A DNA stretch of 64,000 nt from Frateuria soli (GTDB lineage Bacteria; Pseudomonadota; Gammaproteobacteria; Xanthomonadales; Rhodanobacteraceae), in assembly GCF_021117385.1 (NCBI RefSeq), contig NZ_CP088252.1, positions 2,812,501-2,876,500 on the forward strand, given 5' to 3'. The notes under the pieces were generated by a model. That model did not search any database, was not told the DNA's origin, and saw only the letters and a list, made by a program, of their open reading frames with translations. Positions 1 through 64,000 of this stretch are shown piece by piece. The stretch's first letter is position 1; each line of letters opens with the position of its first letter. The position numbers were made by a program, and so were the translations under genes.

Positions 1-223
1 GTCGCCGGAACTACTGAGGCAGAGCGCCGCATTGCGCGTTCCACGGGTGGCGATCGGTGGCATCACGCCGGAAAATGGCGCGATCCTGGTCGATGCCGGT
101 GCCGACTATCTTGCCGCCGTTTCCGCCATCTTTGGCAGCAGCGACGTGCGGGCAGCCGCCCGCCGCCTGGCCGACCTTTACCGTCCTTCTCCCAACGAGT
201 TCCTCCATGACCACCAACCATGA
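1..223 (+). CDS. thiE: Thiamine-phosphate synthase, C-terminal end (partial)
   Basis: Only the last 73 codons lie in the window, read in frame from base 2; the start is off the left edge. ThiE joins the pyrimidine and thiazole phosphates to make thiamine monophosphate in the cytoplasm. The visible piece has the end of the TIM barrel, with the IGGIT phosphate-binding turn and a following [12 protein letters not shown] segment that matches the family's GVAVVSAI region. The stop codon lies inside the start of hemL, an overlap of 17 bases, so the two are probably translationally coupled. The identity is fairly secure from these motifs, but the catalytic half cannot be seen. Confidence 0.85.
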
Positions 224-1496
224 GCTTTACCAGCGTGCAAAGCGGCTGATGCCCGGCGGCGTCAACTCGCCCGTACGCGCCTTCAAATCGGTCGGCGGCG
301 AGCCGTTCTTCACCGCGCGCGCCGATGGCGCCTACCTGTGGGACGTGGAAGGCACCCGCTATATCGACTACGTGGGTTCATGGGGACCGATGATCGTCGG
401 CCACAACCACCCGCACGTACGCCAGGCCGTGGAGCGTGCGGTGCGCGATGGCCTGTCCTTCGGCACCCCGTCGCCGGCCGAAGTGACCATGGCAGAGGTG
501 ATCACACGCCTGGTGCCCTCGGTGGAAATGGTGCGCATGGTCAACTCCGGCACCGAGGCGACGATGTCCGCGATCCGGCTGGCGCGCGGTGCGACCGGCC
601 GCGGCAGGATCGTGAAATTCGAGGGTTGCTACCACGGCCATGGCGACAGTTTCCTGGTCAAGGCCGGTTCCGGCGCATTGACCTTCGGCGTGCCGACCTC
701 TCCGGGCGTACCCAAGGCCGCCGCCGACCTGACGCTCACCCTGCCCTACAACGACCTTGCCGCGGCCGAGGCGCTGTTCGCCCAGCAAGGTGCCGACATC
801 GCCGGCCTGATCATCGAGCCGGTCGCCGGCAACATGAACTGCATCCCGCCGGAGGACAACTTCCTCAAGGGCCTGCGCGAGCTGTGCACGCGCCACGGCG
901 CGGTGCTGATCTTCGACGAAGTGATGACCGGCTTCCGCGTGGCGCTGGGGGGTGCGCAGGCGCATTACGGCGTGAAGCCGGACCTGACCACGTTCGGCAA
1001 GGTGATCGGCGGCGGCATGCCGGTAGGCGCCTACGGCGGACGCCGCGACCTCATGGAACAGATCGCGCCAGCCGGCCCGATCTACCAGGCCGGCACGCTT
1101 TCGGGCAATCCCGTCGCCATGGCGGCGGGCCTGGCGATGCTGGAACTGGTCCAGGCGCCCGGCTTCCACGAGGCACTGGCCGCCAGAACGCGGCTGTTGT
1201 GCGACGGATTGCAGGCGGTGGCGGATGCCGAAGGCGTGCCGTTCAGCACCAACCGCGTGGGGGGCATGTTCGGATTGTTCTTCACCCGCCAGGCGGTAAC
1301 CAGCTACGCACAGGCCATCGCCGCGGACACGGCCCTCTTCAACCGCTTCTTCCACGGCATGTTGAGGCGCGGCGTCTACCTGGCGCCGAGCGCGTTCGAG
1401 GCGGGTTTCCTGTCCAGCGCGCACAGCGAGCAGGACATCGCCGACACGCTGGAAGCCGCCCGCGGCGCATTGCGCGAAGCCCGGCGGGAGGCGTGA
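207..1496 (+). CDS. hemL: Glutamate-1-semialdehyde 2,1-aminomutase
   Basis: This PLP enzyme converts glutamate-1-semialdehyde to 5-aminolevulinate, the C5 route into tetrapyrroles, in the cytosol. The 429-residue length matches the family. The ATG at 207 ([18 protein letters not shown]) is chosen because it gives the conserved N-terminus; an in-frame ATG at 57 would add 50 residues that overlap thiE. The PLP lysine is K265 in [10 protein letters not shown], the same number as in E. coli HemL. The FDEVMTGFR motif for the cofactor ring is present. It overlaps thiE by 17 bases. thiE-hemL adjacency is common in gammaproteobacteria, so this is a standard housekeeping pair. Confidence 0.97.
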
Positions 1497-1560
1497 GCTG
1501 CCTGCCGGCTGCCGCGGCAGCGCCGCGCGGCAGTCGGAGCCCCAGGCCGTCCGCTTCTTC

Positions 1561-1980
1561 CTACCAGCTGCCGGTGTTGGGCATCGATGCCCATGGCTCC
1601 TGCGGCGGCAGGTGGCCCTCCTGCAGCAGCTCGATCGAAATCAGGTCGGGCGAGCGCACGAACGCCATGTGGCCGTCGCGCGGCGGACGGTGGATGGTGT
1701 AGCCCATGTCCTTCAGGCGCTGGCAGGTGGCGTAGATGTCTTCCACGCGGAAGGCCAGGTGGCCGAAGTTGCGTGCCGAGCCGTAGTCCTCGTCCGAGCC
1801 CCAGTTGAAAGTGAGCTCGAGCTCCGCCTCGGGGCTGTCCGGCGCCGCAAGGAACACCAGGGTGTACTTTCCATCCGGAACCTCCCTGCGGCGTGCCTCG
1901 CGCAAGCCCAGCCCGTCGCAGTAGAAGCGCAGCGACGCGTCCAGGTCGCGCACGCGAACCATGGTGTGCAGGTATTTCAT
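1561..1980 (-). CDS. gloA: Lactoylglutathione lyase (glyoxalase I)
   Basis: This enzyme detoxifies methylglyoxal by isomerising its glutathione hemithioacetal to S-lactoylglutathione. The protein has 139 residues, a normal size for the Ni/Zn glyoxalase I family, and two beta-alpha-beta-beta-beta modules. The expected metal ligands are visible: H5 (KYLHTMV), E55 (LELTFNWG), H74 (FGHLAF) and E117 (SIELLQ). The start codon overlaps the stop of the upstream argD-like gene by ATGA, so both probably sit on one transcript. The C-terminal tail after the last ligand (about 20 residues) is short and not obviously functional. Confidence 0.9.
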
Positions 1981-3221
1981 GGCGTGTCTCCGGCTGGAGT
2001 GGCGAGGAAGGCCGTGAATGCCGAGCGCAGGCGGTCAACGCCCTCGGCCAGTTCCTCGTCGGTGATCGTCAATGGCGGCAACAGGCGCAACACGTCGGGC
2101 CCGGCCTGCAACAACAGCACACCGTGGGCCGCGGCGACGTCAAGGATGGCGCCGGCCTTGCCGCGATGAGGTTCGGCCAGCGCCGCGCCCAGCATCAGGC
2201 CACGCCCACGCACTTCCTCGAACAGGCCCAGTTCCTCGTCGATCGCGGCCAGGGCGGCTCGCAGCTCGTTGGCCTGGCGCTCGACGTTGAGCAGCACCGC
2301 CGGCGAGCCGAGCTTGGCCAGCGCCACGCGGGCAACCGCTGCAGCCAGCGGATTGCCGCCGAAAGTGGAACCGTGCGCGCCGACCTGCATGATCTGGCCC
2401 ACCTTCGGGCCGGCCAGCATGGCGCCGATGGGAAAGCCCGCGCCAAGCGCCTTGGCCAGCGTCACGATGTCCGGCTCCACGCCGTCCTGCACATGCGCGA
2501 ACAAGGTCCCGGTGCGCCCCATGCCGCACTGGATCTCGTCCAGCACCAGCAATGCGTCATGCCGGTCGCAGAGCTCGCGCGCGTGGCGGAGGAAGCCCGC
2601 TGCCGCCGGACGCACGCCGCCCTCACCCTGCACCGGCTCGACCATCACCGCGGCCACGTCGCCGTGCGCGAAAGCCGCTTCCAGTGCACGCTCGTCGTTG
2701 AAGTCGATGTAGCGAAAACCGCCCGGCAGCGGTTCGTAGCCTTCCTGGTACTTGGGCTGTGCGGTCGCGGTGACGGTGGCGAGCGTACGGCCATGGAACG
2801 AACCGCGGAAGGTGACGATGGTGCGTCGCTCGGGTCCACGCCCCTGCGTCGAGGCCCAGCGGCGCACCAGCTTGATCGCCGCCTCGTTCGCCTCCGCGCC
2901 CGAGTTGCACAGGAACACGCGCTCGGCGAAGCCCGATGCCTCCACCAGTTCCTGCGCGAGCCTCAGCGGCGGCTCGGTATAGAACACGTTGCTGCTGTGC
3001 CACAGCTTGTGCGCCTGCGCGGTGAGCGCGGCGAGCAGGTCCGGGTCCTGGTGACCCAGGCTGTTGACCGCGATTCCGGCGCCGAAGTCGAGGTAGTCGC
3101 GCCCCTGCGTGTCCCACAGCCGCGCACCACGGCCATGGTCGAGCACCAGCTCGCGCGGGCGATACACCGGCAGCCAGTAGCGCCGGGCCAGATCGATCAG
3201 GGAAGCGTCTTGCGTGGACAT
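1977..3221 (-). CDS. argD: Acetylornithine/succinyldiaminopimelate-type aminotransferase
   Basis: This is a class III PLP aminotransferase of 414 residues. ArgD moves an amino group from glutamate to N-acetylglutamate semialdehyde in arginine synthesis, and related enzymes serve lysine synthesis. The PLP lysine is K257 in [15 protein letters not shown]. The [12 protein letters not shown] motif and the [10 protein letters not shown] phosphate-binding stretch are present. I start at the ATG at 3221 ([16 protein letters not shown]); a longer frame to 3290 adds residues that look non-coding. It overlaps gloA by 4 bases. Substrate choice within the ArgD/AstC/GabT group cannot be settled from the sequence, and no other arginine genes are nearby. 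Confidence 0.85.
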
Positions 3222-3316
3222 GGCCTCTCCGGCGGCGCACGGGCGCCGTCGCAACATGCTGGGGAATGCGACCGGGCGTCGCCCGCGCATGCTAGCACCG
3301 TGGCTCGGGGGCTCCG

Positions 3317-3425
3317 CTGTAACAGCCGCACAGGTGTATCGCTGCTGTTACACCACGCGCCGGAGCCCGGCTGCACGCGGGCTGCAGCTCTTCACAGGCG
3401 ATCTCCACGCCGCCCGCTGTAACAC
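3317..3425. promoter_or_regulatory. Three TGTWACA boxes, candidate enhancer (UAS) sites
   Basis: TGTAACA occurs at 3318-3324 and 3418-3424, and its reverse complement TGTTACA at 3346-3352. The first sits in CTGTAACAG, which is palindromic apart from its central base. They lie about 80 to 185 bases upstream of the sigma-54 promoter at 3501, the usual distance for enhancer-binding-protein sites. The likely binder is the sigma-54 activator encoded at 8850-10196. This is inference from position and repetition. Confidence 0.5.
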
Positions 3426-3500
3426 CCGACGCGCGGGGCGTTCAGGCGCCGGGAGCCGGGAGGCCGCGCTACGGCGCGGTTTGGCCACTCCGTCGGGGGT

Positions 3501-3516
3501 TGGCACGGCGCTTGCC
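3501..3516 (+). promoter_or_regulatory. Sigma-54 (RpoN) promoter, -24/-12
   Basis: The sequence TGGCAC-GGCGC-TTGCC matches the RpoN consensus TGGCAC-N5-TTGCW in both conserved blocks and in spacing; only the last base departs. It lies 35 bases before the ATG of the first gene of the Fap-like operon, in the right direction. A sigma-54 activator with an intact GAFTGA loop is encoded at the far end of the same locus, which supports a working promoter. Confidence 0.8.
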
Positions 3517-3550
3517 ATCAGGGCAATCACCGAAGGAACGAGCCCACGCC

Positions 3551-4048
3551 ATGGAACCCGCATCTGCCTTTCCCCTCCGCCGCTGCCCGCTTCTGCCGCT
3601 CGTGGCCCTGGCGGCGCTCGTCGGCATGCCCTTGGCCGGTCTCGCAGCGGACGCGCACCGGGCCGTCGCGGCCCAGCCGGGCGACATCGTGGTGCTGCGC
3701 ACCGTCTCCACGCGGCCGGCGGCCCGGCCCGCGCCGCCGGGCATGGCGCTGATGGTGTCGCCCTCGCCACGACCGGAAATCCTCGCCTCGCTCGGCAACG
3801 GCGAGCTTTCCGACCAGGACATCGCGCAGATGGGTGCCTCGCCCTCGGCCGGGACACAACTGCAACCGACCGCCGCACGCACGCTCGACGGCATGCTGGT
3901 GCGCGACAACAGCGGCACCACGGTGGCCGGCAATGGCGTGAGCAACACCGTCGCAGCCCCGGTCGGGGCCGTCGGCAACGCGACCGGCACCATCGCCGAC
4001 CAGGTGCAGGGCGCGCTCACGCAACTGCCTTTCGGCAACGGGCATTGA
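3551..4048 (+). CDS. Small secreted protein, first gene of Fap-like operon
   Basis: I do not recognise a defined family. The 165-residue protein starts at the ATG at 3551, behind GAAGGAACG, and has a signal peptide (hydrophobic core about residues 13-33, likely cut near LAA-DA). Residues 86-96 read LSDQDIAQMGA, which resembles the LSxxELxxIxGG leader recognised by C39 peptidases; a C39 peptidase is encoded three genes downstream. The C-terminal third has Asn/Gly/Thr-rich stretches (DNSGTTVAGNGVSN and GNATG) like the amyloid-repeat proteins that follow. By position it would correspond to FapA or an accessory subunit, but sequence similarity alone does not show that. The next gene starts 4 bases after its stop. 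Confidence 0.65.
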   Translation: MEPASAFPLRRCPLLPLVALAALVGMPLAGLAADAHRAVAAQPGDIVVLRTVSTRPAARPAPPGMALMVSPSPRPEILASLGNGELSDQDIAQMGASPSAGTQLQPTAARTLDGMLVRDNSGTTVAGNGVSNTVAAPVGAVGNATGTIADQVQGALTQLPFGNGH

Positions 4049-4052
4049 AGCC

Positions 4053-4694
4053 ATGTGCCGCACGACCCTTCTTGCCTGTCTCGCCGGCCTTGCGGTGCTG
4101 GCGCTGCCCAGTACCCGCGCCCATGCCCGCGATGACGACTACGCGGCCATGCTCGGCTATCTCACCAGCAGCCATCTGGATGGCCATGTGCTGCAGGGCG
4201 CCGAAGGCAGCATCACGGTGAATCTGGCAGCAGGCGATCTCAACAGCCAGGCCAACCTGCGTGCGTTCGCCACTGGTCCGGATGCGCAGGCCTGGATCGA
4301 TGCGCGCCAGCGGACCGCAGGCAACCAGGCCAACGCGCCGCTGGATGCGCAGGCCACCATCGCCGGGCAGGTGCTTGCCGGCGCGCACGGACTGGTTTCC
4401 ATCAACCAGGTCAGCGGCAGCGCGAACACGCAGCTCAATGCGGTCGCCGCGGCGCTGGCCAGCCAGGGCATACGCGAGACGACGGACGGCTCCCTGTCCG
4501 CCGCCGTCTCCGCGTCGGCAGAAATGCAGCCGGGAACGGAACCCGACGCACCGGGCGAAGGCACGCGCAGCGTGTCGGTCGCCGCGGGCGCCATGCAGGG
4601 TTTCCGTGGCGTGCTGCAACTCAACCAGACCGCGGGATCGGGCAATGCCACGGGCAACATCCTGTCGCTGTCCGTGTCGGACCTGCCGCGGTGA
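4053..4694 (+). CDS. Secreted repeat protein, FapB-like minor amyloid subunit candidate
   Basis: The 213-residue protein has a signal peptide (hydrophobic about residues 5-18, cleavage near AHA-RD). After it come three imperfect repeats of the form G-x-hydrophobic-x-(L/I)NQ(V/T)(A/S)G(S/D)xNxQxN: ITVNLAAGDLNSQANLRA, LVSINQVSGSANTQLNAV, and LQLNQTAGSGNATGN. This spacing of Asn, Gly and Gln is the pattern of Fap amyloid repeats in Pseudomonas. The gene follows the previous one by 4 bases and precedes the larger repeat protein by 27 bases. Its smaller size and weaker repeats suggest a nucleator-type (FapB) rather than main fibre subunit. That role is inference. Confidence 0.6.
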   Translation: MCRTTLLACLAGLAVLALPSTRAHARDDDYAAMLGYLTSSHLDGHVLQGAEGSITVNLAAGDLNSQANLRAFATGPDAQAWIDARQRTAGNQANAPLDAQATIAGQVLAGAHGLVSINQVSGSANTQLNAVAAALASQGIRETTDGSLSAAVSASAEMQPGTEPDAPGEGTRSVSVAAGAMQGFRGVLQLNQTAGSGNATGNILSLSVSDLPR

Positions 4695-4721
4695 ACCGAT
4701 AAAAACCGGAGAGAGGACACC

Positions 4722-5873
4722 ATGAACGCTTCCACGAAGAAGACCCTGATCGCCCTGGCGGTCGCCACGCTGTTCGGCAGTTCGATGGCCTATGCCAGCG
4801 AGGGCGAAGGCCACGACCATCATCATTCGAAGATCGACTCGGCGGCCATCGCTTCGGTCGACAACAGCCAGTCGGTGACCGGGAATGTGGCCGGCAACGA
4901 CAAGCTGAGCAACACCAGCACCATCAAGGACCGCACCGCCGCCCGTGCCTCGGGCAACATCGGCATGAACGTCGCCGCCGGTGACAACAACGCGCAGGAC
5001 AACGCCGCCGCGCTGGCCGCGACCGACGCCAGCTTCACCTTCGGCATGGCGGACTCGGAGGTCTACGTTGGCCAGTCGGGCATGGGCAACCTCGTCGTCA
5101 ACCAGGGCGTCACCAACAGCGCCGGCGTGACCGACAACGCGTTCCGGAATGCCTCCGGCAACATTGGCGTGAACGTCGCCTCGGGCAACAACAACGAGCA
5201 GAAGAACGCGCTGGCCGCGGCGGTCGCCACCACCAAGTTCGCCCACGCGGGCGTCGATGCCAACCAGGTGTCCTCGGGCAACGTCGTGAGCAACGCCGGC
5301 CGCGTCGAGCGTTATGACGACACCACCACCGTCCGCCTGCGCGGTACCGTCTCGGGCTATTCGCTCGGCTTCGGCATCGGCGGCTACGAGGGCAGCACCA
5401 GCGGCAGCTACTCGGGCAGCACCTCGTCCGACAGCCGCGGCAACGCCTACCAGGCGAGCAATCTCTATCCGGATTCCTGGACCGGCGACTCCCATCCGGG
5501 TGGCTTCTCCACCGGTCACGTGGACTTCGACAGCGAGACCCAGGGCGCGGTCCAGAATCCGTACCGTCCGGGCGTCGGCGGCTTGGGCTTCGACACCGAC
5601 AGCCACTCCGCCGGCAGTGAGAGCGGCAGCATGCAGGGCAGCGAGTCCGGTCTGCTGGGCTTCGCGGAGATCTCGTCCAGCGAGCTGTTCGCCGACCTGT
5701 GCGGCACCGTGACCACCTCGCGGTACGTGGTGGTGGACGCCACCAACGACGCCAGCCTGTCCGGCAACGCCTTCCAGAACGCAACCGGCAACATCGGCGT
5801 GAACGTGGCCTCCGGCACCGGCAACCTGCAGGCCAACAGCCTGTCGATGGCCGTGGCGCAGCCCACCCCGTAA
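4722..5873 (+). CDS. Secreted repeat protein, FapC-like major amyloid subunit candidate
   Basis: The 383-residue protein starts with a signal peptide (residues 1-25, AYA-SE) and a strong ribosome site (GGAGAGAGG). It has three matching motifs, R1 about 78-100 (SGNIGMNVAAGDNNAQDN), R2 about 146-168 (SGNIGVNVASGNNNEQKN) and R3 about 356-378 (TGNIGVNVASGTGNLQAN). R1 and R2 are about 45 residues apart; R2 and R3 are separated by a long Gly/Ser/Tyr-rich, probably disordered linker of about 185 residues. This repeat-linker-repeat-linker-repeat plan is that of the Pseudomonas amyloid FapC. Unlike FapC I see no C-terminal CxxC; there is one cysteine, C327. Hairpins follow its stop. I infer it is the main fibre subunit. 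Confidence 0.7.
   Translation: MNASTKKTLIALAVATLFGSSMAYASEGEGHDHHHSKIDSAAIASVDNSQSVTGNVAGNDKLSNTSTIKDRTAARASGNIGMNVAAGDNNAQDNAAALAATDASFTFGMADSEVYVGQSGMGNLVVNQGVTNSAGVTDNAFRNASGNIGVNVASGNNNEQKNALAAAVATTKFAHAGVDANQVSSGNVVSNAGRVERYDDTTTVRLRGTVSGYSLGFGIGGYEGSTSGSYSGSTSSDSRGNAYQASNLYPDSWTGDSHPGGFSTGHVDFDSETQGAVQNPYRPGVGGLGFDTDSHSAGSESGSMQGSESGLLGFAEISSSELFADLCGTVTTSRYVVVDATNDASLSGNAFQNATGNIGVNVASGTGNLQANSLSMAVAQPTP
4950..5850 (+). repeat. Three coding repeats R1-R3 of the amyloid-like protein
   Basis: Each repeat encodes (S/T)GNIG(V/M)NVA(A/S)G followed by an Asn/Gln-rich turn and an Ala/Leu-rich strand. R1 is near 4953-5021, R2 near 5157-5225 and R3 near 5787-5855. R2 and R3 are most alike, sharing GNIGVNVASG exactly, with nearly the same flank (NAFRNA and NAFQNA). 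They mark the predicted beta-stacking units. Confidence 0.7.
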
Positions 5874-5905
5874 GACTTCGGCCAAGGCAGGCCAACGAGG
5901 GCGGT

Positions 5906-5965
5906 ACCCGGCTGTCCGCAGCCGGGTTCCTATGGAACCCCCCGGCCCGGCCCCTGCGGGCCGGG
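5906..5965 (+). terminator. Overlapping stem-loops after the FapC-like gene
   Basis: Three perfect inverted repeats follow one another: ACCCGGCT/AGCCGGGT (5906-5913 with 5920-5927), GGGTTCC/GGAACCC (5924-5930 with 5934-5940, overlapping the first), and CCCGGCCC/GGGCCGGG (5946-5953 with 5958-5965). There is no U-run, so this is more likely a partial terminator, pause or mRNA-stabilising structure than a full stop, since the peptidase gene begins 28 bases later. Confidence 0.6.
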
Positions 5966-5992
5966 GGGACTTCCTTCCAGTGGTGGAAACCC

Positions 5993-6694
5993 ATGCGACT
6001 GATCACACGGACCTTCCTGCTGTGCGGCCTCGCGATCGGCGCCCTGGCGTCCGCGCGCGCCGGCGAGGTGCGCTTCGGCGGCGTGTTGCCGAACGGCGGG
6101 CTGTATGTGCACCCCGTCGAGAGCATGCAGGAAGCACGCTTCCGCAACCTGGTCCGGCAGGAGACCGACTACAGCTGCGGCGCCGCCGCGCTGGCCACCA
6201 TCCTGCGCTACGCCTACCACCTGGACGTGGACGAGGCGGTCGTGATCCAGGGCATGCTCGGCGTGTCCGACGAAAACCTGGTCAAGCAGCGCGGCTTCTC
6301 GCTGCTTGACATCAAGCACTACGTCGAAGCGCTGGGCATGCGCGGCCGCGGCTACCGCGTCGATGAGTCGCGCCTGCGCAGCCTGCGCGTGCCGGGCCTG
6401 GTGCTGATGGACGTGCGCGGCTTCCGGCATTTCGTGGTGCTCAAGCAGGTCCACGGCGACACCGTGGAACTGGCTGATCCGATGCTGGGCAACCGCAGCA
6501 TGACGCTCGCCGATTTTCTCCAGGGATGGCCCTCGCGCGCCGTGTTCGTGGTGATCGGCAACGACTTCGACCGTCGCACCGTGCTGCTGCAACTCGAAGG
6601 CAAGGCCAGCGCGCGCGCGCTTTATGCCCGACAGGGACCGATCACTGACGCCGAACTGCTCGATTTCGGATTCAGCAACGCTGATTTGTTCTGA
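5993..6694 (+). CDS. C39-family cysteine peptidase, FapD-like
   Basis: The 233-residue protein starts at ATG 5993 and has a signal peptide (residues 1-23, ARA-GE), so it acts in the periplasm. The papain-like C39 residues are all visible: Q56 (oxyanion), C62 in DYSCGAAALATIL, H146 in GFRHFVVL and D162 in ELADP. It is a stand-alone peptidase, not fused to an ABC transporter as in bacteriocin exporters. Fap operons carry exactly this kind of gene (fapD) between the subunit and pore genes. The two flanking secreted proteins have double-glycine-like motifs that could be its substrates. Family assignment is firm; the role in fibre export is inferred from context. Confidence 0.8.
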   Translation: MRLITRTFLLCGLAIGALASARAGEVRFGGVLPNGGLYVHPVESMQEARFRNLVRQETDYSCGAAALATILRYAYHLDVDEAVVIQGMLGVSDENLVKQRGFSLLDIKHYVEALGMRGRGYRVDESRLRSLRVPGLVLMDVRGFRHFVVLKQVHGDTVELADPMLGNRSMTLADFLQGWPSRAVFVVIGNDFDRRTVLLQLEGKASARALYARQGPITDAELLDFGFSNADLF

Positions 6695-6706
6695 GGTACC
6701 CATGCC

Positions 6707-7480
6707 ATGTTCCGCCGTCCCTACTCCCTACTTGCCGCCGCGTTGCTGCTGACCCCCGCGCTCCACGCGCGCGCAGCGGACGCGCCCGGCGCCGGCCTGC
6801 ACGAGCTGGCCGATCCCGAGCTCAATGCCATGCGCGGGCGCTACACCATCGACGACCACACGATCGCCTGGTTCGGCGTGACGATGATCTCGACCTGGCA
6901 GACCGCCTCCGGCCAGCTGCTGCAGGGGACGCTGGCCTTCGGCATGGATTTCAGCAGCGGCAGCGGCCAGCCGACGCTGACCTTCACGCCCAGCGTGACG
7001 CTCACCCGCGCCGACGCCCCCGTACCGATGCCCGCCAGCGGCACCCGCAACGTCGACGGCAGCGGGCTCGCCAACGTTGGCGGCCTGCTGCAGAGCGTGC
7101 AGGTGGCCGGCGACGGCAACCTGGCAAGCAACGTGACCCGACTGACCATCCGCAACGGCGACGCACCTGCCACAGGCATCGCAGGCATCGCAGGCAGCGG
7201 CACCAGCGGTGCCAGCGCGAGCGACGGCAACGCCAGCGTGTCGGTCGGTTTCGACAGCCAATCCGCCGGCGTGCGACTGGCCATCGCCGGCCAGGGCACG
7301 GTGCAGCAGTGGATCCGCGACGGCAGTCTCGGCCAGAGCGTACAGCTCACCGCGGACGGCCAGAGCGTGAGCAACCGGCTGGAGATCGACCTGATACGCC
7401 AGGTCGCTCCCGCCAACGCACCGCTTGCGCTCAACGTGGCGCAGGCGATCGGCCTCACCCGAGGCATCGCAACGTACTGA
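6707..7480 (+). CDS. Secreted protein, FapE-position component
   Basis: The 257-residue protein begins at ATG 6707 (an ATG also occurs at 6702 in another frame) and has a signal peptide (residues 1-23, ARA-AD). Just after it, residues 34-45 read LADPELNAMRGR, close to the C39 leader pattern LSxxELxxIxGG, followed by YTIDD. The rest is rich in Ser, Thr, Gly, Asn and short beta-like strands, with no recognisable domain. It lies between the C39 peptidase and the outer-membrane pore, where Pseudomonas fap operons have fapE, an extracellular fibre-associated protein. I assign it by position and composition only. Confidence 0.6.
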   Translation: MFRRPYSLLAAALLLTPALHARAADAPGAGLHELADPELNAMRGRYTIDDHTIAWFGVTMISTWQTASGQLLQGTLAFGMDFSSGSGQPTLTFTPSVTLTRADAPVPMPASGTRNVDGSGLANVGGLLQSVQVAGDGNLASNVTRLTIRNGDAPATGIAGIAGSGTSGASASDGNASVSVGFDSQSAGVRLAIAGQGTVQQWIRDGSLGQSVQLTADGQSVSNRLEIDLIRQVAPANAPLALNVAQAIGLTRGIATY

Positions 7481-7529
7481 GCGCGCGCCACCGCCCGGTG
7501 CGCGTCCGGTCCCAGGGGAGATCACACAC

Positions 7530-8843
7530 ATGCAAAAGACCTTGTTAGCCACCGCGGTGGCCTGCGGGCTGTTCGTCGGCCTGCCCTTCGACCTTTCCGC
7601 CCAGGCGGCGCCCACGTTGCAGGACGAGGCCCAGGTGCAGACCCTGATGGCCCAGTTGCAGGCGCTGAAGGCCAGCTACGCGCAGCAGGTGCGCCAGTTA
7701 CGCGAACTGGACATGCAGGTACAGGCCTTGCAGGCCAAACTGGCCGGCAAGAGCGCGCCGTCCAGCCTGCCCGCGCCGGGCGGTACGCCGCCACCGGCAC
7801 AGGTGGCCCAGGCCACGCCTCCCGACGAAGGCAACCACGCCGGCAGTGCCGCCGAGGCGGAAGCCGCGCGCCAGGAGACGCCCACGCGCAGCCTCAAGGA
7901 TGCGCTGCAGCAGGAGCACGCGCTGTTCGACCGCAAGTTCACGCTCGAGAACAGCATCAGCTACGCGCGCTACGACCGCAACCAGATCACGCTCAACGGC
8001 TTCCTTGCGCTGGATGCGATTTTCCTCGGCAACATCGCCATCGAGGACGTCAAGTCGGACTCGCTCACCTACAACCTGGCCGCGCGCTACGGCGTCAGCC
8101 CGCGCCTGACCCTGAACCTGGACGTGCCCTACCTCTACCGCAAGACGGTCTACCAGAAGGGCGGGGCCGGCGGCTCGGCGGCGGCGATCGCGGAGGAGGA
8201 CACCACCGGCGCAGGCCTGGGCGACCTCGGGCTGAGCGCCAACTACAAGCTATTCGACGAGACCGGTACGCGGCCCGACACGGTGTTGACCCTGGGCATC
8301 ACTGCGCCGACCGGGCAATCGCCCTACGGCATCGACTGGAAGGTGCTCCAACGCGACGACGACCAGTACATCCGCTTCGCCGTGCCGGAGAAACAGCCCA
8401 CCGGCAACGGCGTATGGCAGGCAAACCTGGGCCTGTCGGCGGTCAAGACCATGGACCCGGCGATCATCTTCGCCAACCTCGGCTACATCTATTCGAAGTC
8501 ACGCGACTTCGACGACATCAATACCGATCCGGAAACGCAGAACCCCGGCTCGGTCAAGCTGGGCAACAGCTATTACTTCGGTGCCGGCGTGGCCTTCGCA
8601 TTCAACGAGCGCACCAGTCTGAGCCTGTCGTTCAGCGACAAGCTCACCGCCAAGGCCTCGTTGCGCTACAAGGGCTCGCCCTGGGCCAAGGTGATCGGCT
8701 CGGACGCGAACGCCGCCACCTTCAACATGGGCGTTACCCACGCCCTGAACCAGCACACCACGCTGGTCTCCATGCTCGGCATCGGGCTGACCCCGGACGC
8801 ACCGGACTTCAGCCTGACCTTCAAGATCCCCTACATGTTCTGA
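7530..8843 (+). CDS. Outer-membrane pore with N-terminal coiled coil, FapF-like
   Basis: The 437-residue protein starts at ATG 7530, eight bases after GGGGAG. It has a signal peptide (residues 1-26, AQA-AP), then a heptad-rich helix at about 33-72 (DEAQVQTLMAQLQALKASY and on), a Pro/Ala-rich spacer to about 125, and a C-terminal domain of alternating strands ending in FKIPYMF, with the terminal Phe typical of outer-membrane barrels. FapF of Pseudomonas is a trimeric barrel plugged by such a coiled coil and secretes the amyloid subunits. This is the last gene of the operon; its stop is 6 bases from the stop of the convergent regulator gene. Confidence 0.75.
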   Translation: MQKTLLATAVACGLFVGLPFDLSAQAAPTLQDEAQVQTLMAQLQALKASYAQQVRQLRELDMQVQALQAKLAGKSAPSSLPAPGGTPPPAQVAQATPPDEGNHAGSAAEAEAARQETPTRSLKDALQQEHALFDRKFTLENSISYARYDRNQITLNGFLALDAIFLGNIAIEDVKSDSLTYNLAARYGVSPRLTLNLDVPYLYRKTVYQKGGAGGSAAAIAEEDTTGAGLGDLGLSANYKLFDETGTRPDTVLTLGITAPTGQSPYGIDWKVLQRDDDQYIRFAVPEKQPTGNGVWQANLGLSAVKTMDPAIIFANLGYIYSKSRDFDDINTDPETQNPGSVKLGNSYYFGAGVAFAFNERTSLSLSFSDKLTAKASLRYKGSPWAKVIGSDANAATFNMGVTHALNQHTTLVSMLGIGLTPDAPDFSLTFKIPYMF

Positions 8844-8849
8844 GCAGGT

Positions 8850-10196
8850 TCAAGACGTGGCCTGGGCCAGCTTGTCCAGCGCCACGCCATGCTTTTTGCA
8901 CAGGCGGTAGATCGTGACCCGCGCGACGCCCAGCCGCCGCGCGCATTCGCTGACGTTGAAGCGGGTATCGCGCAGGCAGGCGACCAGCGCGTCGCGCTCG
9001 GCCGTCACGCGCACGCGGTCCAGCGCCGCCGGCGCATGACCGGGGCGCACCGGCAGGTCCAGGTCGTGCACGCTGATCAGGGAATCTTCGGCCACCACGG
9101 CCGCCCGCTGCACGCGATTGATGAGCTCGCGCACGTTGCCCGGCCAGCTGAACGCACGCAGCGCGCGGCGCGCCGCCGCGCTGAAGGCCTGCGCGCGACA
9201 TCCGTGCTGTTCGCGGAAGACGTCCAGGAAATGCTGTGCCAGCAGTTCCACGTCGCCGCCGCGCTCGCGCAGCGAGGGCATCTGCACGCGCAACACGTTG
9301 AGCCGGTAATAGAGGTCCTGGCGGAAGCGCCCGGCGGCAACGGCCTTTTCCATGTCCACATGGGTGGCAGCCAGCACGCGCACGTCCGCGCGCAGGCTAT
9401 GGCTGCTGCCGACCCGCACGATCGTGCCCTCCTGCAGGAAGCGCAGCAGGCTGGTCTGGGCATCCAGCGGCAGGTCGCCGATCTCGTCCAGAAATACAGT
9501 GCCGCCGCTTGCGCTCTCGATATGGCCGATGCGGCGGGTGGTGGCGCCGGTGAAGGCACCGCGTTCGTGACCGAACAGTTCCGATTGCACCAGGTTGGCC
9601 GGCAGCGCACCGCAGTTGATCGCCACGAACAGATGCTCCGCCCGTGGCGACAGCTGGTGGATGACGCGCGCGGCCACTTCCTTGCCAGTGCCCGTCTCGC
9701 CGGTGACGAGCACCGGCAGGTCCACCGGCGCGTACTTGCGCAAGCCGACGCGCAAGGTGCGCATCGCCTCACTGGCGCCGACCAGCCCCGGCATGTCCGG
9801 CTCACTGCGCGCGGGCACGCCGCCCTGCGCCAGGCGATCCAGCGATTCGCGCAGCCGCGGGAAATCGATGGGGCTGGTGAACACCGCCATGCAGTCGCGC
9901 AGGATCGAGGTTGCGCGGGGTTCGTGGGCGGGCGTCTCGGGCGAGACCAGGGCGATCCAGGGCACGCCAGGGTGCTCGGCGACCATGTCTTCCATCGCCT
10001 CCAGCGTGTCGGGATCGTCCTGGCGCAGGTCGGCCAGCGCAACCACGACGTCGCCATTGCGGGCACCCACGCCACTTGCCTTCACGTCGGCCACGCGCAC
10101 GGGCCACCCGGAACGGGCCAGTCCGTTGCGTTCCATGTCGTCGGGTCGTCCGAACCAGACGACGCAGCGTCTGGGTAATGTCAATGCCGCGTTCAT
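8850..10196 (-). CDS. Sigma-54-dependent enhancer-binding transcriptional activator
   Basis: The 448-residue protein has an N-terminal receiver-like domain (1-125) lacking the usual acidic cluster, a AAA+ domain (about 138-365) and a Fis-type helix-turn-helix (about 405-445, ECARRLGVARVTIYRLCKKHG). Visible motifs: Walker A GETGTGKE 166-173, the sigma-54 contact loop GAFTGA 213-218, and Walker B GTVFLDEIG. I use ATG 10196 because GGAGG lies 5 bases upstream; GTG at 10202 would sit on top of it. The architecture is like VpsR-type biofilm regulators. It faces the Fap-like operon tail to tail and is the obvious activator of the RpoN promoter at 3501, acting perhaps through c-di-GMP rather than phosphorylation. 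Confidence 0.85.
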   Translation of the reverse strand: MNAALTLPRRCVVWFGRPDDMERNGLARSGWPVRVADVKASGVGARNGDVVVALADLRQDDPDTLEAMEDMVAEHPGVPWIALVSPETPAHEPRATSILRDCMAVFTSPIDFPRLRESLDRLAQGGVPARSEPDMPGLVGASEAMRTLRVGLRKYAPVDLPVLVTGETGTGKEVAARVIHQLSPRAEHLFVAINCGALPANLVQSELFGHERGAFTGATTRRIGHIESASGGTVFLDEIGDLPLDAQTSLLRFLQEGTIVRVGSSHSLRADVRVLAATHVDMEKAVAAGRFRQDLYYRLNVLRVQMPSLRERGGDVELLAQHFLDVFREQHGCRAQAFSAAARRALRAFSWPGNVRELINRVQRAAVVAEDSLISVHDLDLPVRPGHAPAALDRVRVTAERDALVACLRDTRFNVSECARRLGVARVTIYRLCKKHGVALDKLAQATS

Positions 10197-10280
10197 CGCC
10201 ACCTCCGCCCCTGACGGAATGTCCTGTGTCGATCAGCCGGTGGGTCCCAGCTGCAATGCCGCCCTTCCGGGGCGACGGAC

Positions 10281-10296
10281 TGTGATCAATATCACA
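10281..10296. promoter_or_regulatory. CRP/Clp-type palindrome upstream of the sigma-54 activator
   Basis: The sequence TGTGA-TCAATA-TCACA matches the CRP consensus TGTGA-N6-TCACA in all ten defined bases. It lies 85 bases upstream of the activator's ATG. In Xanthomonadales the CRP-like protein Clp, which responds to c-di-GMP, binds this motif. An FNR-type reading (TTGAT-N4-ATCAA) fits less well at its outer bases. Function is inferred. Confidence 0.65.
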
Positions 10297-10339
10297 AAAC
10301 CGGGTGGAAGAAGTAACGACAGCGGGCGTGAAGGCGAGG

Positions 10340-11161
10340 TCAATGCAGAAAAAGGTCCGGAAGCAGCGGCGCGCCGGGCTGGACCGCGTAGCGGTCGAAA
10401 TCGACCACGCCCTGCTCTCGCAGCAGGTCCTCATCGAGGGCGAAATGGCCGCTGTACTGCCGGGCCGGACGGGTCAGCATGGCGTGCGCCGCATCGGCCA
10501 CGATCTCCGGCCGGCGGCACTGTTCAGCCCGCACGCCCTCGATCATGCCGATGGCGGCCGTGGCGATCACCGTACGCGGCCACAGCGCATTGACGGCGAT
10601 GCCGAGCGGGGCAAATTCGCCGCTCATGCCCAGTACGCAAAGGCTCATGCCCATCTTGGCGATGGTGTAGGCGGTATGCGGGGCGAACCATTTCGGATCC
10701 AGGCTGGGTGGCGGCGCCAGCATCAGCACGTGCGGGTTGGCGGCGCGCTTCAGGTGCGGCAGGCAGGCCTGGGTGACCAGGAAGGTGCCGCGCGTGTTGA
10801 CCTGGTGCATCAGGTCGAACCGCTTCATCGGCGTGTCCTCCACGCCGGCCAGCCAGATCGCGCTGGCGTTGTTGACCAGGATGTCGATCCCGCCGAAGCG
10901 CTCGGCCGCCTGTGCCACGGCCGTCCTGACCTGATCTTCCTCGCGAATGTCCACCTTGAGTGCCAGCGCCTTGCCGCCGGCCTCTTCCACGGCGGCCGCC
11001 GCGGTATGGATGGTGCCGGGCAGCCGCGGGTTGGGCACGCCACTCTTGGCGGCGATCACGATGTTGGCGCCGTCGCGGGCCGCGCGCACGGCGATCGCCA
11101 GGCCGATGCCGCGCGAGGCACCAGTGATGAACAGGGTCTTGCCGGCCAGCGTGTCAGTCAT
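10340..11161 (-). CDS. SDR-family oxidoreductase, HSDL2-like
   Basis: This is a short-chain dehydrogenase/reductase of 273 residues, starting at ATG 11161. The NAD(P) motif TGASRGIG is at 13-20, NNAS at 97-100, and the catalytic Y165-xxx-K169 sits in AYTIAKMGMS, with S153 in PPSLDP as the likely third residue. The stretch WFAPHTAYTIAKMGMSLCVL resembles hydroxysteroid dehydrogenase-like protein 2 and its bacterial relatives, which often sit with fatty-acid genes; no such neighbours occur here. The gene precedes the sigma-54 activator on the same strand with a 143-base gap that holds the CRP-type site, so it is probably a separate unit. The substrate is unknown. Confidence 0.85.
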   Translation of the reverse strand: MTDTLAGKTLFITGASRGIGLAIAVRAARDGANIVIAAKSGVPNPRLPGTIHTAAAAVEEAGGKALALKVDIREEDQVRTAVAQAAERFGGIDILVNNASAIWLAGVEDTPMKRFDLMHQVNTRGTFLVTQACLPHLKRAANPHVLMLAPPPSLDPKWFAPHTAYTIAKMGMSLCVLGMSGEFAPLGIAVNALWPRTVIATAAIGMIEGVRAEQCRRPEIVADAAHAMLTRPARQYSGHFALDEDLLREQGVVDFDRYAVQPGAPLLPDLFLH

Positions 11162-11291
11162 GGCGGTGCGCGCCTGTATGGGAGAAGGGCAGGATACTCC
11201 GGCGCACCCGCTGCCCCCGGATGACAACCATCACTGGACGCGCGCGCCGCCGGCCTCCACAGTGTCCCGGTCCGGACCGGAACCGCTGCCG

Positions 11292-12215
11292 ATGGCCACG
11301 CTGCTGCCCTTTCCCGCCTCTTCCCCGATGGCCCGCGCCACGGTCGAGCCGGTCCTGCGCGTGCGGGGTGTGCGCAAGGCCTTCGAGGGACGCGAGGTCT
11401 TGCGAGGCGTGGACTGGGAGGTCCCGGCCGGGCGGGTGGTCGGCCTGCTCGGCCGCAACGGCGCGGGCAAGACGACCCTGCTGCGCTGCCTGCTCGGCCT
11501 GGCGCCGATCGACGCCGGCACGGTCGAGCTGCTGGGCGCGGCGATGACCGAGCCCGGAGGCGAGCGCCTGCACCGGGTGGGGTTCGTGCCGCAGAATTTC
11601 GAACTGTTTCCCTGGATGAAGGTGCGCGCCTACCTGGACTTCACCGCGGCCTTCTACGCGCAATGGAACCACGCACTGGCCGCGCGCCTGCTGCAGGAGT
11701 GGGAGCTCGACCCCAGGCAGAAGATCGGCCGGCTCTCGCAGGGACAACGGCAGAAGCTCGCCATTGTGCGCGCGATCGCGCCGGAGCCGGACCTGCTGGT
11801 GCTGGACGAGCCGGTCGCCAGCCTCGATCCGCAGGCGCGGCGCGCGTTCATGGCCGAGCTGCTCGCGTTGATGCGCGGACCCGGCAAGACGGTGGTCTTC
11901 TCCACCCACATCACGGCCGACCTCGAACGTGCCGACGCCGACATCGCGCTGCTGCGCGACGGCCACATCCAGTTCACCCGGCCGCTGGCCGAGCTCAAGG
12001 CGCGGCTGTCCCACGCGGTGCTCAACCGCCCAGCCGGCTGGACCACGACACCGACGATGGCCGGGGTGGTCAAGTCGCGCATCACCGGCGCGAGCCTGCA
12101 CCTGCTGCTGGAAGACGTGCCGGCCGAACGACTGCACCAGCTTGCCAAGGACGAGGACGCCAGCCTGCGCATCGAGATGCCCACGCTGGAAGACCTGTTC
12201 GTGGAACTGGCATGA
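11292..12215 (+). CDS. ABC transporter ATP-binding protein
   Basis: The protein has about 307 residues from ATG 11292; ATG 11328 (MARATVEPVLRVRG) is an alternative, and neither has a clear ribosome site. It carries Walker A (GRNGAGKTT), a Q-loop (FVPQNFELF), a signature variant LSQGQ, Walker B (LLVLDEP) and the switch His (FSTHIT). The C-terminal 70 residues after the nucleotide-binding domain are typical of CcmA/YhaQ-type exporters. Its stop overlaps the start of the downstream permease by 4 bases (ATGA), so the two form one exporter. The cargo is unknown. The family resembles GntR-linked ABC-2 systems of Xanthomonads, but no GntR gene is adjacent here. Confidence 0.85.
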   Translation: MATLLPFPASSPMARATVEPVLRVRGVRKAFEGREVLRGVDWEVPAGRVVGLLGRNGAGKTTLLRCLLGLAPIDAGTVELLGAAMTEPGGERLHRVGFVPQNFELFPWMKVRAYLDFTAAFYAQWNHALAARLLQEWELDPRQKIGRLSQGQRQKLAIVRAIAPEPDLLVLDEPVASLDPQARRAFMAELLALMRGPGKTVVFSTHITADLERADADIALLRDGHIQFTRPLAELKARLSHAVLNRPAGWTTTPTMAGVVKSRITGASLHLLLEDVPAERLHQLAKDEDASLRIEMPTLEDLFVELA

Positions 12216-13615
12216 GGGCAATTGCCCAGCTGTGGTTGCTGCCCAGCCGGCAGATGCCGCTGCTGGGCGTGCTTGCACATCTGCTGTGGCTGGGGGCACT
12301 GGCCTGCCTGGTGTGGATCACGCCACATACCGACGGCGCGGCGCTGGGCGCCGGGCTGTTGGCGATGGGTAGCTGGTTCTGGCACCTGGGCCTGGCCACC
12401 ACGCTGCGCAGCGCGTGCCAGCCGGAAACCTTCCTGCTGCCGGGGTTCCGTCATCGGCTGGCGATCTTCGGCCTGCTGGATGCGACAGCCTGGGTCGGGC
12501 AGCCCGCGCTGCTGGCGCTGGCCTTGGGCGTACCGTACGTCGCGCTGGGCGGCGCGCTGTTGCTGCTCGCGGCGGCAATGGGCTTCGCCATGGGCGTGGA
12601 GCGCTGGGTGAGCCTGCTGTTCTGGCCGCTGCTGGTGCTGGCCGGCTGGATGCCGGGGCTGGTCGAGGCGATCGTGCAGGGCGCACTGCGCTCGCCGCTC
12701 ACGCTGCCGTTGCTGCTGCTCCTGGCCGTGCTGCTGCTGCGACTGGCGCTGCACCCGATGCTGCAGGTGGCCGATCGGCCGCCGGATACCTCGCCGCTGG
12801 AAGGGCTGAGCATGGGGCGCGGCACCGGCGCAGGGACGGCACCGCGGCGCAGCGCGCTCGGCCGGCGCTTCGAGGGCTGGTTCGACGCGATCGCGCAGCA
12901 GGCGATGGATCGCGCCCTGGCCCGTTACCGCGGGCAGCCGTCCGCCGCGCGACGTCGCGCGCTCGTGCGCCGGCTGCTGCTGCCGCACGACAACGCCGCC
13001 GCGATCGCGCTGCGCATCGCGATCATGGCGGTGTTCGCCACGCTGTACGTGGTGGTGGCGCTGCACCGGAAGCATTTCAACGCGACCGTGGTGGGCGCGT
13101 ACGCCGTGCTGATCGCGCTGGCGCGTTTTCCGCAGATCGGCCGCGGCATGCAGCGCATGCGCCCCAACCTGGCCGACCTGTACCTGACGCTGGCGCCGGC
13201 CACGCGCCGCGACTATCAGCAGACGCTCGCCGACGCCCTGCTGGTGTTGGTGCCGATCGGCACGCTCACCGCGCTGGCCTATACCGTGCTGGGCATCGTG
13301 CTCACCCACGCCACGCAACCCGGGCTGATGCTGCTGGTCACGCTGGTCGTGGCCACCGGTGGCGGCCTGGTGGCGCTGGCAGTGCACCTGATCGGGCCGC
13401 AGAACGCGGTCGGCCGGCAGTTGGTCAACGCGGCGGTGCTGGTGGGCACGATGGCGATGTACTGGGCGGGCGTCTGGCTGGTCGACGCGCTGGGCTACGC
13501 CTTCGGCGGCGGTCTGCTGGCGCTGCTGACGCTCGGTTTCGGACTGGGTGTGTGGCTCGCCGCGCAGCACGAGTACCAGCGGCGCGAGCCGTGTTTCGAT
13601 GCGCCGTTGGCGTGA
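12212..13615 (+). CDS. ABC-type transporter permease (multi-pass membrane protein)
   Basis: This 467-residue inner-membrane protein has about ten hydrophobic segments in two groups: four or five in residues 15-190, a charged cytoplasmic stretch at about 195-260 (rich in Arg), and five or six in 265-455. It overlaps the ATPase gene by 4 bases, so it is that protein's membrane partner. I do not recognise a substrate-specific motif. Its stop is followed, 40 bases on, by the stop of the convergent mpl gene. Confidence 0.75.
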   Translation: MRAIAQLWLLPSRQMPLLGVLAHLLWLGALACLVWITPHTDGAALGAGLLAMGSWFWHLGLATTLRSACQPETFLLPGFRHRLAIFGLLDATAWVGQPALLALALGVPYVALGGALLLLAAAMGFAMGVERWVSLLFWPLLVLAGWMPGLVEAIVQGALRSPLTLPLLLLLAVLLLRLALHPMLQVADRPPDTSPLEGLSMGRGTGAGTAPRRSALGRRFEGWFDAIAQQAMDRALARYRGQPSAARRRALVRRLLLPHDNAAAIALRIAIMAVFATLYVVVALHRKHFNATVVGAYAVLIALARFPQIGRGMQRMRPNLADLYLTLAPATRRDYQQTLADALLVLVPIGTLTALAYTVLGIVLTHATQPGLMLLVTLVVATGGGLVALAVHLIGPQNAVGRQLVNAAVLVGTMAMYWAGVWLVDALGYAFGGGLLALLTLGFGLGVWLAAQHEYQRREPCFDAPLA

Positions 13616-13654
13616 GATCCTGCGCCGCTCCCTGCGGCGGGAGGGCCTGGGGCG

Positions 13655-15010
13655 TCAGCCGAGCGCTTCCACGAAGCGACGCGGTGCATTCTCGAAACCG
13701 CCGTTGGACATGAACACCACGTGGTCGCCGGGCCGTGCCTGTGCATGCAGCGCTCCAATCAGCGCATCGACCGTGGACTCGGCCCGCCCGCGGCCTTGCA
13801 GCGCCTCGGTCACGCGGGCGGCATCCCAGGGCAGCTCCGGGCGATGCAGGAACACCACCGCATCCGCGTCCACCAGCGATGGCGCCAGGCCCGCCGCGTG
13901 CGCGCCCAGGCGCATGGAGTTGGAACGTGGCTCCAGCGCCACCAGGATGCGCGCCTTGCCCACCTTCGCGCGCAGGCCGGCCAGGGTGGTCGCGATCGCG
14001 GTCGGATGGTGCGCGAAATCGTCGTAGACGCGCACGCCGTTGACCTCGCCGACCAGTTCCATGCGCCGCTTGACGCTCTGGAAGCTGGCGAACGCCGGCA
14101 GCAGGTTGCGCGGATCGGCGCCGGCCGCGCTGGCCGCAGCCAACGCGGCCAATGCATTGAGCACGCTGTGGTTGCCCAGCAGCGACCAGCGCACCTCGCC
14201 GATCGCCTCGCCGCGGTAGTCGACGGTGAAGACCGAGCCGTCCGGCTCGACCAGCCGCGCACGCCAGTCGCCCTGGCCGATGCCGAAGGTTTCCACCGGT
14301 GTCCAGCACCCCATCGCCAGCACCTCGGCCAGCGCGGCGTCTTGCGCGTTGACGATCAGCCGGCCGTTGCCCGGCACGGTGCGCACCAGGTGGTGGAACT
14401 GACGCTGGATCGCGGCCAGGTCCGGGAAGATGTCCGCGTGGTCGTACTCGAGATTGTTGAGGATGGCGATGCGCGGGCGGTAGTGGACGAACTTCGAGCG
14501 CTTGTCGAAGAACGCCGTGTCGTATTCGTCGGCCTCGATAACGAACGGCGCAGTCCTGTCGCCCAGCCGCGCGGACACACCGAAGTTGCCCGGAACCCCG
14601 CCGACCAGGAAGCCGGGCGCCAGCCCCGCGTTCTCCAGCAGGTGCGAGAGCAGGCTGGTAGTGGTGGTCTTGCCATGGGTGCCGGCCACCGCCAGCACCT
14701 CGCGCCCGGCCAGCACCGTCTCGCCCAGCCACTGCGGGCCCGACACATAGCGCAGGCGCGCATTCAGCATGTGTTCGACCGCGGGGTTGCCGCGCGTCAT
14801 TGCATTGCCGACCACGACCAGGTCTGGCGCGGGCGTGAGGTGCTCGGACGTATAGCCGTCCATCAGGCGGATGCCGAGGGCCTCGAGCTGGGTGCTCATC
14901 GGCGGATAGACGGCCGCATCGGAGCCTTCCACCACGAGGCCGAGTTCGCGCGCGAGCGCGGCGACGCCGCCCATGAAGGTGCCGCAGATACCGAGGATGT
15001 GCAGGCGCAT
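13655..15010 (-). CDS. mpl: UDP-N-acetylmuramate:L-alanyl-gamma-D-glutamyl-meso-diaminopimelate ligase
   Basis: Mpl reattaches the murein tripeptide released during wall turnover to UDP-MurNAc, recycling peptidoglycan in the cytoplasm. At 451 residues it has the normal length. It starts with the Mur-ligase nucleotide motif HILGICGTFMGG, and the ATP P-loop is AGTHGKTTTTSLL. Further Mur features are EADEYDTAFFD, ILNNLEYDHADIF and the C-terminal VYDDFAHHPTAI, all diagnostic of Mpl over MurC. It is convergent with the ABC permease and followed upstream by adk with a repeat-filled gap. Confidence is high. Confidence 0.95.
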   Translation of the reverse strand: MRLHILGICGTFMGGVAALARELGLVVEGSDAAVYPPMSTQLEALGIRLMDGYTSEHLTPAPDLVVVGNAMTRGNPAVEHMLNARLRYVSGPQWLGETVLAGREVLAVAGTHGKTTTTSLLSHLLENAGLAPGFLVGGVPGNFGVSARLGDRTAPFVIEADEYDTAFFDKRSKFVHYRPRIAILNNLEYDHADIFPDLAAIQRQFHHLVRTVPGNGRLIVNAQDAALAEVLAMGCWTPVETFGIGQGDWRARLVEPDGSVFTVDYRGEAIGEVRWSLLGNHSVLNALAALAAASAAGADPRNLLPAFASFQSVKRRMELVGEVNGVRVYDDFAHHPTAIATTLAGLRAKVGKARILVALEPRSNSMRLGAHAAGLAPSLVDADAVVFLHRPELPWDAARVTEALQGRGRAESTVDALIGALHAQARPGDHVVFMSNGGFENAPRRFVEALG

Positions 15011-15046
15011 GTGTCTGGAAAACCCTGCCTCTCGCCGGATGGGTTC

Positions 15047-15174
15047 CCCCTCTCCCGCCGGGAGAGGGGCCGGGGGTGAGGGTACGGGTCTTGCAGGAAG
15101 CGGGGGCCGGGGGAGGCGACTGCTCTCGCTCCGGTCGCCCCTCGCCCCATCCCTTCTCCCGGCGGGAGAGGGAG
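15047..15174. repeat. Inverted pair of GGGAGAGGG-type palindromes (REP-like)
   Basis: Two palindromes face each other in the mpl-adk gap. The first is CCCCTCTCCCG-C-CGGGAGAGGGG at 15047-15069. The second is CCCTTCTCCCG-G-CGGGAGAGGG at about 15151-15172. Both are followed or preceded by GGGGTGAGGG-like tails in opposite orientation. Related copies are at 20052, 20182 and 46640. Confidence 0.75.
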
Positions 15175-15185
15175 CCGGTTTTCCG

Positions 15186-15770
15186 TCAGCCGTTGGCCGC
15201 GGCCGACTCGCTCTGCAGCGCGCGCTTGATGCGCGCGGTCACATCGTCCAGGTCGCCGACGCCGTCGACGACCTGCAGCTTGCCGCGCCTGGCATAGAAG
15301 TCGGCCACCGGCGCGGTCTGTTCGGCATACACACCCAGCCGCTTGCGCACCGTGTCGGGGTTGTCGTCGGCGCGGTTCTCGGCCTGGAAGCGTATCTGGC
15401 AGCGGCCGATGATGGCTTCGTTGGGTACTTCGAGCTTGACCACCGCATCCAGCGGCTGGCCGATGCGCGACAGCAGGTGGTCCAGCGCGTCGGCCTGCGC
15501 CAGGTTGCGCGGATAGCCATCCAGGATGAAACCGTTGCGCGCATCGTCCTGCGCCAGGCGCTCTTCCAGCATGCCCAGCAGGATGTCATCGGAAACCAGC
15601 TGGCCGGCGTCCATCACCGCCTTGGCCTTCAACCCCAGCGGCGTACCCGCGGTCACCGCGGCACGCAGCATGTCGCCAGTGGAGATGTGCGGTACGTTGA
15701 GGTCGGCCTTCAGCCGCGCGGCCTGCGTGCCTTTGCCCGAACCGGGCGCACCGAGTAGGACGAGTCGCAT
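15186..15770 (-). CDS. adk: Adenylate kinase
   Basis: Adk equilibrates ATP, ADP and AMP. The 194-residue protein is the short-lid form usual for Xanthomonadales, without the zinc-binding lid insert. I start at ATG 15770 (MRLVLLGAPGSGKGTQAARL). The P-loop GAPGSGKGT, the AMP-binding STGDMLR and GFILDGYPRN, and the lid arginines are visible. The upstream neighbour, on the other strand, is a PPi-dependent phosphofructokinase. Adenylate kinase regenerates AMP-derived nucleotide when pyrophosphate-yielding reactions run, which fits this neighbourhood, though the link is only contextual. Confidence 0.96.
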   Translation of the reverse strand: MRLVLLGAPGSGKGTQAARLKADLNVPHISTGDMLRAAVTAGTPLGLKAKAVMDAGQLVSDDILLGMLEERLAQDDARNGFILDGYPRNLAQADALDHLLSRIGQPLDAVVKLEVPNEAIIGRCQIRFQAENRADDNPDTVRKRLGVYAEQTAPVADFYARRGKLQVVDGVGDLDDVTARIKRALQSESAAANG

Positions 15771-15942
15771 AATGCTCCAGGGCGTGTGGTCCGCACGCAC
15801 GCTGCGGCGGTTCGTCAGATTTCACCCGAGGACCGTCAAAGTACCGTCTGGACCCCGGCAGCGTCAAACCGCGCCGCGGCCGGATGCGTGCCAAGTCTCT
15901 GTTTCGCAAGGGCACGCACCTGTACCTGCCAAGGAGATCACC

Positions 15943-17205
15943 ATGAGTCCTGCTATCCGTTCCGGCCGCCTGCTGTACGCCCAGTCCGGGGGCGTCACCG
16001 CGGTGATCAACGCCACCGCCGCCGGCGTGATCGAGACGGCGCGCGCGCAGGGCGTGCCGGTGTACGCGGCGCGCAACGGCATCCTGGGCGTGCTGCGCGA
16101 GGACCTGATTGACACCACCAGGGAGCCGAAATCCGCGATCGCCGCCTTGCGACACACGCCTGGCGGCGCGTTCGGCTCCTGCCGCTACAAGCTCAAGTCG
16201 CTGGAGGACAACCGCGCAGAGTACGAGCGCCTGATCGAGGTGCTGCGCGCGCACGACATCCGCTGGTTCCTCTACAACGGCGGCAACGACTCGGCCGACA
16301 CCGCACTGAAGATCTCGCAGCTCGGCAAGGCGATGGGCTACGACATCCGCTGCATCGGGGTGCCCAAGACGGTGGACAACGACCTGGCGGTGACCGACTG
16401 CTGCCCGGGCTTCGGCTCGGTCGCCAAGTACACCGCCGTATCGGTGCTGGAGGCCAGCCTGGACGTCGCTTCGATGGCCGATACTTCGACCAGGGTGTTC
16501 GTGCTGGAGGTCATGGGCCGCCACGCCGGCTGGATCGCCGCCGCCGCAGGCCTGGCCGGCGAGGGCCCGGATGCGCCGCCGCACGTCATCCTGTTCCCGG
16601 AGAACGTGTTCGACGAGGCTGCGTTCCTGGCCAGGGTGAAGGCCACGGTCGAACGCGTGGGCTGGTGTACGGTGGTCGCCTCCGAGGGGGTACGCGATGC
16701 GGCCGGCCGCTTCCTTGCAGAGGGCGGCACCCGCGACGCCTTCGGCCACGCGCAGCTGGGCGGCGTGGCGGCGGTGCTGGCGCAGCTGGTCAAGGAAAGG
16801 CTCGAGTACAAGGTGCACTGGGCATTGCCGGACTACCTGCAGCGCTCGGCCCGCCACCTGGCCTCGGCCACCGACGCGCTGCAGGCCTACGCGGTGGGGC
16901 GCGCGGCGGTGGAGTTCGCGCTGGCCGGCATGAACGCGGTGATGCCGGTGATCGTGCGCACCTCCGAGGCGCCCTACCGCTGGAAGATCGAACCGGCGGA
17001 ACTGAAGAGGATCGCCAATCGCGAAAAGAAGCTGCCCAGGAGCTTCATCCGCCGCGATGGCTTTGGCATCACCGACGCCGCGCGCCGCTACCTGTCGCCG
17101 CTGATCCGCGGCGAGGCGCCGCCGCCCTACGGCAAGGACGGCCTGCCCGCCTACGCCTCCCTGCGCAACGTGGCGGTTGCCAGGCGCCTGCCTGCCTTTC
17201 CCTGA
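15943..17205 (+). CDS. pfp: Pyrophosphate-dependent 6-phosphofructokinase
   Basis: This enzyme phosphorylates fructose 6-phosphate reversibly with PPi instead of ATP. The 420-residue protein starts at ATG 15943 behind AAGGAGA. PPi use is indicated by G113-G114-N115-D116-S117 (ATP enzymes have GGDGS) and K142 in PKTVDND, the lysine that blocks ATP binding. The GRHAGW motif lies further on. Because the reaction is reversible it can serve glycolysis and gluconeogenesis. It is followed by an RcnB-like gene and then the membrane H+-pyrophosphatase, so several PPi enzymes cluster here. The gene is divergent from adk with a 172-base gap. Confidence 0.93.
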   Translation: MSPAIRSGRLLYAQSGGVTAVINATAAGVIETARAQGVPVYAARNGILGVLREDLIDTTREPKSAIAALRHTPGGAFGSCRYKLKSLEDNRAEYERLIEVLRAHDIRWFLYNGGNDSADTALKISQLGKAMGYDIRCIGVPKTVDNDLAVTDCCPGFGSVAKYTAVSVLEASLDVASMADTSTRVFVLEVMGRHAGWIAAAAGLAGEGPDAPPHVILFPENVFDEAAFLARVKATVERVGWCTVVASEGVRDAAGRFLAEGGTRDAFGHAQLGGVAAVLAQLVKERLEYKVHWALPDYLQRSARHLASATDALQAYAVGRAAVEFALAGMNAVMPVIVRTSEAPYRWKIEPAELKRIANREKKLPRSFIRRDGFGITDAARRYLSPLIRGEAPPPYGKDGLPAYASLRNVAVARRLPAFP

Positions 17206-17332
17206 GGCGACAGACCTCCGTTTCCTTGCTGAGCGTCACGTGAAGTCTGTGTGCAGGGCGGCTACCATCCGTTCAGTCGCAGATTCCTACGCTGCGTTTC
17301 ACCCGGGCCCCGCGCCCGGCCATGGGAGACAC

Positions 17333-17653
17333 ATGATGAAGTTGCTGCTGAGCGTCCTGTTCGCCCTGCCCCTGCTTGCCGCCAGCGGCGCGGCGCTGGC
17401 CGACCATGATCATGGTCGCGGCCACGGGCGCGGCCACGACAAGCACGGCCACGACGAGGGCTGGCGCGGCGACCGCCACCATCACTGGGAGCGCGGTCAC
17501 CGTTATGACGGCCGTGTCATCGTCGTGCACGACTACGAGCGCGTGCGCCTGCGTCCACCGCCGCGTGGCTACCACTGGGTGCGCGACGACAACGACGATT
17601 ACGTGCTGGTCGCCATCGCCACCGGCATCATCCTGGACTACGTGCTCAACTGA
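17333..17653 (+). CDS. Small periplasmic His-rich protein, RcnB-like
   Basis: The 106-residue protein has a signal peptide (residues 1-24, ALA-DH) and then an extreme His/Gly/Asp/Arg-rich stretch (about 25-60). The C-terminal part, with PPPRGYHWVRDDNDDYVLVAIATGIIL, matches the RcnB family (PF11776), periplasmic proteins first tied to nickel and cobalt homeostasis. The His-rich part could bind metal. No metal exporter lies beside it. A stem-loop 17 bases past its stop probably ends its transcript. Confidence 0.75.
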   Translation: MMKLLLSVLFALPLLAASGAALADHDHGRGHGRGHDKHGHDEGWRGDRHHHWERGHRYDGRVIVVHDYERVRLRPPPRGYHWVRDDNDDYVLVAIATGIILDYVLN

Positions 17654-17990
17654 GTTGCGTGGTTCATCTCGCGGCCGGAGTGGCGACGCTCCGGCCGCGT
17701 GCTTTCCGGGACCCTGAAGCCTGGAAGCACCTGTCCCGGCGAGGTTGGCCCGGCCGTCGGGCCAGCCCGTCGGGGGGAACGCAGATCGAGGGGCGACGGC
17801 CCATTGGCCTCCCCTCTCCCGGCCGCTGCGGGCATAGGGCTGGTTTTGCAGCCCCGCCGCTGCGGCGCACAACAGTCAATCACGTCACCCCTGCCTATAC
17901 TCGCCGAGGCCGCTGTTTCAGCGGCCGGGGGCGAGCTGCCCGTGAGGCAACCCGCCTGTGGCGGTATTCACTCACCTGGGGAGGCACCGA
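17654..17990. other. Intergenic region before hppA
   Basis: No gene is supported here. It holds a terminator-like hairpin (listed), a degenerate repeat around 17811-17840 related to the GGGAGAGGG family, a possible -10 box TATACT at 17896-17901, and a perfect GGCCGCTG-TTT-CAGCGGCC hairpin at 17908-17926 in what would be the hppA leader. The hppA ribosome site GGGGAGG is at its right end. Confidence 0.5.
17670..17699 (+). terminator. Stem-loop after the RcnB-like gene
   Basis: An 11-base perfect stem, CGCGGCCGGAG with CTCCGGCCGCG, encloses an 8-base loop, and is followed by TGCTTT. It sits 17 bases past the stop codon. The T-run is short, so termination may be partial. Confidence 0.6.
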
Positions 17991-20033
<2,043 letters not shown>

Positions 20034-20051
20034 GCAACCTCGGCCCAAGCT

Positions 20052-20074
20052 CCCTCTCCCCTCCGGGGAGAGGG
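20052..20074. repeat. GGGAGAGGG-type palindrome (REP-like)
   Basis: CCCTCTCCCC and GGGGAGAGGG face each other around a 3-base centre, followed by the tail TTGGGGTGAGGGG. An inverted partner follows at 20182. Together they frame the hppA terminator. Confidence 0.7.
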
Positions 20075-20110
20075 TTGGGGTGAGGGGCCACTCTTGCGAA
20101 TGGCCACCAT

Positions 20111-20140
20111 CGAAGGCCCCTTGCGGGGCCTTCGCTTTGT
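20111..20140 (+). terminator. Rho-independent terminator after hppA
   Basis: CGAAGGCCCC and GGGGCCTTCG form a perfect 10-base stem around TTGC, followed by CTTTGT. It lies 78 bases past the hppA stop. Confidence 0.75.
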
Positions 20141-20181
20141 CCAGGGCATGAGCGGAGTTCCCCGCGAGCCCCCCACCCCGG

Positions 20182-20206
20182 CCCTCTCCCCGGTGGGGAG
20201 AGGGGG
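20182..20206. repeat. GGGAGAGGG-type palindrome (REP-like), inverted partner
   Basis: CCCTCTCCCC-GGT-GGGGAGAGGG with a preceding CCCCACCCCGG tail, opposite in orientation to the copy at 20052. Confidence 0.7.
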
Positions 20207-20285
20207 CAAAGCAGGCGCTGACTTTAGTCACAGGCAGTCCACCACTCCACCCTCCACACTCATCCGTTCCACAGGGGACAACGAC

Positions 20286-22400
20286 ATGACCCACACCTCC
20301 CGCTGGCTCGCGCTCGCGCTGGGCCTCACACTGGCAGGCATGACACACGCACGGACCTCCGCGCCAACCGGCGCACACACCACCGACGACGCGTATCTTT
20401 GGCTCGAGGACATCGACGGCACCCGCGCGATGGACTGGGTCAAGCAACAGGACGCCACCACCATCGCCGATTACGCCCAGTCGCCCGAGTTCAAGCGCCT
20501 GGACGCCCGCCTGCTCGAAGTGCTCGACTCGGACGCGCGGATCCCCTTCGTCGAAAAGCTCGGCGATCACTACTACAACTTCTGGCGCGACAAGGCCCAT
20601 CCCAAGGGCCTGTGGCGGCGCACCACGCTGGCCGAGTACCGCAAAGCCCAGCCGGCCTGGGAGACCGTCCTCGACCTCGACGCGCTGGCCGCGGCCGAGC
20701 ACGAGAACTGGGTCTGGCACGGCGCGCAATGCCTGAAGCCCGACTACCGCCGCTGCCTGCTGTCGCTCTCGCGTGGTGGCGCGGACGCCGACGTGGTGCG
20801 CGAGTTCGACCTCCACGACAAGGCCTTCGTCGAGGGCGGCTTCACGCTGCCCGAGGCCAAGAGCCAGGTGGCCTGGGCCGACCAGGACCACATCTTCGTC
20901 GGCACCGATTTCGGTCCCGGCTCGATGACCGAGTCGAGCTACCCGCGCATTGCCAAGCTGTGGGCCCGCGGTACGCCGCTGGCGGAGGCGGTGACGATCT
21001 ACGAAGGCAAGCACGACGACCTGGCGGTCAGCGCCTACCGCGACCTGACCCCCGGCTACGAACGCAGCTTCGTGCAACGCGCACTGGCCTTCTACGACAG
21101 CGAAAGCTACCTGCTGAGCAAGGACGGCAAGCTCACCCGCATCGAGGTGCCGACCGACGCCGAGACCAGCGTCGAGCGCGAATGGCTGCTGATCGAGCCG
21201 CGCAGCGACTGGACCGTCGGCGGCCACGCGTACAGGGCCGGCTCGCTGCTGGCGACGAACTTCGACGATTTCGTTGCGGGCAAGCGCGACATCACCGTGC
21301 TGTTCGAGCCGACCGACACCACCGCGCTGGACGGCTATTCCTGGACCCGCCACCACCTGATCCTCAACGTGATGGAGGACGTGGTGAACCGGCTCGAAGT
21401 GCTCACCCCGCAGCCGGGGGCCTGGAAGCGCCAGCCGTTGCGCGGCGCGCCCGCGCTGTCGGCGATCGACGCCGGTGGCATCGATGCGGACGCGAGCGAC
21501 GACTACTTCCTCACCGTCTCCGGGTTCCTGCAGCCGACCACGCTCTACTACGGCACGCTGGGCCAGGGCGAGGCCGAAGCGATCAAGCACAGCCCGGACT
21601 TCTTCGACGCCTCGACGTACGCGGTCAGCCAGCACTTCGTGCGTTCGAAGGACGGCACCCGCGTGCCGTATTTCGAGATCGCGCCGAGGAACCTGAAGCT
21701 CGATGGCGCCAACCCCACCCTGCAGTACGGTTACGGCGGCTTCGAGATCGCGCTGCAGCCGAGCTACAGCGGCAGCATCGGCCGCGCCTGGCTGGAACAC
21801 GGCGGCGTCTACGTGATCGCCAACATCCGCGGCGGCGGCGAGTACGGCCCGCGCTGGCACAAGGCCGCGCTCAAGGCCAACCGGCTGCGCGCCTACGAGG
21901 ACTTCGCCGCGGTGTCGCAGGACCTGATCCGGCGCAAGGTCACCTCGCCGGCGCACCTGGCCGCGATGGGCGGCAGCAACGGCGGCCTGCTGATGGGCAA
22001 CATGCTCACGCTCTATCCGCAGCTCTACGGCGCGATCGTCAGCCAGGTCGCGTTGCTGGACATGAAGCGCTACACGCACCTGTCCGCCGGTGCGTCGTGG
22101 ATGGCCGAGTACGGCGACCCGGACAAGCCGGCCGAATGGGCGTGGATCCGGACCTTCTCGCCCTACCAGAACGCCCAGCCGGGCAAGCCGTACCCGCCGG
22201 TGCTGTTCACCACCTCCACCCGCGACGACCGCGTGGGCCCCGCGCACGCGCGCAAGATGGCCGCGAAGATGCAGGCGATGGGCTACGACGCGGACTTCTA
22301 CGAGAACATCGAGGGCGGCCATGGCGGCGCGGCGGACAACAAGCAGTCGGCCTTCATGCACGCGCTCGAGTACACCTGGTTGTGGCAGCACGTAAAATGA
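20286..22400 (+). CDS. Secreted prolyl oligopeptidase family serine peptidase (S9A)
   Basis: The 704-residue protein starts at ATG 20286 behind AGGGGAC and has a signal peptide (about residues 1-22, THA-RT), so it is likely periplasmic. S9A enzymes cut after proline in short peptides. The N-terminal half (to about 420) forms the beta-propeller gate; the C-terminal half is the alpha/beta hydrolase. The triad is visible: S564 in GGSNGG, D647 or D648 in TRDDRVGP, and H679 in EGGHGG. The sequence around residues 515-540 (NIRGGGEYGPRWHKAAL) is typical of the family. The next gene, a prolyl hydroxylase-like dioxygenase, starts 46 bases later, so they may be cotranscribed. Confidence 0.93.
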   Translation: MTHTSRWLALALGLTLAGMTHARTSAPTGAHTTDDAYLWLEDIDGTRAMDWVKQQDATTIADYAQSPEFKRLDARLLEVLDSDARIPFVEKLGDHYYNFWRDKAHPKGLWRRTTLAEYRKAQPAWETVLDLDALAAAEHENWVWHGAQCLKPDYRRCLLSLSRGGADADVVREFDLHDKAFVEGGFTLPEAKSQVAWADQDHIFVGTDFGPGSMTESSYPRIAKLWARGTPLAEAVTIYEGKHDDLAVSAYRDLTPGYERSFVQRALAFYDSESYLLSKDGKLTRIEVPTDAETSVEREWLLIEPRSDWTVGGHAYRAGSLLATNFDDFVAGKRDITVLFEPTDTTALDGYSWTRHHLILNVMEDVVNRLEVLTPQPGAWKRQPLRGAPALSAIDAGGIDADASDDYFLTVSGFLQPTTLYYGTLGQGEAEAIKHSPDFFDASTYAVSQHFVRSKDGTRVPYFEIAPRNLKLDGANPTLQYGYGGFEIALQPSYSGSIGRAWLEHGGVYVIANIRGGGEYGPRWHKAALKANRLRAYEDFAAVSQDLIRRKVTSPAHLAAMGGSNGGLLMGNMLTLYPQLYGAIVSQVALLDMKRYTHLSAGASWMAEYGDPDKPAEWAWIRTFSPYQNAQPGKPYPPVLFTTSTRDDRVGPAHARKMAAKMQAMGYDADFYENIEGGHGGAADNKQSAFMHALEYTWLWQHVK

Positions 22401-22446
22401 GGTTTCCGGCGGCCGCCCGGCCGCCGCAACCTCCCGCACGCAACGC

Positions 22447-23277
22447 ATGAGAGCTTCTTCCGGCAGCATTTCCCCCCAGTTGCGCGAATGGATCATGACC
22501 ACCGCGCGCGCAGGCCACGGCGTGCCGGAAGTGCTCAAGCTGCTCAAGGAGGCCGGGTATCCACCGGCGCAATGCCGCAGCGCGGTCGCCGAGGTGCTGA
22601 AGATTCCGCTGAGCTCGATCAATGCCAGCGCGCCCGGCGGCAGGCGCACCCGTGCGCCTGCCGCGCCGCGGGTAGCGGTCGACGGCCGCGAGGTCCGCGT
22701 GAGTGCCGGCATGGAGGCACCGATCGTGCGCGTACTCGACGGGCTGCTCGACGCGGACGAATGCGCCGCGCTGATCGATGCCGCGCGGCCGCGGCTGGAC
22801 CGCGCGAAGACGGTGGCCGAGGACGGCAGGCACCAGATCGACGAGCGGCGCAGCAGCGCCGGGATGTTCTTCACGCTGGGCGAGACGCCGCTGGTGCGCG
22901 GCATCGAAGCGCGCCTGGCGAAGCTGCTCGACCTGCCGGTGGAACACGGCGAAGGCCTGCAGGTGCTGCACTACCTGCCCGGCCAGGAGTACGAGCCGCA
23001 CTACGACTGGTTCGACCCCACCCAGCCAGGCTACGCGGCGGTCACCGCGCGCGGCGGCCAGCGCATCGCCAGTGTCGTGATGTACCTCAACACGCCCGAG
23101 GAGGGCGGCGGCACCGCGTTTCCGAACGTCGGGCTGACGGTCACGGCGCTGGCCGGTTCGGCCGTCTATTTCGCCTACGAGGGCGGCGATGCCAGTTCGC
23201 TGCACGCCGGCCTGCCGGTGATCCGGGGCGAGAAGTGGATCGCCACCAAGTGGTTGCGCGAGCGGCCGCTGCGCTGA
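22447..23277 (+). CDS. 2-oxoglutarate/Fe(II) dioxygenase, prolyl 4-hydroxylase-like
   Basis: The 276-residue cytoplasmic protein begins at ATG 22447. Residues about 90-275 form the double-stranded beta-helix domain of the P4H alpha family. The iron ligands are H185 and D187 (EPHYDWFD) and H253 (SSLHAGLPV), and K263 in RGEKWIATKW should hold 2-oxoglutarate. The N-terminal 70 residues are helical and of unknown role. Bacterial members of this family modify prolyl residues in substrates such as elongation factor Tu or collagen-like proteins; the target here is unknown. The gene follows an S9A peptidase that acts on proline peptides. Confidence 0.87.
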   Translation: MRASSGSISPQLREWIMTTARAGHGVPEVLKLLKEAGYPPAQCRSAVAEVLKIPLSSINASAPGGRRTRAPAAPRVAVDGREVRVSAGMEAPIVRVLDGLLDADECAALIDAARPRLDRAKTVAEDGRHQIDERRSSAGMFFTLGETPLVRGIEARLAKLLDLPVEHGEGLQVLHYLPGQEYEPHYDWFDPTQPGYAAVTARGGQRIASVVMYLNTPEEGGGTAFPNVGLTVTALAGSAVYFAYEGGDASSLHAGLPVIRGEKWIATKWLRERPLR

Positions 23278-23520
23278 CCGCACCCGCCACCGCCCACCAC
23301 GCACCCTCCGGGACCCGGCGTGCCGCGCCCCGAGACTCGGCGGGGCATCTTCCCTCAGGCCATGCGACCCGCCGGGGGAGAGCGACAGGAGGCGCACGGC
23401 TCCGAGCGGGCCGTGAGGATAGCCATCCGCTAAACACCCGCCCTGTATTTCGCTGCATTGCAACAGCGTTTGCCGTATCCTTTCGCGCCTCGCTTTTTCC
23501 GCCTCCCCCAAAGGATTCCC

Positions 23521-24054
23521 ATGGGTCTGCATCACGTTCCCGCCGGCCGCAACGTGCCGGACGAAATCAACGTCGTCATCGAGATTCCCAAGGATGCCGA
23601 ACCGGTCAAGTACGAAGTGGACAAGGAAAGCGACGCGATCTTCGTCGACCGCATCCTGTCCACGCCGATGCGCTATCCGTGCAACTACGGGTACGTGCCC
23701 GGCACGCTGGGTGGCGACGGCGATCCGCTGGACGCGCTGGTGATCCTGCCGCTGCCGCTGATTCCCGCCTCGGTGATCCGCTGCATTCCCGTTGGCATGC
23801 TGAAGATGAGCGATGAGGCCGGCAGCGACGAGAAGCTGGTCGTGATCCCCGCGCCGAAGATCTTCCCGGGCTATGCGCACATCAGCGACATCAAGGGCGT
23901 CTCGCCGCACTGGCTCGAGCGCATCGGCCACTTCTTCGAGCACTACAAGGACCTGGAGAAGGGCAAGTGGGTGAAGGTCGACGGCTGGGTCGGCGCCGAG
24001 GAAGCCAAGGCGGAGATCCGCGCGGGCGTCGAGCGCTACGCGGCCGCCAAGTAA
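23521..24054 (+). CDS. ppa: Inorganic pyrophosphatase (soluble, family I)
   Basis: Ppa hydrolyses PPi to phosphate in the cytosol. The 177-residue protein starts at ATG 23521, with AAAGGA upstream. The signature DGDPLDAL with its three metal-binding Asp residues, the NYGYVPGT motif and the C-terminal KDLEKGKWVKVDGW are all present. It is the third pyrophosphate-metabolising gene in this 8-kb stretch, along with pfp and hppA. Because soluble hydrolysis wastes the energy that the other two conserve, the three are likely regulated differently. A strong terminator follows. Confidence 0.97.
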   Translation: MGLHHVPAGRNVPDEINVVIEIPKDAEPVKYEVDKESDAIFVDRILSTPMRYPCNYGYVPGTLGGDGDPLDALVILPLPLIPASVIRCIPVGMLKMSDEAGSDEKLVVIPAPKIFPGYAHISDIKGVSPHWLERIGHFFEHYKDLEKGKWVKVDGWVGAEEAKAEIRAGVERYAAAK

Positions 24055-24070
24055 ACCGCGTTGCCCAAAA

Positions 24071-24101
24071 GCGCACCGCCATGGAGGCGGTGCGCCTTTT
24101 T
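24071..24101 (+). terminator. Rho-independent terminator after ppa
   Basis: GCGCACCGCC and GGCGGTGCGC form a perfect 10-base stem around ATGGA, followed by CTTTTT. It lies 16 bases past the ppa stop. Confidence 0.9.
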
Positions 24102-24161
24102 CATGCCTGCGCGCCGGAGGCGCGCTCCCACGGCGGCACCTCGCCCAGCCGCTCGGCCAGG

Positions 24162-24947
24162 ATGCGGGGTTTCGCGCGGGGCGAGCGCGTGTACTACGCC
24201 GGCGATGCCACGCGACCGGGCAGCAACGCGCAGTTCCAGGCCGTCGACGCGCGCATCGTGGCGCACGCACCACGCACGCTCGATGCCGCGCAGGCGGCGG
24301 CACTTCCGCTGGTCTCGCTGACCGCCTGGGAGCTGCTGTTCCAGCGCATGCCGTTCGACAGTGCACACGGCGGCCAGGGGCGCACGCTGCTGGTGATCGC
24401 GGGCGCCGGTGGCGTCGGTTCGATGGCGATCCAGCTTGCGCGGCGGGCGGGTTTCCGCGTGATCGCCACCGCCTCGCGTCCGGAGACGGCCGCATGGTGC
24501 CGCCAGCTCGGCGCCGCGGAGACGATCGATCATCGGCAACCGCTGGCGCCCCAGCTGGCCGCGCTCGGCCTCGCGCAAGTCGACGCGGCGATAAACCTGG
24601 CCGATACCGATCGTTACTGGGAGGCCCTGGGCGAGCTGGTCGCGCCGCAGGGGCATGTCGGCCTGGTCGTGGAGCCGCGCGGGCCACTGCCGCTCGGCGG
24701 CCCGTACAAGGCCAAGTCGATCGGCATCCACTGGGAGTCGATGTTCACCCGCACGCGCACCGGCGCCGCGGACCTGGCCGCACAGGGCCGCATCCTCGCG
24801 CGCGTGGCGCAACGGGTCGATGCCGGCGAGCTGCGTGGCATCGCCCGGGACGTGCTCTCGCCGATCAGCGCGGCGAACCTGCGCGAAGCCCACCGGCGCA
24901 TCGAGGCCGGCAGCAGCATCGGCAAGCTGGTGCTCGCCGGCTGGTGA
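24162..24947 (+). pseudogene. 5'-truncated MDR-family quinone oxidoreductase
   Basis: The open frame encodes an MDR (zinc-type alcohol dehydrogenase/quinone reductase) protein but begins in the middle of the N-terminal GroES-like domain. The first recognisable residues, RGFARGERVYYAGD, normally lie near residue 70-85 of a 335-residue protein. The NADPH domain with GAGGVGSMAIQLARRAGF is complete and the C-terminus (IGKLVLAGW) is intact. The frame is open upstream to 23967 through the ppa end and terminator, but no GroES sequence is there. A short GC-rich repeat fragment at 24105-24131 marks the probable deletion junction. It may still make a 261-residue protein, but without catalytic-site residues of the first domain it is probably inactive. 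Confidence 0.7.
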
Positions 24948-24948
24948 C

Positions 24949-25572
24949 TCAGTGCTGCCTGCCGGAGCCGGAGCCGGCCCCGGCGGACGACTGCGCCGCG
25001 GGCCGGGGCTTCGCCGGTTGTTTCGGCTCGGCCTTCTCGCCCAGCTGCGCAAGCAAAGTCGCCATGTCCTCGGCGTGCTCCTCTTCCTGCGCCAGCACCT
25101 CTTCCATGATCCGGCGGGTGGTCGGGTCGTCACCACCGATGTACTCGATGATCGCGCGGTAGGTATCGATCGCGATGCGCTCGGCCACCAGGTCTTCCCT
25201 GATCATGTCGACCAGGTCCGCGCCCTCGGCGTAATCGGCGTGCGCGCGGCTGAGCAGCCCGTCGGGGTTGAAGTCGGGCTTGCCGTCCAGTTGCGTGATG
25301 CGTTCGGCGATGCGGTCGGCGTGTTCCTGCTCCTGCTGCGCGTGCTCTAGGAACTCGGCCTTGACCGCCTGCGACTGAATCCCCGAGGCCATGTAGTAGT
25401 GATACTTGTAGCGCAGCGTACAGACGATCTCGGTGGCCAGCGCTTCGTTGAGCAGTTTGATCACGGTCTCGCGATCGGCGGTGTAACCGGCGGTGATCGC
25501 ACCCTGGTCGATGTGCTCGCGGGCGCGCTTGCGGATGGCCTCGATGTCGGTCAGGAACGGCTTGCTCGCCAT
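24949..25572 (-). CDS. Ferritin-like (bacterioferritin-type) di-iron protein
   Basis: The 207-residue protein is a four-helix ferritin-like bundle. The di-iron ligand pattern is visible: a Glu in LNEALATEIVCTLRYKY, ExxH in EFLEHAQQEQEHADRI, a Glu in REDLVAERIAIDTYR and ExxH in LAQEEEHAEDM. Relatives are annotated as bacterioferritin or Dps-like ferritins that store or detoxify iron. The last 35 residues are a Pro/Ala/Ser-rich, Gly-ending tail of low complexity. The ATG at 25572 gives the expected N-terminus. The gene is convergent with the truncated oxidoreductase, 1 base between stops, and sits downstream of the TetR gene on the same strand. Confidence 0.85.
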   Translation of the reverse strand: MASKPFLTDIEAIRKRAREHIDQGAITAGYTADRETVIKLLNEALATEIVCTLRYKYHYYMASGIQSQAVKAEFLEHAQQEQEHADRIAERITQLDGKPDFNPDGLLSRAHADYAEGADLVDMIREDLVAERIAIDTYRAIIEYIGGDDPTTRRIMEEVLAQEEEHAEDMATLLAQLGEKAEPKQPAKPRPAAQSSAGAGSGSGRQH

Positions 25573-25690
25573 GTCTGTTCTCGGATGGTGGTATCTGGGT
25601 CAGGCTAGCGGGAGGGGCGCGAAACGGCGGTGAAGCAGCCACCCCGCAGGGTGGTTCGGCCCGGCGGACCGATGGGTGGGCTGGACCGTG

Positions 25691-26341
25691 TCAGCGCGGC
25701 AGGTAGGCGCGCAGGAACATCTTCACGCCGGCGCGCGCGGTCGCCTCGATCTCGGCGGCGTAGCTGTCCGGGCATTCGCAGCAGCCGAACATCTGCCGCA
25801 TCATCAGGTTGCCCTTGATCAGCGTGAGGAACTGCACGCAGGCGCGCGGCACGTCGTCGATCTGGAGCTTGCCGGCGTCAACCGCCTGCTGCAGGAGGCG
25901 TTCCATCAGTCCATGCGTGCGCGTGGCGCCCTCTTCCCACATCAGCCGGCCATAGCGGGGATTGCCCTGGCGGCAGTCGGAAAGGATCGCGCGGAAGGTG
26001 CCGACCGTCTCGGCGTTGCAGTCCAGCCGCGCATGGGTCAGCGCGACGCGCAGCAAGGTCTCGGCGATGTCCTCGCGCGGATCGAAGTGATAGGTCTCTT
26101 CCGGCAGCAGGTCGTTCACGCGGGCGCGGATGACTTCGCGGAAGAGATTGTCCTTGTCGCCGAAGTGGCTGTAGACGGTGAGCTTGGACACGCCCGCCTC
26201 GGCCGCCACCGCATCCATGCTGGTGCCGGCGAAGGCGTTGCGGATGAACAGCGCCTTGGCCGCCTCCAGAATCGCCGCGCGCTTCTCCATGTCCTTCGGA
26301 CGGCCGGGGCCGGGAGTCTTGGCGTGGGCGGGACAATTCAT
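25691..26341 (-). CDS. TetR/AcrR-family transcriptional repressor
   Basis: The 216-residue protein has an N-terminal helix-turn-helix (about 20-65, ILEAAKALFIRNAFAGTSMD then VSKLTVYSHFGDKDNLF) and a C-terminal ligand-binding domain of the TetR_C/AcrR type. A cluster CCECP lies near the C-terminus. The ATG at 26341 is preferred over an upstream frame to 26386. It probably represses itself and perhaps the divergent pcm-tolC genes, since TetR repressors beside a TolC-type channel commonly control efflux; no pump genes are visible here though. Confidence 0.85.
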   Translation of the reverse strand: MNCPAHAKTPGPGRPKDMEKRAAILEAAKALFIRNAFAGTSMDAVAAEAGVSKLTVYSHFGDKDNLFREVIRARVNDLLPEETYHFDPREDIAETLLRVALTHARLDCNAETVGTFRAILSDCRQGNPRYGRLMWEEGATRTHGLMERLLQQAVDAGKLQIDDVPRACVQFLTLIKGNLMMRQMFGCCECPDSYAAEIEATARAGVKMFLRAYLPR

Positions 26342-26389
26342 GGATACACCTTGGGCGGGAGCAGCTTCACAAGAAAGATCAGCCACTTT

Positions 26390-26404
26390 ATTATACGGAT
26401 CGGT
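26390..26404 (-). promoter_or_regulatory. tetR promoter -10 box with overlapping operator-like palindrome
   Basis: On the minus strand TATAAT lies about 49-54 bases before the tetR ATG, and ACGGATCGGT (8 of 10 bases symmetric) touches it. Such overlap is typical of autorepression. No clear -35 box could be fixed. Confidence 0.45.
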
Positions 26405-26530
26405 TTACTTATTTCCAGTTCCATGGAAACAGCCATGCCGTCAACGGCCCGGACGTCCTTGTGCGCAGTGTACCGCCATGCACGTCGCATGCCGGCTGCG
26501 GGGCTGGCACCGCGCGCGAGCGGACCCGGG

Positions 26531-26558
26531 CGGCGCGGTGTCCGCGGACACCGCGCCG
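26531..26558. repeat. 28-base perfect palindrome
   Basis: CGGCGCGGTGTCC and GGACACCGCGCCG meet with a GC centre, so the whole 28 bases read the same on both strands. There is no T-run. It sits between the divergent tetR and pcm genes. Confidence 0.8.
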
Positions 26559-26698
26559 GGCATGACTTCCGTCAATGCGGCGCGGTGACTTCCGGCACTT
26601 CGGACACCTGCCTCGAGGCCGCACCCTAACCGTCACTGTCGCGACGGCCTCCGAACGCTTATCCTTTTGATCTTTTTGATTCTTGCGGACGTAAGACC

Positions 26699-27358
26699 AT
26701 GGCGATGAATTTCGAACAGGCACGGCAGAACATGGTCGAGAACCAGGTGCGACCCTGGGATGTGCTCGACGCGCGCGTGCTCGATGCGCTGGCGCAGGTG
26801 CGCCGCGAAGACTTCGTGGCGCCGCAGCACCGCCAGCTCGCCTTCGCCGACCTGTGCCTGCCGTTGGGTCATGGCCAGGTGATGATGAAGCCGGTGATCG
26901 AGGGTCGCGTTCTGCAGGCACTGGATCTGAAGCCGACCGACCGCGTGCTGGAGATCGGCACCGGTTCGGGTTTCCTCACCGCGTGCATGGCCACGCTCGC
27001 CGCGCACGTGACCAGCGTCGACGTGCATGGCGACTTCACCGCCGCCGCGCAGTCACGCCTGGCCGCGGCCGGCATCGCCAACGCCACGCTGGTGACCGCC
27101 GACGCGGTACAGGACTGGCAGTCGCAGGAGAAGTTCGATGCCATCGTGGTGACCGGCGCCGTGTGGCAGGTCCCGCAGCGTTTCCTGGGCTGGCTCAAGC
27201 CGGGCGGCCGCCTGCTGGCGATCCGCGGCGAGTCGCCGGTGCAGCAGGCCGTGCTGCTGACCCAGGCCGGCAACGGCGGCTTGCGCGAGGAGTATCTGTT
27301 CGAGACCGATCTGCCGTACCTGGCTCACGCCGAGCCACCCCGCCGTTTCGTCTTCTAA
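26699..27358 (+). CDS. pcm: Protein-L-isoaspartate O-methyltransferase family protein
   Basis: This protein should methylate isoaspartyl residues in aged proteins for repair, using S-adenosylmethionine. The 219-residue protein starts at ATG 26699 (MAMNFEQARQNMVENQVRPW). The SAM motif I VLEIGTGSGFLTACMA and the following VTSVDVHGDF are present. The usual Pcm SAGATISAPH motif region is weaker (PLGHGQVMMKPVIEGR), as in many Xanthomonadales members annotated only as Pcm-like, so the repair activity is not certain. It lies 30 bases before the TolC-like gene and is probably cotranscribed with it. Confidence 0.85.
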   Translation: MAMNFEQARQNMVENQVRPWDVLDARVLDALAQVRREDFVAPQHRQLAFADLCLPLGHGQVMMKPVIEGRVLQALDLKPTDRVLEIGTGSGFLTACMATLAAHVTSVDVHGDFTAAAQSRLAAAGIANATLVTADAVQDWQSQEKFDAIVVTGAVWQVPQRFLGWLKPGGRLLAIRGESPVQQAVLLTQAGNGGLREEYLFETDLPYLAHAEPPRRFVF

Positions 27359-27388
27359 ACTTCCAATCGATTGCATGAGGCAACCCCG

Positions 27389-28729
27389 ATGCGCTTGAAG
27401 CTGCTCACCCTCGCACTGGCCCTGTCGGCGACCTCGCTGCCCGGTCACGGCGAGGACCTGATGGACGCCTACCGCCAAGCGCGCGCCAACGACCCGGTGC
27501 TGTCGCAGGCCGAGGCACAGCGCCTTTCGGTCGGCGAGAACGTGACGCAGAGCCGCGCCCTGCTGCTGCCGCAGCTTTCGGGCCGCGCCACCTTCAGCCA
27601 GTCAAGCGGCGCCAATGCGCAGACCATCACGGACGGCGGGGCTCCACTCAACGCCGGCCACCTGCGCAGCCGCGACGAGTCGCTGGAGCTGAGCCAGACC
27701 ATCCTCGACCTCAGCAAGATCGCCAACCTGCACGCGGCCGAGTCCCAGGCCGACTCGCAGAACGCGCAGTACAACTCCGCGCTGCAGGAACTGCTGGTGC
27801 GCGTCACCGCCGCCTACTTCGGCGTGCTGACCAGCCAGGACGAGCTGGCCTACGCCAAGGCCAACGAGGATGCGTTCCGGCAGTCCTACGAGCAGGCCGA
27901 GCAGCGCTTCAACGTGGGCCTGTCGGCGGTCACCGACGTGTACCAGGCCAAGTCGTACTACGAGCTGGCCAAGGCGCAGACGGTCGCCGCCAACAACGCC
28001 CTGAACGACGCGCGCGAAGCGCTCGCCCAGATCACCGGCAAGCCGGTCGGCGACCTCAAGCAGCTGCGCGACGACCTGCCGATGGTACCGCCCAACCCGG
28101 CCGATCCGAATGCCTGGGTGCAACAGGCGCAGAAGAACAACCCGAACGTGATCGCCCAGCAGTACAACGTCGAAGCAGCCTCGCATGCGGTCAATTCGGC
28201 CCGCGCCGGCCACCTGCCGACGATCAATGCCTCGGTCAGCCGCGGCACCTCGGCCAACTGGCTGGAAAACATGGGCGGCGCATTCGCCGACCGGAACGGC
28301 CGCTACGGCACCACGGTGGGCATCACCCTCAACGTGCCGATCTTTTCCGGCTTCGCCACGCAATCGCGCGTGCGCCAGTCGATCTACCAGCGCGACGCGG
28401 CCGAGGACTCGCTGGAGGCCCAGCGTCGCCAGGTCACCCGCGACACGCTCAACTTCTATCGTTCGGTGATCGCCGGCATCAGCCAGGTGGAGGCGAACAA
28501 GGCTTCGGTCGAATCCGGCCAGAAGGCGCTGGAGGCCACCCGCGCCGGTTTCGATGTCGGCACGCAGACCATGCTCAACGTGCTCAACGCGATCCAGACG
28601 TTGACCCAGGCCGAGAGCAGCTACTCGCAGTCGCGCCATGCGCTGATCCTGGACCAGCTGCAGCTCAAGCAGGCCGCCGGCACCATCGACGTGAAGGACA
28701 TCGAGGCGGTCAACTCGCTGCTCCAGTGA
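27389..28729 (+). CDS. tolC: TolC-family outer-membrane channel protein
   Basis: The 446-residue protein has a signal peptide (about residues 1-21, GHG-ED) and two OEP repeats (PF02321). TolC forms a trimeric tunnel that connects type I secretion and efflux pumps to the outside. The first repeat begins EDLMDAYRQARANDPVLSQA, the second carries the NVPIFSGFATQSRVRQS strand motif near residues 310-330. The C-terminus (IDVKDIEAVNSLL) is short, like E. coli-type TolC of this lineage. The ATG at 27389 gives the expected signal. A stem-loop follows the stop. waaA is convergent to it. Confidence 0.93.
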   Translation: MRLKLLTLALALSATSLPGHGEDLMDAYRQARANDPVLSQAEAQRLSVGENVTQSRALLLPQLSGRATFSQSSGANAQTITDGGAPLNAGHLRSRDESLELSQTILDLSKIANLHAAESQADSQNAQYNSALQELLVRVTAAYFGVLTSQDELAYAKANEDAFRQSYEQAEQRFNVGLSAVTDVYQAKSYYELAKAQTVAANNALNDAREALAQITGKPVGDLKQLRDDLPMVPPNPADPNAWVQQAQKNNPNVIAQQYNVEAASHAVNSARAGHLPTINASVSRGTSANWLENMGGAFADRNGRYGTTVGITLNVPIFSGFATQSRVRQSIYQRDAAEDSLEAQRRQVTRDTLNFYRSVIAGISQVEANKASVESGQKALEATRAGFDVGTQTMLNVLNAIQTLTQAESSYSQSRHALILDQLQLKQAAGTIDVKDIEAVNSLLQ

Positions 28730-28738
28730 CGCTTCGAC

Positions 28739-28769
28739 CATCCCTCCCCGGCCGCGCCGGGGAGGGATG
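28739..28769. terminator. Stem-loop between convergent tolC and waaA
   Basis: CATCCCTCCCCGG and CCGGGGAGGGATG form a perfect 13-base stem around CCGCG. There is no T-run. Its place between two convergent stop codons suggests a bidirectional terminator. Confidence 0.7.
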
Positions 28770-28783
28770 CGGGCGGTAACGCC

Positions 28784-30046
28784 CTATTCCTCCAGCACGC
28801 GGTCGATCAGCTCCATCACCCGCGCCACCGCGCCGCGCTCGCTGTCGAACACGCGCCGCGCCTGGCGTCCCATCCGCTCGCGCTCGCGTTCGTCGCGCAG
28901 CAGGTCGAGCACCTCGTGGCCGAGCTGGTCCACCTGCGCGACACGACGGGCGCCGCCCTCGCGGATCAGCGTGAGGGTGATCTCCTCGAAATTGAACGTG
29001 TGCGGGCCGACCAGCACCGGCCGCGCCAGCGCCGCCGGTTCCAGCACGTTGTGCCCACCGATCGGCACCAGGCTGCCACCGACGAGGGCCAGGTCGGACG
29101 CCGCGTAGAACGGCATCAGTTCGCCCATCGCATCGATCACGAACACCTGGTGCGCGCCGGGCACGCGTTCGACGCTGCGCGTGGCGACGGTGAAGCCCAG
29201 GCTGCGGGCCGAATGCTCGACCAGCCTGAAGCGCTCGGGGTGGCGCGGCGCGATCAGCAGCAAGGCGTCGGGCAACCGGCGCAGCACGTCCAGGTGCGCC
29301 TCCAGCACCGCCAGTTCCTCGCCCTCGTGCGTGCTCGCGGCGATCCACACCGGGCGACGCGGCCCCCATTGCGCGCGCAGCGCGGCACCCTTGTCCACCG
29401 CGCCGTCGGGTACGGGCATGTCGAACTTCAGGTTTCCGCTGACCACCAGTTGCGCGGGGTCGGCGCCCAGCAGCCGGTAGCGCGCGGCGTCGGTGCGCGA
29501 CTGCGCGGCAATCCGCCGGACCGTGCGCAACGCCGAGCGCACCAGCGAACGCAATGGCCGGTAACCGCGCAACGAGCGCTCGGACAATCGCGCGTTGACG
29601 ATCATCAGCGGGATGCCGCGACGCCGACAGGCGAAATAGAGGTTCGGCCAGATCTCCGTTTCCACGATCAGCGCCAGTCGCGGACGCACGCGCTTCAGGA
29701 AGCGATGCACCGCGAAGGGCAGGTCGTAGGGCAGGTAGACGTGGAAGACGCTGTCGCCGAACAGCTGGTGCACGCGCGCCGAGCCGGTCGGCGTCACCGT
29801 GGTGACCACCAGCGGCGCGTTGGGGTAATCGCGCCTGAGCGCCTTGATCAGCGGCTCGGCCGCGTTGACCTCGCCCACCGACACCGCATGCACCCACAGG
29901 CTGCCGCTGAACCGGGGCTTCTGGAACAGGCCGAAGCGCTCCGGCCAGCGCCGGTGGTAGTTGCCGTAACGCGCGCCACGGATCCACAGACGCAGCACGA
30001 TCAGCGGCGTCGCCAGGTACATCACGAAGGTGTAGAGGTAGCGCAA
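28784..30046 (-). CDS. waaA: 3-deoxy-D-manno-octulosonic acid (Kdo) transferase
   Basis: WaaA (KdtA) adds Kdo from CMP-Kdo to lipid IVA at the inner membrane, a step required before late acylation. The 420-residue length is normal. The start appears to be a TTG at 30046, giving MRYLYTFVMYLATPLIVLRL, the conserved membrane-anchor N-terminus; the first ATG (30022) would remove part of it. Family motifs include LWVHAVSVGEVNAAEPLI, the VETEIWPN region and GGSLVPIGGHNVLEPAAL. The gene is divergent from the lpxL-like gene with a 90-base gap, and convergent with tolC. Confidence 0.95.
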   Translation of the reverse strand: MRYLYTFVMYLATPLIVLRLWIRGARYGNYHRRWPERFGLFQKPRFSGSLWVHAVSVGEVNAAEPLIKALRRDYPNAPLVVTTVTPTGSARVHQLFGDSVFHVYLPYDLPFAVHRFLKRVRPRLALIVETEIWPNLYFACRRRGIPLMIVNARLSERSLRGYRPLRSLVRSALRTVRRIAAQSRTDAARYRLLGADPAQLVVSGNLKFDMPVPDGAVDKGAALRAQWGPRRPVWIAASTHEGEELAVLEAHLDVLRRLPDALLLIAPRHPERFRLVEHSARSLGFTVATRSVERVPGAHQVFVIDAMGELMPFYAASDLALVGGSLVPIGGHNVLEPAALARPVLVGPHTFNFEEITLTLIREGGARRVAQVDQLGHEVLDLLRDERERERMGRQARRVFDSERGAVARVMELIDRVLEE

Positions 30047-30136
30047 CGGAAGGCCAAACGGTCGGAGTGACGGGATTATAGGCGGTGCCTGCTCCCTCTC
30101 TCGGGGAAGAGGGCTTCAACGGCTACAATCCCCCGG

Positions 30137-31057
30137 ATGCCCGGCATGCCCCGCCCTTCCTTCGACCCTGCCCTGCTTGCGCCGCGCCACTGGCCCGCCT
30201 GGCTGGGCGTGGGCGCGATCTGGCTGATCGCCCGCCTGCCCTATCCGCTGCTGATCCGGGTGGGCCGCGCGTTCGGTGCCCTGATCCGCCACGTGCCCTC
30301 GCGTCGGCGGCGCATCGCCGAAACCAACATCGCGCTGTGCTTTCCCGAACTGGACGCGCGCCAGCAGGCCGCACTGGTCGACGCACACCTGACCGACATC
30401 GGCCTGATGCTGGTCGAGTTCGCGCTCGGCTGGATGGGTTCCGACCGCGCGATCGCGCGCATCCCTACCCACATCGAAGGCCTGGAACACCTGGAAGCGG
30501 CGCGCACGCAAGGCCAGGGCGTGCTGCTGGTGGGCGGGCACTTCTCGCACCTTGAACTGTGTGCGCGCCTGATCTCGCGACGCATCCCGATCGCGGGCAT
30601 GTACCGGCGCATGGATTCGGCCGTGTTCGAGTGGGCGGTGCTGCGCGCGCGCCTGCACTATGCCGCGGCCATGTTCGAGAAGGACGACATCCGCGGCACG
30701 GTGAGGTACCTGCGCGGCGGCGGCACCGTCTGGTACGCGCCCGACCAGGACATGCGCAGCAAGGACAGCGTGTTCGTGCCGTTCTTCGGCGTGCCCGCGG
30801 CGACCATCACCGCGACCCACCACCTGGCGCGGATGGGCCAGGCGCAGGTGATCCCGTTCTTCCACCAGCGACTGCCCGGGGGCGGCTACGCCATGCGGCT
30901 GGGCGCGCCGCTGCCGATGGGCGGCGACGCGGCCGCCGACACCACGCGGGTCAACGCCGCCATCGAGCAGATGGTGCGCACCGCGCCCGCGCAGTACCTG
31001 TGGGTGCACAAGCGCTTCAAGACCCGCCCACCGGGCGCGCCGCCGGTCTACCGCTGA
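30137..31057 (+). CDS. lpxL: Lysophospholipid (lipid A) acyltransferase, LpxL/HtrB family
   Basis: The 306-residue membrane-bound enzyme adds a secondary acyl chain to Kdo2-lipid IVA from acyl-ACP. The catalytic HX4E motif is H135 (GGHFSHLEL) to E140. The MYRRMDSAVFEWAVLRAR and YAPDQDMR motifs are typical. There is one N-terminal anchor helix at about residues 20-40. The start may be ATG 30137 or 30146; both give the same domain. Only one late acyltransferase is visible here, so the LpxL or LpxM position cannot be told. The convergent glycosyltransferase gene overlaps its 3' end by 10 bases. Confidence 0.92.
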   Translation: MPGMPRPSFDPALLAPRHWPAWLGVGAIWLIARLPYPLLIRVGRAFGALIRHVPSRRRRIAETNIALCFPELDARQQAALVDAHLTDIGLMLVEFALGWMGSDRAIARIPTHIEGLEHLEAARTQGQGVLLVGGHFSHLELCARLISRRIPIAGMYRRMDSAVFEWAVLRARLHYAAAMFEKDDIRGTVRYLRGGGTVWYAPDQDMRSKDSVFVPFFGVPAATITATHHLARMGQAQVIPFFHQRLPGGGYAMRLGAPLPMGGDAAADTTRVNAAIEQMVRTAPAQYLWVHKRFKTRPPGAPPVYR

Positions 31058-31827
31058 CGCGGGTGGCGCGCCGCGCCGGGTGCGCTGCGCATGCGCAGTT
31101 CATGCAGCTTGGCGTACTTGAGGAAGGCGTAGAAGGCGTGCACCCGCGCGGCGATGAAACCTGCCCAGCCGGCGCGCCAGTGCCCGCGCAGCAGGTAGTA
31201 ACGCAGGAACGCGATCGTCGGATAGGCGACCAGCCGCCAGCCCACCCATGCGCGTTGCCGGCGCGCATCGTCGTTCGCCTGCAAGGTGGAATATCGGTTG
31301 GCCTTGTCCACGCGGCCGGCGATGTCCGGTTCGCCGAAATGGTCCAGCACGACGTCGAGCTGGCCGACCGGCCCGTCCACCTCGACCCCCTCGTGCACGC
31401 TGTGTCCGCTCATGCGCGCCCGTTCGCGATCGAACAGCCGCACGTAATGGTTGCGTCGCGCGCGCGGCGATTGCCAGCGCCAGAACACCCATTCGCGCCG
31501 CCAGAGCTCGTAGCCGGCGCAGGCCGGCGATTGCAGCGCGCGCTGCAGGGTCGCGGCGGCGGCGGACGGCAGCACCTCGTCCGAATCCAGCAGCAGCACC
31601 CAGCGATGCCGGGCCAGATCGATCGCGGCCTGCTTCTGCGCGCTGTAGCCGGCGAACGGCTGCACGTGCAATCGCGCACCGTGGCGGCAGGCGATTGCGA
31701 CCGTGTCGTCGGTCGAGCCCGAATCGAGCACCACGATGTCGTCTGCCCAGGCGACCGAACCCAGGCAGGCGTCCAGCGTGGCAGCGCTGTTGTAGGTCGT
31801 CACCACGGCCGACAGCGGCTCACGCAT
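31048..31827 (-). CDS. Family 2 glycosyltransferase (LPS core type)
   Basis: The 259-residue protein has the GT-A fold: AVVTTYNSAATLDACLGSV at the N-terminus, the acidic DSGSTDDT, and LLLDSDEVL with the metal-binding DxD. The region RYYLLRGHWRAGWAGFIAARV near the C-terminus may touch the membrane. It resembles WaaE/KdtX-type beta-glucosyltransferases of LPS core synthesis. It overlaps the downstream (upstream on this strand) O-antigen ligase-like gene by 8 bases. Sugar and acceptor are not decidable. Confidence 0.85.
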   Translation of the reverse strand: MREPLSAVVTTYNSAATLDACLGSVAWADDIVVLDSGSTDDTVAIACRHGARLHVQPFAGYSAQKQAAIDLARHRWVLLLDSDEVLPSAAAATLQRALQSPACAGYELWRREWVFWRWQSPRARRNHYVRLFDRERARMSGHSVHEGVEVDGPVGQLDVVLDHFGEPDIAGRVDKANRYSTLQANDDARRQRAWVGWRLVAYPTIAFLRYYLLRGHWRAGWAGFIAARVHAFYAFLKYAKLHELRMRSAPGAARHPRQR

Positions 31828-33076
31828 TGCGTTCCTCCACCACGTAGAGCGCCGCGCACCACAGCCCCAGCAGCCAGGCGAACAGCAGCCCCCACCAGGC
31901 CGAGTAGAACGCCAGATGGGTGTTGAGCGGGAACAGCATCACCGCCAGCGCCACCGAAGCGGGAAAGGCGCGAACCCGCGCCGCCGGTGCCTGCCGACGC
32001 CATGCGCGCAGCCCGATCGCGGCGGCGGCCAGCCATAACGCCAGGCCGACCGCGCCGGTCTCGCTCAGCACTTCCAGCACCAGCTGATGCGCGTGGCAGG
32101 CACCCTCGCCCACGCCACAGGCCTCCGCGACCAGGAAGTGGTCGTCGGCCGGCGCGTAGTCGGGATAGGCGTAGCGGAAACCGCGCACGCCCACGCCGTT
32201 CCAGGGATGGTCGGCCGCCATCCGTACGCTGGCACGCCAGATCGCAGGCCGGCCGGTGAGTGCCTCGTCCAGCCCCTGCGGCTCGTCCGCGAACACGGCC
32301 AGGGTACGCTCCATGCGCTCATGGAAGCGGCCGGAGGCGTGCCAGGCCAGGGTACCCGCCAATGCCGCCAGCAGCGCGCCGGCGCCGCACCAGAGAAGGA
32401 ATCGGCGCGCCGAAGCGGCCTCGCGCCAGGCGAAGGCCAGCGCGACCAGTGCATAGGTGAGCCAGCCGGCCCGCGAGCCGGCCAGCAGCACCGGACCCAA
32501 CAACAGCACGAACGCCAGCACCAGCCCCATGCGCCCCCAGCGCTCGCGCGCCGCCCACAGCGCGAACGGTGCGAGCACGGCCAGGGTGGGCCCGAGCTTG
32601 AGATTGTCCGCGCCGAAGATGCCCGAAATGCGCTCGGCCTCGGCGTGGCCGCCCAGGCTCACGCCGGTGAGCGCCTGCAGCCAGGCGTCGGCCACCCAGA
32701 GGGCGTTGACGGCGGCAACGGCGAAGTACAGCGTGCGCAGGCGATCGCCACGGCGGATCGCAAAGCAGGCATACAGTCCCAGCGGCACATAACGCAGCAG
32801 GCCGGCGGTGGTGCCCCAGCTCTTCCCCGGCGCTACCGCGTCGAACGAGGAGAACAACGCGGCGCCCACGTAGCAGGCCAGCAGCACCAGCAGCAGGCGT
32901 GCGCCGGCATGCTCCTCGAGCGCCCGTGGGTGGCGTACGAACAGCAGGATGGTGCCGATCAGGCACAGCAACGTTCCCAGTTCCGAACTGCGCCCTGCCG
33001 GCAGCAGCGCGATCACCAGCCAGAACGGCAGCAGCGGCGAGCGCAGGGCGGCAGCAAGGGAACGGGCGAGAGGCAT
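31820..33076 (-). CDS. waaL: O-antigen ligase-like multi-pass membrane protein (WaaL/Wzy_C)
   Basis: This 418-residue protein has about 11 transmembrane segments and the Wzy_C domain (PF04932). A periplasmic loop around residues 240-320 carries HPWNGVGVRGFRYAYPDYAP and the following HAHQLVLEVLSETG, with the His typical of ligases. WaaL joins the finished O-antigen to the lipid A core on the periplasmic side; Wzy polymerases share the fold. Position in an LPS core cluster favours ligase. The ATG at 33076 is the only good start. It overlaps the GT2 gene by 8 bases, so they are co-expressed. Confidence 0.82.
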   Translation of the reverse strand: MPLARSLAAALRSPLLPFWLVIALLPAGRSSELGTLLCLIGTILLFVRHPRALEEHAGARLLLVLLACYVGAALFSSFDAVAPGKSWGTTAGLLRYVPLGLYACFAIRRGDRLRTLYFAVAAVNALWVADAWLQALTGVSLGGHAEAERISGIFGADNLKLGPTLAVLAPFALWAARERWGRMGLVLAFVLLLGPVLLAGSRAGWLTYALVALAFAWREAASARRFLLWCGAGALLAALAGTLAWHASGRFHERMERTLAVFADEPQGLDEALTGRPAIWRASVRMAADHPWNGVGVRGFRYAYPDYAPADDHFLVAEACGVGEGACHAHQLVLEVLSETGAVGLALWLAAAAIGLRAWRRQAPAARVRAFPASVALAVMLFPLNTHLAFYSAWWGLLFAWLLGLWCAALYVVEERNA

Positions 33077-33174
33077 CGGGGGATTGTAGAGGACGCCGGC
33101 GGCCGGGCCCCGCGTGGTAGTCAGCGCCGCAACGGGCCAGGGCTCGGGTCAGTGCCCCGCAGCGCCGGTGCGGT

Positions 33175-34299
33175 TCAGCCTGCCACTTCGCCGTACAGCG
33201 CCAGCACCGCCTGCTGCATGTCCGACAGCCGGTAGCTCTGCAGCATGGGAATCGGCGGCGCCACGCGCAGCAGTTCGGCGGCACGCTCGACCAGCTTGCG
33301 GCGGTCGCCCACCGGCACGCGTCCGGCCGGATACAGCTCGGCCAGCAGCTCGCCGACGCCGCCGTGGGCGTAGCCGAGCACCGGACGGCACAGCGAGAGC
33401 GCCTCGACCACCGTGCGGCCGAACGACTCGGGCCGGGTCGACAACTGCAGGATCAGCGCCGACACCGCATAGATGTCGCGCACGTCGTTGCGCGGCGGGG
33501 CCAGCACCACCTGGGCCTCGATGCCGCGCTCGTGGATCAGTTGCCGCAGCTCCTGGACATAGGCCTCCCGACCCGGCTCGATCACGCCCAGCAGCAGCAG
33601 GCGCGCCTCGATGCCGCGGCGCTTGAGCTCGGCGATCAGCTCGATCGCCTCGTGGTGGCCCTTCAGGCGCGTGCCGCGCCCCGGCAGGGTCAGCAACGGC
33701 GCGCCGGCCAGTTGCGGGAACTCGGCGAAAAACGCCTTCTGCCAGGCGTCATCCGGGCGATGACCGTACGGGAACGCCTCCGGATCGATGCCGCGCGGGA
33801 TCACCTTCACCTTCGCCGGGTCCAGCCACGGGTAATGGCTGAGTACGTAGTCGCGCATGGTCTGCGAGACGGCGATCACGCGCTCGCCACGCAGCAGGAT
33901 CGAGCTGTAGCGACCGGGTGAATTGAGTCCGTGCACGGTGGTGACGAAATGCGGACGCGGGTTCAGCCCGCGCAAGGCCCACCAGCCCAGCCACGCCGGC
34001 AGGCGCGAGCGGGCATGCACGATGTCCGGCTTGAGCTCGCGCAACCGCCGGCGCACCGCGGCCAGGCGCAACAGCGTGCGCGGCGACTTGCTGCCGATGT
34101 CCAGCGTGACGTGCTCGCTGCCCTCGGCCTCCAGCTGTGCCACCAGGCGCCCACCGGCGGAGATCACGATCGAGCGGTGCCCCGCCGCCACCAGCGCCCG
34201 CGCCACCTCCAGCGTCGAACGCTCCGCCCCGCCCGCATGCAGCGCCGGGATCAGCTGGACGACAACCAGGCGCCGGGTGGGAGTGACGACGGCAGACAT
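33175..34299 (-). CDS. Family 4 glycosyltransferase (LPS core type)
   Basis: The protein has about 374 residues when started at ATG 34299 (MSAVVTPTRRLVVVQLIPAL); ATGs at 34323 and 34335 add 8 to 12 residues and neither has a good ribosome site. GT-B features are present: a Gly loop (ALHAGGAERSTLEVARALVA) and a C-terminal E-x7-E-like region near TRPESFGRTVVEALSLCRPV, typical of the RfaB/WaaG group. It lies 98 bases upstream of the O-antigen ligase gene in the same direction. Likely job is transfer of a hexose in the inner or outer core; the sugar is unknown. Confidence 0.82.
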   Translation of the reverse strand: MSAVVTPTRRLVVVQLIPALHAGGAERSTLEVARALVAAGHRSIVISAGGRLVAQLEAEGSEHVTLDIGSKSPRTLLRLAAVRRRLRELKPDIVHARSRLPAWLGWWALRGLNPRPHFVTTVHGLNSPGRYSSILLRGERVIAVSQTMRDYVLSHYPWLDPAKVKVIPRGIDPEAFPYGHRPDDAWQKAFFAEFPQLAGAPLLTLPGRGTRLKGHHEAIELIAELKRRGIEARLLLLGVIEPGREAYVQELRQLIHERGIEAQVVLAPPRNDVRDIYAVSALILQLSTRPESFGRTVVEALSLCRPVLGYAHGGVGELLAELYPAGRVPVGDRRKLVERAAELLRVAPPIPMLQSYRLSDMQQAVLALYGEVAG

Positions 34300-34386
34300 G
34301 AGGGGTTGTTGGGTGGCCTTCATCCACTGGGGCAAGCAGCGATCGTGCCGAACGCCCGGGTCCGGGGACCGGCAGGCGCGCCCGGA

Positions 34387-34593
34387 TCAGTCGCGCAGGA
34401 CGTAATGCGCGCCACAGTAAGGGCAGACCGTCTCCCCGCCGTCCTCGACGATCGGCAGGTAGATCTTCGGGTGCGAGTTCCACAGGGACATGGCCGGCGT
34501 TGGACAGGACAACGGCAGGTCGTTGCGCGTCACTTCGTAACGATTTTCGGCATTCGCCGGGATCGGCGCGGCCTCGGGCAGGGGGCGCGACAT
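34387..34593 (-). CDS. Small zinc-finger (zf-CHCC) protein
   Basis: The 68-residue protein (ATG 34593, MSRPLPEAAPIPANAENRYE) belongs to the zf-CHCC family (PF10276), bacterial relatives of the complex I subunit NDUFS6. Putative zinc ligands are C35 in LSCPTPAM, then H46 in SHPKIYLPI, and the pair in VCPYCGAH. Bacterial members are unstudied but often sit next to LPS or branched-chain amino acid genes. Longer frames to 34653 add a weak N-terminus. It lies about 88 bases upstream of the GT4 gene. Confidence 0.85.
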   Translation of the reverse strand: MSRPLPEAAPIPANAENRYEVTRNDLPLSCPTPAMSLWNSHPKIYLPIVEDGGETVCPYCGAHYVLRD

Positions 34594-34848
34594 GGCAGGC
34601 TCCAGAAAGGGGATTCCGAGCCGCACATGGTAGCAGGGGCCCCGCCCCTGCAACGCAGGGTGGCCGCCGGCCTCGGGCCTGCACTGGACTTCGGCCTGCC
34701 GTTGCCATCAACTGTGCGACGGCGTCGCCCGAAGGGGTGGGCGGCGCGCCGAAGGGGACGACCGTGGATGGGCCGGCAGCCTGGCTTGGGCCGCCGCCCG
34801 CACGACGGCCATCCGTCGCCGCATTCATACGTCGCAAGGGGAAAAACC

Positions 34849-36111
34849 ATGGATTTCGGAAAAACCATCGCGCGGGCCAAGGCCATCCTGGCCACGCCAA
34901 GGACCGAGTGGCCGGTCGCGGCCGCCGAGCCGGCCAGCGTGGGCGGCCTGTACACCACCTACATCGTCTGGATTGCCGCGTTGCCGGCGATTGCCGGCTT
35001 CATCAAGAGCAGCCTGATCGGCACCGGCTTCATGGGCGTGCACGTGCGCACGCCGATCGGCGCAGGCATCGGCGGCATGGTGCTGCAGTACGTGCTGTCG
35101 CTGGTGGTCGCCTACGTCATGGCGCTGGTGATCAATGCGCTGGCCGGCACTTTCAACGGCCAGAAGGACATGGTGCAGGCGCTCAAGACGGTCGCCTATG
35201 CCTGGACCGCCTCCTGGGTCGCCGGCATCGCGGTGATCATCCCGTGGATCGGCTGGCTGATCGCGATCGCCGGCGCGATCTACGGCATCTACCTGCTCTA
35301 CCTGGGCCTGCCTTTCACCATGAAGTGCCCGCCGGAGAAGGCCGGCGGCTACACCGCGCTGGCGGTGATCATCGCCATCGTGCTCAGCTGGATTGTCGGC
35401 CTCATCGTGGCCGGCGTGATCGGCACCGCCGCCTACACCGGTGCGGCCATGACCGGCACGCACCTGGGCAGCACCAGCGACAACGTCACCGTCGATCCCG
35501 ACAGCGCGCTCGGCAAGCTGGCCGCCATGGGCGAGCGCGCCGAACAGGCGAGCAAGGAACTGGAAGCGGCGCAGAAGTCCGGCGACAGCGCCGCGCAGCA
35601 GGCCGCGATGAACAAGATGATGGGCGCGGCGATGGGCAACGACGGCGACGTGCAGGCGCTGCCCACCGAGCAGGTCAAGGCTTTCCTGCCCGAGACGCTG
35701 CCCGGCTTCAAGCGCACCAGCAGCTCGGCCCAGCGCAGCAACGCCATGGGCATGCAGGTCACCGAGGCGCATGCCGAATATGGCGACGACAACGGCCGCA
35801 GGGTCACGCTGGAAGTGACCGACATGGGCACCGCCAAGGGCCTGATGGCGATGGCCGGCGCGATGGCGCCGGAAGAAGAGCGCAGCACCGATCACGGCTA
35901 CGAGAAGACCTACACGGCCGACGGCCGGCTGACCCACGAAGAGTGGGACCACGAGTCCAGGAGCGGCGAGTACAGCGTGGTGGTCGGCCAGCGTTTCACG
36001 GTCAAGGCGCAGGGCGACGGCGGCAGCATCGACGATCTCAAGCAGGCCGTGGCCAGCGTGGACCTGGACGGGCTCGAAGCGCTGCGCGAGGAAGGCGTCG
36101 CCAGGCACTGA
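34849..36111 (+). CDS. Yip1-family membrane protein with long soluble C-terminal region
   Basis: The 420-residue protein starts at ATG 34849, after CAAGGGGA. Residues about 1-210 form the Yip1 domain with five hydrophobic segments (TTYIVWIAALPAIAGF, GMVLQYVLSLVVAYVM and so on). Residues 215-420 are soluble: a coiled-coil-like Ala/Glu/Gln-rich stretch (about 225-265), then a domain of about 140 residues with no known match in my reading, rich in Asp and Glu. Yip1 proteins in eukaryotes act in membrane traffic; bacterial ones are uncharacterised. A strong terminator follows. The fused C-terminal part is unusual. Confidence 0.75.
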   Translation: MDFGKTIARAKAILATPRTEWPVAAAEPASVGGLYTTYIVWIAALPAIAGFIKSSLIGTGFMGVHVRTPIGAGIGGMVLQYVLSLVVAYVMALVINALAGTFNGQKDMVQALKTVAYAWTASWVAGIAVIIPWIGWLIAIAGAIYGIYLLYLGLPFTMKCPPEKAGGYTALAVIIAIVLSWIVGLIVAGVIGTAAYTGAAMTGTHLGSTSDNVTVDPDSALGKLAAMGERAEQASKELEAAQKSGDSAAQQAAMNKMMGAAMGNDGDVQALPTEQVKAFLPETLPGFKRTSSSAQRSNAMGMQVTEAHAEYGDDNGRRVTLEVTDMGTAKGLMAMAGAMAPEEERSTDHGYEKTYTADGRLTHEEWDHESRSGEYSVVVGQRFTVKAQGDGGSIDDLKQAVASVDLDGLEALREEGVARH

Positions 36112-36149
36112 CCCATCGCATCGGCGGCAGGCCCAGGCCCCGCAAGAAC

Positions 36150-36185
36150 GAAGCCCGCGCCATCACGACGCGGGCTTCCTTTTTT
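36150..36185. terminator. Rho-independent terminator after the Yip1 gene
   Basis: GAAGCCCGCG and CGCGGGCTTC form a perfect 10-base stem around CCATCACGA, followed by CTTTTTT. It lies between the convergent Yip1 and yceI stops and probably serves the Yip1 gene; the reverse strand lacks an equal T-run. Confidence 0.88.
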
Positions 36186-36200
36186 CCACCGCCGGACGCG

Positions 36201-36779
36201 TCACTTGCCTGCCGAACCCTCGGTCGTGATGCGCAGGGTGATCTCGTCGCTCACGTTGGGCACGTACGCGGAGACACCGAAGTCCGAGCGCTTGAGCGTG
36301 CCGGACGCATCGAAACCGATCGACGGACCGCCGCTCATCGGATGCTTGCCGATCCGGTTGAGCGTGGCATCGAGCACCACCGGCCGGGTCACGCCGTGCA
36401 CGGTCAGGTCGCCGGTGACTCGGAAGTGGTCCTTGCCCAGCGGCTCGACCTTCGTGCTCTTGTAGGTCACCGTCGGGTAGCTGGCCGAGTCGAAGAAATC
36501 GGGCTTGGCCAGGTGCTTGTCGAGCGCCGGCACGTGCGTATCCAGCCCGGCCATCGGCAGCGTCACCTGCACGCTAGCCTGCTCGGGGTGATCCGGGTCG
36601 AATACCAGCGTGCCCTGCCCCAGGCCCAGCTCCGCGGTCGGATGCGAGAAGCCGAAGTGGCTCCAGCTGAAAAGTACCATCGTATGGTGCGGGTCGAGCT
36701 GGTAGGTGACCGGTGCGGCCTGGGCCAGTGCCGCGGCGCCGAACAGGCCGGCGAAGAGAACCGCTTTGAACATGCGCAT
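36201..36779 (-). CDS. yceI: YceI-family periplasmic lipid-binding protein
   Basis: The 192-residue protein has a signal peptide (about residues 1-19, AQA-AP) and an extended lipocalin-like barrel that in other YceI proteins binds isoprenoid quinone. The pattern YQLDPHHTMVLFSWSHFGFS at the N-terminus and the GDLTVHGVTRPVVLD strand are typical. The ATG at 36779 is six bases behind AGGAGT. It lies 22 bases from the stop of the nitroreductase gene, so they may share a transcript. Role in stress or acid response is known only by family. Confidence 0.88.
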   Translation of the reverse strand: MRMFKAVLFAGLFGAAALAQAAPVTYQLDPHHTMVLFSWSHFGFSHPTAELGLGQGTLVFDPDHPEQASVQVTLPMAGLDTHVPALDKHLAKPDFFDSASYPTVTYKSTKVEPLGKDHFRVTGDLTVHGVTRPVVLDATLNRIGKHPMSGGPSIGFDASGTLKRSDFGVSAYVPNVSDEITLRITTEGSAGK

Positions 36780-36801
36780 GCGTGACTCCTGCAATGGGTT
36801 T

Positions 36802-37407
36802 TCAGACGATCCGGCAGGCTTCGTCGAACGCGAAGCGGTCTTCGCGCGGACGCAGCACGGCGGGATTGCCGTAGCCGATGTTGATCAGGAAGTTGGAACG
36901 GACCTGCGTACCGGCGAAGAAGGCCTCGTCCACCAGCGCGTTCCTGAAGCCGGACATCGGGCCGCAATCGAGCCCCATCGCGCGCGCGGCCATGATCAGG
37001 TACGCGCCCTGCAGGCTGGAGTTGCGGAAGGCGGTCGCCTCGATCGCGGCCGGCTTGCCGGCGAACCAGCCGATCGCGTCAGGCGATTCCTTGTAGAGTC
37101 GCGGCAGGTGCTCGTAGAAGGCGTGGTCGGCCGCCACGATCACGGTGACCGGCGCGGCCATGGTCTGGTCGCGGTTGCCCGGGTCCAGCGCCGGCTCGAG
37201 TTTCGCCTTGGCCTCCGGCGAGCGCACGAACACGAAGCGGGCGGGCGAAGCATTGGCGCTGGTCGGCGCGAGCTTGGCGAGGTCGTAGATCGCGTGCAGC
37301 TGCGCATCGGTGACCGGCTCGTCCAGCCACGCCTCGGCCGAGCGGCGGAAGGTACGCGCGGTGCGGAACAACTGATCGAGGGCGGCCTCGGAAAGCACTT
37401 CGCTCAT
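36802..37407 (-). CDS. rutE: Nitroreductase-family, RutE/malonic semialdehyde reductase-like
   Basis: The 201-residue FMN-dependent protein belongs to the RutE branch of the nitroreductase family, in which RutE reduces malonic semialdehyde from uracil breakdown. No other rut genes are near, so the name is by family only. Typical segments are [16 protein letters not shown], the FMN-binding [16 protein letters not shown] and [10 protein letters not shown]. The start ATG 37407 has AAAGGA at seven bases. It sits upstream of yceI on the same strand. Confidence 0.85.
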
Positions 37408-37542
37408 GGGTATCCTTTGGGTCATGGCGCGCCGTCCGGCGCGGGCGATCTTCAAGTGTAAGCCCAAGGGCGCCGATGGTCTGGTGAGGAAAGGGAAACC
37501 CAGCGTGCAGAATCCGCCAACAATCGCCCGGGCCGCCGCCCC

Positions 37543-38508
37543 ATGAGCGGACTGCTCGAGGAGTGCTGGGCGATCACCGACGCGGCCGCCGGCAACCGGC
37601 GCCAGGCCCTGGCGCTGGCCGAGCGACTCGGCCTGCCCGTGCGACCGCTGGTGCTGGAGCCGCGCGGCCCCTGGGCGTGGCTGGCACCGCGCCTGACGCT
37701 GGGCGCCGATCTCGCGCTGCCCCCCGCCGAACGCGCGCGCTTCGCGCCGCCCTGGCCACGGGTGGCGGTCGGCTGCGGGCGCGCCGCCGCGCTGTTCACG
37801 CGCCTGCTTCGGTCGTCCTCCGGCGGCCGTTGCCGAACCGTGCAGATCCTCGATCCACGCGTTCGTTCCCGACACTGGGACGTGGTCATCGCGCCGCGCC
37901 ACGATGGCCTGACCGGCCCGAACGTACTGACGCCACTGGGCTCGCTCAATCCCATCGACGAGGAATGGCTGGCCGACGCACGCGACGCCTGGCCGCGCCT
38001 GACAGACCTGCCCGCGCCGCGCATCGGCGTGCTGCTCGGCGGCCCCCGCCGCGGCATCCCGCTGGACGAGGCGTGGACCGGAGCCTTCATCGAGGGCCTG
38101 CGCGCCTTGCAGCGGCGCGACGGCGGCAGCCTGCTGGTCCTCGCCTCGCGGCGGACGCCGCCCGCCCTTGCGACGGCCCTGCGCAACGCATTCGACGGCG
38201 CTCCCGGATTGCACTGGAGCGGCAAGAGCGATGGCCCCAATCCCTATCCGGGCGTGCTGGCCTGGGCCGACCGCCTGGTGGTCACGCCCGATTCGGTCAA
38301 CATGCTCTCCGAGGCCTGCGCCGTCGGCTGCCCCGTGCACACCTTCGCGCGCACGCCGCTGCCGGCGAAACTCGCCCGCTTCCACCACGCGCTGCGCAAG
38401 GGCGGGTTGCTGCACGATCTGCAGACCGGTACGCCGTTGCACCAGCCGGCATTGCGCGAGACGGAACACATCGCCGCGACCGTGCGGCGGCGACTCGGGC
38501 TGCTCTGA
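37543..38508 (+). CDS. ELM1/GtrOC1-family protein (putative glycosyltransferase-like)
   Basis: The 321-residue protein matches the mitochondrial fission ELM1 family (DUF1022, PF06258), GT-B-like proteins found in alphaproteobacteria and Xanthomonads. Visible features are the N-terminal [19 protein letters not shown] and the C-terminal [21 protein letters not shown], which resembles a nucleotide-sugar-binding GT-B region. The function in bacteria is unknown. It is divergent from rutE with a 135-base gap and convergent with glnE, whose stop lies 57 bases away. Confidence 0.78.
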
Positions 38509-38565
38509 GTCCAGCTCGCGGCAAGCCCAGGCCCTTCTCGCCGGAGGAATGGGCACGCAGGGGCA

Positions 38566-41409
38566 TCAGGCGAATTCGAAGCCCAGCATCGTCGTTACCG
38601 CGCGCACCTCGGCGCACATCGCTTCGAGCGCGCTCTCGCGCGGCGCAATGCGCGGCCGCAGGTCCAGCGTGCAGGTCAGCGCACGTTGCAGAAGACCGGC
38701 ATGCACGCGCGCGAGCGTTTCCGCTTGCGCCTCGTCGAGCAGCCCGACCCGTCGGCATGCATCGATCAGCGACGCGTTCGCGGTGTTGCCGAGCAGCTGC
38801 GGATGAGCCGCCGCATGGGCAAGCACCAATCCCTGCAACGCGAACTCGATGTCCAGCAGGGCGCCATGCCCCTGCTTGAGGTCCAGCCGCGCCTCGTCCG
38901 AACGGTCCCGCTCCGCTCGCCAGCGCTGGCGCATCTGGCTCACCTCGGCCAGCACCGCGCTCCGCTCGCGCGGCACCGCCAGTACCTCGCGCCGCACCTC
39001 GCCCAGCGCATGGCCCAGGCCTGCATCGCCCGCCACCGCGCGCGCGCGCAGCAGAGCCTGGTGCTCCCAGGTCCATGCACGGCTGCGCTGGTAGGCATCG
39101 AACGCCTCCAGGCTGCTCACCAGCAGGCCCTTCGAGCCGTCCGGGCGCAGTCGCGTGTCCACTTCATACAGACGTCCCGCGCGGGTCAGCAGGGAGAGCC
39201 AGTTCATCACGCGCTGGGCCAGGCGCTGGTACCAGCGCGCGCCGTCGATCGGGCGGGGACCATCGCTGGTGAGCTGGGCGCGCGCACCATCGAAGACGAA
39301 CACCAGGTCCAGGTCCGAGGCGAATCCCAGCTCCTCGCCACCCAGGCTGCCGTAGCCGAGCACGGCGAAGCCCGATCCTTCGCCGGGCAGTCGCCCGTGC
39401 TGCGTGGCGAGCTCGCGCTCGGCCAGCGCGGTGACCGCTTCCACCACCGAAGCGGCCAGCGCCGCGAGGCGGCGCGAGGTGGCGACGGCATCGGCGCGTC
39501 CGTCGTTGAAGGCCAGGCCCAGGCGGAACGCAATGCTCGCCTTGAACTCGTTGATGCGCTCGAGCTCGGCCTCGGCCTCGCGCTCGTCCAGGATGCCGAG
39601 CACGCGACTGATCTCGGCGCTGATGTCGGCGCGCTTGAGCGGCAACTGGTCGATGCGCGGGTCGAGCACGTCGTCCAGCAACAGCGGCTGGGCGATCACC
39701 CGCTCGGCCAGGAAGGCGCTGTCGGCGAACAGTCGCGCCAGCCGCGCGCGCGCGGCGGGCTGCTCCTCGAGCAGCGCAAGGTAGGCCGAACGGCGCGCCA
39801 CCGCCTGCACCAGCCGGCACAGGCGCAGCAGGCACGGCGACGGCGCGGCGCTGGCGCGGGCGGCGGCGATGAGATGCGGCATCAGGTGGTCCAGCCGTTC
39901 GCGCGAGCGCGGCGACATCGCGCGCACCGAGGCGGCCTGAGGCAACTTGGCCAGCGCCTCGGCCGCCTCGATGCCCGGTACGAAGCCAGCCGCCTCCAGC
40001 GTGCCGGGCTCCGGCGTGCCATGGCAGGCCTGCTGCCACAGCGTGGTGTCGGCGATCGCCACGCGGGCGGCACGCCCGCCGGCAGGCATCAGCACGCTGG
40101 CGAAGTCCTCGCTGACGATCGCGCGGTGACGCGCCAGCTCGGCTTCGAGCGATTCCCATTGGTCGTGGCCCAGGCCGTGGGCGAGCCGCTCGCGACTGAG
40201 CGCGTCCCCGGGCACGTCGTGGGTCTGCGCGTCACGCAGCATCTGCACGCGGTTCTCGACCCGGCGCAGGCAGCGGTAGGCCTCGCGCAGCGCCTTGGCG
40301 CGCGCCGCACCGATGTGGCCGCGTGCCTCGCAGGCGGCCAGCGCCGGCAGCAGGCCGCGGACGCGCAGGGACGGCTCGCGGCCGCCGCGGATCAGTTGCT
40401 CCAGCTGGACGATGAACTCGATCTCGCGGATGCCACCGGGGCCCAGCTTGAGGTTGTCGGCCAGATCCTTGCGCGCGACCTCGGCATCGATAAGCGCCTT
40501 CATCTCGCGCAGGCCGGCGAAGGCGGTGTAGTCGAGGTACTTGCGGTAGACGAACGGTCGGAGCAGGTCCTGCAGCTGCTTGCCGGCGGCCCGGTCGCCG
40601 GCCACCGGGCGCGCCTTGATCCAGGCGTAGCGCTCCCAGTCGCGGCCCTCGCTCTGGTAGTACTGCTCCATCGCCGCGAAGGAGAGCGCCAGCCGCCCGG
40701 CGTTGCCGAACGGGCGCAGGCGCAGGTCCACCCGCGCACAGATGCCGTCGTCGGTGGGCTCGTTGAGCAGGCGCACCAGTTGCCGGCCCAGCCGCACGAA
40801 GTACTCGCTGTTGTCGAGTGAACGCGCGCCGTCGCTGTGGCCGGCCTGCGGGTAGGCGAGCACCAGGTCGATATCGGAGGAAAAGTTGAGCTCGGCGCCG
40901 CCGAGCTTGCCGAAACCGATCACCACCAGCCGCTGCAGCGTGTCGTCCTCGCTGCGCGCATGGCCGTAGCGTCCAGCCAGCGCGCGCTCGGACCAGCCCA
41001 GCGCCGCGCCCAGCAGCGCCTCGTACAGCACGCTGGTGGCCGAGAGCGTCTCGGCCAGGTCGTCCAGTCCGTTGACGTCGCGGAACACCAGTCGCAACGC
41101 CTCGGCGTGGCGGAACCGGCGCAGCGCGGCCAGCGTGGCGGTCTCGTCCTCGGGCAAGGCGAGCGCACCGATGCGGGTGCCGGCGTCGCCGGCGGCACGC
41201 AAGCGGTCCAGGCCGCCCGGGGAGAGCAGCTGCGGCTGCCGGCGCCAGACTTCGAAGGCGAAGTCGCTGGCCGCCAGCGTGCGGCGGATGCGCTCGGCCA
41301 CCCCGGCATCGTCGTGCAGGGCGATTCCGGCGGCGCGGCAGCGGGCGGCCAGTTCGGCGTAGCGGTCGTCGATCAGCGCGCGCAGCGCGGGGCTTTCGGG
41401 GGCGCTCAT
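38566..41409 (-). CDS. glnE: Bifunctional glutamine synthetase adenylyltransferase/deadenylase
   Basis: GlnE attaches or removes AMP on glutamine synthetase under PII control. The 947-residue protein has the expected tandem layout: an N-terminal nucleotidyltransferase (deadenylase) with GFGKLGGAELNFSSDIDLVL near residue 165, a helical linker, and a C-terminal adenylyltransferase with GYGSLGGEELGFASDLDLVF near 685, each with its DxD. The start ATG 41409 (MSAPESPALRALIDDRYAE) is preferred over one 54 bases further upstream. It is convergent with the ELM1 gene. No glnA or PII gene is in the window. Confidence 0.95.
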   Translation of the reverse strand: MSAPESPALRALIDDRYAELAARCRAAGIALHDDAGVAERIRRTLAASDFAFEVWRRQPQLLSPGGLDRLRAAGDAGTRIGALALPEDETATLAALRRFRHAEALRLVFRDVNGLDDLAETLSATSVLYEALLGAALGWSERALAGRYGHARSEDDTLQRLVVIGFGKLGGAELNFSSDIDLVLAYPQAGHSDGARSLDNSEYFVRLGRQLVRLLNEPTDDGICARVDLRLRPFGNAGRLALSFAAMEQYYQSEGRDWERYAWIKARPVAGDRAAGKQLQDLLRPFVYRKYLDYTAFAGLREMKALIDAEVARKDLADNLKLGPGGIREIEFIVQLEQLIRGGREPSLRVRGLLPALAACEARGHIGAARAKALREAYRCLRRVENRVQMLRDAQTHDVPGDALSRERLAHGLGHDQWESLEAELARHRAIVSEDFASVLMPAGGRAARVAIADTTLWQQACHGTPEPGTLEAAGFVPGIEAAEALAKLPQAASVRAMSPRSRERLDHLMPHLIAAARASAAPSPCLLRLCRLVQAVARRSAYLALLEEQPAARARLARLFADSAFLAERVIAQPLLLDDVLDPRIDQLPLKRADISAEISRVLGILDEREAEAELERINEFKASIAFRLGLAFNDGRADAVATSRRLAALAASVVEAVTALAERELATQHGRLPGEGSGFAVLGYGSLGGEELGFASDLDLVFVFDGARAQLTSDGPRPIDGARWYQRLAQRVMNWLSLLTRAGRLYEVDTRLRPDGSKGLLVSSLEAFDAYQRSRAWTWEHQALLRARAVAGDAGLGHALGEVRREVLAVPRERSAVLAEVSQMRQRWRAERDRSDEARLDLKQGHGALLDIEFALQGLVLAHAAAHPQLLGNTANASLIDACRRVGLLDEAQAETLARVHAGLLQRALTCTLDLRPRIAPRESALEAMCAEVRAVTTMLGFEFA

Positions 41410-41538
41410 CCGGCCATTGTGCCGCAGCCGGGCCCGCATGAACCGCCAGCAACCGCCCGCCACGGGCGAACATACGGTTCATTGCGGCACGATTACAGTC
41501 ACCCTCCCTCCACCGAGTGCCAGCGGACCCTGCCTGCC

Positions 41539-43428
41539 ATGCCCCTTCTCGACCGCCCCACCACGCACTGGCGCCCGCTTGCCGCGCGCGTCCTGGCCGC
41601 GGCGCTGATGAGCCTGGCCTTCGTCTTGCTGACCGGCCTGATGGATGGTGGCGTGGGCGTGACACCGCTGCGCATCTTCGACCAGCCGCGTTACCCGCTG
41701 GCCAACGCTCTGCCGGGCTTGCTGGCGGCATGGGCGTTGCTGGCGTTCACCCGCCGGCTGGTGTTCTCGTTCGGGCTGGTGTTCCTGTTCGAGGCCCTGC
41801 TGTACCAGATCAATGCACTGAAGGTCGCCAATCTGGGCAATCCCCTGATGCCGGCCGATTTCCTGATGGTCAACCAGCTCAGCAAGGGCGGCGCGCACCT
41901 GCTGGTCGGCTACCTGCCGCACAGCCCGTGGCCGTATCTGGGTCTGCTCGCCGGTATCGCCCTGATCGTGGCGATGTGGCGGCTGGAACCGCCGCTGTTC
42001 CCACGGCGCAACTACGGCAAGCGGTTGCTTGGCGGCGCCGTGGCGGTCGTGCTGCTGGGCAGCCTGCTCGGCGGTGTCGCCGGGTGGAGCAGGCTCTACA
42101 ACCAGCGCGTGCTGTGGCTTGAACCGTGGTCGCCCACCGTGACCGCCAACCATTCCGGCCTGGTCAGCTCGCTGCTGCTGTTCCACCAGCAGTATGGGCG
42201 CGGCGGGCACAAGGCCGATCCCGACGCCGCCAAGGCGCTGATCGCGCAGAGTCGCCAGGCGCTGGAAGCGCGCCTCGACGCCGCACCGCCGGGCGGCGAG
42301 CGACCGGATATCGTGGTGGTGCAGAGCGAGTCGTTCTTCGACCCGAGCATCATGCGCGGCTACGAGGACAGCCACTTCACACCCAACCTGGACCGGCTGG
42401 AGAAGCGCGGCACCAGCGGCCCGCTGCACGTGCCGACCTTCGGGGGCGGCACCATCCGCACCGAGTTCGAGGTGCTCACCGGCCTGTCGCTGCGCTACTT
42501 CGACGAGCTGCAGTTTCCCTACCTCACGCTCGACCAGAAGGTGGTTCCCAGCCTGGTGCGCACGTTGCGCGCGCATGGCTACAGCACCACCGCGATCCAC
42601 GGCAACGACCCGGCGTTCTGGAACCGCGCCGCGGCATTTCGCAAGATCGGCTTCGACCGCTTCATCTCGCAGTCCTCGTTTCCGAAGGACTCGCCCGACG
42701 ACGGCAAGTACATGGCCGACAGCGCGATGACCGACGAGATCATGCGCCAGCTCGCGGACAGCGGCCCGCCGCAGTTCCTGTTCGCGATCAGCATCGAGGC
42801 GCACGGCCCCTACGACGTGCCGCCGGCGGATGTGGCCGCACGCGACGCTATCCCGGTGCCGCCCGGCATCACCGGCAGGGACAAGCAGGAGCTGCAGACC
42901 TACCTCTACCACGCCCGACACGCCGACGCCGAGCTGGGCCGGCTGGCCAGGCTGCTGGCCAGGCGCGACCGTCCCACGCTGCTGCTGTTCTACGGCGACC
43001 ACCTGCCGGCACTGACCAACAGCTACAACGTCACCGGCTTCGTCGACGGCGGCGACATGCTCAGCGAGCCCGGCGTCTGGCTGCTGCTCGACCCGCGCAA
43101 CCCCCAGCCGGCCAAGCACGAGAGCCTGGCGTCGTGGATGCTGCCGGGCAAGCTGCTGGACGCGGCCGGCATCCACGGCGAGCCATACTTCGCTCTGACC
43201 CAGGTGCTGGCGCCGCGGCTTGCCGGACTTACCCGCGCGCCTGGCGCACCGCAGCCGGAAATGACTGCCGAGCAGAAGGTGATCGATCGCGACATGGCGA
43301 GCGTCGCGATGCTGCGCCTGAAGGGCAAGCTCGAGGCGCTGATGCCGCAGCAGCTGGTCGCGGCGAGCCCTGCGACGCCGCATGCGCAACCGCCATCACC
43401 CGCGGGGGCGTACGGCGCGCACCCTTGA
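41539..43428 (+). CDS. LTA synthase-like membrane sulfatase (phosphoglycerol transferase family)
   Basis: The 629-residue protein has an N-terminal membrane domain of about five segments (residues 20-195) and a large periplasmic sulfatase-fold domain (PF00884). DIVVVQSESFFDPSIM begins the domain, and the likely Thr nucleophile lies in PTFGGGTIRTEFEVLTG. The YGDHLPALTNSYN stretch gives the C-terminal metal ligands. Gram-negative members include OpgB-like phosphoglycerol transferases that decorate osmoregulated glucans, and phosphoethanolamine transferases; the exact substrate is unclear. Divergent from glnE with a 129-base gap. Confidence 0.85.
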   Translation: MPLLDRPTTHWRPLAARVLAAALMSLAFVLLTGLMDGGVGVTPLRIFDQPRYPLANALPGLLAAWALLAFTRRLVFSFGLVFLFEALLYQINALKVANLGNPLMPADFLMVNQLSKGGAHLLVGYLPHSPWPYLGLLAGIALIVAMWRLEPPLFPRRNYGKRLLGGAVAVVLLGSLLGGVAGWSRLYNQRVLWLEPWSPTVTANHSGLVSSLLLFHQQYGRGGHKADPDAAKALIAQSRQALEARLDAAPPGGERPDIVVVQSESFFDPSIMRGYEDSHFTPNLDRLEKRGTSGPLHVPTFGGGTIRTEFEVLTGLSLRYFDELQFPYLTLDQKVVPSLVRTLRAHGYSTTAIHGNDPAFWNRAAAFRKIGFDRFISQSSFPKDSPDDGKYMADSAMTDEIMRQLADSGPPQFLFAISIEAHGPYDVPPADVAARDAIPVPPGITGRDKQELQTYLYHARHADAELGRLARLLARRDRPTLLLFYGDHLPALTNSYNVTGFVDGGDMLSEPGVWLLLDPRNPQPAKHESLASWMLPGKLLDAAGIHGEPYFALTQVLAPRLAGLTRAPGAPQPEMTAEQKVIDRDMASVAMLRLKGKLEALMPQQLVAASPATPHAQPPSPAGAYGAHP

Positions 43429-43615
43429 GCGGCCCCGGGCCGCCGACGTCCCACGTCGCGTTCACCGCGCATCGACGGCAGAGCATTCAGCCATCTGTCT
43501 GTTCGCTTAAGCGGACGCGGGCGTATTCATAATCCGGTCGGGTAAGCCAGCCTAGGGTCATGGCAGCGCGGAGGACATCCCCGCGCCCTGATCCCACAAA
43601 ACCCGGAGGCATCCC

Positions 43616-44170
43616 ATGCGTAAGACCCTGCTTGCTGCTCTGATCGCTGCCAGCGCGTTCGCCGCCCTGCCTGCCTTGGCGCAGGTACGTCTCGGCGGTG
43701 TCGGCCAGGCTGGCGCGGGCCTGACCGCCGGCGCCGGCGGCGCGCTCAACGGCGCGCACGGCCTGCCCGGCGTGCAGCCTGGCCAGACGCTGCAGCGCGC
43801 CGACCGCTCCGCGCGCCGGACCACCCGCCACGCCACCGATCAGACCCGGGGCATGCTCGACCGTCACGACCGGGCCGACCTCGACGCGTCCGCCGGTGGC
43901 TCGGCCAACGCGCGCGCAGGCGGCCAGCAGGCCCACGCGAACGCCGGCATCGATGCGGACGCCAGCGTCGACGGCAGCGCGGTCGCCGATCAGGGTCAAG
44001 GCGCCGCGCGCGGCATCGGCAACCAGGTGAGCGACAGCGCGCACACGGCCATCGACAGCGCCGGCCGTAGCGCCGGCTCGGTCGGCGAGGCGGCACGCGG
44101 CACGGCGACCGAGACCTCGGTAGGCGCCGACAGCAGGGCCCGTGCCAAGGCCGACGCGCACGGCCATTGA
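43616..44170 (+). CDS. Secreted Ala/Gly-rich protein of unknown function
   Basis: The 184-residue protein has a signal peptide (about residues 1-22, ALA-QV) and then a low-complexity region rich in Ala, Gly, Asp and Ser with many Asn-free turns; it ends in ADAHGH. I do not recognise a family. The next gene, 148 bases downstream, encodes a smaller protein with the same plan and a similar HGH ending, so they look like paralogues. Clear start at ATG 43616, with GGAGG 8 bases upstream (CCCGGAGGCATCCC). A hairpin follows. Confidence 0.6.
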   Translation: MRKTLLAALIAASAFAALPALAQVRLGGVGQAGAGLTAGAGGALNGAHGLPGVQPGQTLQRADRSARRTTRHATDQTRGMLDRHDRADLDASAGGSANARAGGQQAHANAGIDADASVDGSAVADQGQGAARGIGNQVSDSAHTAIDSAGRSAGSVGEAARGTATETSVGADSRARAKADAHGH

Positions 44171-44178
44171 GGTTGACC

Positions 44179-44208
44179 CGCAGGGATGGGCCCGCGCCCA
44201 TCCCTGCG
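44179..44208 (+). terminator. Stem-loop after the first secreted protein gene
   Basis: CGCAGGGATGGGC and GCCCATCCCTGCG form a perfect 13-base stem around CCGC, eight bases past the stop. There is no T-run, so it may act as a processing or partial terminator signal. Confidence 0.65.
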
Positions 44209-44318
44209 GCTTGCGGCGACTGCCGCCGTCCATCCATCCGTCCGACCGCTAAAAGGCCGTACGGCAGGTCCGCGACGCGCTCTGGTCGCGCGCCACGCAC
44301 CGCACTCGAGGAGGACCC

Positions 44319-44651
44319 ATGCACAAGACCCTGATTGCTGCATTCATCGGCGCCAGCGTGTTCGCCGTCCCCGCGTTCGCGCAGGTCGTCCCGCAAGGTG
44401 CCGGCCAGGCGAGCGCCCATGGCTCGGCACGGGCCGGCACCACCGCGCCGGGCCTGGACGCGAACGCCGACACCGGCGTCGGTGCGGGGGCCGCGGCACC
44501 GACGACCGGCACTTCCGGCACGCAGCCGCTCGGCCTGGGCGGCCTGCTGAAACAGACACAGGCGGCCGATGCGGCCAGCGAAGGCACCGGCCCGACCGGC
44601 GATCTCAACTCGAAGGCGCGCGAGAAGCGGCGCGCCGCGCACGGGCACTGA
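44319..44651 (+). CDS. Small secreted protein, paralogue of the preceding gene
   Basis: The 110-residue protein has a signal peptide (about residues 1-22, AFA-QV), almost the same as that of the upstream protein (MRKTLLAALIAASAFAALPA against MHKTLIAAFIGASVFAVPAF). The rest is Ala/Gly/Thr-rich, with a short charged C-terminal segment SKAREKRRAAHGH. The start ATG 44319 follows GAGGAGG. No family is recognised. The sharing of signal peptide and HGH end supports duplication followed by shortening. Confidence 0.6.
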   Translation: MHKTLIAAFIGASVFAVPAFAQVVPQGAGQASAHGSARAGTTAPGLDANADTGVGAGAAAPTTGTSGTQPLGLGGLLKQTQAADAASEGTGPTGDLNSKAREKRRAAHGH

Positions 44652-44688
44652 CCCCGGGCGGGCAGCCCGGCCGACCGGGGTTGCCCGC

Positions 44689-46533
<1,845 letters not shown>

Positions 46534-46621
46534 GGGAGAGCGTCGCCTTCGGGGAGCGAAGCATTGTGGACCAGCCACCGGCACGATTGCAGTGAATGCC
46601 CGTTCTCGCGGCCATCCCCGC

Positions 46622-46676
46622 GAGTCCCGACCCCTCACCCCGAGCCCCTCCCCGGAGGGGAGAGGGAGCAGAGCGC
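46622..46676. repeat. GGGAGAGGG-type palindrome (REP-like)
   Basis: CCCTCACCCCGAGCCCCTCCCC is followed by GGAGGGGAGAGGGAGCAG, the same core and tail as the copies at 15047 and 20052. Confidence 0.7.
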
Positions 46677-47008
46677 GCGACAACTCCGCTCCTTTCGCCT
46701 CAGCCCCCGGGCGCCCGCGGTAAAGCGGCGGCAGCCCCCCCCCTGGGAGCAGGCGCTAGCCGAGCAAGGCGGTGACACCTGGCTCTTATCCCTCACCGGG
46801 CTTCGCCAGACCCTTTCTTTTGGTTACTTTTCTTTGGACCTGCAAAGAAAGTGACCCGAGCGCCGTCAGCGATCGGAAACCCGCCGCAGGCGAGCGAAGT
46901 CGCGGGGAGCCACCGCTGGCGGCCCGAAGGGCAACCGAAGCTCATGTGGCAGGGAGAAAGCCTCCGGTTGCGCACAAGTGCGCTCCTACGCAAGCCGGGG
47001 CGGCAAAA

Positions 47009-47035
47009 GAAAACCCCGCGCGAGGCGGGGTTTTC
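47009..47035 (-). terminator. Rho-independent terminator after groEL
   Basis: GAAAACCCCGC and GCGGGGTTTTC form an 11-base perfect stem around a 5-base loop. On the minus strand the second arm ends in TTTTC and is followed by TTTTG, so it ends the groES-groEL transcript 26 bases past the groEL stop. Confidence 0.88.
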
Positions 47036-47060
47036 TCCAGTACTGCGATGAGCGCGGGAC

Positions 47061-48716
<1,656 letters not shown>

Positions 48717-48823
48717 TCAAAAATTTTGAATAGGTGCGGAAAATTCCGCGGAATGTGTCAGAAGGAGCCGAAGGCGACTGGCGCGCGCGCTTTTTTCCCG
48801 CGCTCAGCCAACCGCCAGAACGA

Positions 48824-49117
48824 TCAGCCCTCGATCACCGCCACGATGTCGTCTTCCTTGAGGAAGACCAGCTCTTCGCCGTCGATCTTGATTTCCTGGC
48901 CGGCGTACTTGCCGAACAGCACCACGTCGCCTTCCTTCAGGCTCATCGGACGGACGTTGCCGTCTTCCAGGATGCGGCCGGTGCCGGCGGCGATGACCTT
49001 GCCGCGGGTCGGCTTCTCGGTGGCGCTGTCGGGGATGACGATGCCGCCGGCGGAGACGCGCTCCTCTTCCAGGCGCTTGACGATGACGCGATCGTGCAGC
49101 GGACGCAGTTTGCTCAT
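48824..49117 (-). CDS. groES: Co-chaperonin GroES (10 kDa)
   Basis: The 97-residue protein forms the lid of the GroEL chamber. It carries the mobile loop ([26 protein letters not shown], in the expected position 18-42) and the [19 protein letters not shown] end. Start ATG 49117. It is the first gene of the groESL operon, with the CIRCE operator 55-81 bases upstream of its start. Confidence 0.98.
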
Positions 49118-49171
49118 GGATGGAACTCCACTAGTTCGGGTTGAAAGAGGGTGAGGATCACCGGGACGCTG

Positions 49172-49198
49172 TTAGCACTCGGTGACGGTGAGTGCCAA
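49172..49198. promoter_or_regulatory. CIRCE operator of groESL
   Basis: TTAGCACTC-N9-GAGTGCCAA matches CIRCE (TTAGCACTC-N9-GAGTGCTAA) in 17 of 18 bases; the only change is the T to C in the right arm. It lies just upstream of groES on the minus strand. Binding by the HrcA repressor is expected, so groESL should be under HrcA as well as, probably, sigma-32 control. The sigma-32 promoter could not be placed with certainty. Confidence 0.9.
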
Positions 49199-49598
49199 TT
49201 CTAGCGACGCGCCCGGCCTCCGCAAGGGGCTGGAACGCGAATGGCTCAGCAGGTGGGGTGACAGGTGGGCGGTTTCAAGGGGGGCTTGGGGGGAAACGGC
49301 GGTCCTTCGACTTCGCCTGCGGGCTACGCTCAGGACGAGCGGTTCTTCCGGCCCATCCCGACGAGCGCCTTGCGGCACGAGGACATCCGTTCGCGCTGAG
49401 CGTAGCCCGCAGGGCGAGGTCGAAGCGCCTGTCCCGGGCTCCAGAACCGGCACCCTGCCCCGGGACAGGGTGCCGAAGGGCGGACGAGGATTCGGCCGAA
49501 GCGCGACGCCCCGCGATACCGAACCCTTTTCCCAATGCCTCTCGCGAGGGAGGGCTGAAGCCGGCGCACACCCCTTCGCCGGGCTACCATGGGTCGCC
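49199..49598. repeat. Long inverted repeats and GC-rich gap before cutA
   Basis: This gap has no gene I can support. It has two inverted repeat pairs. One has arms about 49305-49333 (CTTCGACTTCGCCTGCGGGCTAC region) and 49396-49425, mirror images of 20-odd bases with small gaps. The other is CCTGTCCCGGG (49428-49438) with CCCGGGACAGG (49459-49469). These resemble common mobile palindromes (REP/BIME type) of environmental Proteobacteria. Confidence 0.65.
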
Positions 49599-49937
49599 AT
49601 GCCCGATCCCGTCCTGCTCTGCTACTGCACCTGCCCCGACGCCGACAGCGCCCGACACATCGCCGAGGCGCTGGTGGCCGAGCGCCTGGCCGCCTGCGTG
49701 AACCAGCTACCCGGTATCGCCTCGACCTACCGCTGGCAGGGCAAGGTCACCACCGATGCCGAACACCTCCTGCTGATCAAGACCACCGCGGATCGTTTCA
49801 AGGCTCTGCGCACGCGGCTGCTGGCGCTGCATCCGTACGACCTGCCCGAGCTCATCGGCGTGCCGGTAGTACAAGCGCACGACCCCTACCTGGCGTGGGT
49901 CCGCGAGGCCACCGGCGACGCGCCGCAAGACTGCTGA
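49599..49937 (+). CDS. cutA: Divalent cation tolerance protein CutA
   Basis: The 112-residue protein is the CutA trimer family, linked to copper and other divalent metal tolerance. It starts at ATG 49599 (MPDPVLLCYCTCPDADSARH) and shows the CVNQLPGIASTYRWQGK strand and the C-terminal HPYDLPELIGVPV. In many Proteobacteria cutA lies beside dsbD, as here with one permease in between, and its frames are conserved with groESL upstream. Role as true copper tolerance factor is by family. Confidence 0.93.
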   Translation: MPDPVLLCYCTCPDADSARHIAEALVAERLAACVNQLPGIASTYRWQGKVTTDAEHLLLIKTTADRFKALRTRLLALHPYDLPELIGVPVVQAHDPYLAWVREATGDAPQDC

Positions 49938-49994
49938 CAGCCGTTGTCAGGGGGGCCCAGGCAGACTTGTCTTCCCCCACTCCCACAGCCCAAG

Positions 49995-50888
49995 ATGAAA
50001 AAGACCGACTACGCCGTCCTGCTGTCGCTGGGCGCCTTGTGGGGCGGCTCGTTCCTGTTCATGCGCATGGGCGCGGACGCCTTCGGCGCATTGCCGCTGG
50101 CCGGCCTGCGTGCCATTGGTGCGGCGCTGTGTTTCCTGCCGCTGCTGGCCTCGCGCAGGCGCCTGGCCGAATGGCGCACGCACTGGTGGCCGATCGCCGT
50201 GGTCGGGGTCACCAACTCGGCCATGCCGTTCCTGCTGTTCACCTTCGCCACGCGCAGCCTGCCGGCGGGGCTGGCCTCGATTATCGACGGCATGACGCCG
50301 ATGTTCGCCGCGCTCATCGGCTGGCTGTGGCTGGGTCAGCGGCTGGACGCCTGGCGCGGCGCCGGACTGGTGGCCGGTTTTGCCGGCATCCTCTGGCTGG
50401 CCGAGGGCAGCCTCGCGCTCGGCCCCGGCGCAGGCCTCGCGCTGTTCGCCTGCGTGGCCGCCACTGTTCTGTATGGCTACGCGGTGCATTACACGCACCT
50501 GCGGCTGGCGGACGTCAGGCCGCTGGTGGTGACCGTCGGCAGCCATATGGTCGCCGCGCTGGTGCTGTTGCCGACGACGCTCCTGGCCTGGCCGACCCGC
50601 ACGCCGCCGATGCAGGCGTGGCTGGCGGCCGCCGGCCTCGCCGTGCTGTGCACCGCGCTGGCCTACGTGCTGTTCTTCTGGGTGCTGGCGCGCGTGGGCG
50701 CGCAGCGCATCATGGTCATTCCGTACCTGATTCCCGCATTCGGCGTGCTGTGGGGCGGGCTGCTGCTGGGCGAGCCGCTGACGATGCGCATGCTGGGCGG
50801 CTGCGCGGTCATCCTGCTGGGCACCGCGCTCACCACCGGACTGGTCCGTCCGCGGCGCACTCCGGCGCTGGCCGTCGAGGAAAGCTGA
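49995..50888 (+). CDS. EamA-family (DMT) permease
   Basis: The 297-residue membrane protein has ten hydrophobic segments in two EamA repeats (residues about 5-140 and 150-285) and the usual LGALWGGSFLFMR opening. DMT carriers export metabolites or amino acids; the substrate is unknown. ATG 49995 is 57 bases past cutA. The C-terminal AVILLGTALTTGLVRPRR is the region partly repeated in the decayed copy at 50975. It is placed between cutA and dsbD, which are neighbours in many relatives, so it could be an insertion. Confidence 0.85.
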   Translation: MKKTDYAVLLSLGALWGGSFLFMRMGADAFGALPLAGLRAIGAALCFLPLLASRRRLAEWRTHWWPIAVVGVTNSAMPFLLFTFATRSLPAGLASIIDGMTPMFAALIGWLWLGQRLDAWRGAGLVAGFAGILWLAEGSLALGPGAGLALFACVAATVLYGYAVHYTHLRLADVRPLVVTVGSHMVAALVLLPTTLLAWPTRTPPMQAWLAAAGLAVLCTALAYVLFFWVLARVGAQRIMVIPYLIPAFGVLWGGLLLGEPLTMRMLGGCAVILLGTALTTGLVRPRRTPALAVEES

Positions 50889-50974
50889 GCGGCGCCCGCC
50901 GGGATGCAGGTTATCGCGGCGGCGCCCCCGGCACGCCTCGCACCCAATGGCAGTGCCGTATCCGATCCCGCCTC

Positions 50975-51100
50975 CGCGGCGCTGCGGGGGACGCTGTTTC
51001 CCGGCGACCGGGTCATCCTGGCGATGGCCCGCGGGTGCGCGGTGATCCTGCCGGGGCGTTCACCACCGGAGTGGAGCGCCCACCCGCCGCGCCGGCATAA
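50975..51100 (+). pseudogene. Decayed C-terminal remnant of a second EamA permease
   Basis: Read in two frames, this piece encodes GTLFPGDRVILAMARGCAVILPG and, after a one-base frameshift near 51054, GAFTTGVERPP and a stop. It lines up with the end of the EamA gene upstream (GEPLTMRMLGGCAVILLGTALTTGLVRP). The rest of the gene is missing. It is best read as the tail of a duplicated and then deleted permease. Confidence 0.55.
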
Positions 51101-51166
51101 GGCCGCAGTCGGCGGCGGGAGGGCGCCAGCCGCGCCATAATCCCTCCCAACCCCACCAGGGTCCCC

Positions 51167-53341
51167 ATGATGCGAACGATGTCGTCCGGCCGGCTGGCCA
51201 CCCTCGCCCTGCTTCTGCTGGGCCTGCTGTTCACGCTTCCCGCGCCGGCGCAGGAGGACGACGGCCTGTTGCCGGTCACCGAGGCCTACAGGCTCAGCGC
51301 CGACGTCTCCACCCCCGGGCTGCTCAAGCTGCACTGGGAGATCGCGCCGGACTACTACCTCTACCGCGGCCGCATGAAGTTCAAGCCGGCCGATGGCGTG
51401 ACGCTCGGCGAGCCCACCTTCCCGGACGGCGAGAAGCACCACGACGAATACCTGGGCGACGTGGAGATCTACCATCACGCGATCGACGCCAGCGTGCCCT
51501 ACACCTTGCCGCCCGGTGCGACGCGGCTGCGCCTGGGCGTGCAGTTCCAGGGCTGCCACGAGGTCGACCCGAAGATCTGCTACCCGCCGCACACCGAGCA
51601 ACTGGACCTGCCGCTGCCGGCTGTCGCCGCGACGGGCAACGGCTCGCTCGGCACCGCGCTGCAGCAGCTCGGCGCCACCCGCGGCGGCCCCGGCAGCGAC
51701 GCCCCGCTGCCGGCCGAACAGGCCTTCAGGCTCGAAGCCGTGGCGCAGGACCGGCAACACCTGCTGCTGCGCTGGACGATGCCACCCGGCTATTACCTCT
51801 ACCGCGACCAGACCCGGCTGCGCTTGCGCGACGGCGGGGACCTGGCGCTGGCGCCGCAGTGGCCGGCCGGCACGCGCAAGGATGACCCGCACTTCGGCAG
51901 CGTCATCGTCTACTTCGACGAACTGGACCTGCCGGTCACGGTGACGGGCGACCTCGGCGGCCGCACGCGCCTGGCGCTGGAAGCCAGCTTCCAGGGCTGC
52001 CAGGACGGTGGCCTGTGCTACCCGATGATGACCCGCGCGCTGGAGGTCGACCTCGGCGGCTCGCCGGCGACCGGCACGCCCACGACCACCGCGCCGGAAG
52101 CGCCGCCCGCATCCGCGACCCCGGGGCCGCTGCAGACCCGGCTTTGGCTCGCCCTGCTGTTCGCCCTTGGCGGCGGGCTGGTGCTCAACCTGATGCCCTG
52201 CGTGCTGCCGGTGCTGTCGATCAAGGCGGTGGGCCTGCTGGAAAGCGGCGAGAGCCCGGCCCGCGCACGCGCGCACGCGCTCGCCTACACCGCCGGCGTG
52301 CTGCTGAGCTTCGTCGCGCTGGGACTGGGCATCCTGGCCTTGCGCTCGGCCGGACACGCGCTGGGCTGGGGCACGCAGCTGCAGCAACCGTTGCTGGTGG
52401 GCGTGCTGGCGCTGGTGATGCTGGCGGTGGGCCTGTCGATGTCGGGGCTGGTGCAGTTCGGCGCCTCGCTGGGCAACACGGGTGCGGGCCTGGCGACCCG
52501 CGGCGGCATGGCTGGCGATTTCTTCACCGGCGTGCTGGCGGTGGTGGTGGCCAGCCCCTGCACGGCGCCATTCATGGGCACGGCGCTGGCCTATGCCTTC
52601 GCCGCGCCCGCCCTGCATGCGCTGGCGGTGTTCGTGGCGCTCGGCCTGGGCCTGGCGCTGCCGTTCCTGCTGGTCGGCTTCGTGCCGGCGCTGGCGCGGC
52701 GGCTGCCGCGGCCGGGGCGCTGGATGGAGACGCTCAAGCAGTTGCTGGCCTTCCCGATGTACCTGAGCGCCGCTTGGCTGGCCTGGGTGCTGGCCAACCA
52801 GCGCGGCGCCGACGCGGTTGGCCTGCTGCTGGTTGCGGCGGTGTTCCTGGCGCTGGCCCTGTGGTGGTTCGAGCGCAGCCGCGGCCGCCCCGGACTGGTG
52901 CGCGCGCCGGTGCTGCTGGCGCTGCTGGCCACCGTGGCGCCGCTGTACGCACTGGCCCAGTTGCCGCCGCCGCTGCGCGCGGCGCAGGCGGAGACCGGCA
53001 CGGTCCCCTACAGCCCGGAGAAGCTGGCCGAGCTGCGTGCCGCGGGCACCCCGGTGTTCGTCGACATGACTGCCGACTGGTGCGTCACCTGCAAGGCCAA
53101 CGAGCACACCGTGCTGGACACGGCCGCCTTCCGCGCACTGCTCGAGCGCACCGGCGCGGTCTACATGAAGGGGGACTGGACCGACGTCAACCCCACCATC
53201 GCCGCCTTCCTGGAGCAGTACCACTCGCCGGGCGTACCGCTGTACGTGGTGTTTCCGCGCGGTGGCGGCGAGGGGCGCAAGCTGCCGACAGTGCTCACCG
53301 GCAGCCTGGTCGAGCAGGCCCTGACCGAAGCGGCCCGCTGA
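51167..53341 (+). CDS. dsbD: Thiol:disulfide interchange protein DsbD with tandem N-terminal domains
   Basis: DsbD moves electrons from cytoplasmic thioredoxin to the periplasm. The 724-residue protein is longer than E. coli's 565 because the DsbD alpha domain is doubled: the first (residues about 30-150) has C130 and C138, the second (about 175-300) has C278 and C284. Then comes the membrane domain with C345 (NLMPCVLPVLS) and C465 (VASPCTAPF), then the periplasmic gamma domain with the CxxC pair C639 and C642 (DWCVTCK). Signal peptide at residues 1-28. The stop is 1 base before the TlpA gene ATG, so they are coupled. Confidence 0.93.
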   Translation: MMRTMSSGRLATLALLLLGLLFTLPAPAQEDDGLLPVTEAYRLSADVSTPGLLKLHWEIAPDYYLYRGRMKFKPADGVTLGEPTFPDGEKHHDEYLGDVEIYHHAIDASVPYTLPPGATRLRLGVQFQGCHEVDPKICYPPHTEQLDLPLPAVAATGNGSLGTALQQLGATRGGPGSDAPLPAEQAFRLEAVAQDRQHLLLRWTMPPGYYLYRDQTRLRLRDGGDLALAPQWPAGTRKDDPHFGSVIVYFDELDLPVTVTGDLGGRTRLALEASFQGCQDGGLCYPMMTRALEVDLGGSPATGTPTTTAPEAPPASATPGPLQTRLWLALLFALGGGLVLNLMPCVLPVLSIKAVGLLESGESPARARAHALAYTAGVLLSFVALGLGILALRSAGHALGWGTQLQQPLLVGVLALVMLAVGLSMSGLVQFGASLGNTGAGLATRGGMAGDFFTGVLAVVVASPCTAPFMGTALAYAFAAPALHALAVFVALGLGLALPFLLVGFVPALARRLPRPGRWMETLKQLLAFPMYLSAAWLAWVLANQRGADAVGLLLVAAVFLALALWWFERSRGRPGLVRAPVLLALLATVAPLYALAQLPPPLRAAQAETGTVPYSPEKLAELRAAGTPVFVDMTADWCVTCKANEHTVLDTAAFRALLERTGAVYMKGDWTDVNPTIAAFLEQYHSPGVPLYVVFPRGGGEGRKLPTVLTGSLVEQALTEAAR

Positions 53342-53342
53342 C

Positions 53343-53870
53343 ATGATGTCCCGCGCAAGCTGGCTGATCCTTGCCCTGGCGGTGCTCGCCGCCGCGGCCG
53401 GCGGCTGGCTGCAGCACGCCTCGCGCGAGCGGCGCGGGACGGACCTGGTCGGCCAGCCGGTGCCGGCGATGCGGCTGCCCGACCTGGACGGGCGCCCGCA
53501 CGCCCTCGCCGACTACGCCGGCCGCCGCGTGGTGGTCAATCTCTGGGCCAGCTGGTGTGGTCCGTGCCGGAAGGAGATGCCGGCGCTGGCCGCGGCGCAG
53601 GCCCGCTTCGGCGGCGATCATCCGGTGGTGGTCGGCATCGCCATGGATACGCCCGAGAACGTGCGCGCCTACCTGAATACTTATCCGGTCAACTACCCGA
53701 TCCTGCTCGGCCGGCTGGACGACCCGGACAGCGCGCGGCAGCTGGGCAACGGCGCAGGCGTACTGCCCTACAGCCTGCTGCTGGACGCCGACGGCACCGT
53801 GCTGGCGAGCCACGCCGGCGTGCTGGATGCGGCCATGCTGGAGCGCTGGCTCGGCAAGAGCTCCCCGTAG
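53343..53870 (+). CDS. TlpA/ResA-like thioredoxin-family protein
   Basis: The 175-residue protein has an N-terminal membrane anchor (residues about 5-22) and a periplasmic thioredoxin fold with the WCGPC active site, C72 and C75. It likely receives electrons from the DsbD just upstream and reduces periplasmic substrates such as apo-cytochrome c. Its ATG is 1 base after the dsbD stop. The VLPYSLLLDADG stretch with cis-Pro is as expected. Confidence in redox role is high, in specific substrate low. Confidence 0.88.
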   Translation: MMSRASWLILALAVLAAAAGGWLQHASRERRGTDLVGQPVPAMRLPDLDGRPHALADYAGRRVVVNLWASWCGPCRKEMPALAAAQARFGGDHPVVVGIAMDTPENVRAYLNTYPVNYPILLGRLDDPDSARQLGNGAGVLPYSLLLDADGTVLASHAGVLDAAMLERWLGKSSP

Positions 53871-54083
53871 GAGCGCACCTGGGCGCGACCGGGAGGCCGC
53901 GCGCGCCGTAGTGGCCTGCGGTCGAGCACGGATGCGCCCCTGCAAGAGTTGCTCCGCATACAGCCAGGCTGGGCAAGAGCCCGCTGTAGGAACACACCTG
54001 CGCGCGACCGGGAGGATTCCGCGCATCTCGGCAGCCCCCCCCGGTCGCGCACAGGTGCGCTCCCACATGGACTGGTCTGGTCT
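53866..54083. repeat. Two GGAGCGCACC-type palindromic repeats
   Basis: The first copy (about 53866-53945) begins GTAGGAGCGCACCTGGGCGCGACC and ends with a degenerate arm at CGGATGCGCCCCTGCAA. The second (about 53986-54066) runs from GTAGGAACACACCTGCGCGCGACC to GGTCGCGCACAGGTGCGCTCCCAC. Both are inverted repeats with 20-25 base arms. They form most of the gap between the TlpA gene and aroQ; no gene is supported in it. Confidence 0.7.
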
Positions 54084-54220
54084 ACATACGCCCACGCACG
54101 GTTTGTGCGCCAGTTCTCCGCCGAACATCGCCGAACTGCGCCGAAGTGGACAAACATCGCGAAGCGCGCGCACACTTCGCTCCCTCGCCGGAACGCTCCG
54201 GCTGGCTGCCAAGGTGTCGC

Positions 54221-54664
54221 GTGGCGAAACTGCTGGTCCTGCACGGGCCCAACCTCAACCTGCTGGGCTCGCGCGAGCCGGAGGTCTACGGGCGTGACAC
54301 GCTCGCGGACATCGACGCGCGACTGGCCGCGCAGGCGCAGGCGGCCGGGCACCAGCTGTCGAGCTTCCAGTCCAACGCCGAGCACGCCCTGGTCGAACGC
54401 GTGCAGCAGGCGCGCGACGAGGGCATCGACTGGATCCTGATCAACCCGGCCGCCTTCACCCACACCAGCATCGCCCTGCGCGATGCGCTGGCGGCGGTGG
54501 CGATCCCGTTCATCGAGGTGCACCTGTCCAACGTGCATGCGCGCGAGCCCTTCCGCCGCCACTCCTATCTGTCCGACCTGGCGGCAGGCGTGGTCTGCGG
54601 CTTCGGCGCGAACAGTTATGAGCTGGCGCTCCAGGCCGCCCTGCAGCGGCTCGCGCCGGCCTGA
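54221..54664 (+). CDS. aroQ: 3-dehydroquinate dehydratase, type II
   Basis: AroQ dehydrates 3-dehydroquinate in the shikimate pathway. The 147-residue length is normal for the dodecameric type II enzyme. The start is a GTG at 54221 ([20 protein letters not shown]), with AAGG upstream; no ATG gives the conserved N-terminus. The catalytic Tyr is in [11 protein letters not shown], and the [17 protein letters not shown] and [20 protein letters not shown] motifs are present. aroQ-accB-accC is a conserved order in Gammaproteobacteria. Confidence 0.95.
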
Positions 54665-54723
54665 TTCCCACTACTAAAGACCCGACCGGCCGCCCGCGCG
54701 GCCCCGAACAAGAAGGCACTCCC

Positions 54724-55191
54724 ATGGATCTGCGCAAGATCAAGAAGCTGATCGACCTGCTCGAGGAATCCAACCTCGCGGAACTGGAAATCAAGGAAGG
54801 CGAGGAAGTGGTCCGCCTCTCGCGCGTGCCCACCGGCGGCATGACCGTCGCCGCCGCGCCCGTCGCCGTGCAGGCCGCCCCGATCGCTCCCGTTGCGGCC
54901 CCGGCCGCCGCGCCGGCCGCCGCCGACGTCCCGGCGGCGCCCCCCGGCCTGCCCGACGGCCACGTGGTCAAGGCGCCGATGGTCGGCACCTTTTACGCCT
55001 CGGCCACGCCGGGCGCGGCTGCCTTCGTCAAGGTCGGCCAGCAGGTCAAGGCCGGCGAGACGCTGGGCATCATCGAGGCGATGAAGATGTTCAACCAGAT
55101 CGAGGCCGACGTCGCCGGCACCGTGCAGGCGATCCTCGTCGAGAACGGGCAGCCGGTCGAGTTCGACCAGCCGATGTTCGTGATTGCCTGA
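54724..55191 (+). CDS. accB: Acetyl-CoA carboxylase biotin carboxyl carrier protein
   Basis: AccB carries biotin for fatty-acid synthesis. The 155-residue protein has the N-terminal helix, an Ala/Pro-rich hinge (about 40-78) and the biotinyl domain with K121 in EAMKMFNQI as the biotinylated lysine. Its start ATG 54724 follows GAAGGCAC. In most relatives accC follows at once; here a four-helix-bundle gene lies between them. Confidence 0.97.
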
Positions 55192-55192
55192 G

Positions 55193-55228
55193 GGGCCGGG
55201 AATCGGGAATCGTGATTCGGGAATCGTT
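55193..55228. repeat. Flanking repeat on the left of the inserted four-helix-bundle gene
   Basis: Tandem pieces of GGGAATCG and its variants (GGCCGGGAATCGGGAATCG, TGATTCGGGAATCG) border the left side. The right border (55606-55638) has the inverted form CGAATCCCGAATTCCGAATCTCGAATCCC. The two arms face each other across the inserted gene. Confidence 0.75.
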
Positions 55229-55592
55229 CAAGCGGCCGCATGAGCGCCTGAAGGTCTGGCAGGATGCGATGTGCCTGGTCGAAGACGTTTACCGGTTCTC
55301 TGCCTCGTTTCCCGAAACAGAGCGCTTCGGCCTTACTGCGCAGGTGCGTCGCGCAGCGGTCAGCATCCCCTCGAACATTGCCGAAGGCGCGGCACGACGG
55401 TCCAAGCAGGAATATCTACGGTTCCTCTCGATCGCACGCGGCTCGCTGTCGGAACTGGATACGCAATACCAGATTGCTTTAAGGCTCGGGTATGCCGTTG
55501 GCTCGGCCTCACTCGATGAATCCATCAACCGGACATTCGCCAAGCTGAATGCCTTGCTAAAGGCATTGGCTCCCGCCAGGAGTGCGTCGTGA
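55212..55592 (+). CDS. Four-helix-bundle protein (23S rRNA intervening sequence type) inserted between accB and accC
   Basis: The 126-residue protein belongs to the four-helix-bundle family first found encoded in intervening sequences of 23S rRNA (TIGR02436). The typical core runs from [12 protein letters not shown] (residue 9 on) through [17 protein letters not shown] to [23 protein letters not shown] at 55212 seems to be the start, inside the left repeat, with a weak ribosome site. It lies within the accB-accC operon flanked by facing GAATCGGGAATC repeats, so it appears to be an inserted element. Molecular function is unknown. Confidence 0.85.
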
Positions 55593-55605
55593 ACTTGACG
55601 CCGGT

Positions 55606-55638
55606 TTTGCGAATCCCGAATTCCGAATCTCGAATCCC
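55606..55638. repeat. Flanking repeat on the right of the inserted four-helix-bundle gene
   Basis: GCGAATCCCGAATTCCGAATCTCGAATCCC ends directly at the accC ATG (55639), so it takes the place where a ribosome-binding site would lie. It is the inverse of the left flank. Confidence 0.75.
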
Positions 55639-57006
<1,368 letters not shown>

Positions 57007-57026
57007 GCGGTCCGCAGGACACCTCT

Positions 57027-57088
57027 TGCAGGAGCGCACCTGTGCGCGACCGTGATGGATGGCGGTCGCGCACAGGCGCGCTCCTGCA
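57027..57088. repeat. GGAGCGCACC-type palindromic repeat
   Basis: TGCAGGAGCGCACCTGTGCG and the mirror arm, ending CGCGCTCCTGCA, form 25-base arms with one mismatch around a 12-base centre. This is the cleanest copy of the family in the window, in the accC-prmA gap. Confidence 0.85.
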
Positions 57089-57122
57089 GTGATCAACAAG
57101 CAACGCGCACGCAAACGCACCC

Positions 57123-58019
57123 ATGCCTTTTCTGGAACTCGCCCTCACCCTCCGCGCCGAGCAGCAGCCGCGCGTGGAGGAGGCCCTCGACGACCTGGGC
57201 GCCCTCTCGATCACCCTGCGCGACGCCGACGCCGAAACGCCGGACGAGCAGGCGATCTTCGAGCCCGGCGTGGGCGAGCTGCCGCTGTGGCCGACGGTCA
57301 CGCTCGATGCGCTGTTCGAGGCCGGCACTGACCGCCGTGGCCTGGTGGAGGCACTGGGCGAGCTGCTGCCCTGGCTGGAGCCTGACCAGCTCGCCTTCCG
57401 CGACGTCGCCGACGAGGACTGGGAGCGCGCCTGGATGGACCAGTTCAAGCCGATGCCGTTCGGGCGAAGGCTGTGGATCTACCCCTGGAACATCGAACCG
57501 CCCGCCGACGGCGACATCGTGGTCGTGCGGCTGGACCCGGGCCTGGCCTTCGGCAGCGGCACCCATCCGACGACTGCGCTGTGCCTGGAATGGCTGGACG
57601 GACTCGAGCTGTCCGGCAAGCGGGTGACCGACTACGGTTGCGGCTCGGGCATCCTGGCCATCGCCGCGCTCAAGCTCGGCGCCGCGGCCGCGATCGGCGT
57701 GGACAACGATCCGCAGGCGCTGATCGCCTCCGGCGACAACGCCGAACGCAACGGGGTCGCCGACCGGCTCTGCGTTTTCCTGCCCGGCGATGAACCGGAC
57801 GCGCCCGCCGACGTGTTCGTCGCCAACATCCTGGCTGGTCCGCTGGGTGAACTGGCCCCCACTTTCGCCGGCGCCTGCAAGAGCGGCGCACCCTTCGCCA
57901 TCTCCGGCATCCTGGCGGGCCAGCAGAACGAGCTGCTGGCCCGCTACGCCGAATGGTTCGACGATCTGCGGGTAGACGCCCGCGAAGACTGGATCCGCAT
58001 CAGCGGCCACCGCCGCTGA
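57123..58019 (+). CDS. prmA: Ribosomal protein L11 methyltransferase
   Basis: PrmA trimethylates ribosomal protein L11 at several lysines using S-adenosylmethionine. The 298-residue length and layout fit: an N-terminal substrate-recognition domain (MPFLELALTLRAEQQPRVEE) and a C-terminal methyltransferase with VTDYGCGSGILAIAALKLGA (motif I) and FVANILAGPLGELAP (motif IV). ATG 57123. The order accC-prmA is conserved. Repeats flank it on both sides. Confidence 0.96.
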   Translation: MPFLELALTLRAEQQPRVEEALDDLGALSITLRDADAETPDEQAIFEPGVGELPLWPTVTLDALFEAGTDRRGLVEALGELLPWLEPDQLAFRDVADEDWERAWMDQFKPMPFGRRLWIYPWNIEPPADGDIVVVRLDPGLAFGSGTHPTTALCLEWLDGLELSGKRVTDYGCGSGILAIAALKLGAAAAIGVDNDPQALIASGDNAERNGVADRLCVFLPGDEPDAPADVFVANILAGPLGELAPTFAGACKSGAPFAISGILAGQQNELLARYAEWFDDLRVDAREDWIRISGHRR

Positions 58020-58028
58020 CCGCGACCC

Positions 58029-58097
58029 CGGCGGGAGCGCACCCGCGCGCACTCGCGCGACCGCGATGCACGGCGGTCGCACACAGGTGCGCGGCCA
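58029..58097. repeat. GGAGCGCACC-type palindromic repeat, degenerate
   Basis: GGCGGGAGCGCACCCGCGCG is followed by CGGCGGTCGCACACAGGTGCG, a partly decayed copy of the family, in the gap between prmA and the DUF3426 gene. Confidence 0.65.
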
Positions 58098-58221
58098 TGA
58101 CGCCCCTTGCCGGAGTATCTTCCCGCGCGCGCGGGGAAGGCCGGGACGTGCCACCGGCAACGTGCATCCGCGCACACGCGCCGACCCGACAAACGCCGGC
58201 TTTCCCTTTACTCTTGCCGGC

Positions 58222-58998
58222 ATGTACACCCAGTGCCCCGACTGCCGCACCGTCTTCTCGCTCGACGCGAGCGTGCTGGCGCATGCGCGGGGGGCAGTGA
58301 TCTGCAGCAACTGCGAAACCCTGTTCGACGCACTGGACACGCTCGCCGACCAGCTGCCGCCGGAGCCGTTCCGGTTGCTTCCGGGCAACACGCGCTCGGA
58401 GGAAGCCCCCAGGCTCGAAGTGGCGATCTACCGTCCTCGCGAAGACGTGCCGGTTGCCGTGGCCGAAGCGCCGTCGACGCCCGCCTTCACCCCCGGCTTC
58501 GTCCGGGATCGGCGGACCGCGCGCCAGCGGCCGCGACGCTGGCCATGGGTCGTTACCTGCATCTGCCTGGCGCTGCTGCTGGCCGCCCAGGTGGCCTGGG
58601 CCAAGCGCGACGTGCTGGTCGCCGATCCGGCCATCGGCGCGTGGCTGCGCCAGGCCTGCACCACGCTCGGCTGCCGGCTGCCGCTGGTGCGCGACGTGCA
58701 TCGTTTGCACCTGGTCGCGCGCGACGTGCAGGCCCATCCGAGCGTGCCGGGTGCGCTGATGATCAGCGCCACCGTCCGCAACGACGCGCCGTTCGCCCAG
58801 CCCTATCCGGTGGTCTCGCTGACCCTGTCCGATGCCGATGGCCACCACGTGGCGATGCGTCGCCTGCACCCTTCCGAATACCTGGACGATGCCGCGGTGT
58901 TGCGCGCCGGGCTGGCGCCTGGCGCCAGTGCAGCGCTGTTGATCGAGGTCGCCGACCCTGGCAACCGCGCGGTGGCCTTCGAATTCGGTTTCGAGTGA
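58222..58998 (+). CDS. Zinc-ribbon and DUF3426 domain membrane protein
   Basis: The 258-residue protein starts at ATG 58222 with a zinc ribbon (MYTQCPDCRTVF and VICSNCETLF, two CxxC knuckles), then a linker, one transmembrane segment (about residues 110-130), and the DUF3426 domain (about 135-258) in the periplasm. Function is unknown. It lies between prmA and fis in many Xanthomonadales, as here. A role in membrane signalling is only a guess. Confidence 0.87.
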   Translation: MYTQCPDCRTVFSLDASVLAHARGAVICSNCETLFDALDTLADQLPPEPFRLLPGNTRSEEAPRLEVAIYRPREDVPVAVAEAPSTPAFTPGFVRDRRTARQRPRRWPWVVTCICLALLLAAQVAWAKRDVLVADPAIGAWLRQACTTLGCRLPLVRDVHRLHLVARDVQAHPSVPGALMISATVRNDAPFAQPYPVVSLTLSDADGHHVAMRRLHPSEYLDDAAVLRAGLAPGASAALLIEVADPGNRAVAFEFGFE

Positions 58999-59181
58999 AA
59001 CGGCGGTTTCAATCGAAACGAAAAGCCCCGGGCGCCAGCACTTAAATTTATCGCCCGGCGCCGGTACACTCGCCCCCTCACGCATGCGTTCTTCGCGTGC
59101 CAAGCGCGCCATGCCGGCGAGATCCACCATAACCCATGCAGCGGCCCACGCAGCCGCCGCGTCGCTCGTGAGGTACTGCCT
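58999..59181. other. Intergenic gap before fis
   Basis: No gene here. It is a little lower in GC (for example AACGAAAAGCCCC and ACTTAAATTTATCG near 59018-59050) and probably holds the fis promoter. I cannot assign specific sites. Confidence 0.4.
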
Positions 59182-59466
59182 GTGAACGCCGTCCGATTGC
59201 CTGTCAACGAGGCCGTCCGGGAGCCCCCGTCGTCGCAGAGCGCGCTGGGCGAGTGCGTCAGCCGTATCGTGCGCCGTTACCTGGCCGACATCGGCGACAC
59301 CGAATGCGACGAGGGCCTGCATGCGCTGGTGATCCGCGAGGTCGAGGGTCCGTTGCTGCGCGAAGTGCTGGCGTTCCACGACGGCAACCAGAGCCGCGCC
59401 GCGGCCGTGCTTGGCATCAACCGCGCCACGCTGCGCAAGAAGCTGGCCGCGCACGGCCTGCTGTAA
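59182..59466 (+). CDS. fis: DNA-binding protein Fis
   Basis: Fis is a nucleoid protein that bends DNA and controls rRNA and growth-phase genes. The 94-residue protein starts at GTG 59182. The C-terminal helix-turn-helix is clear: DGNQSRAAAVLGINRATLRKK. The N-terminal beta-hairpin (about residues 10-35) is less like E. coli's, as usual in Xanthomonads. The gene lies between the DUF3426 gene and purH. Regulation by growth rate is likely but not visible. Confidence 0.93.
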   Translation: MNAVRLPVNEAVREPPSSQSALGECVSRIVRRYLADIGDTECDEGLHALVIREVEGPLLREVLAFHDGNQSRAAAVLGINRATLRKKLAAHGLL

Positions 59467-59543
59467 CTTCCACGCCCGGATCGCGCGCGTGCCTTCCGTT
59501 TTGGCCGTCTGGCCGTCCAAACAGCATTCCATCCGCCTCGGGT

Positions 59544-59549
59544 TATAAT
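59544..59549 (+). promoter_or_regulatory. Probable -10 box for purH
   Basis: TATAAT lies 30 bases before the purH start. No clear -35 box is seen 16-18 bases upstream. Confidence 0.4.
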
Positions 59550-59578
59550 TGCCGGCTTCCCCCTTCCTGGAAGCCGCC

Positions 59579-61198
59579 ATGCCCGCCGCCACCCCCATCC
59601 GCCGCGCCCTGCTCAGCGTCTCCGACAAGACCGGGCTGATCGACCTCGGCCGGCGCTTGGCCGCGAAGGGCGTGCAGCTGCTCTCCACCGGCGGATCCGC
59701 CAGGGCGCTGCGCGATGCCGGCATCGCCGTGACCGACGTCAGCGAGCTCACCGGCTTCCCCGAGATCATGGACGGCCGCGTCAAGACGCTGCACCCGAAA
59801 GTGCACGGCGGCCTGCTCGGACGGCGCGGCACGGACGACAAGGTGATGGCCGACCTCGGCATCGCGCCGATCGACCTGCTGGTGCTGAACCTCTACCCTT
59901 TCGAGCAGACCGTCGCCAAGCCCGACTGCACGCTTGAACAGGCGATCGAGAACATCGACATCGGTGGCCCGGCGATGCTGCGCTCGGCTGCGAAGAACTG
60001 GGCGGACGTGGCCGTGCTGACCGCGCCGGAACAGTACGGGGATGCGCTCGCCGAGATCGAGCGCGACGGCGGGCTTTCACGTGCCACGCGTTTCAAGCTC
60101 GCGGTGGCCGCGTTCAACCGCGTGTCCGACTACGACGGCGCCATCAGCGACTACCTCTCGTCACTCAAGCTCAACGACGCGCACGATGCCATCGCCGGCC
60201 ACGAGACCTTCGGCGGGCAGGCCAACGGCCGCTTCGTCAAGCTGATGGACCTGCGCTACGGCGAGAACCCGCACCAGAGCGCCGCGTTCTATCGCGACCT
60301 CTATCCGGCGCCGGGCACGCTGGCGACCTTCCGCCAGCTGCAGGGCAAGGAACTGTCCTTCAACAACATCGCCGACGCCGACGCCGCGTGGGAGTGCGTG
60401 CGCAGCTTCGTCAAGCCGGCCTGCGTGATCGTCAAGCACGCCAATCCCTGCGGCGTGGCGGTGAGCCTGGACGGGACGGCCAAGGCCTACGACCTGGCCT
60501 TCCAGACCGATCCCACCTCGGCCTTCGGCGGCATCATCGCGTTCAACCGCGAGGTCGACGGCGCCACCGCGCGCGCCATCGTCGCGCGGCAGTTCGTCGA
60601 AGTGGTGCTGGCGCCCGGCTACGCCGACGACGCGCTGAAGGCCTTCGCGAAGAAGGGCAACGTGCGGGTACTGGAAATTCCGCCGCCGGCCAATGCCGAT
60701 CTGGAGCGGGGCGACCTGCGCGCCCCGCATCCGGGCATGAACGTCAAGCGCGTGGGCTCAGGCCTGCTGATCCAGACCGCCGACACCGGCATGATCGGTG
60801 CCGCCGACCTCAAGGTGGTGACCAAGCGCGCGCCCACGCCCGAGCAGATCGACGACCTGATCTTCGCCTGGAAGGTGGCCAAGTTCGTCAAGTCCAACGC
60901 CATCGTCTACGCCAGGCATCGCCAGACAATAGGCATCGGCGCCGGCCAGATGAGTCGCGTGTACAGCGCGAAGATCGCCGGCATCAAGGCGGCCGACGAG
61001 AAGCTCGAGGTGCGCGGCTCGGTGATGGCATCCGATGCCTTCTTCCCGTTCCGGGACGGCATCGATGCCGCGGCCGAGGCGGGCATCGCCGCGGTGATCC
61101 AGCCGGGCGGCTCGATGCGCGACGCCGAGGTGATCGCGGCGGCCGACGAGCACGACATGGCGATGGTGTTCACCGGCATGCGCCACTTCCGCCACTGA
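59579..61198 (+). CDS. purH: Bifunctional AICAR formyltransferase/IMP cyclohydrolase
   Basis: PurH performs the last two steps to IMP. The 539-residue protein has the N-terminal cyclohydrolase ([20 protein letters not shown] and [11 protein letters not shown]) and the C-terminal formyltransferase, with [10 protein letters not shown] and the [14 protein letters not shown] motifs. The start is ATG 59579. The ADP-ribosylation-like catalytic residues were not checked in detail. In the fis-purH arrangement here, purH follows a -10 type TATAAT. Confidence 0.96.
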
Positions 61199-61317
61199 GC
61201 CGATGCCCCCCTTTCCCGCCGGGGGAGGGGGCGAGCGGTTGACCGGGCGCGCTTGCGGACACACCGCACCCACCCGTCGCCGCACGCCACCTTCTCCGAA
61301 GGACAAGGGGCCTGCAG

Positions 61318-61605
61318 TCACTGCACGAAGCGCTGCACCAGGCGCCGCCACTCCTGCTCCGGCGGATCGTTGCAGAACGGAACGCCCGCGCGCCCGTACC
61401 AGTAGCGGGCGTTGTCCAGATCGCCTTCGAGCCGATGCACGTGCGCGTGGATCGCGGCGGCACCGGCGTCCTCCAGCAACTGCACCAGGTGGTGCGCGCG
61501 CTCCGGCTCGCCGTGGCCCAGCCACCACAGCGCCTGCAGGTGGTCGGACAGGCCGGCGGGCGGTGTACCGCCGGCGAGCGACGCTTCGAAACGGGCCTGA
61601 TCCAT
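61318..61605 (-). CDS. Small conserved protein of unknown function
   Basis: The 95-residue protein is helical and has a Leu-rich middle (LSDHLQALWWLGHGEPERAHHLV) and an end with EGDLDNARYWYGRAGVPFCND, a motif I have seen in unrelated species under names such as hypothetical conserved. It looks like a small TPR-like helical protein. It has no signal peptide. It is convergent to purH and divergent from the GST gene. No function is proposed. Confidence 0.6.
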   Translation of the reverse strand: MDQARFEASLAGGTPPAGLSDHLQALWWLGHGEPERAHHLVQLLEDAGAAAIHAHVHRLEGDLDNARYWYGRAGVPFCNDPPEQEWRRLVQRFVQ

Positions 61606-61684
61606 ACGGCTGCCGATTGTGCGCCCTCACGGCGCCTTGTGGTGTGCATTGCGAGGCTTCCGCCGAACGCGGAGTGCCCCAGCC

Positions 61685-62398
61685 ATGACCTACGAGCTCT
61701 ACTACTGGACCGGCATCCAGGGACGCGGCGAATTCGTCCGCCTCGCGCTGGAAGACGCCGGCGCGGACTACGTCGACGTCGCCCGCAACCGTGGCGACGC
61801 TGTGATGGATCCTTTCCTCACCGGCGACAGCACCGAAGACGCGCTGCCCTTCGCCCCGCCCTTCCTGCGCGCCGGCCACCTGCTGATCGCGCAGACCGCC
61901 GCCATCCTGGCCTACCTGGGCCAGCACCTGGGGCTGGTGCCCGAGGGCGAGGCGCGGCGTATCTACGCCAACCAGCTGCAGCTGACCATCGCCGACCTGG
62001 TCGCCGAGATCCACGACAGCCATCACCCCATCGCCGCCAGCCTCTATTACGAGGACCAGCGGGCGGAGGCCGGGCGCCGCGCCGCCGACCTGCGCAAGCA
62101 CCGGCTGCCGAAGTACCTGGGTTACTTCGAACAGGTGCTGGCGCGCGCGGATGGCCGCCACGCGCTGGGCGAACACTCCTACGTCGATCTGTCGCTGTTC
62201 CAGCTGATGGCCGGCCTGGACTACGCCTTCCCCAACGCCATGCGCCGGCTGAGCAAGCACACCCGGCGGCTGCGCGCGCTGGCCGGGGAAATCGAGCAGC
62301 GCCCCCGCATCGCCGCCTACCTCGCCTCGCCGCGACGCCTGGCGTTCAACGAGCAGGGCATCTTCCGCCACTACCCCGAACTGGACGATCCGGCCTGA
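61685..62398 (+). CDS. Glutathione S-transferase
   Basis: The 237-residue protein has the GST N-terminal thioredoxin-like domain (MTYELYYWTGIQGRGEFVR, with a Tyr/Trp pair near the active site) and the C-terminal helical domain (HALGEHSYVDLSLFQLM). GSH binding is supported by AQTAAILAYLGQHL. It is similar to the mu/sigma-like subgroup of environmental proteobacteria. Substrate is unknown. It starts at ATG 61685. Confidence 0.88.
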   Translation: MTYELYYWTGIQGRGEFVRLALEDAGADYVDVARNRGDAVMDPFLTGDSTEDALPFAPPFLRAGHLLIAQTAAILAYLGQHLGLVPEGEARRIYANQLQLTIADLVAEIHDSHHPIAASLYYEDQRAEAGRRAADLRKHRLPKYLGYFEQVLARADGRHALGEHSYVDLSLFQLMAGLDYAFPNAMRRLSKHTRRLRALAGEIEQRPRIAAYLASPRRLAFNEQGIFRHYPELDDPA

Positions 62399-62404
62399 CG
62401 CCTT

Positions 62405-62477
62405 CTGCAGGAGCGCACCCGTGCGCGACCGCGCGGCAACGGTGCGCATGGCGGTAACGCACAGGTGCGCTCCTGCA
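62405..62477. repeat. GGAGCGCACC-type palindromic repeat
   Basis: TGCAGGAGCGCACCCGTGCG and the mirror arm, ending GTGCGCTCCTGCA, lie between the convergent GST and EamA genes. Confidence 0.8.
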
Positions 62478-62492
62478 AGTTTTCGGCGACGG

Positions 62493-62924
62493 TCAGAACA
62501 GCGCGATGACGATCGCGCCGGCGACGATCAGCGCGCCGCCCACCAGCAGCGGCAGGCTCGGCTTCTCGCCCAGGAACACCAGCCCCAGCACGATGACCAT
62601 CGCCACGCTGAGCTTGTCGATCGGCGCCACCTTGCTCACCGGCCCGAGCTGCAGCGCGCGGTAGTAGCACAGCCAGGAGAGGCCGGTGGCGATGCCGGAG
62701 AGCACCAGGAACACCCAGCTGTGCCATGGCAGCCCCGCCGGACGCGCCCACTCGCCGCGCAGGCTCAGAATGCCGGCGGTGACCGCAAGGATCACCAGCG
62801 TGCGGATGAAAGTGGCCAGGTTGGAGTTGATCCCGGCCACGCCGAGCTTGCCGAACAGGGCGGTGAGCGCGGCAAAGAACGCCGAGCCCAGCGCGAACAG
62901 CAGCCAGCTCTGGCGCAGGTCCAT
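62493..62924 (-). CDS. Half-length EamA-family (DMT) membrane protein
   Basis: The 143-residue protein has five hydrophobic segments and one EamA repeat, half the usual size. Opening SWLLFALGSAFFAALTALFGK and closing VGGALIVAGAIVIALF are typical of the short subgroup that acts as a dimer. Substrate unknown. It lies 8 bases downstream of the DUF2782 gene on the same strand and is probably cotranscribed. Confidence 0.85.
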   Translation of the reverse strand: MDLRQSWLLFALGSAFFAALTALFGKLGVAGINSNLATFIRTLVILAVTAGILSLRGEWARPAGLPWHSWVFLVLSGIATGLSWLCYYRALQLGPVSKVAPIDKLSVAMVIVLGLVFLGEKPSLPLLVGGALIVAGAIVIALF

Positions 62925-62931
62925 GGCCGGC

Positions 62932-63405
62932 TCAGTCGCCCGCGGTGGACGCGGACGCGGGCGTCGCAGGCCTGGACTTGCCCCACTCGAGGATCTTGTA
63001 CATCACCGGACGCGTGGGTTTCTGACCGTGCTCGTCGACCAGCCGGCCGCTCGGGTCGACCATGTAGGTCTGCGTGATGCCGTTGGGCGGCGTGACCACC
63101 ACCATGTAGAGCTGGCCATTGCGGCGGTACTCCTGCACGGTGTTCTCGCCCTGCCGGTGCACGCTGACCTCGGGCATCGGCTCGCCGGAGCGGATCGGCG
63201 CAGGCTTGCGCGGCTGCAGCGACGTTCCGCTCTGCGCCGGCGTCGCGGGCACGCTCTGTGCGGGCGCCGCCGGCGGGGTTGCCTTGACGCCCGGATCGTT
63301 CATGCCCGGCGGCGGCGGCACGTTCACCGGCGGCGGGGTGGACTGGGCAAAAGCAGGCGCGGCGAGAAACGCGGGCAGGAGGACGAGCGCGGCGGAAAGC
63401 TTCAT
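62932..63405 (-). CDS. Secreted DUF2782 protein
   Basis: The 157-residue protein has a signal peptide (residues 1-21, AFA-QS), a Pro-rich stretch (about 22-70) and the DUF2782 domain (about 80-145, HRQGENTVQEYRRNGQLYMV and DPSGRLVDEHG). ATG 63405 is preferred to an upstream start at 63438. DUF2782 genes are adjacent to polA in most Xanthomonadales, as here, where polA is divergent. Function is unknown. Confidence 0.9.
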   Translation of the reverse strand: MKLSAALVLLPAFLAAPAFAQSTPPPVNVPPPPGMNDPGVKATPPAAPAQSVPATPAQSGTSLQPRKPAPIRSGEPMPEVSVHRQGENTVQEYRRNGQLYMVVVTPPNGITQTYMVDPSGRLVDEHGQKPTRPVMYKILEWGKSRPATPASASTAGD

Positions 63406-63501
63406 GGCGAGGGCCCTGGGGGATTTGCCGGCGAGCATAGCAGCGGCCCCGGCGCGGGCCGGTGAACCGCGACCTCATGGCACGCGTGCGAGAATGAGCG
63501 G

Positions 63502-64000
63502 ATGGCACAGCTCATCCTGATCGACGGCTCCTCCTACCTCTACCGCGCCTTCCATGCCCTGCCGCCGCTGACTAACGCGCGCGGCGAGCCCACCGGCGCG
63601 CTGTTCGGGGTGGTCAACATGCTGCGGGCCACGCTGAAGGCGCAGCCGGAGTTCCTGGCGTTCGTCTGCGACGCGCCCGGGCGCACCTTTCGTGACGAGA
63701 TCTACGCCGAGTACAAGGCCAACCGCGCGGCGATGCCCGACGACCTGCGCGCGCAGGTCGAGCCGATGATGGCGATCGTGGGCGCACTCGGCTTCCCGAT
63801 CCTTTGCGTCCCCGGCGTGGAGGCCGACGACGTGATCGGCACGCTGGCCCAGGCGGCCGCGGCGCAGGGTATCGACGTGACGATCTCGACCGGGGACAAG
63901 GACCTTGCGCAGCTGGTCGGCCCGCACGTGAAGCTGGTCAACACCATGACCAACACCACGCTGGACATCGCCGGCGTGACCGAGAAGTTCGGCGTGCCGC
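63502..64000 (+). CDS. polA: DNA polymerase I, N-terminal part (partial)
   Basis: Only the first 166 codons are in the window; the rest is past the right edge. The visible part is the 5'-3' exonuclease (flap endonuclease) domain: [39 protein letters not shown] and [12 protein letters not shown] with the metal-binding Asp residues. ATG 63502 is well placed. It is divergent from the DUF2782 gene. Pol I repairs DNA and removes Okazaki primers. Confidence 0.95.

Follow-up and report, generated by a model that had tools for sequence, protein, structure and literature searches.

A predicted RpoN promoter before the functional amyloid operon of Frateuria soli, and a structured RNA retained in relatives without fapF

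The window considered here, the whole stretch of 64,000 nucleotides of Frateuria soli DNA that was analysed, contains what is, judged by its gene content, a complete fapABCDEF functional amyloid operon (3551–8843). Each of the NCBIfam models for FapA to FapF matches its own gene, in order, with the curated cut-off passed by FapC only. The first-pass annotation had seen a secreted-protein operon at this place without recognising it as fap, and had missed both a set of palindromes upstream (3316–3426) and a structured RNA within the operon (5876–5973). The features are as follows.

3316–3326, + strand: candidate UAS palindrome 1, GCTGTAACAGC; conserved in relatives
3344–3354, + strand: candidate UAS palindrome 2, GCTGTTACACC; conserved in relatives
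3416–3426, + strand: candidate UAS palindrome 3, GCTGTAACACC; conserved in relatives, 74 nt 5′ of the −24 element
3501–3516, + strand: predicted RpoN (−24/−12) promoter, TGGCACGGCGCTTGCC; predicted transcription start near 3527
3551–4048, + strand: fapA-like (chaperone); NCBIfam NF058617, E = 2.7e-10, under the curated cut-off
4053–4694, + strand: fapB-like (minor amyloid subunit); NCBIfam NF058557, E = 3.5e-26, under the cut-off
4722–5873, + strand: fapC (amyloid subunit); NCBIfam NF058558, 196.8 bits (cut-off 195); PDB FapC 9u4u, E = 1.8e-16
5876–5973, + strand: conserved three-hairpin RNA of ∼100 nt between fapC and fapD; model R1, 71.3 bits, with covariation
5993–6694, + strand: fapD-like (C39 peptidase); Pfam PF03412, E = 7.6e-19; NCBIfam NF058616, E = 3e-75
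6707–7480, + strand: fapE-like; NCBIfam NF058559, E = 5.9e-31
7530–8843, + strand: fapF (outer-membrane amyloid transporter); PDB FapF (Pseudomonas) 5o65, E = 8.5e-86; NCBIfam NF058560, E = 7.6e-120
8850–10202, − strand: BrfA-like enhancer-binding protein (EBP); VpsR domain, sigma-54 AAA+ domain with GAFTGA, Fis-type HTH

Two observations concern FapF alone. A second, distant FapF-like protein (24–30% identity) is encoded elsewhere in most genomes of the family; the FapF of the window scores against NCBIfam FilC too, so membership of a related export system is possible.

The sequence TGGCACGGCGCTTGCC agrees with TGGCAC-N5-TTGCW at 10 of 11 bases, and its two elements have N10 spacing (GG at 3502–3503, GC at 3514–3515). 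The earlier description of a near-perfect RpoN promoter in which only the last base departs from consensus is therefore correct; its placement 35 bases before the first ATG is right as to location, the measured gap to the fapA ATG at 3551 being 34 nt. The final C is no real departure: other near-perfect sites of the genome end in TTGCC as well, and so do the majority of related fap promoters. Window-wide counts alone do not make the site significant: with up to two mismatches the RpoN pattern occurs 33 times in the 64 kb against 33.2 expected, and three matches have at most one mismatch. The first-pass argument that a match of 10 of 11 bases at the right place is unlikely to be chance is thus weak on its own, and the significance of the site derives instead from its position and conservation.

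The genome of this strain (3.49 Mb) has one copy of rpoN and matches TGGCAC-N5-TTGCH at 12 sites, the reversed pattern at one. Several of the 12 precede frames which we take to resemble usual RpoN targets, for example glutamine synthetase and flagellar genes. Near-perfect sites at G000:C1:323981 and 2512818 (L002, L009) precede genes with a membrane-fusion (efflux)-like start; these would be unusual RpoN targets, if such they are. A search for a sigma-70-like promoter between 3200 and 10400 found none.

Related genomes were scanned for the site, a check that the first-pass annotation had itself proposed, and the result bears the promoter out. A site matching at least 9 of 11 bases lies upstream of fapA in 25 of 27 loci (1.65% of dinucleotide shuffles), and one matching at least 10 in 21 of them (0.11% of shuffles), 46–61 bp 5′ of the fapA start. 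The −24/−12 site before fapA recurs across genera and in two families. One locus (L072) has a weak site only (8/11), and at another (L074) the site was missed through start-codon choice. Among distant fap loci, five (L150, from Shewanella basaltis, and L231, L232, L234 and L235) carry the EBP gene upstream of fap with a 10–11/11 site between the two, while L230 has a 10/11 site before fapB and the EBP gene downstream.

Upstream of the promoter, at a distance of 75–185 bp, stand three copies of GSTGTWACASC (at 3316, 3344 and 3416). These palindromes are kept at similar distances in relatives while the remaining sequence diverges. The genome has a single occurrence of the spaced pair TGTAACA-N4-30-TGTTACA, and of the 12 near-perfect RpoN sites the one before fapA is alone in having near-perfect palindromes within 300 bp. 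Across the family, 46 of 233 genomes contain the composite TGTWACA-N55-85-TGGCAY-N5-TTGC, compared with 3 for the reversed pattern. A second perfect palindrome, at genome position 1207919, lies inside an open reading frame and was taken as chance; among the fap loci read outside the order, none with a zero-mismatch palindrome was found. The palindromes are likely to be the enhancer of the fap promoter.

The EBP gene lies 3′ of fapF and is convergent with fap. The first-pass annotation had correctly noted an enhancer-binding protein with GAFTGA, but gave its extent as 8850–10196: there is an ATG at 10196, and the frame extends to a GTG start at 10202. Walker motifs and GAFTGA are intact here and are kept across relatives, with GSFTGA in a few; an EBP of genus g10 is one that reads GSFTGA. 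VpsR-type proteins activate promoters with sigma-70, and GAFTGA is for this reason no proof of RpoN use. Clear orthologues are present in 26 of 61 genomes (this one included), usually with an aminotransferase gene on one side and an SDR gene on the other; in many, fap lies between the aminotransferase gene and the EBP gene. Across the family, 121 of 233 genomes have an orthologue. The EBP moves with fap in distant gammaproteobacterial loci, including that of S. basaltis, in varying orientation. Synteny and domain search (a reverse gene after fapF, with the domains of an EBP) correspond to what is known of BrfA, and by this analogy the product may be called BrfA-like.

The RNA between fapC and fapD is predicted to fold into three hairpins, with a conserved single-stranded GAGGGCGGUAA and C-rich loops. 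Pairing holds in 96.7% of cells in an alignment of 47 distinct sequences, and 23 of 31 pairs show changes on both sides; 0 of 500 shuffles reach the observed values, and slid versions drop to 33–64%. That alignment was fitted to the model, but 14 sequences aligned with MAFFT gave a similar indication. No Rfam 15 family reaches its gathering threshold for the window RNA or its relatives, and a known riboswitch or RNA family was rejected on this ground. A dispersed repeat was rejected in view of the single copy per genome, and a terminator shared with the EBP gene was rejected, the two being about 3 kb apart in fap-bearing loci. Pairing of the loops (CCCCUG) with a GGGG-type Shine-Dalgarno sequence of fapA was considered by eye; the fapA of the window is without GGGG, and such pairing is not claimed.

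Model R1 matches once in each of 70 of the 233 family genomes, all of which fall within the 121 EBP-positive genomes. A true FapF gene is present in 26 of the 70 and in none of the other 44. In 398 genomes of the order, a sample drawn so as to include the family, there are two matches outside it, both in family f2 and both in the fapC–fapD gap; Stenotrophomonas rhizophila and S. nitritireducens have weaker matches in the same gap. Fap operons from beyond the order yielded no convincing copy.

Several relatives have the EBP gene with no fap beside it, Dyella monticola and D. lipolytica being named RNA carriers of this kind, and in these the RpoN site is retained and the conserved RNA follows. 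When the 500 nt before the RNA were scanned in fapF-less loci, a site of at least 9/11 was present in 37 of 37 and one of at least 10/11 in 34 (0.5% for 10/11 sites in shuffles, none in downstream controls); three pairs (L089/L143, L091/L141 and L095/L142) give identical results and are probably duplicate genomes, leaving 34 distinct loci. In D. monticola (L141) and in L098, L099 and L059 the site stands 26–40 nt 5′ of the RNA, and the predicted transcript therefore starts at or just before it. In genus g13, with 20 fapF-less species, mean pairwise identity is 95% for the RNA, 86% for the RpoN site and 34–60% for the surrounding segments. On a tree of the EBP, well-supported branches account for at least 4 changes in the presence of fap, and the total is 7; since fap gene remnants are also present in some loci, repeated loss of fap in the relatives is most likely.

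Some particulars of these loci deserve mention. The g13 leader before the RNA (L111–L140) seems to include a broken fapC-repeat remnant, whose conserved inverted repeat, GCCAGCTGCGA/TCGCAGCTGGC, would by prediction pair into a long helix. The idea that the g13 promoter drives a conserved small protein was rejected, the reading frames not being conserved. In genus g10 (L070, L071, L106–L109) the RNA is a short, diverged version, its terminal stem followed by TTTTCTTTT; it has a strong terminator, whereas the terminator of the RNA is weak outside g10, lies directly 3′ of the UAS and RpoN promoter, and adjoins the EBP gene.

The RNA is selected for its structure and stays together with the promoter and EBP where FapF is gone. 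Because all three outlive the fap genes in many relatives, we lean towards reading it as a new RpoN-controlled small regulatory RNA, which would stand alone with its promoter and EBP after repeated amyloid loss. On a rather less probable reading, the RNA acts only in cis within the fap mRNA, as an attenuator or as a 3′ stabiliser that sets fapABC against fapDEF, and the stand-alone copies are decaying leftovers. Its position between fapC and fapD in Xanthomonadaceae too, the fap remnants in some loci and, in fap loci, a hairpin 3 followed by few T would all suit such an element. Decaying leftovers, however, would sit poorly with the near-identity of the RNA across the g13 species amid diverged surroundings, or with an RpoN site kept in every fapF-less locus examined. 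The tails after hairpin 3 are also T-richer in fapF-less loci, as though turned into a terminator (4.6 T in 12 nt against 2.2, in related genomes that are non-independent samples). A trans-acting small RNA thus appears the best account of the retention, and an attenuator between fapC and fapD would be compatible with it as a second role.

Small RNAs that depend on RpoN and an EBP are established in Qrr1/LuxO, GlmY/GlrR and CrcZ/CbrB. As in these, a short structured RNA lies behind an RpoN promoter with a UAS, and in fap-less loci it adjoins the EBP gene; unlike them, it is without an Rfam match and, where fap is present, lies inside an amyloid operon.

For the locus as a whole we propose, with a probability of about 0.9, that 3501–3516 is the RpoN promoter of fapABCDEF, activated by the convergent VpsR-domain EBP via the GSTGTWACASC palindromes. 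The product of 8850–10202 would bind the palindromes upstream of the promoter, probably when c-di-GMP is high (a signal suggested by analogy with BrfA), and the bound protein would open RpoN-polymerase at 3501–3516. Transcription would begin near 3527, and the fap transcript would carry the structured RNA between fapC and fapD as well; as a small RNA, it would probably also be under c-di-GMP control. Activation by the neighbouring EBP, as the first-pass annotation had suggested, is supported by the conserved site, the presence of rpoN, the linkage of EBP and fap, and the precedent of Pseudomonas fluorescens (PMC9207406).

It is improbable that the promoter is real but answers to one of the six other full-length EBPs of the genome: the genome encodes seven proteins whose sigma-54 activation domain is strong, and EBPs need not be neighbours of their targets, but the product of 8850–10202 accompanies fap at nearly all loci despite its varying orientation, and is the one kept with the promoter upon fap loss. 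A chance match, with fap transcribed from some unrelated promoter, is more improbable still: near matches are indeed common in this GC-rich window, but the fixed position and conservation in 25 of 27 loci, and the failure to find a sigma-70-like promoter between 3200 and 10400, speak against it.

The proposed RpoN promoter with its neighbouring EBP has a close counterpart. In P. fluorescens PF07 a −24/−12 promoter of fapA was mapped by 5′-RACE, mutants of rpoN and of brfA lose expression of fap, and brfA lies downstream of fapF in reverse orientation (PMC9207406). BrfA has been reported as a c-di-GMP sensor (PMC13101488), and in another P. fluorescens fap is lowered in an rpoN mutant (PMC8202526). 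Given that the P. fluorescens fapA promoter is RpoN/BrfA-controlled (PMC9207406), the promoter described here belongs to a known kind: both systems have a −24/−12 element before fapA and an adjacent convergent EBP gene after fapF, and a requirement for RpoN would be expected here as in PF07. Unlike PF07, the host belongs to the Rhodanobacteraceae, the UAS is a palindromic triplet and an RNA lies between fapC and fapD; also unlike PF07, the fap genes have often disappeared from genomes that keep the promoter, EBP and RNA. The gene order fapABCDEF is that of the Fap operons of Dueholm et al. 2013, who named Rhodanobacter and Stenotrophomonas among fap carriers and whose main text mentions neither RpoN, sigma nor a hairpin (PMC3792158).

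Control of a biofilm amyloid by RpoN and an EBP, as described in Pseudomonas, is hereby extended to a second large group, and its likely enhancer sequence is named. What is new is a structured RNA that survives loss of its host operon: its persistence would explain why many fap-less species retain the activator. If the small RNA reading is true, these loci are a natural case, directly testable, in which an sRNA gene is what an operon has decayed to.
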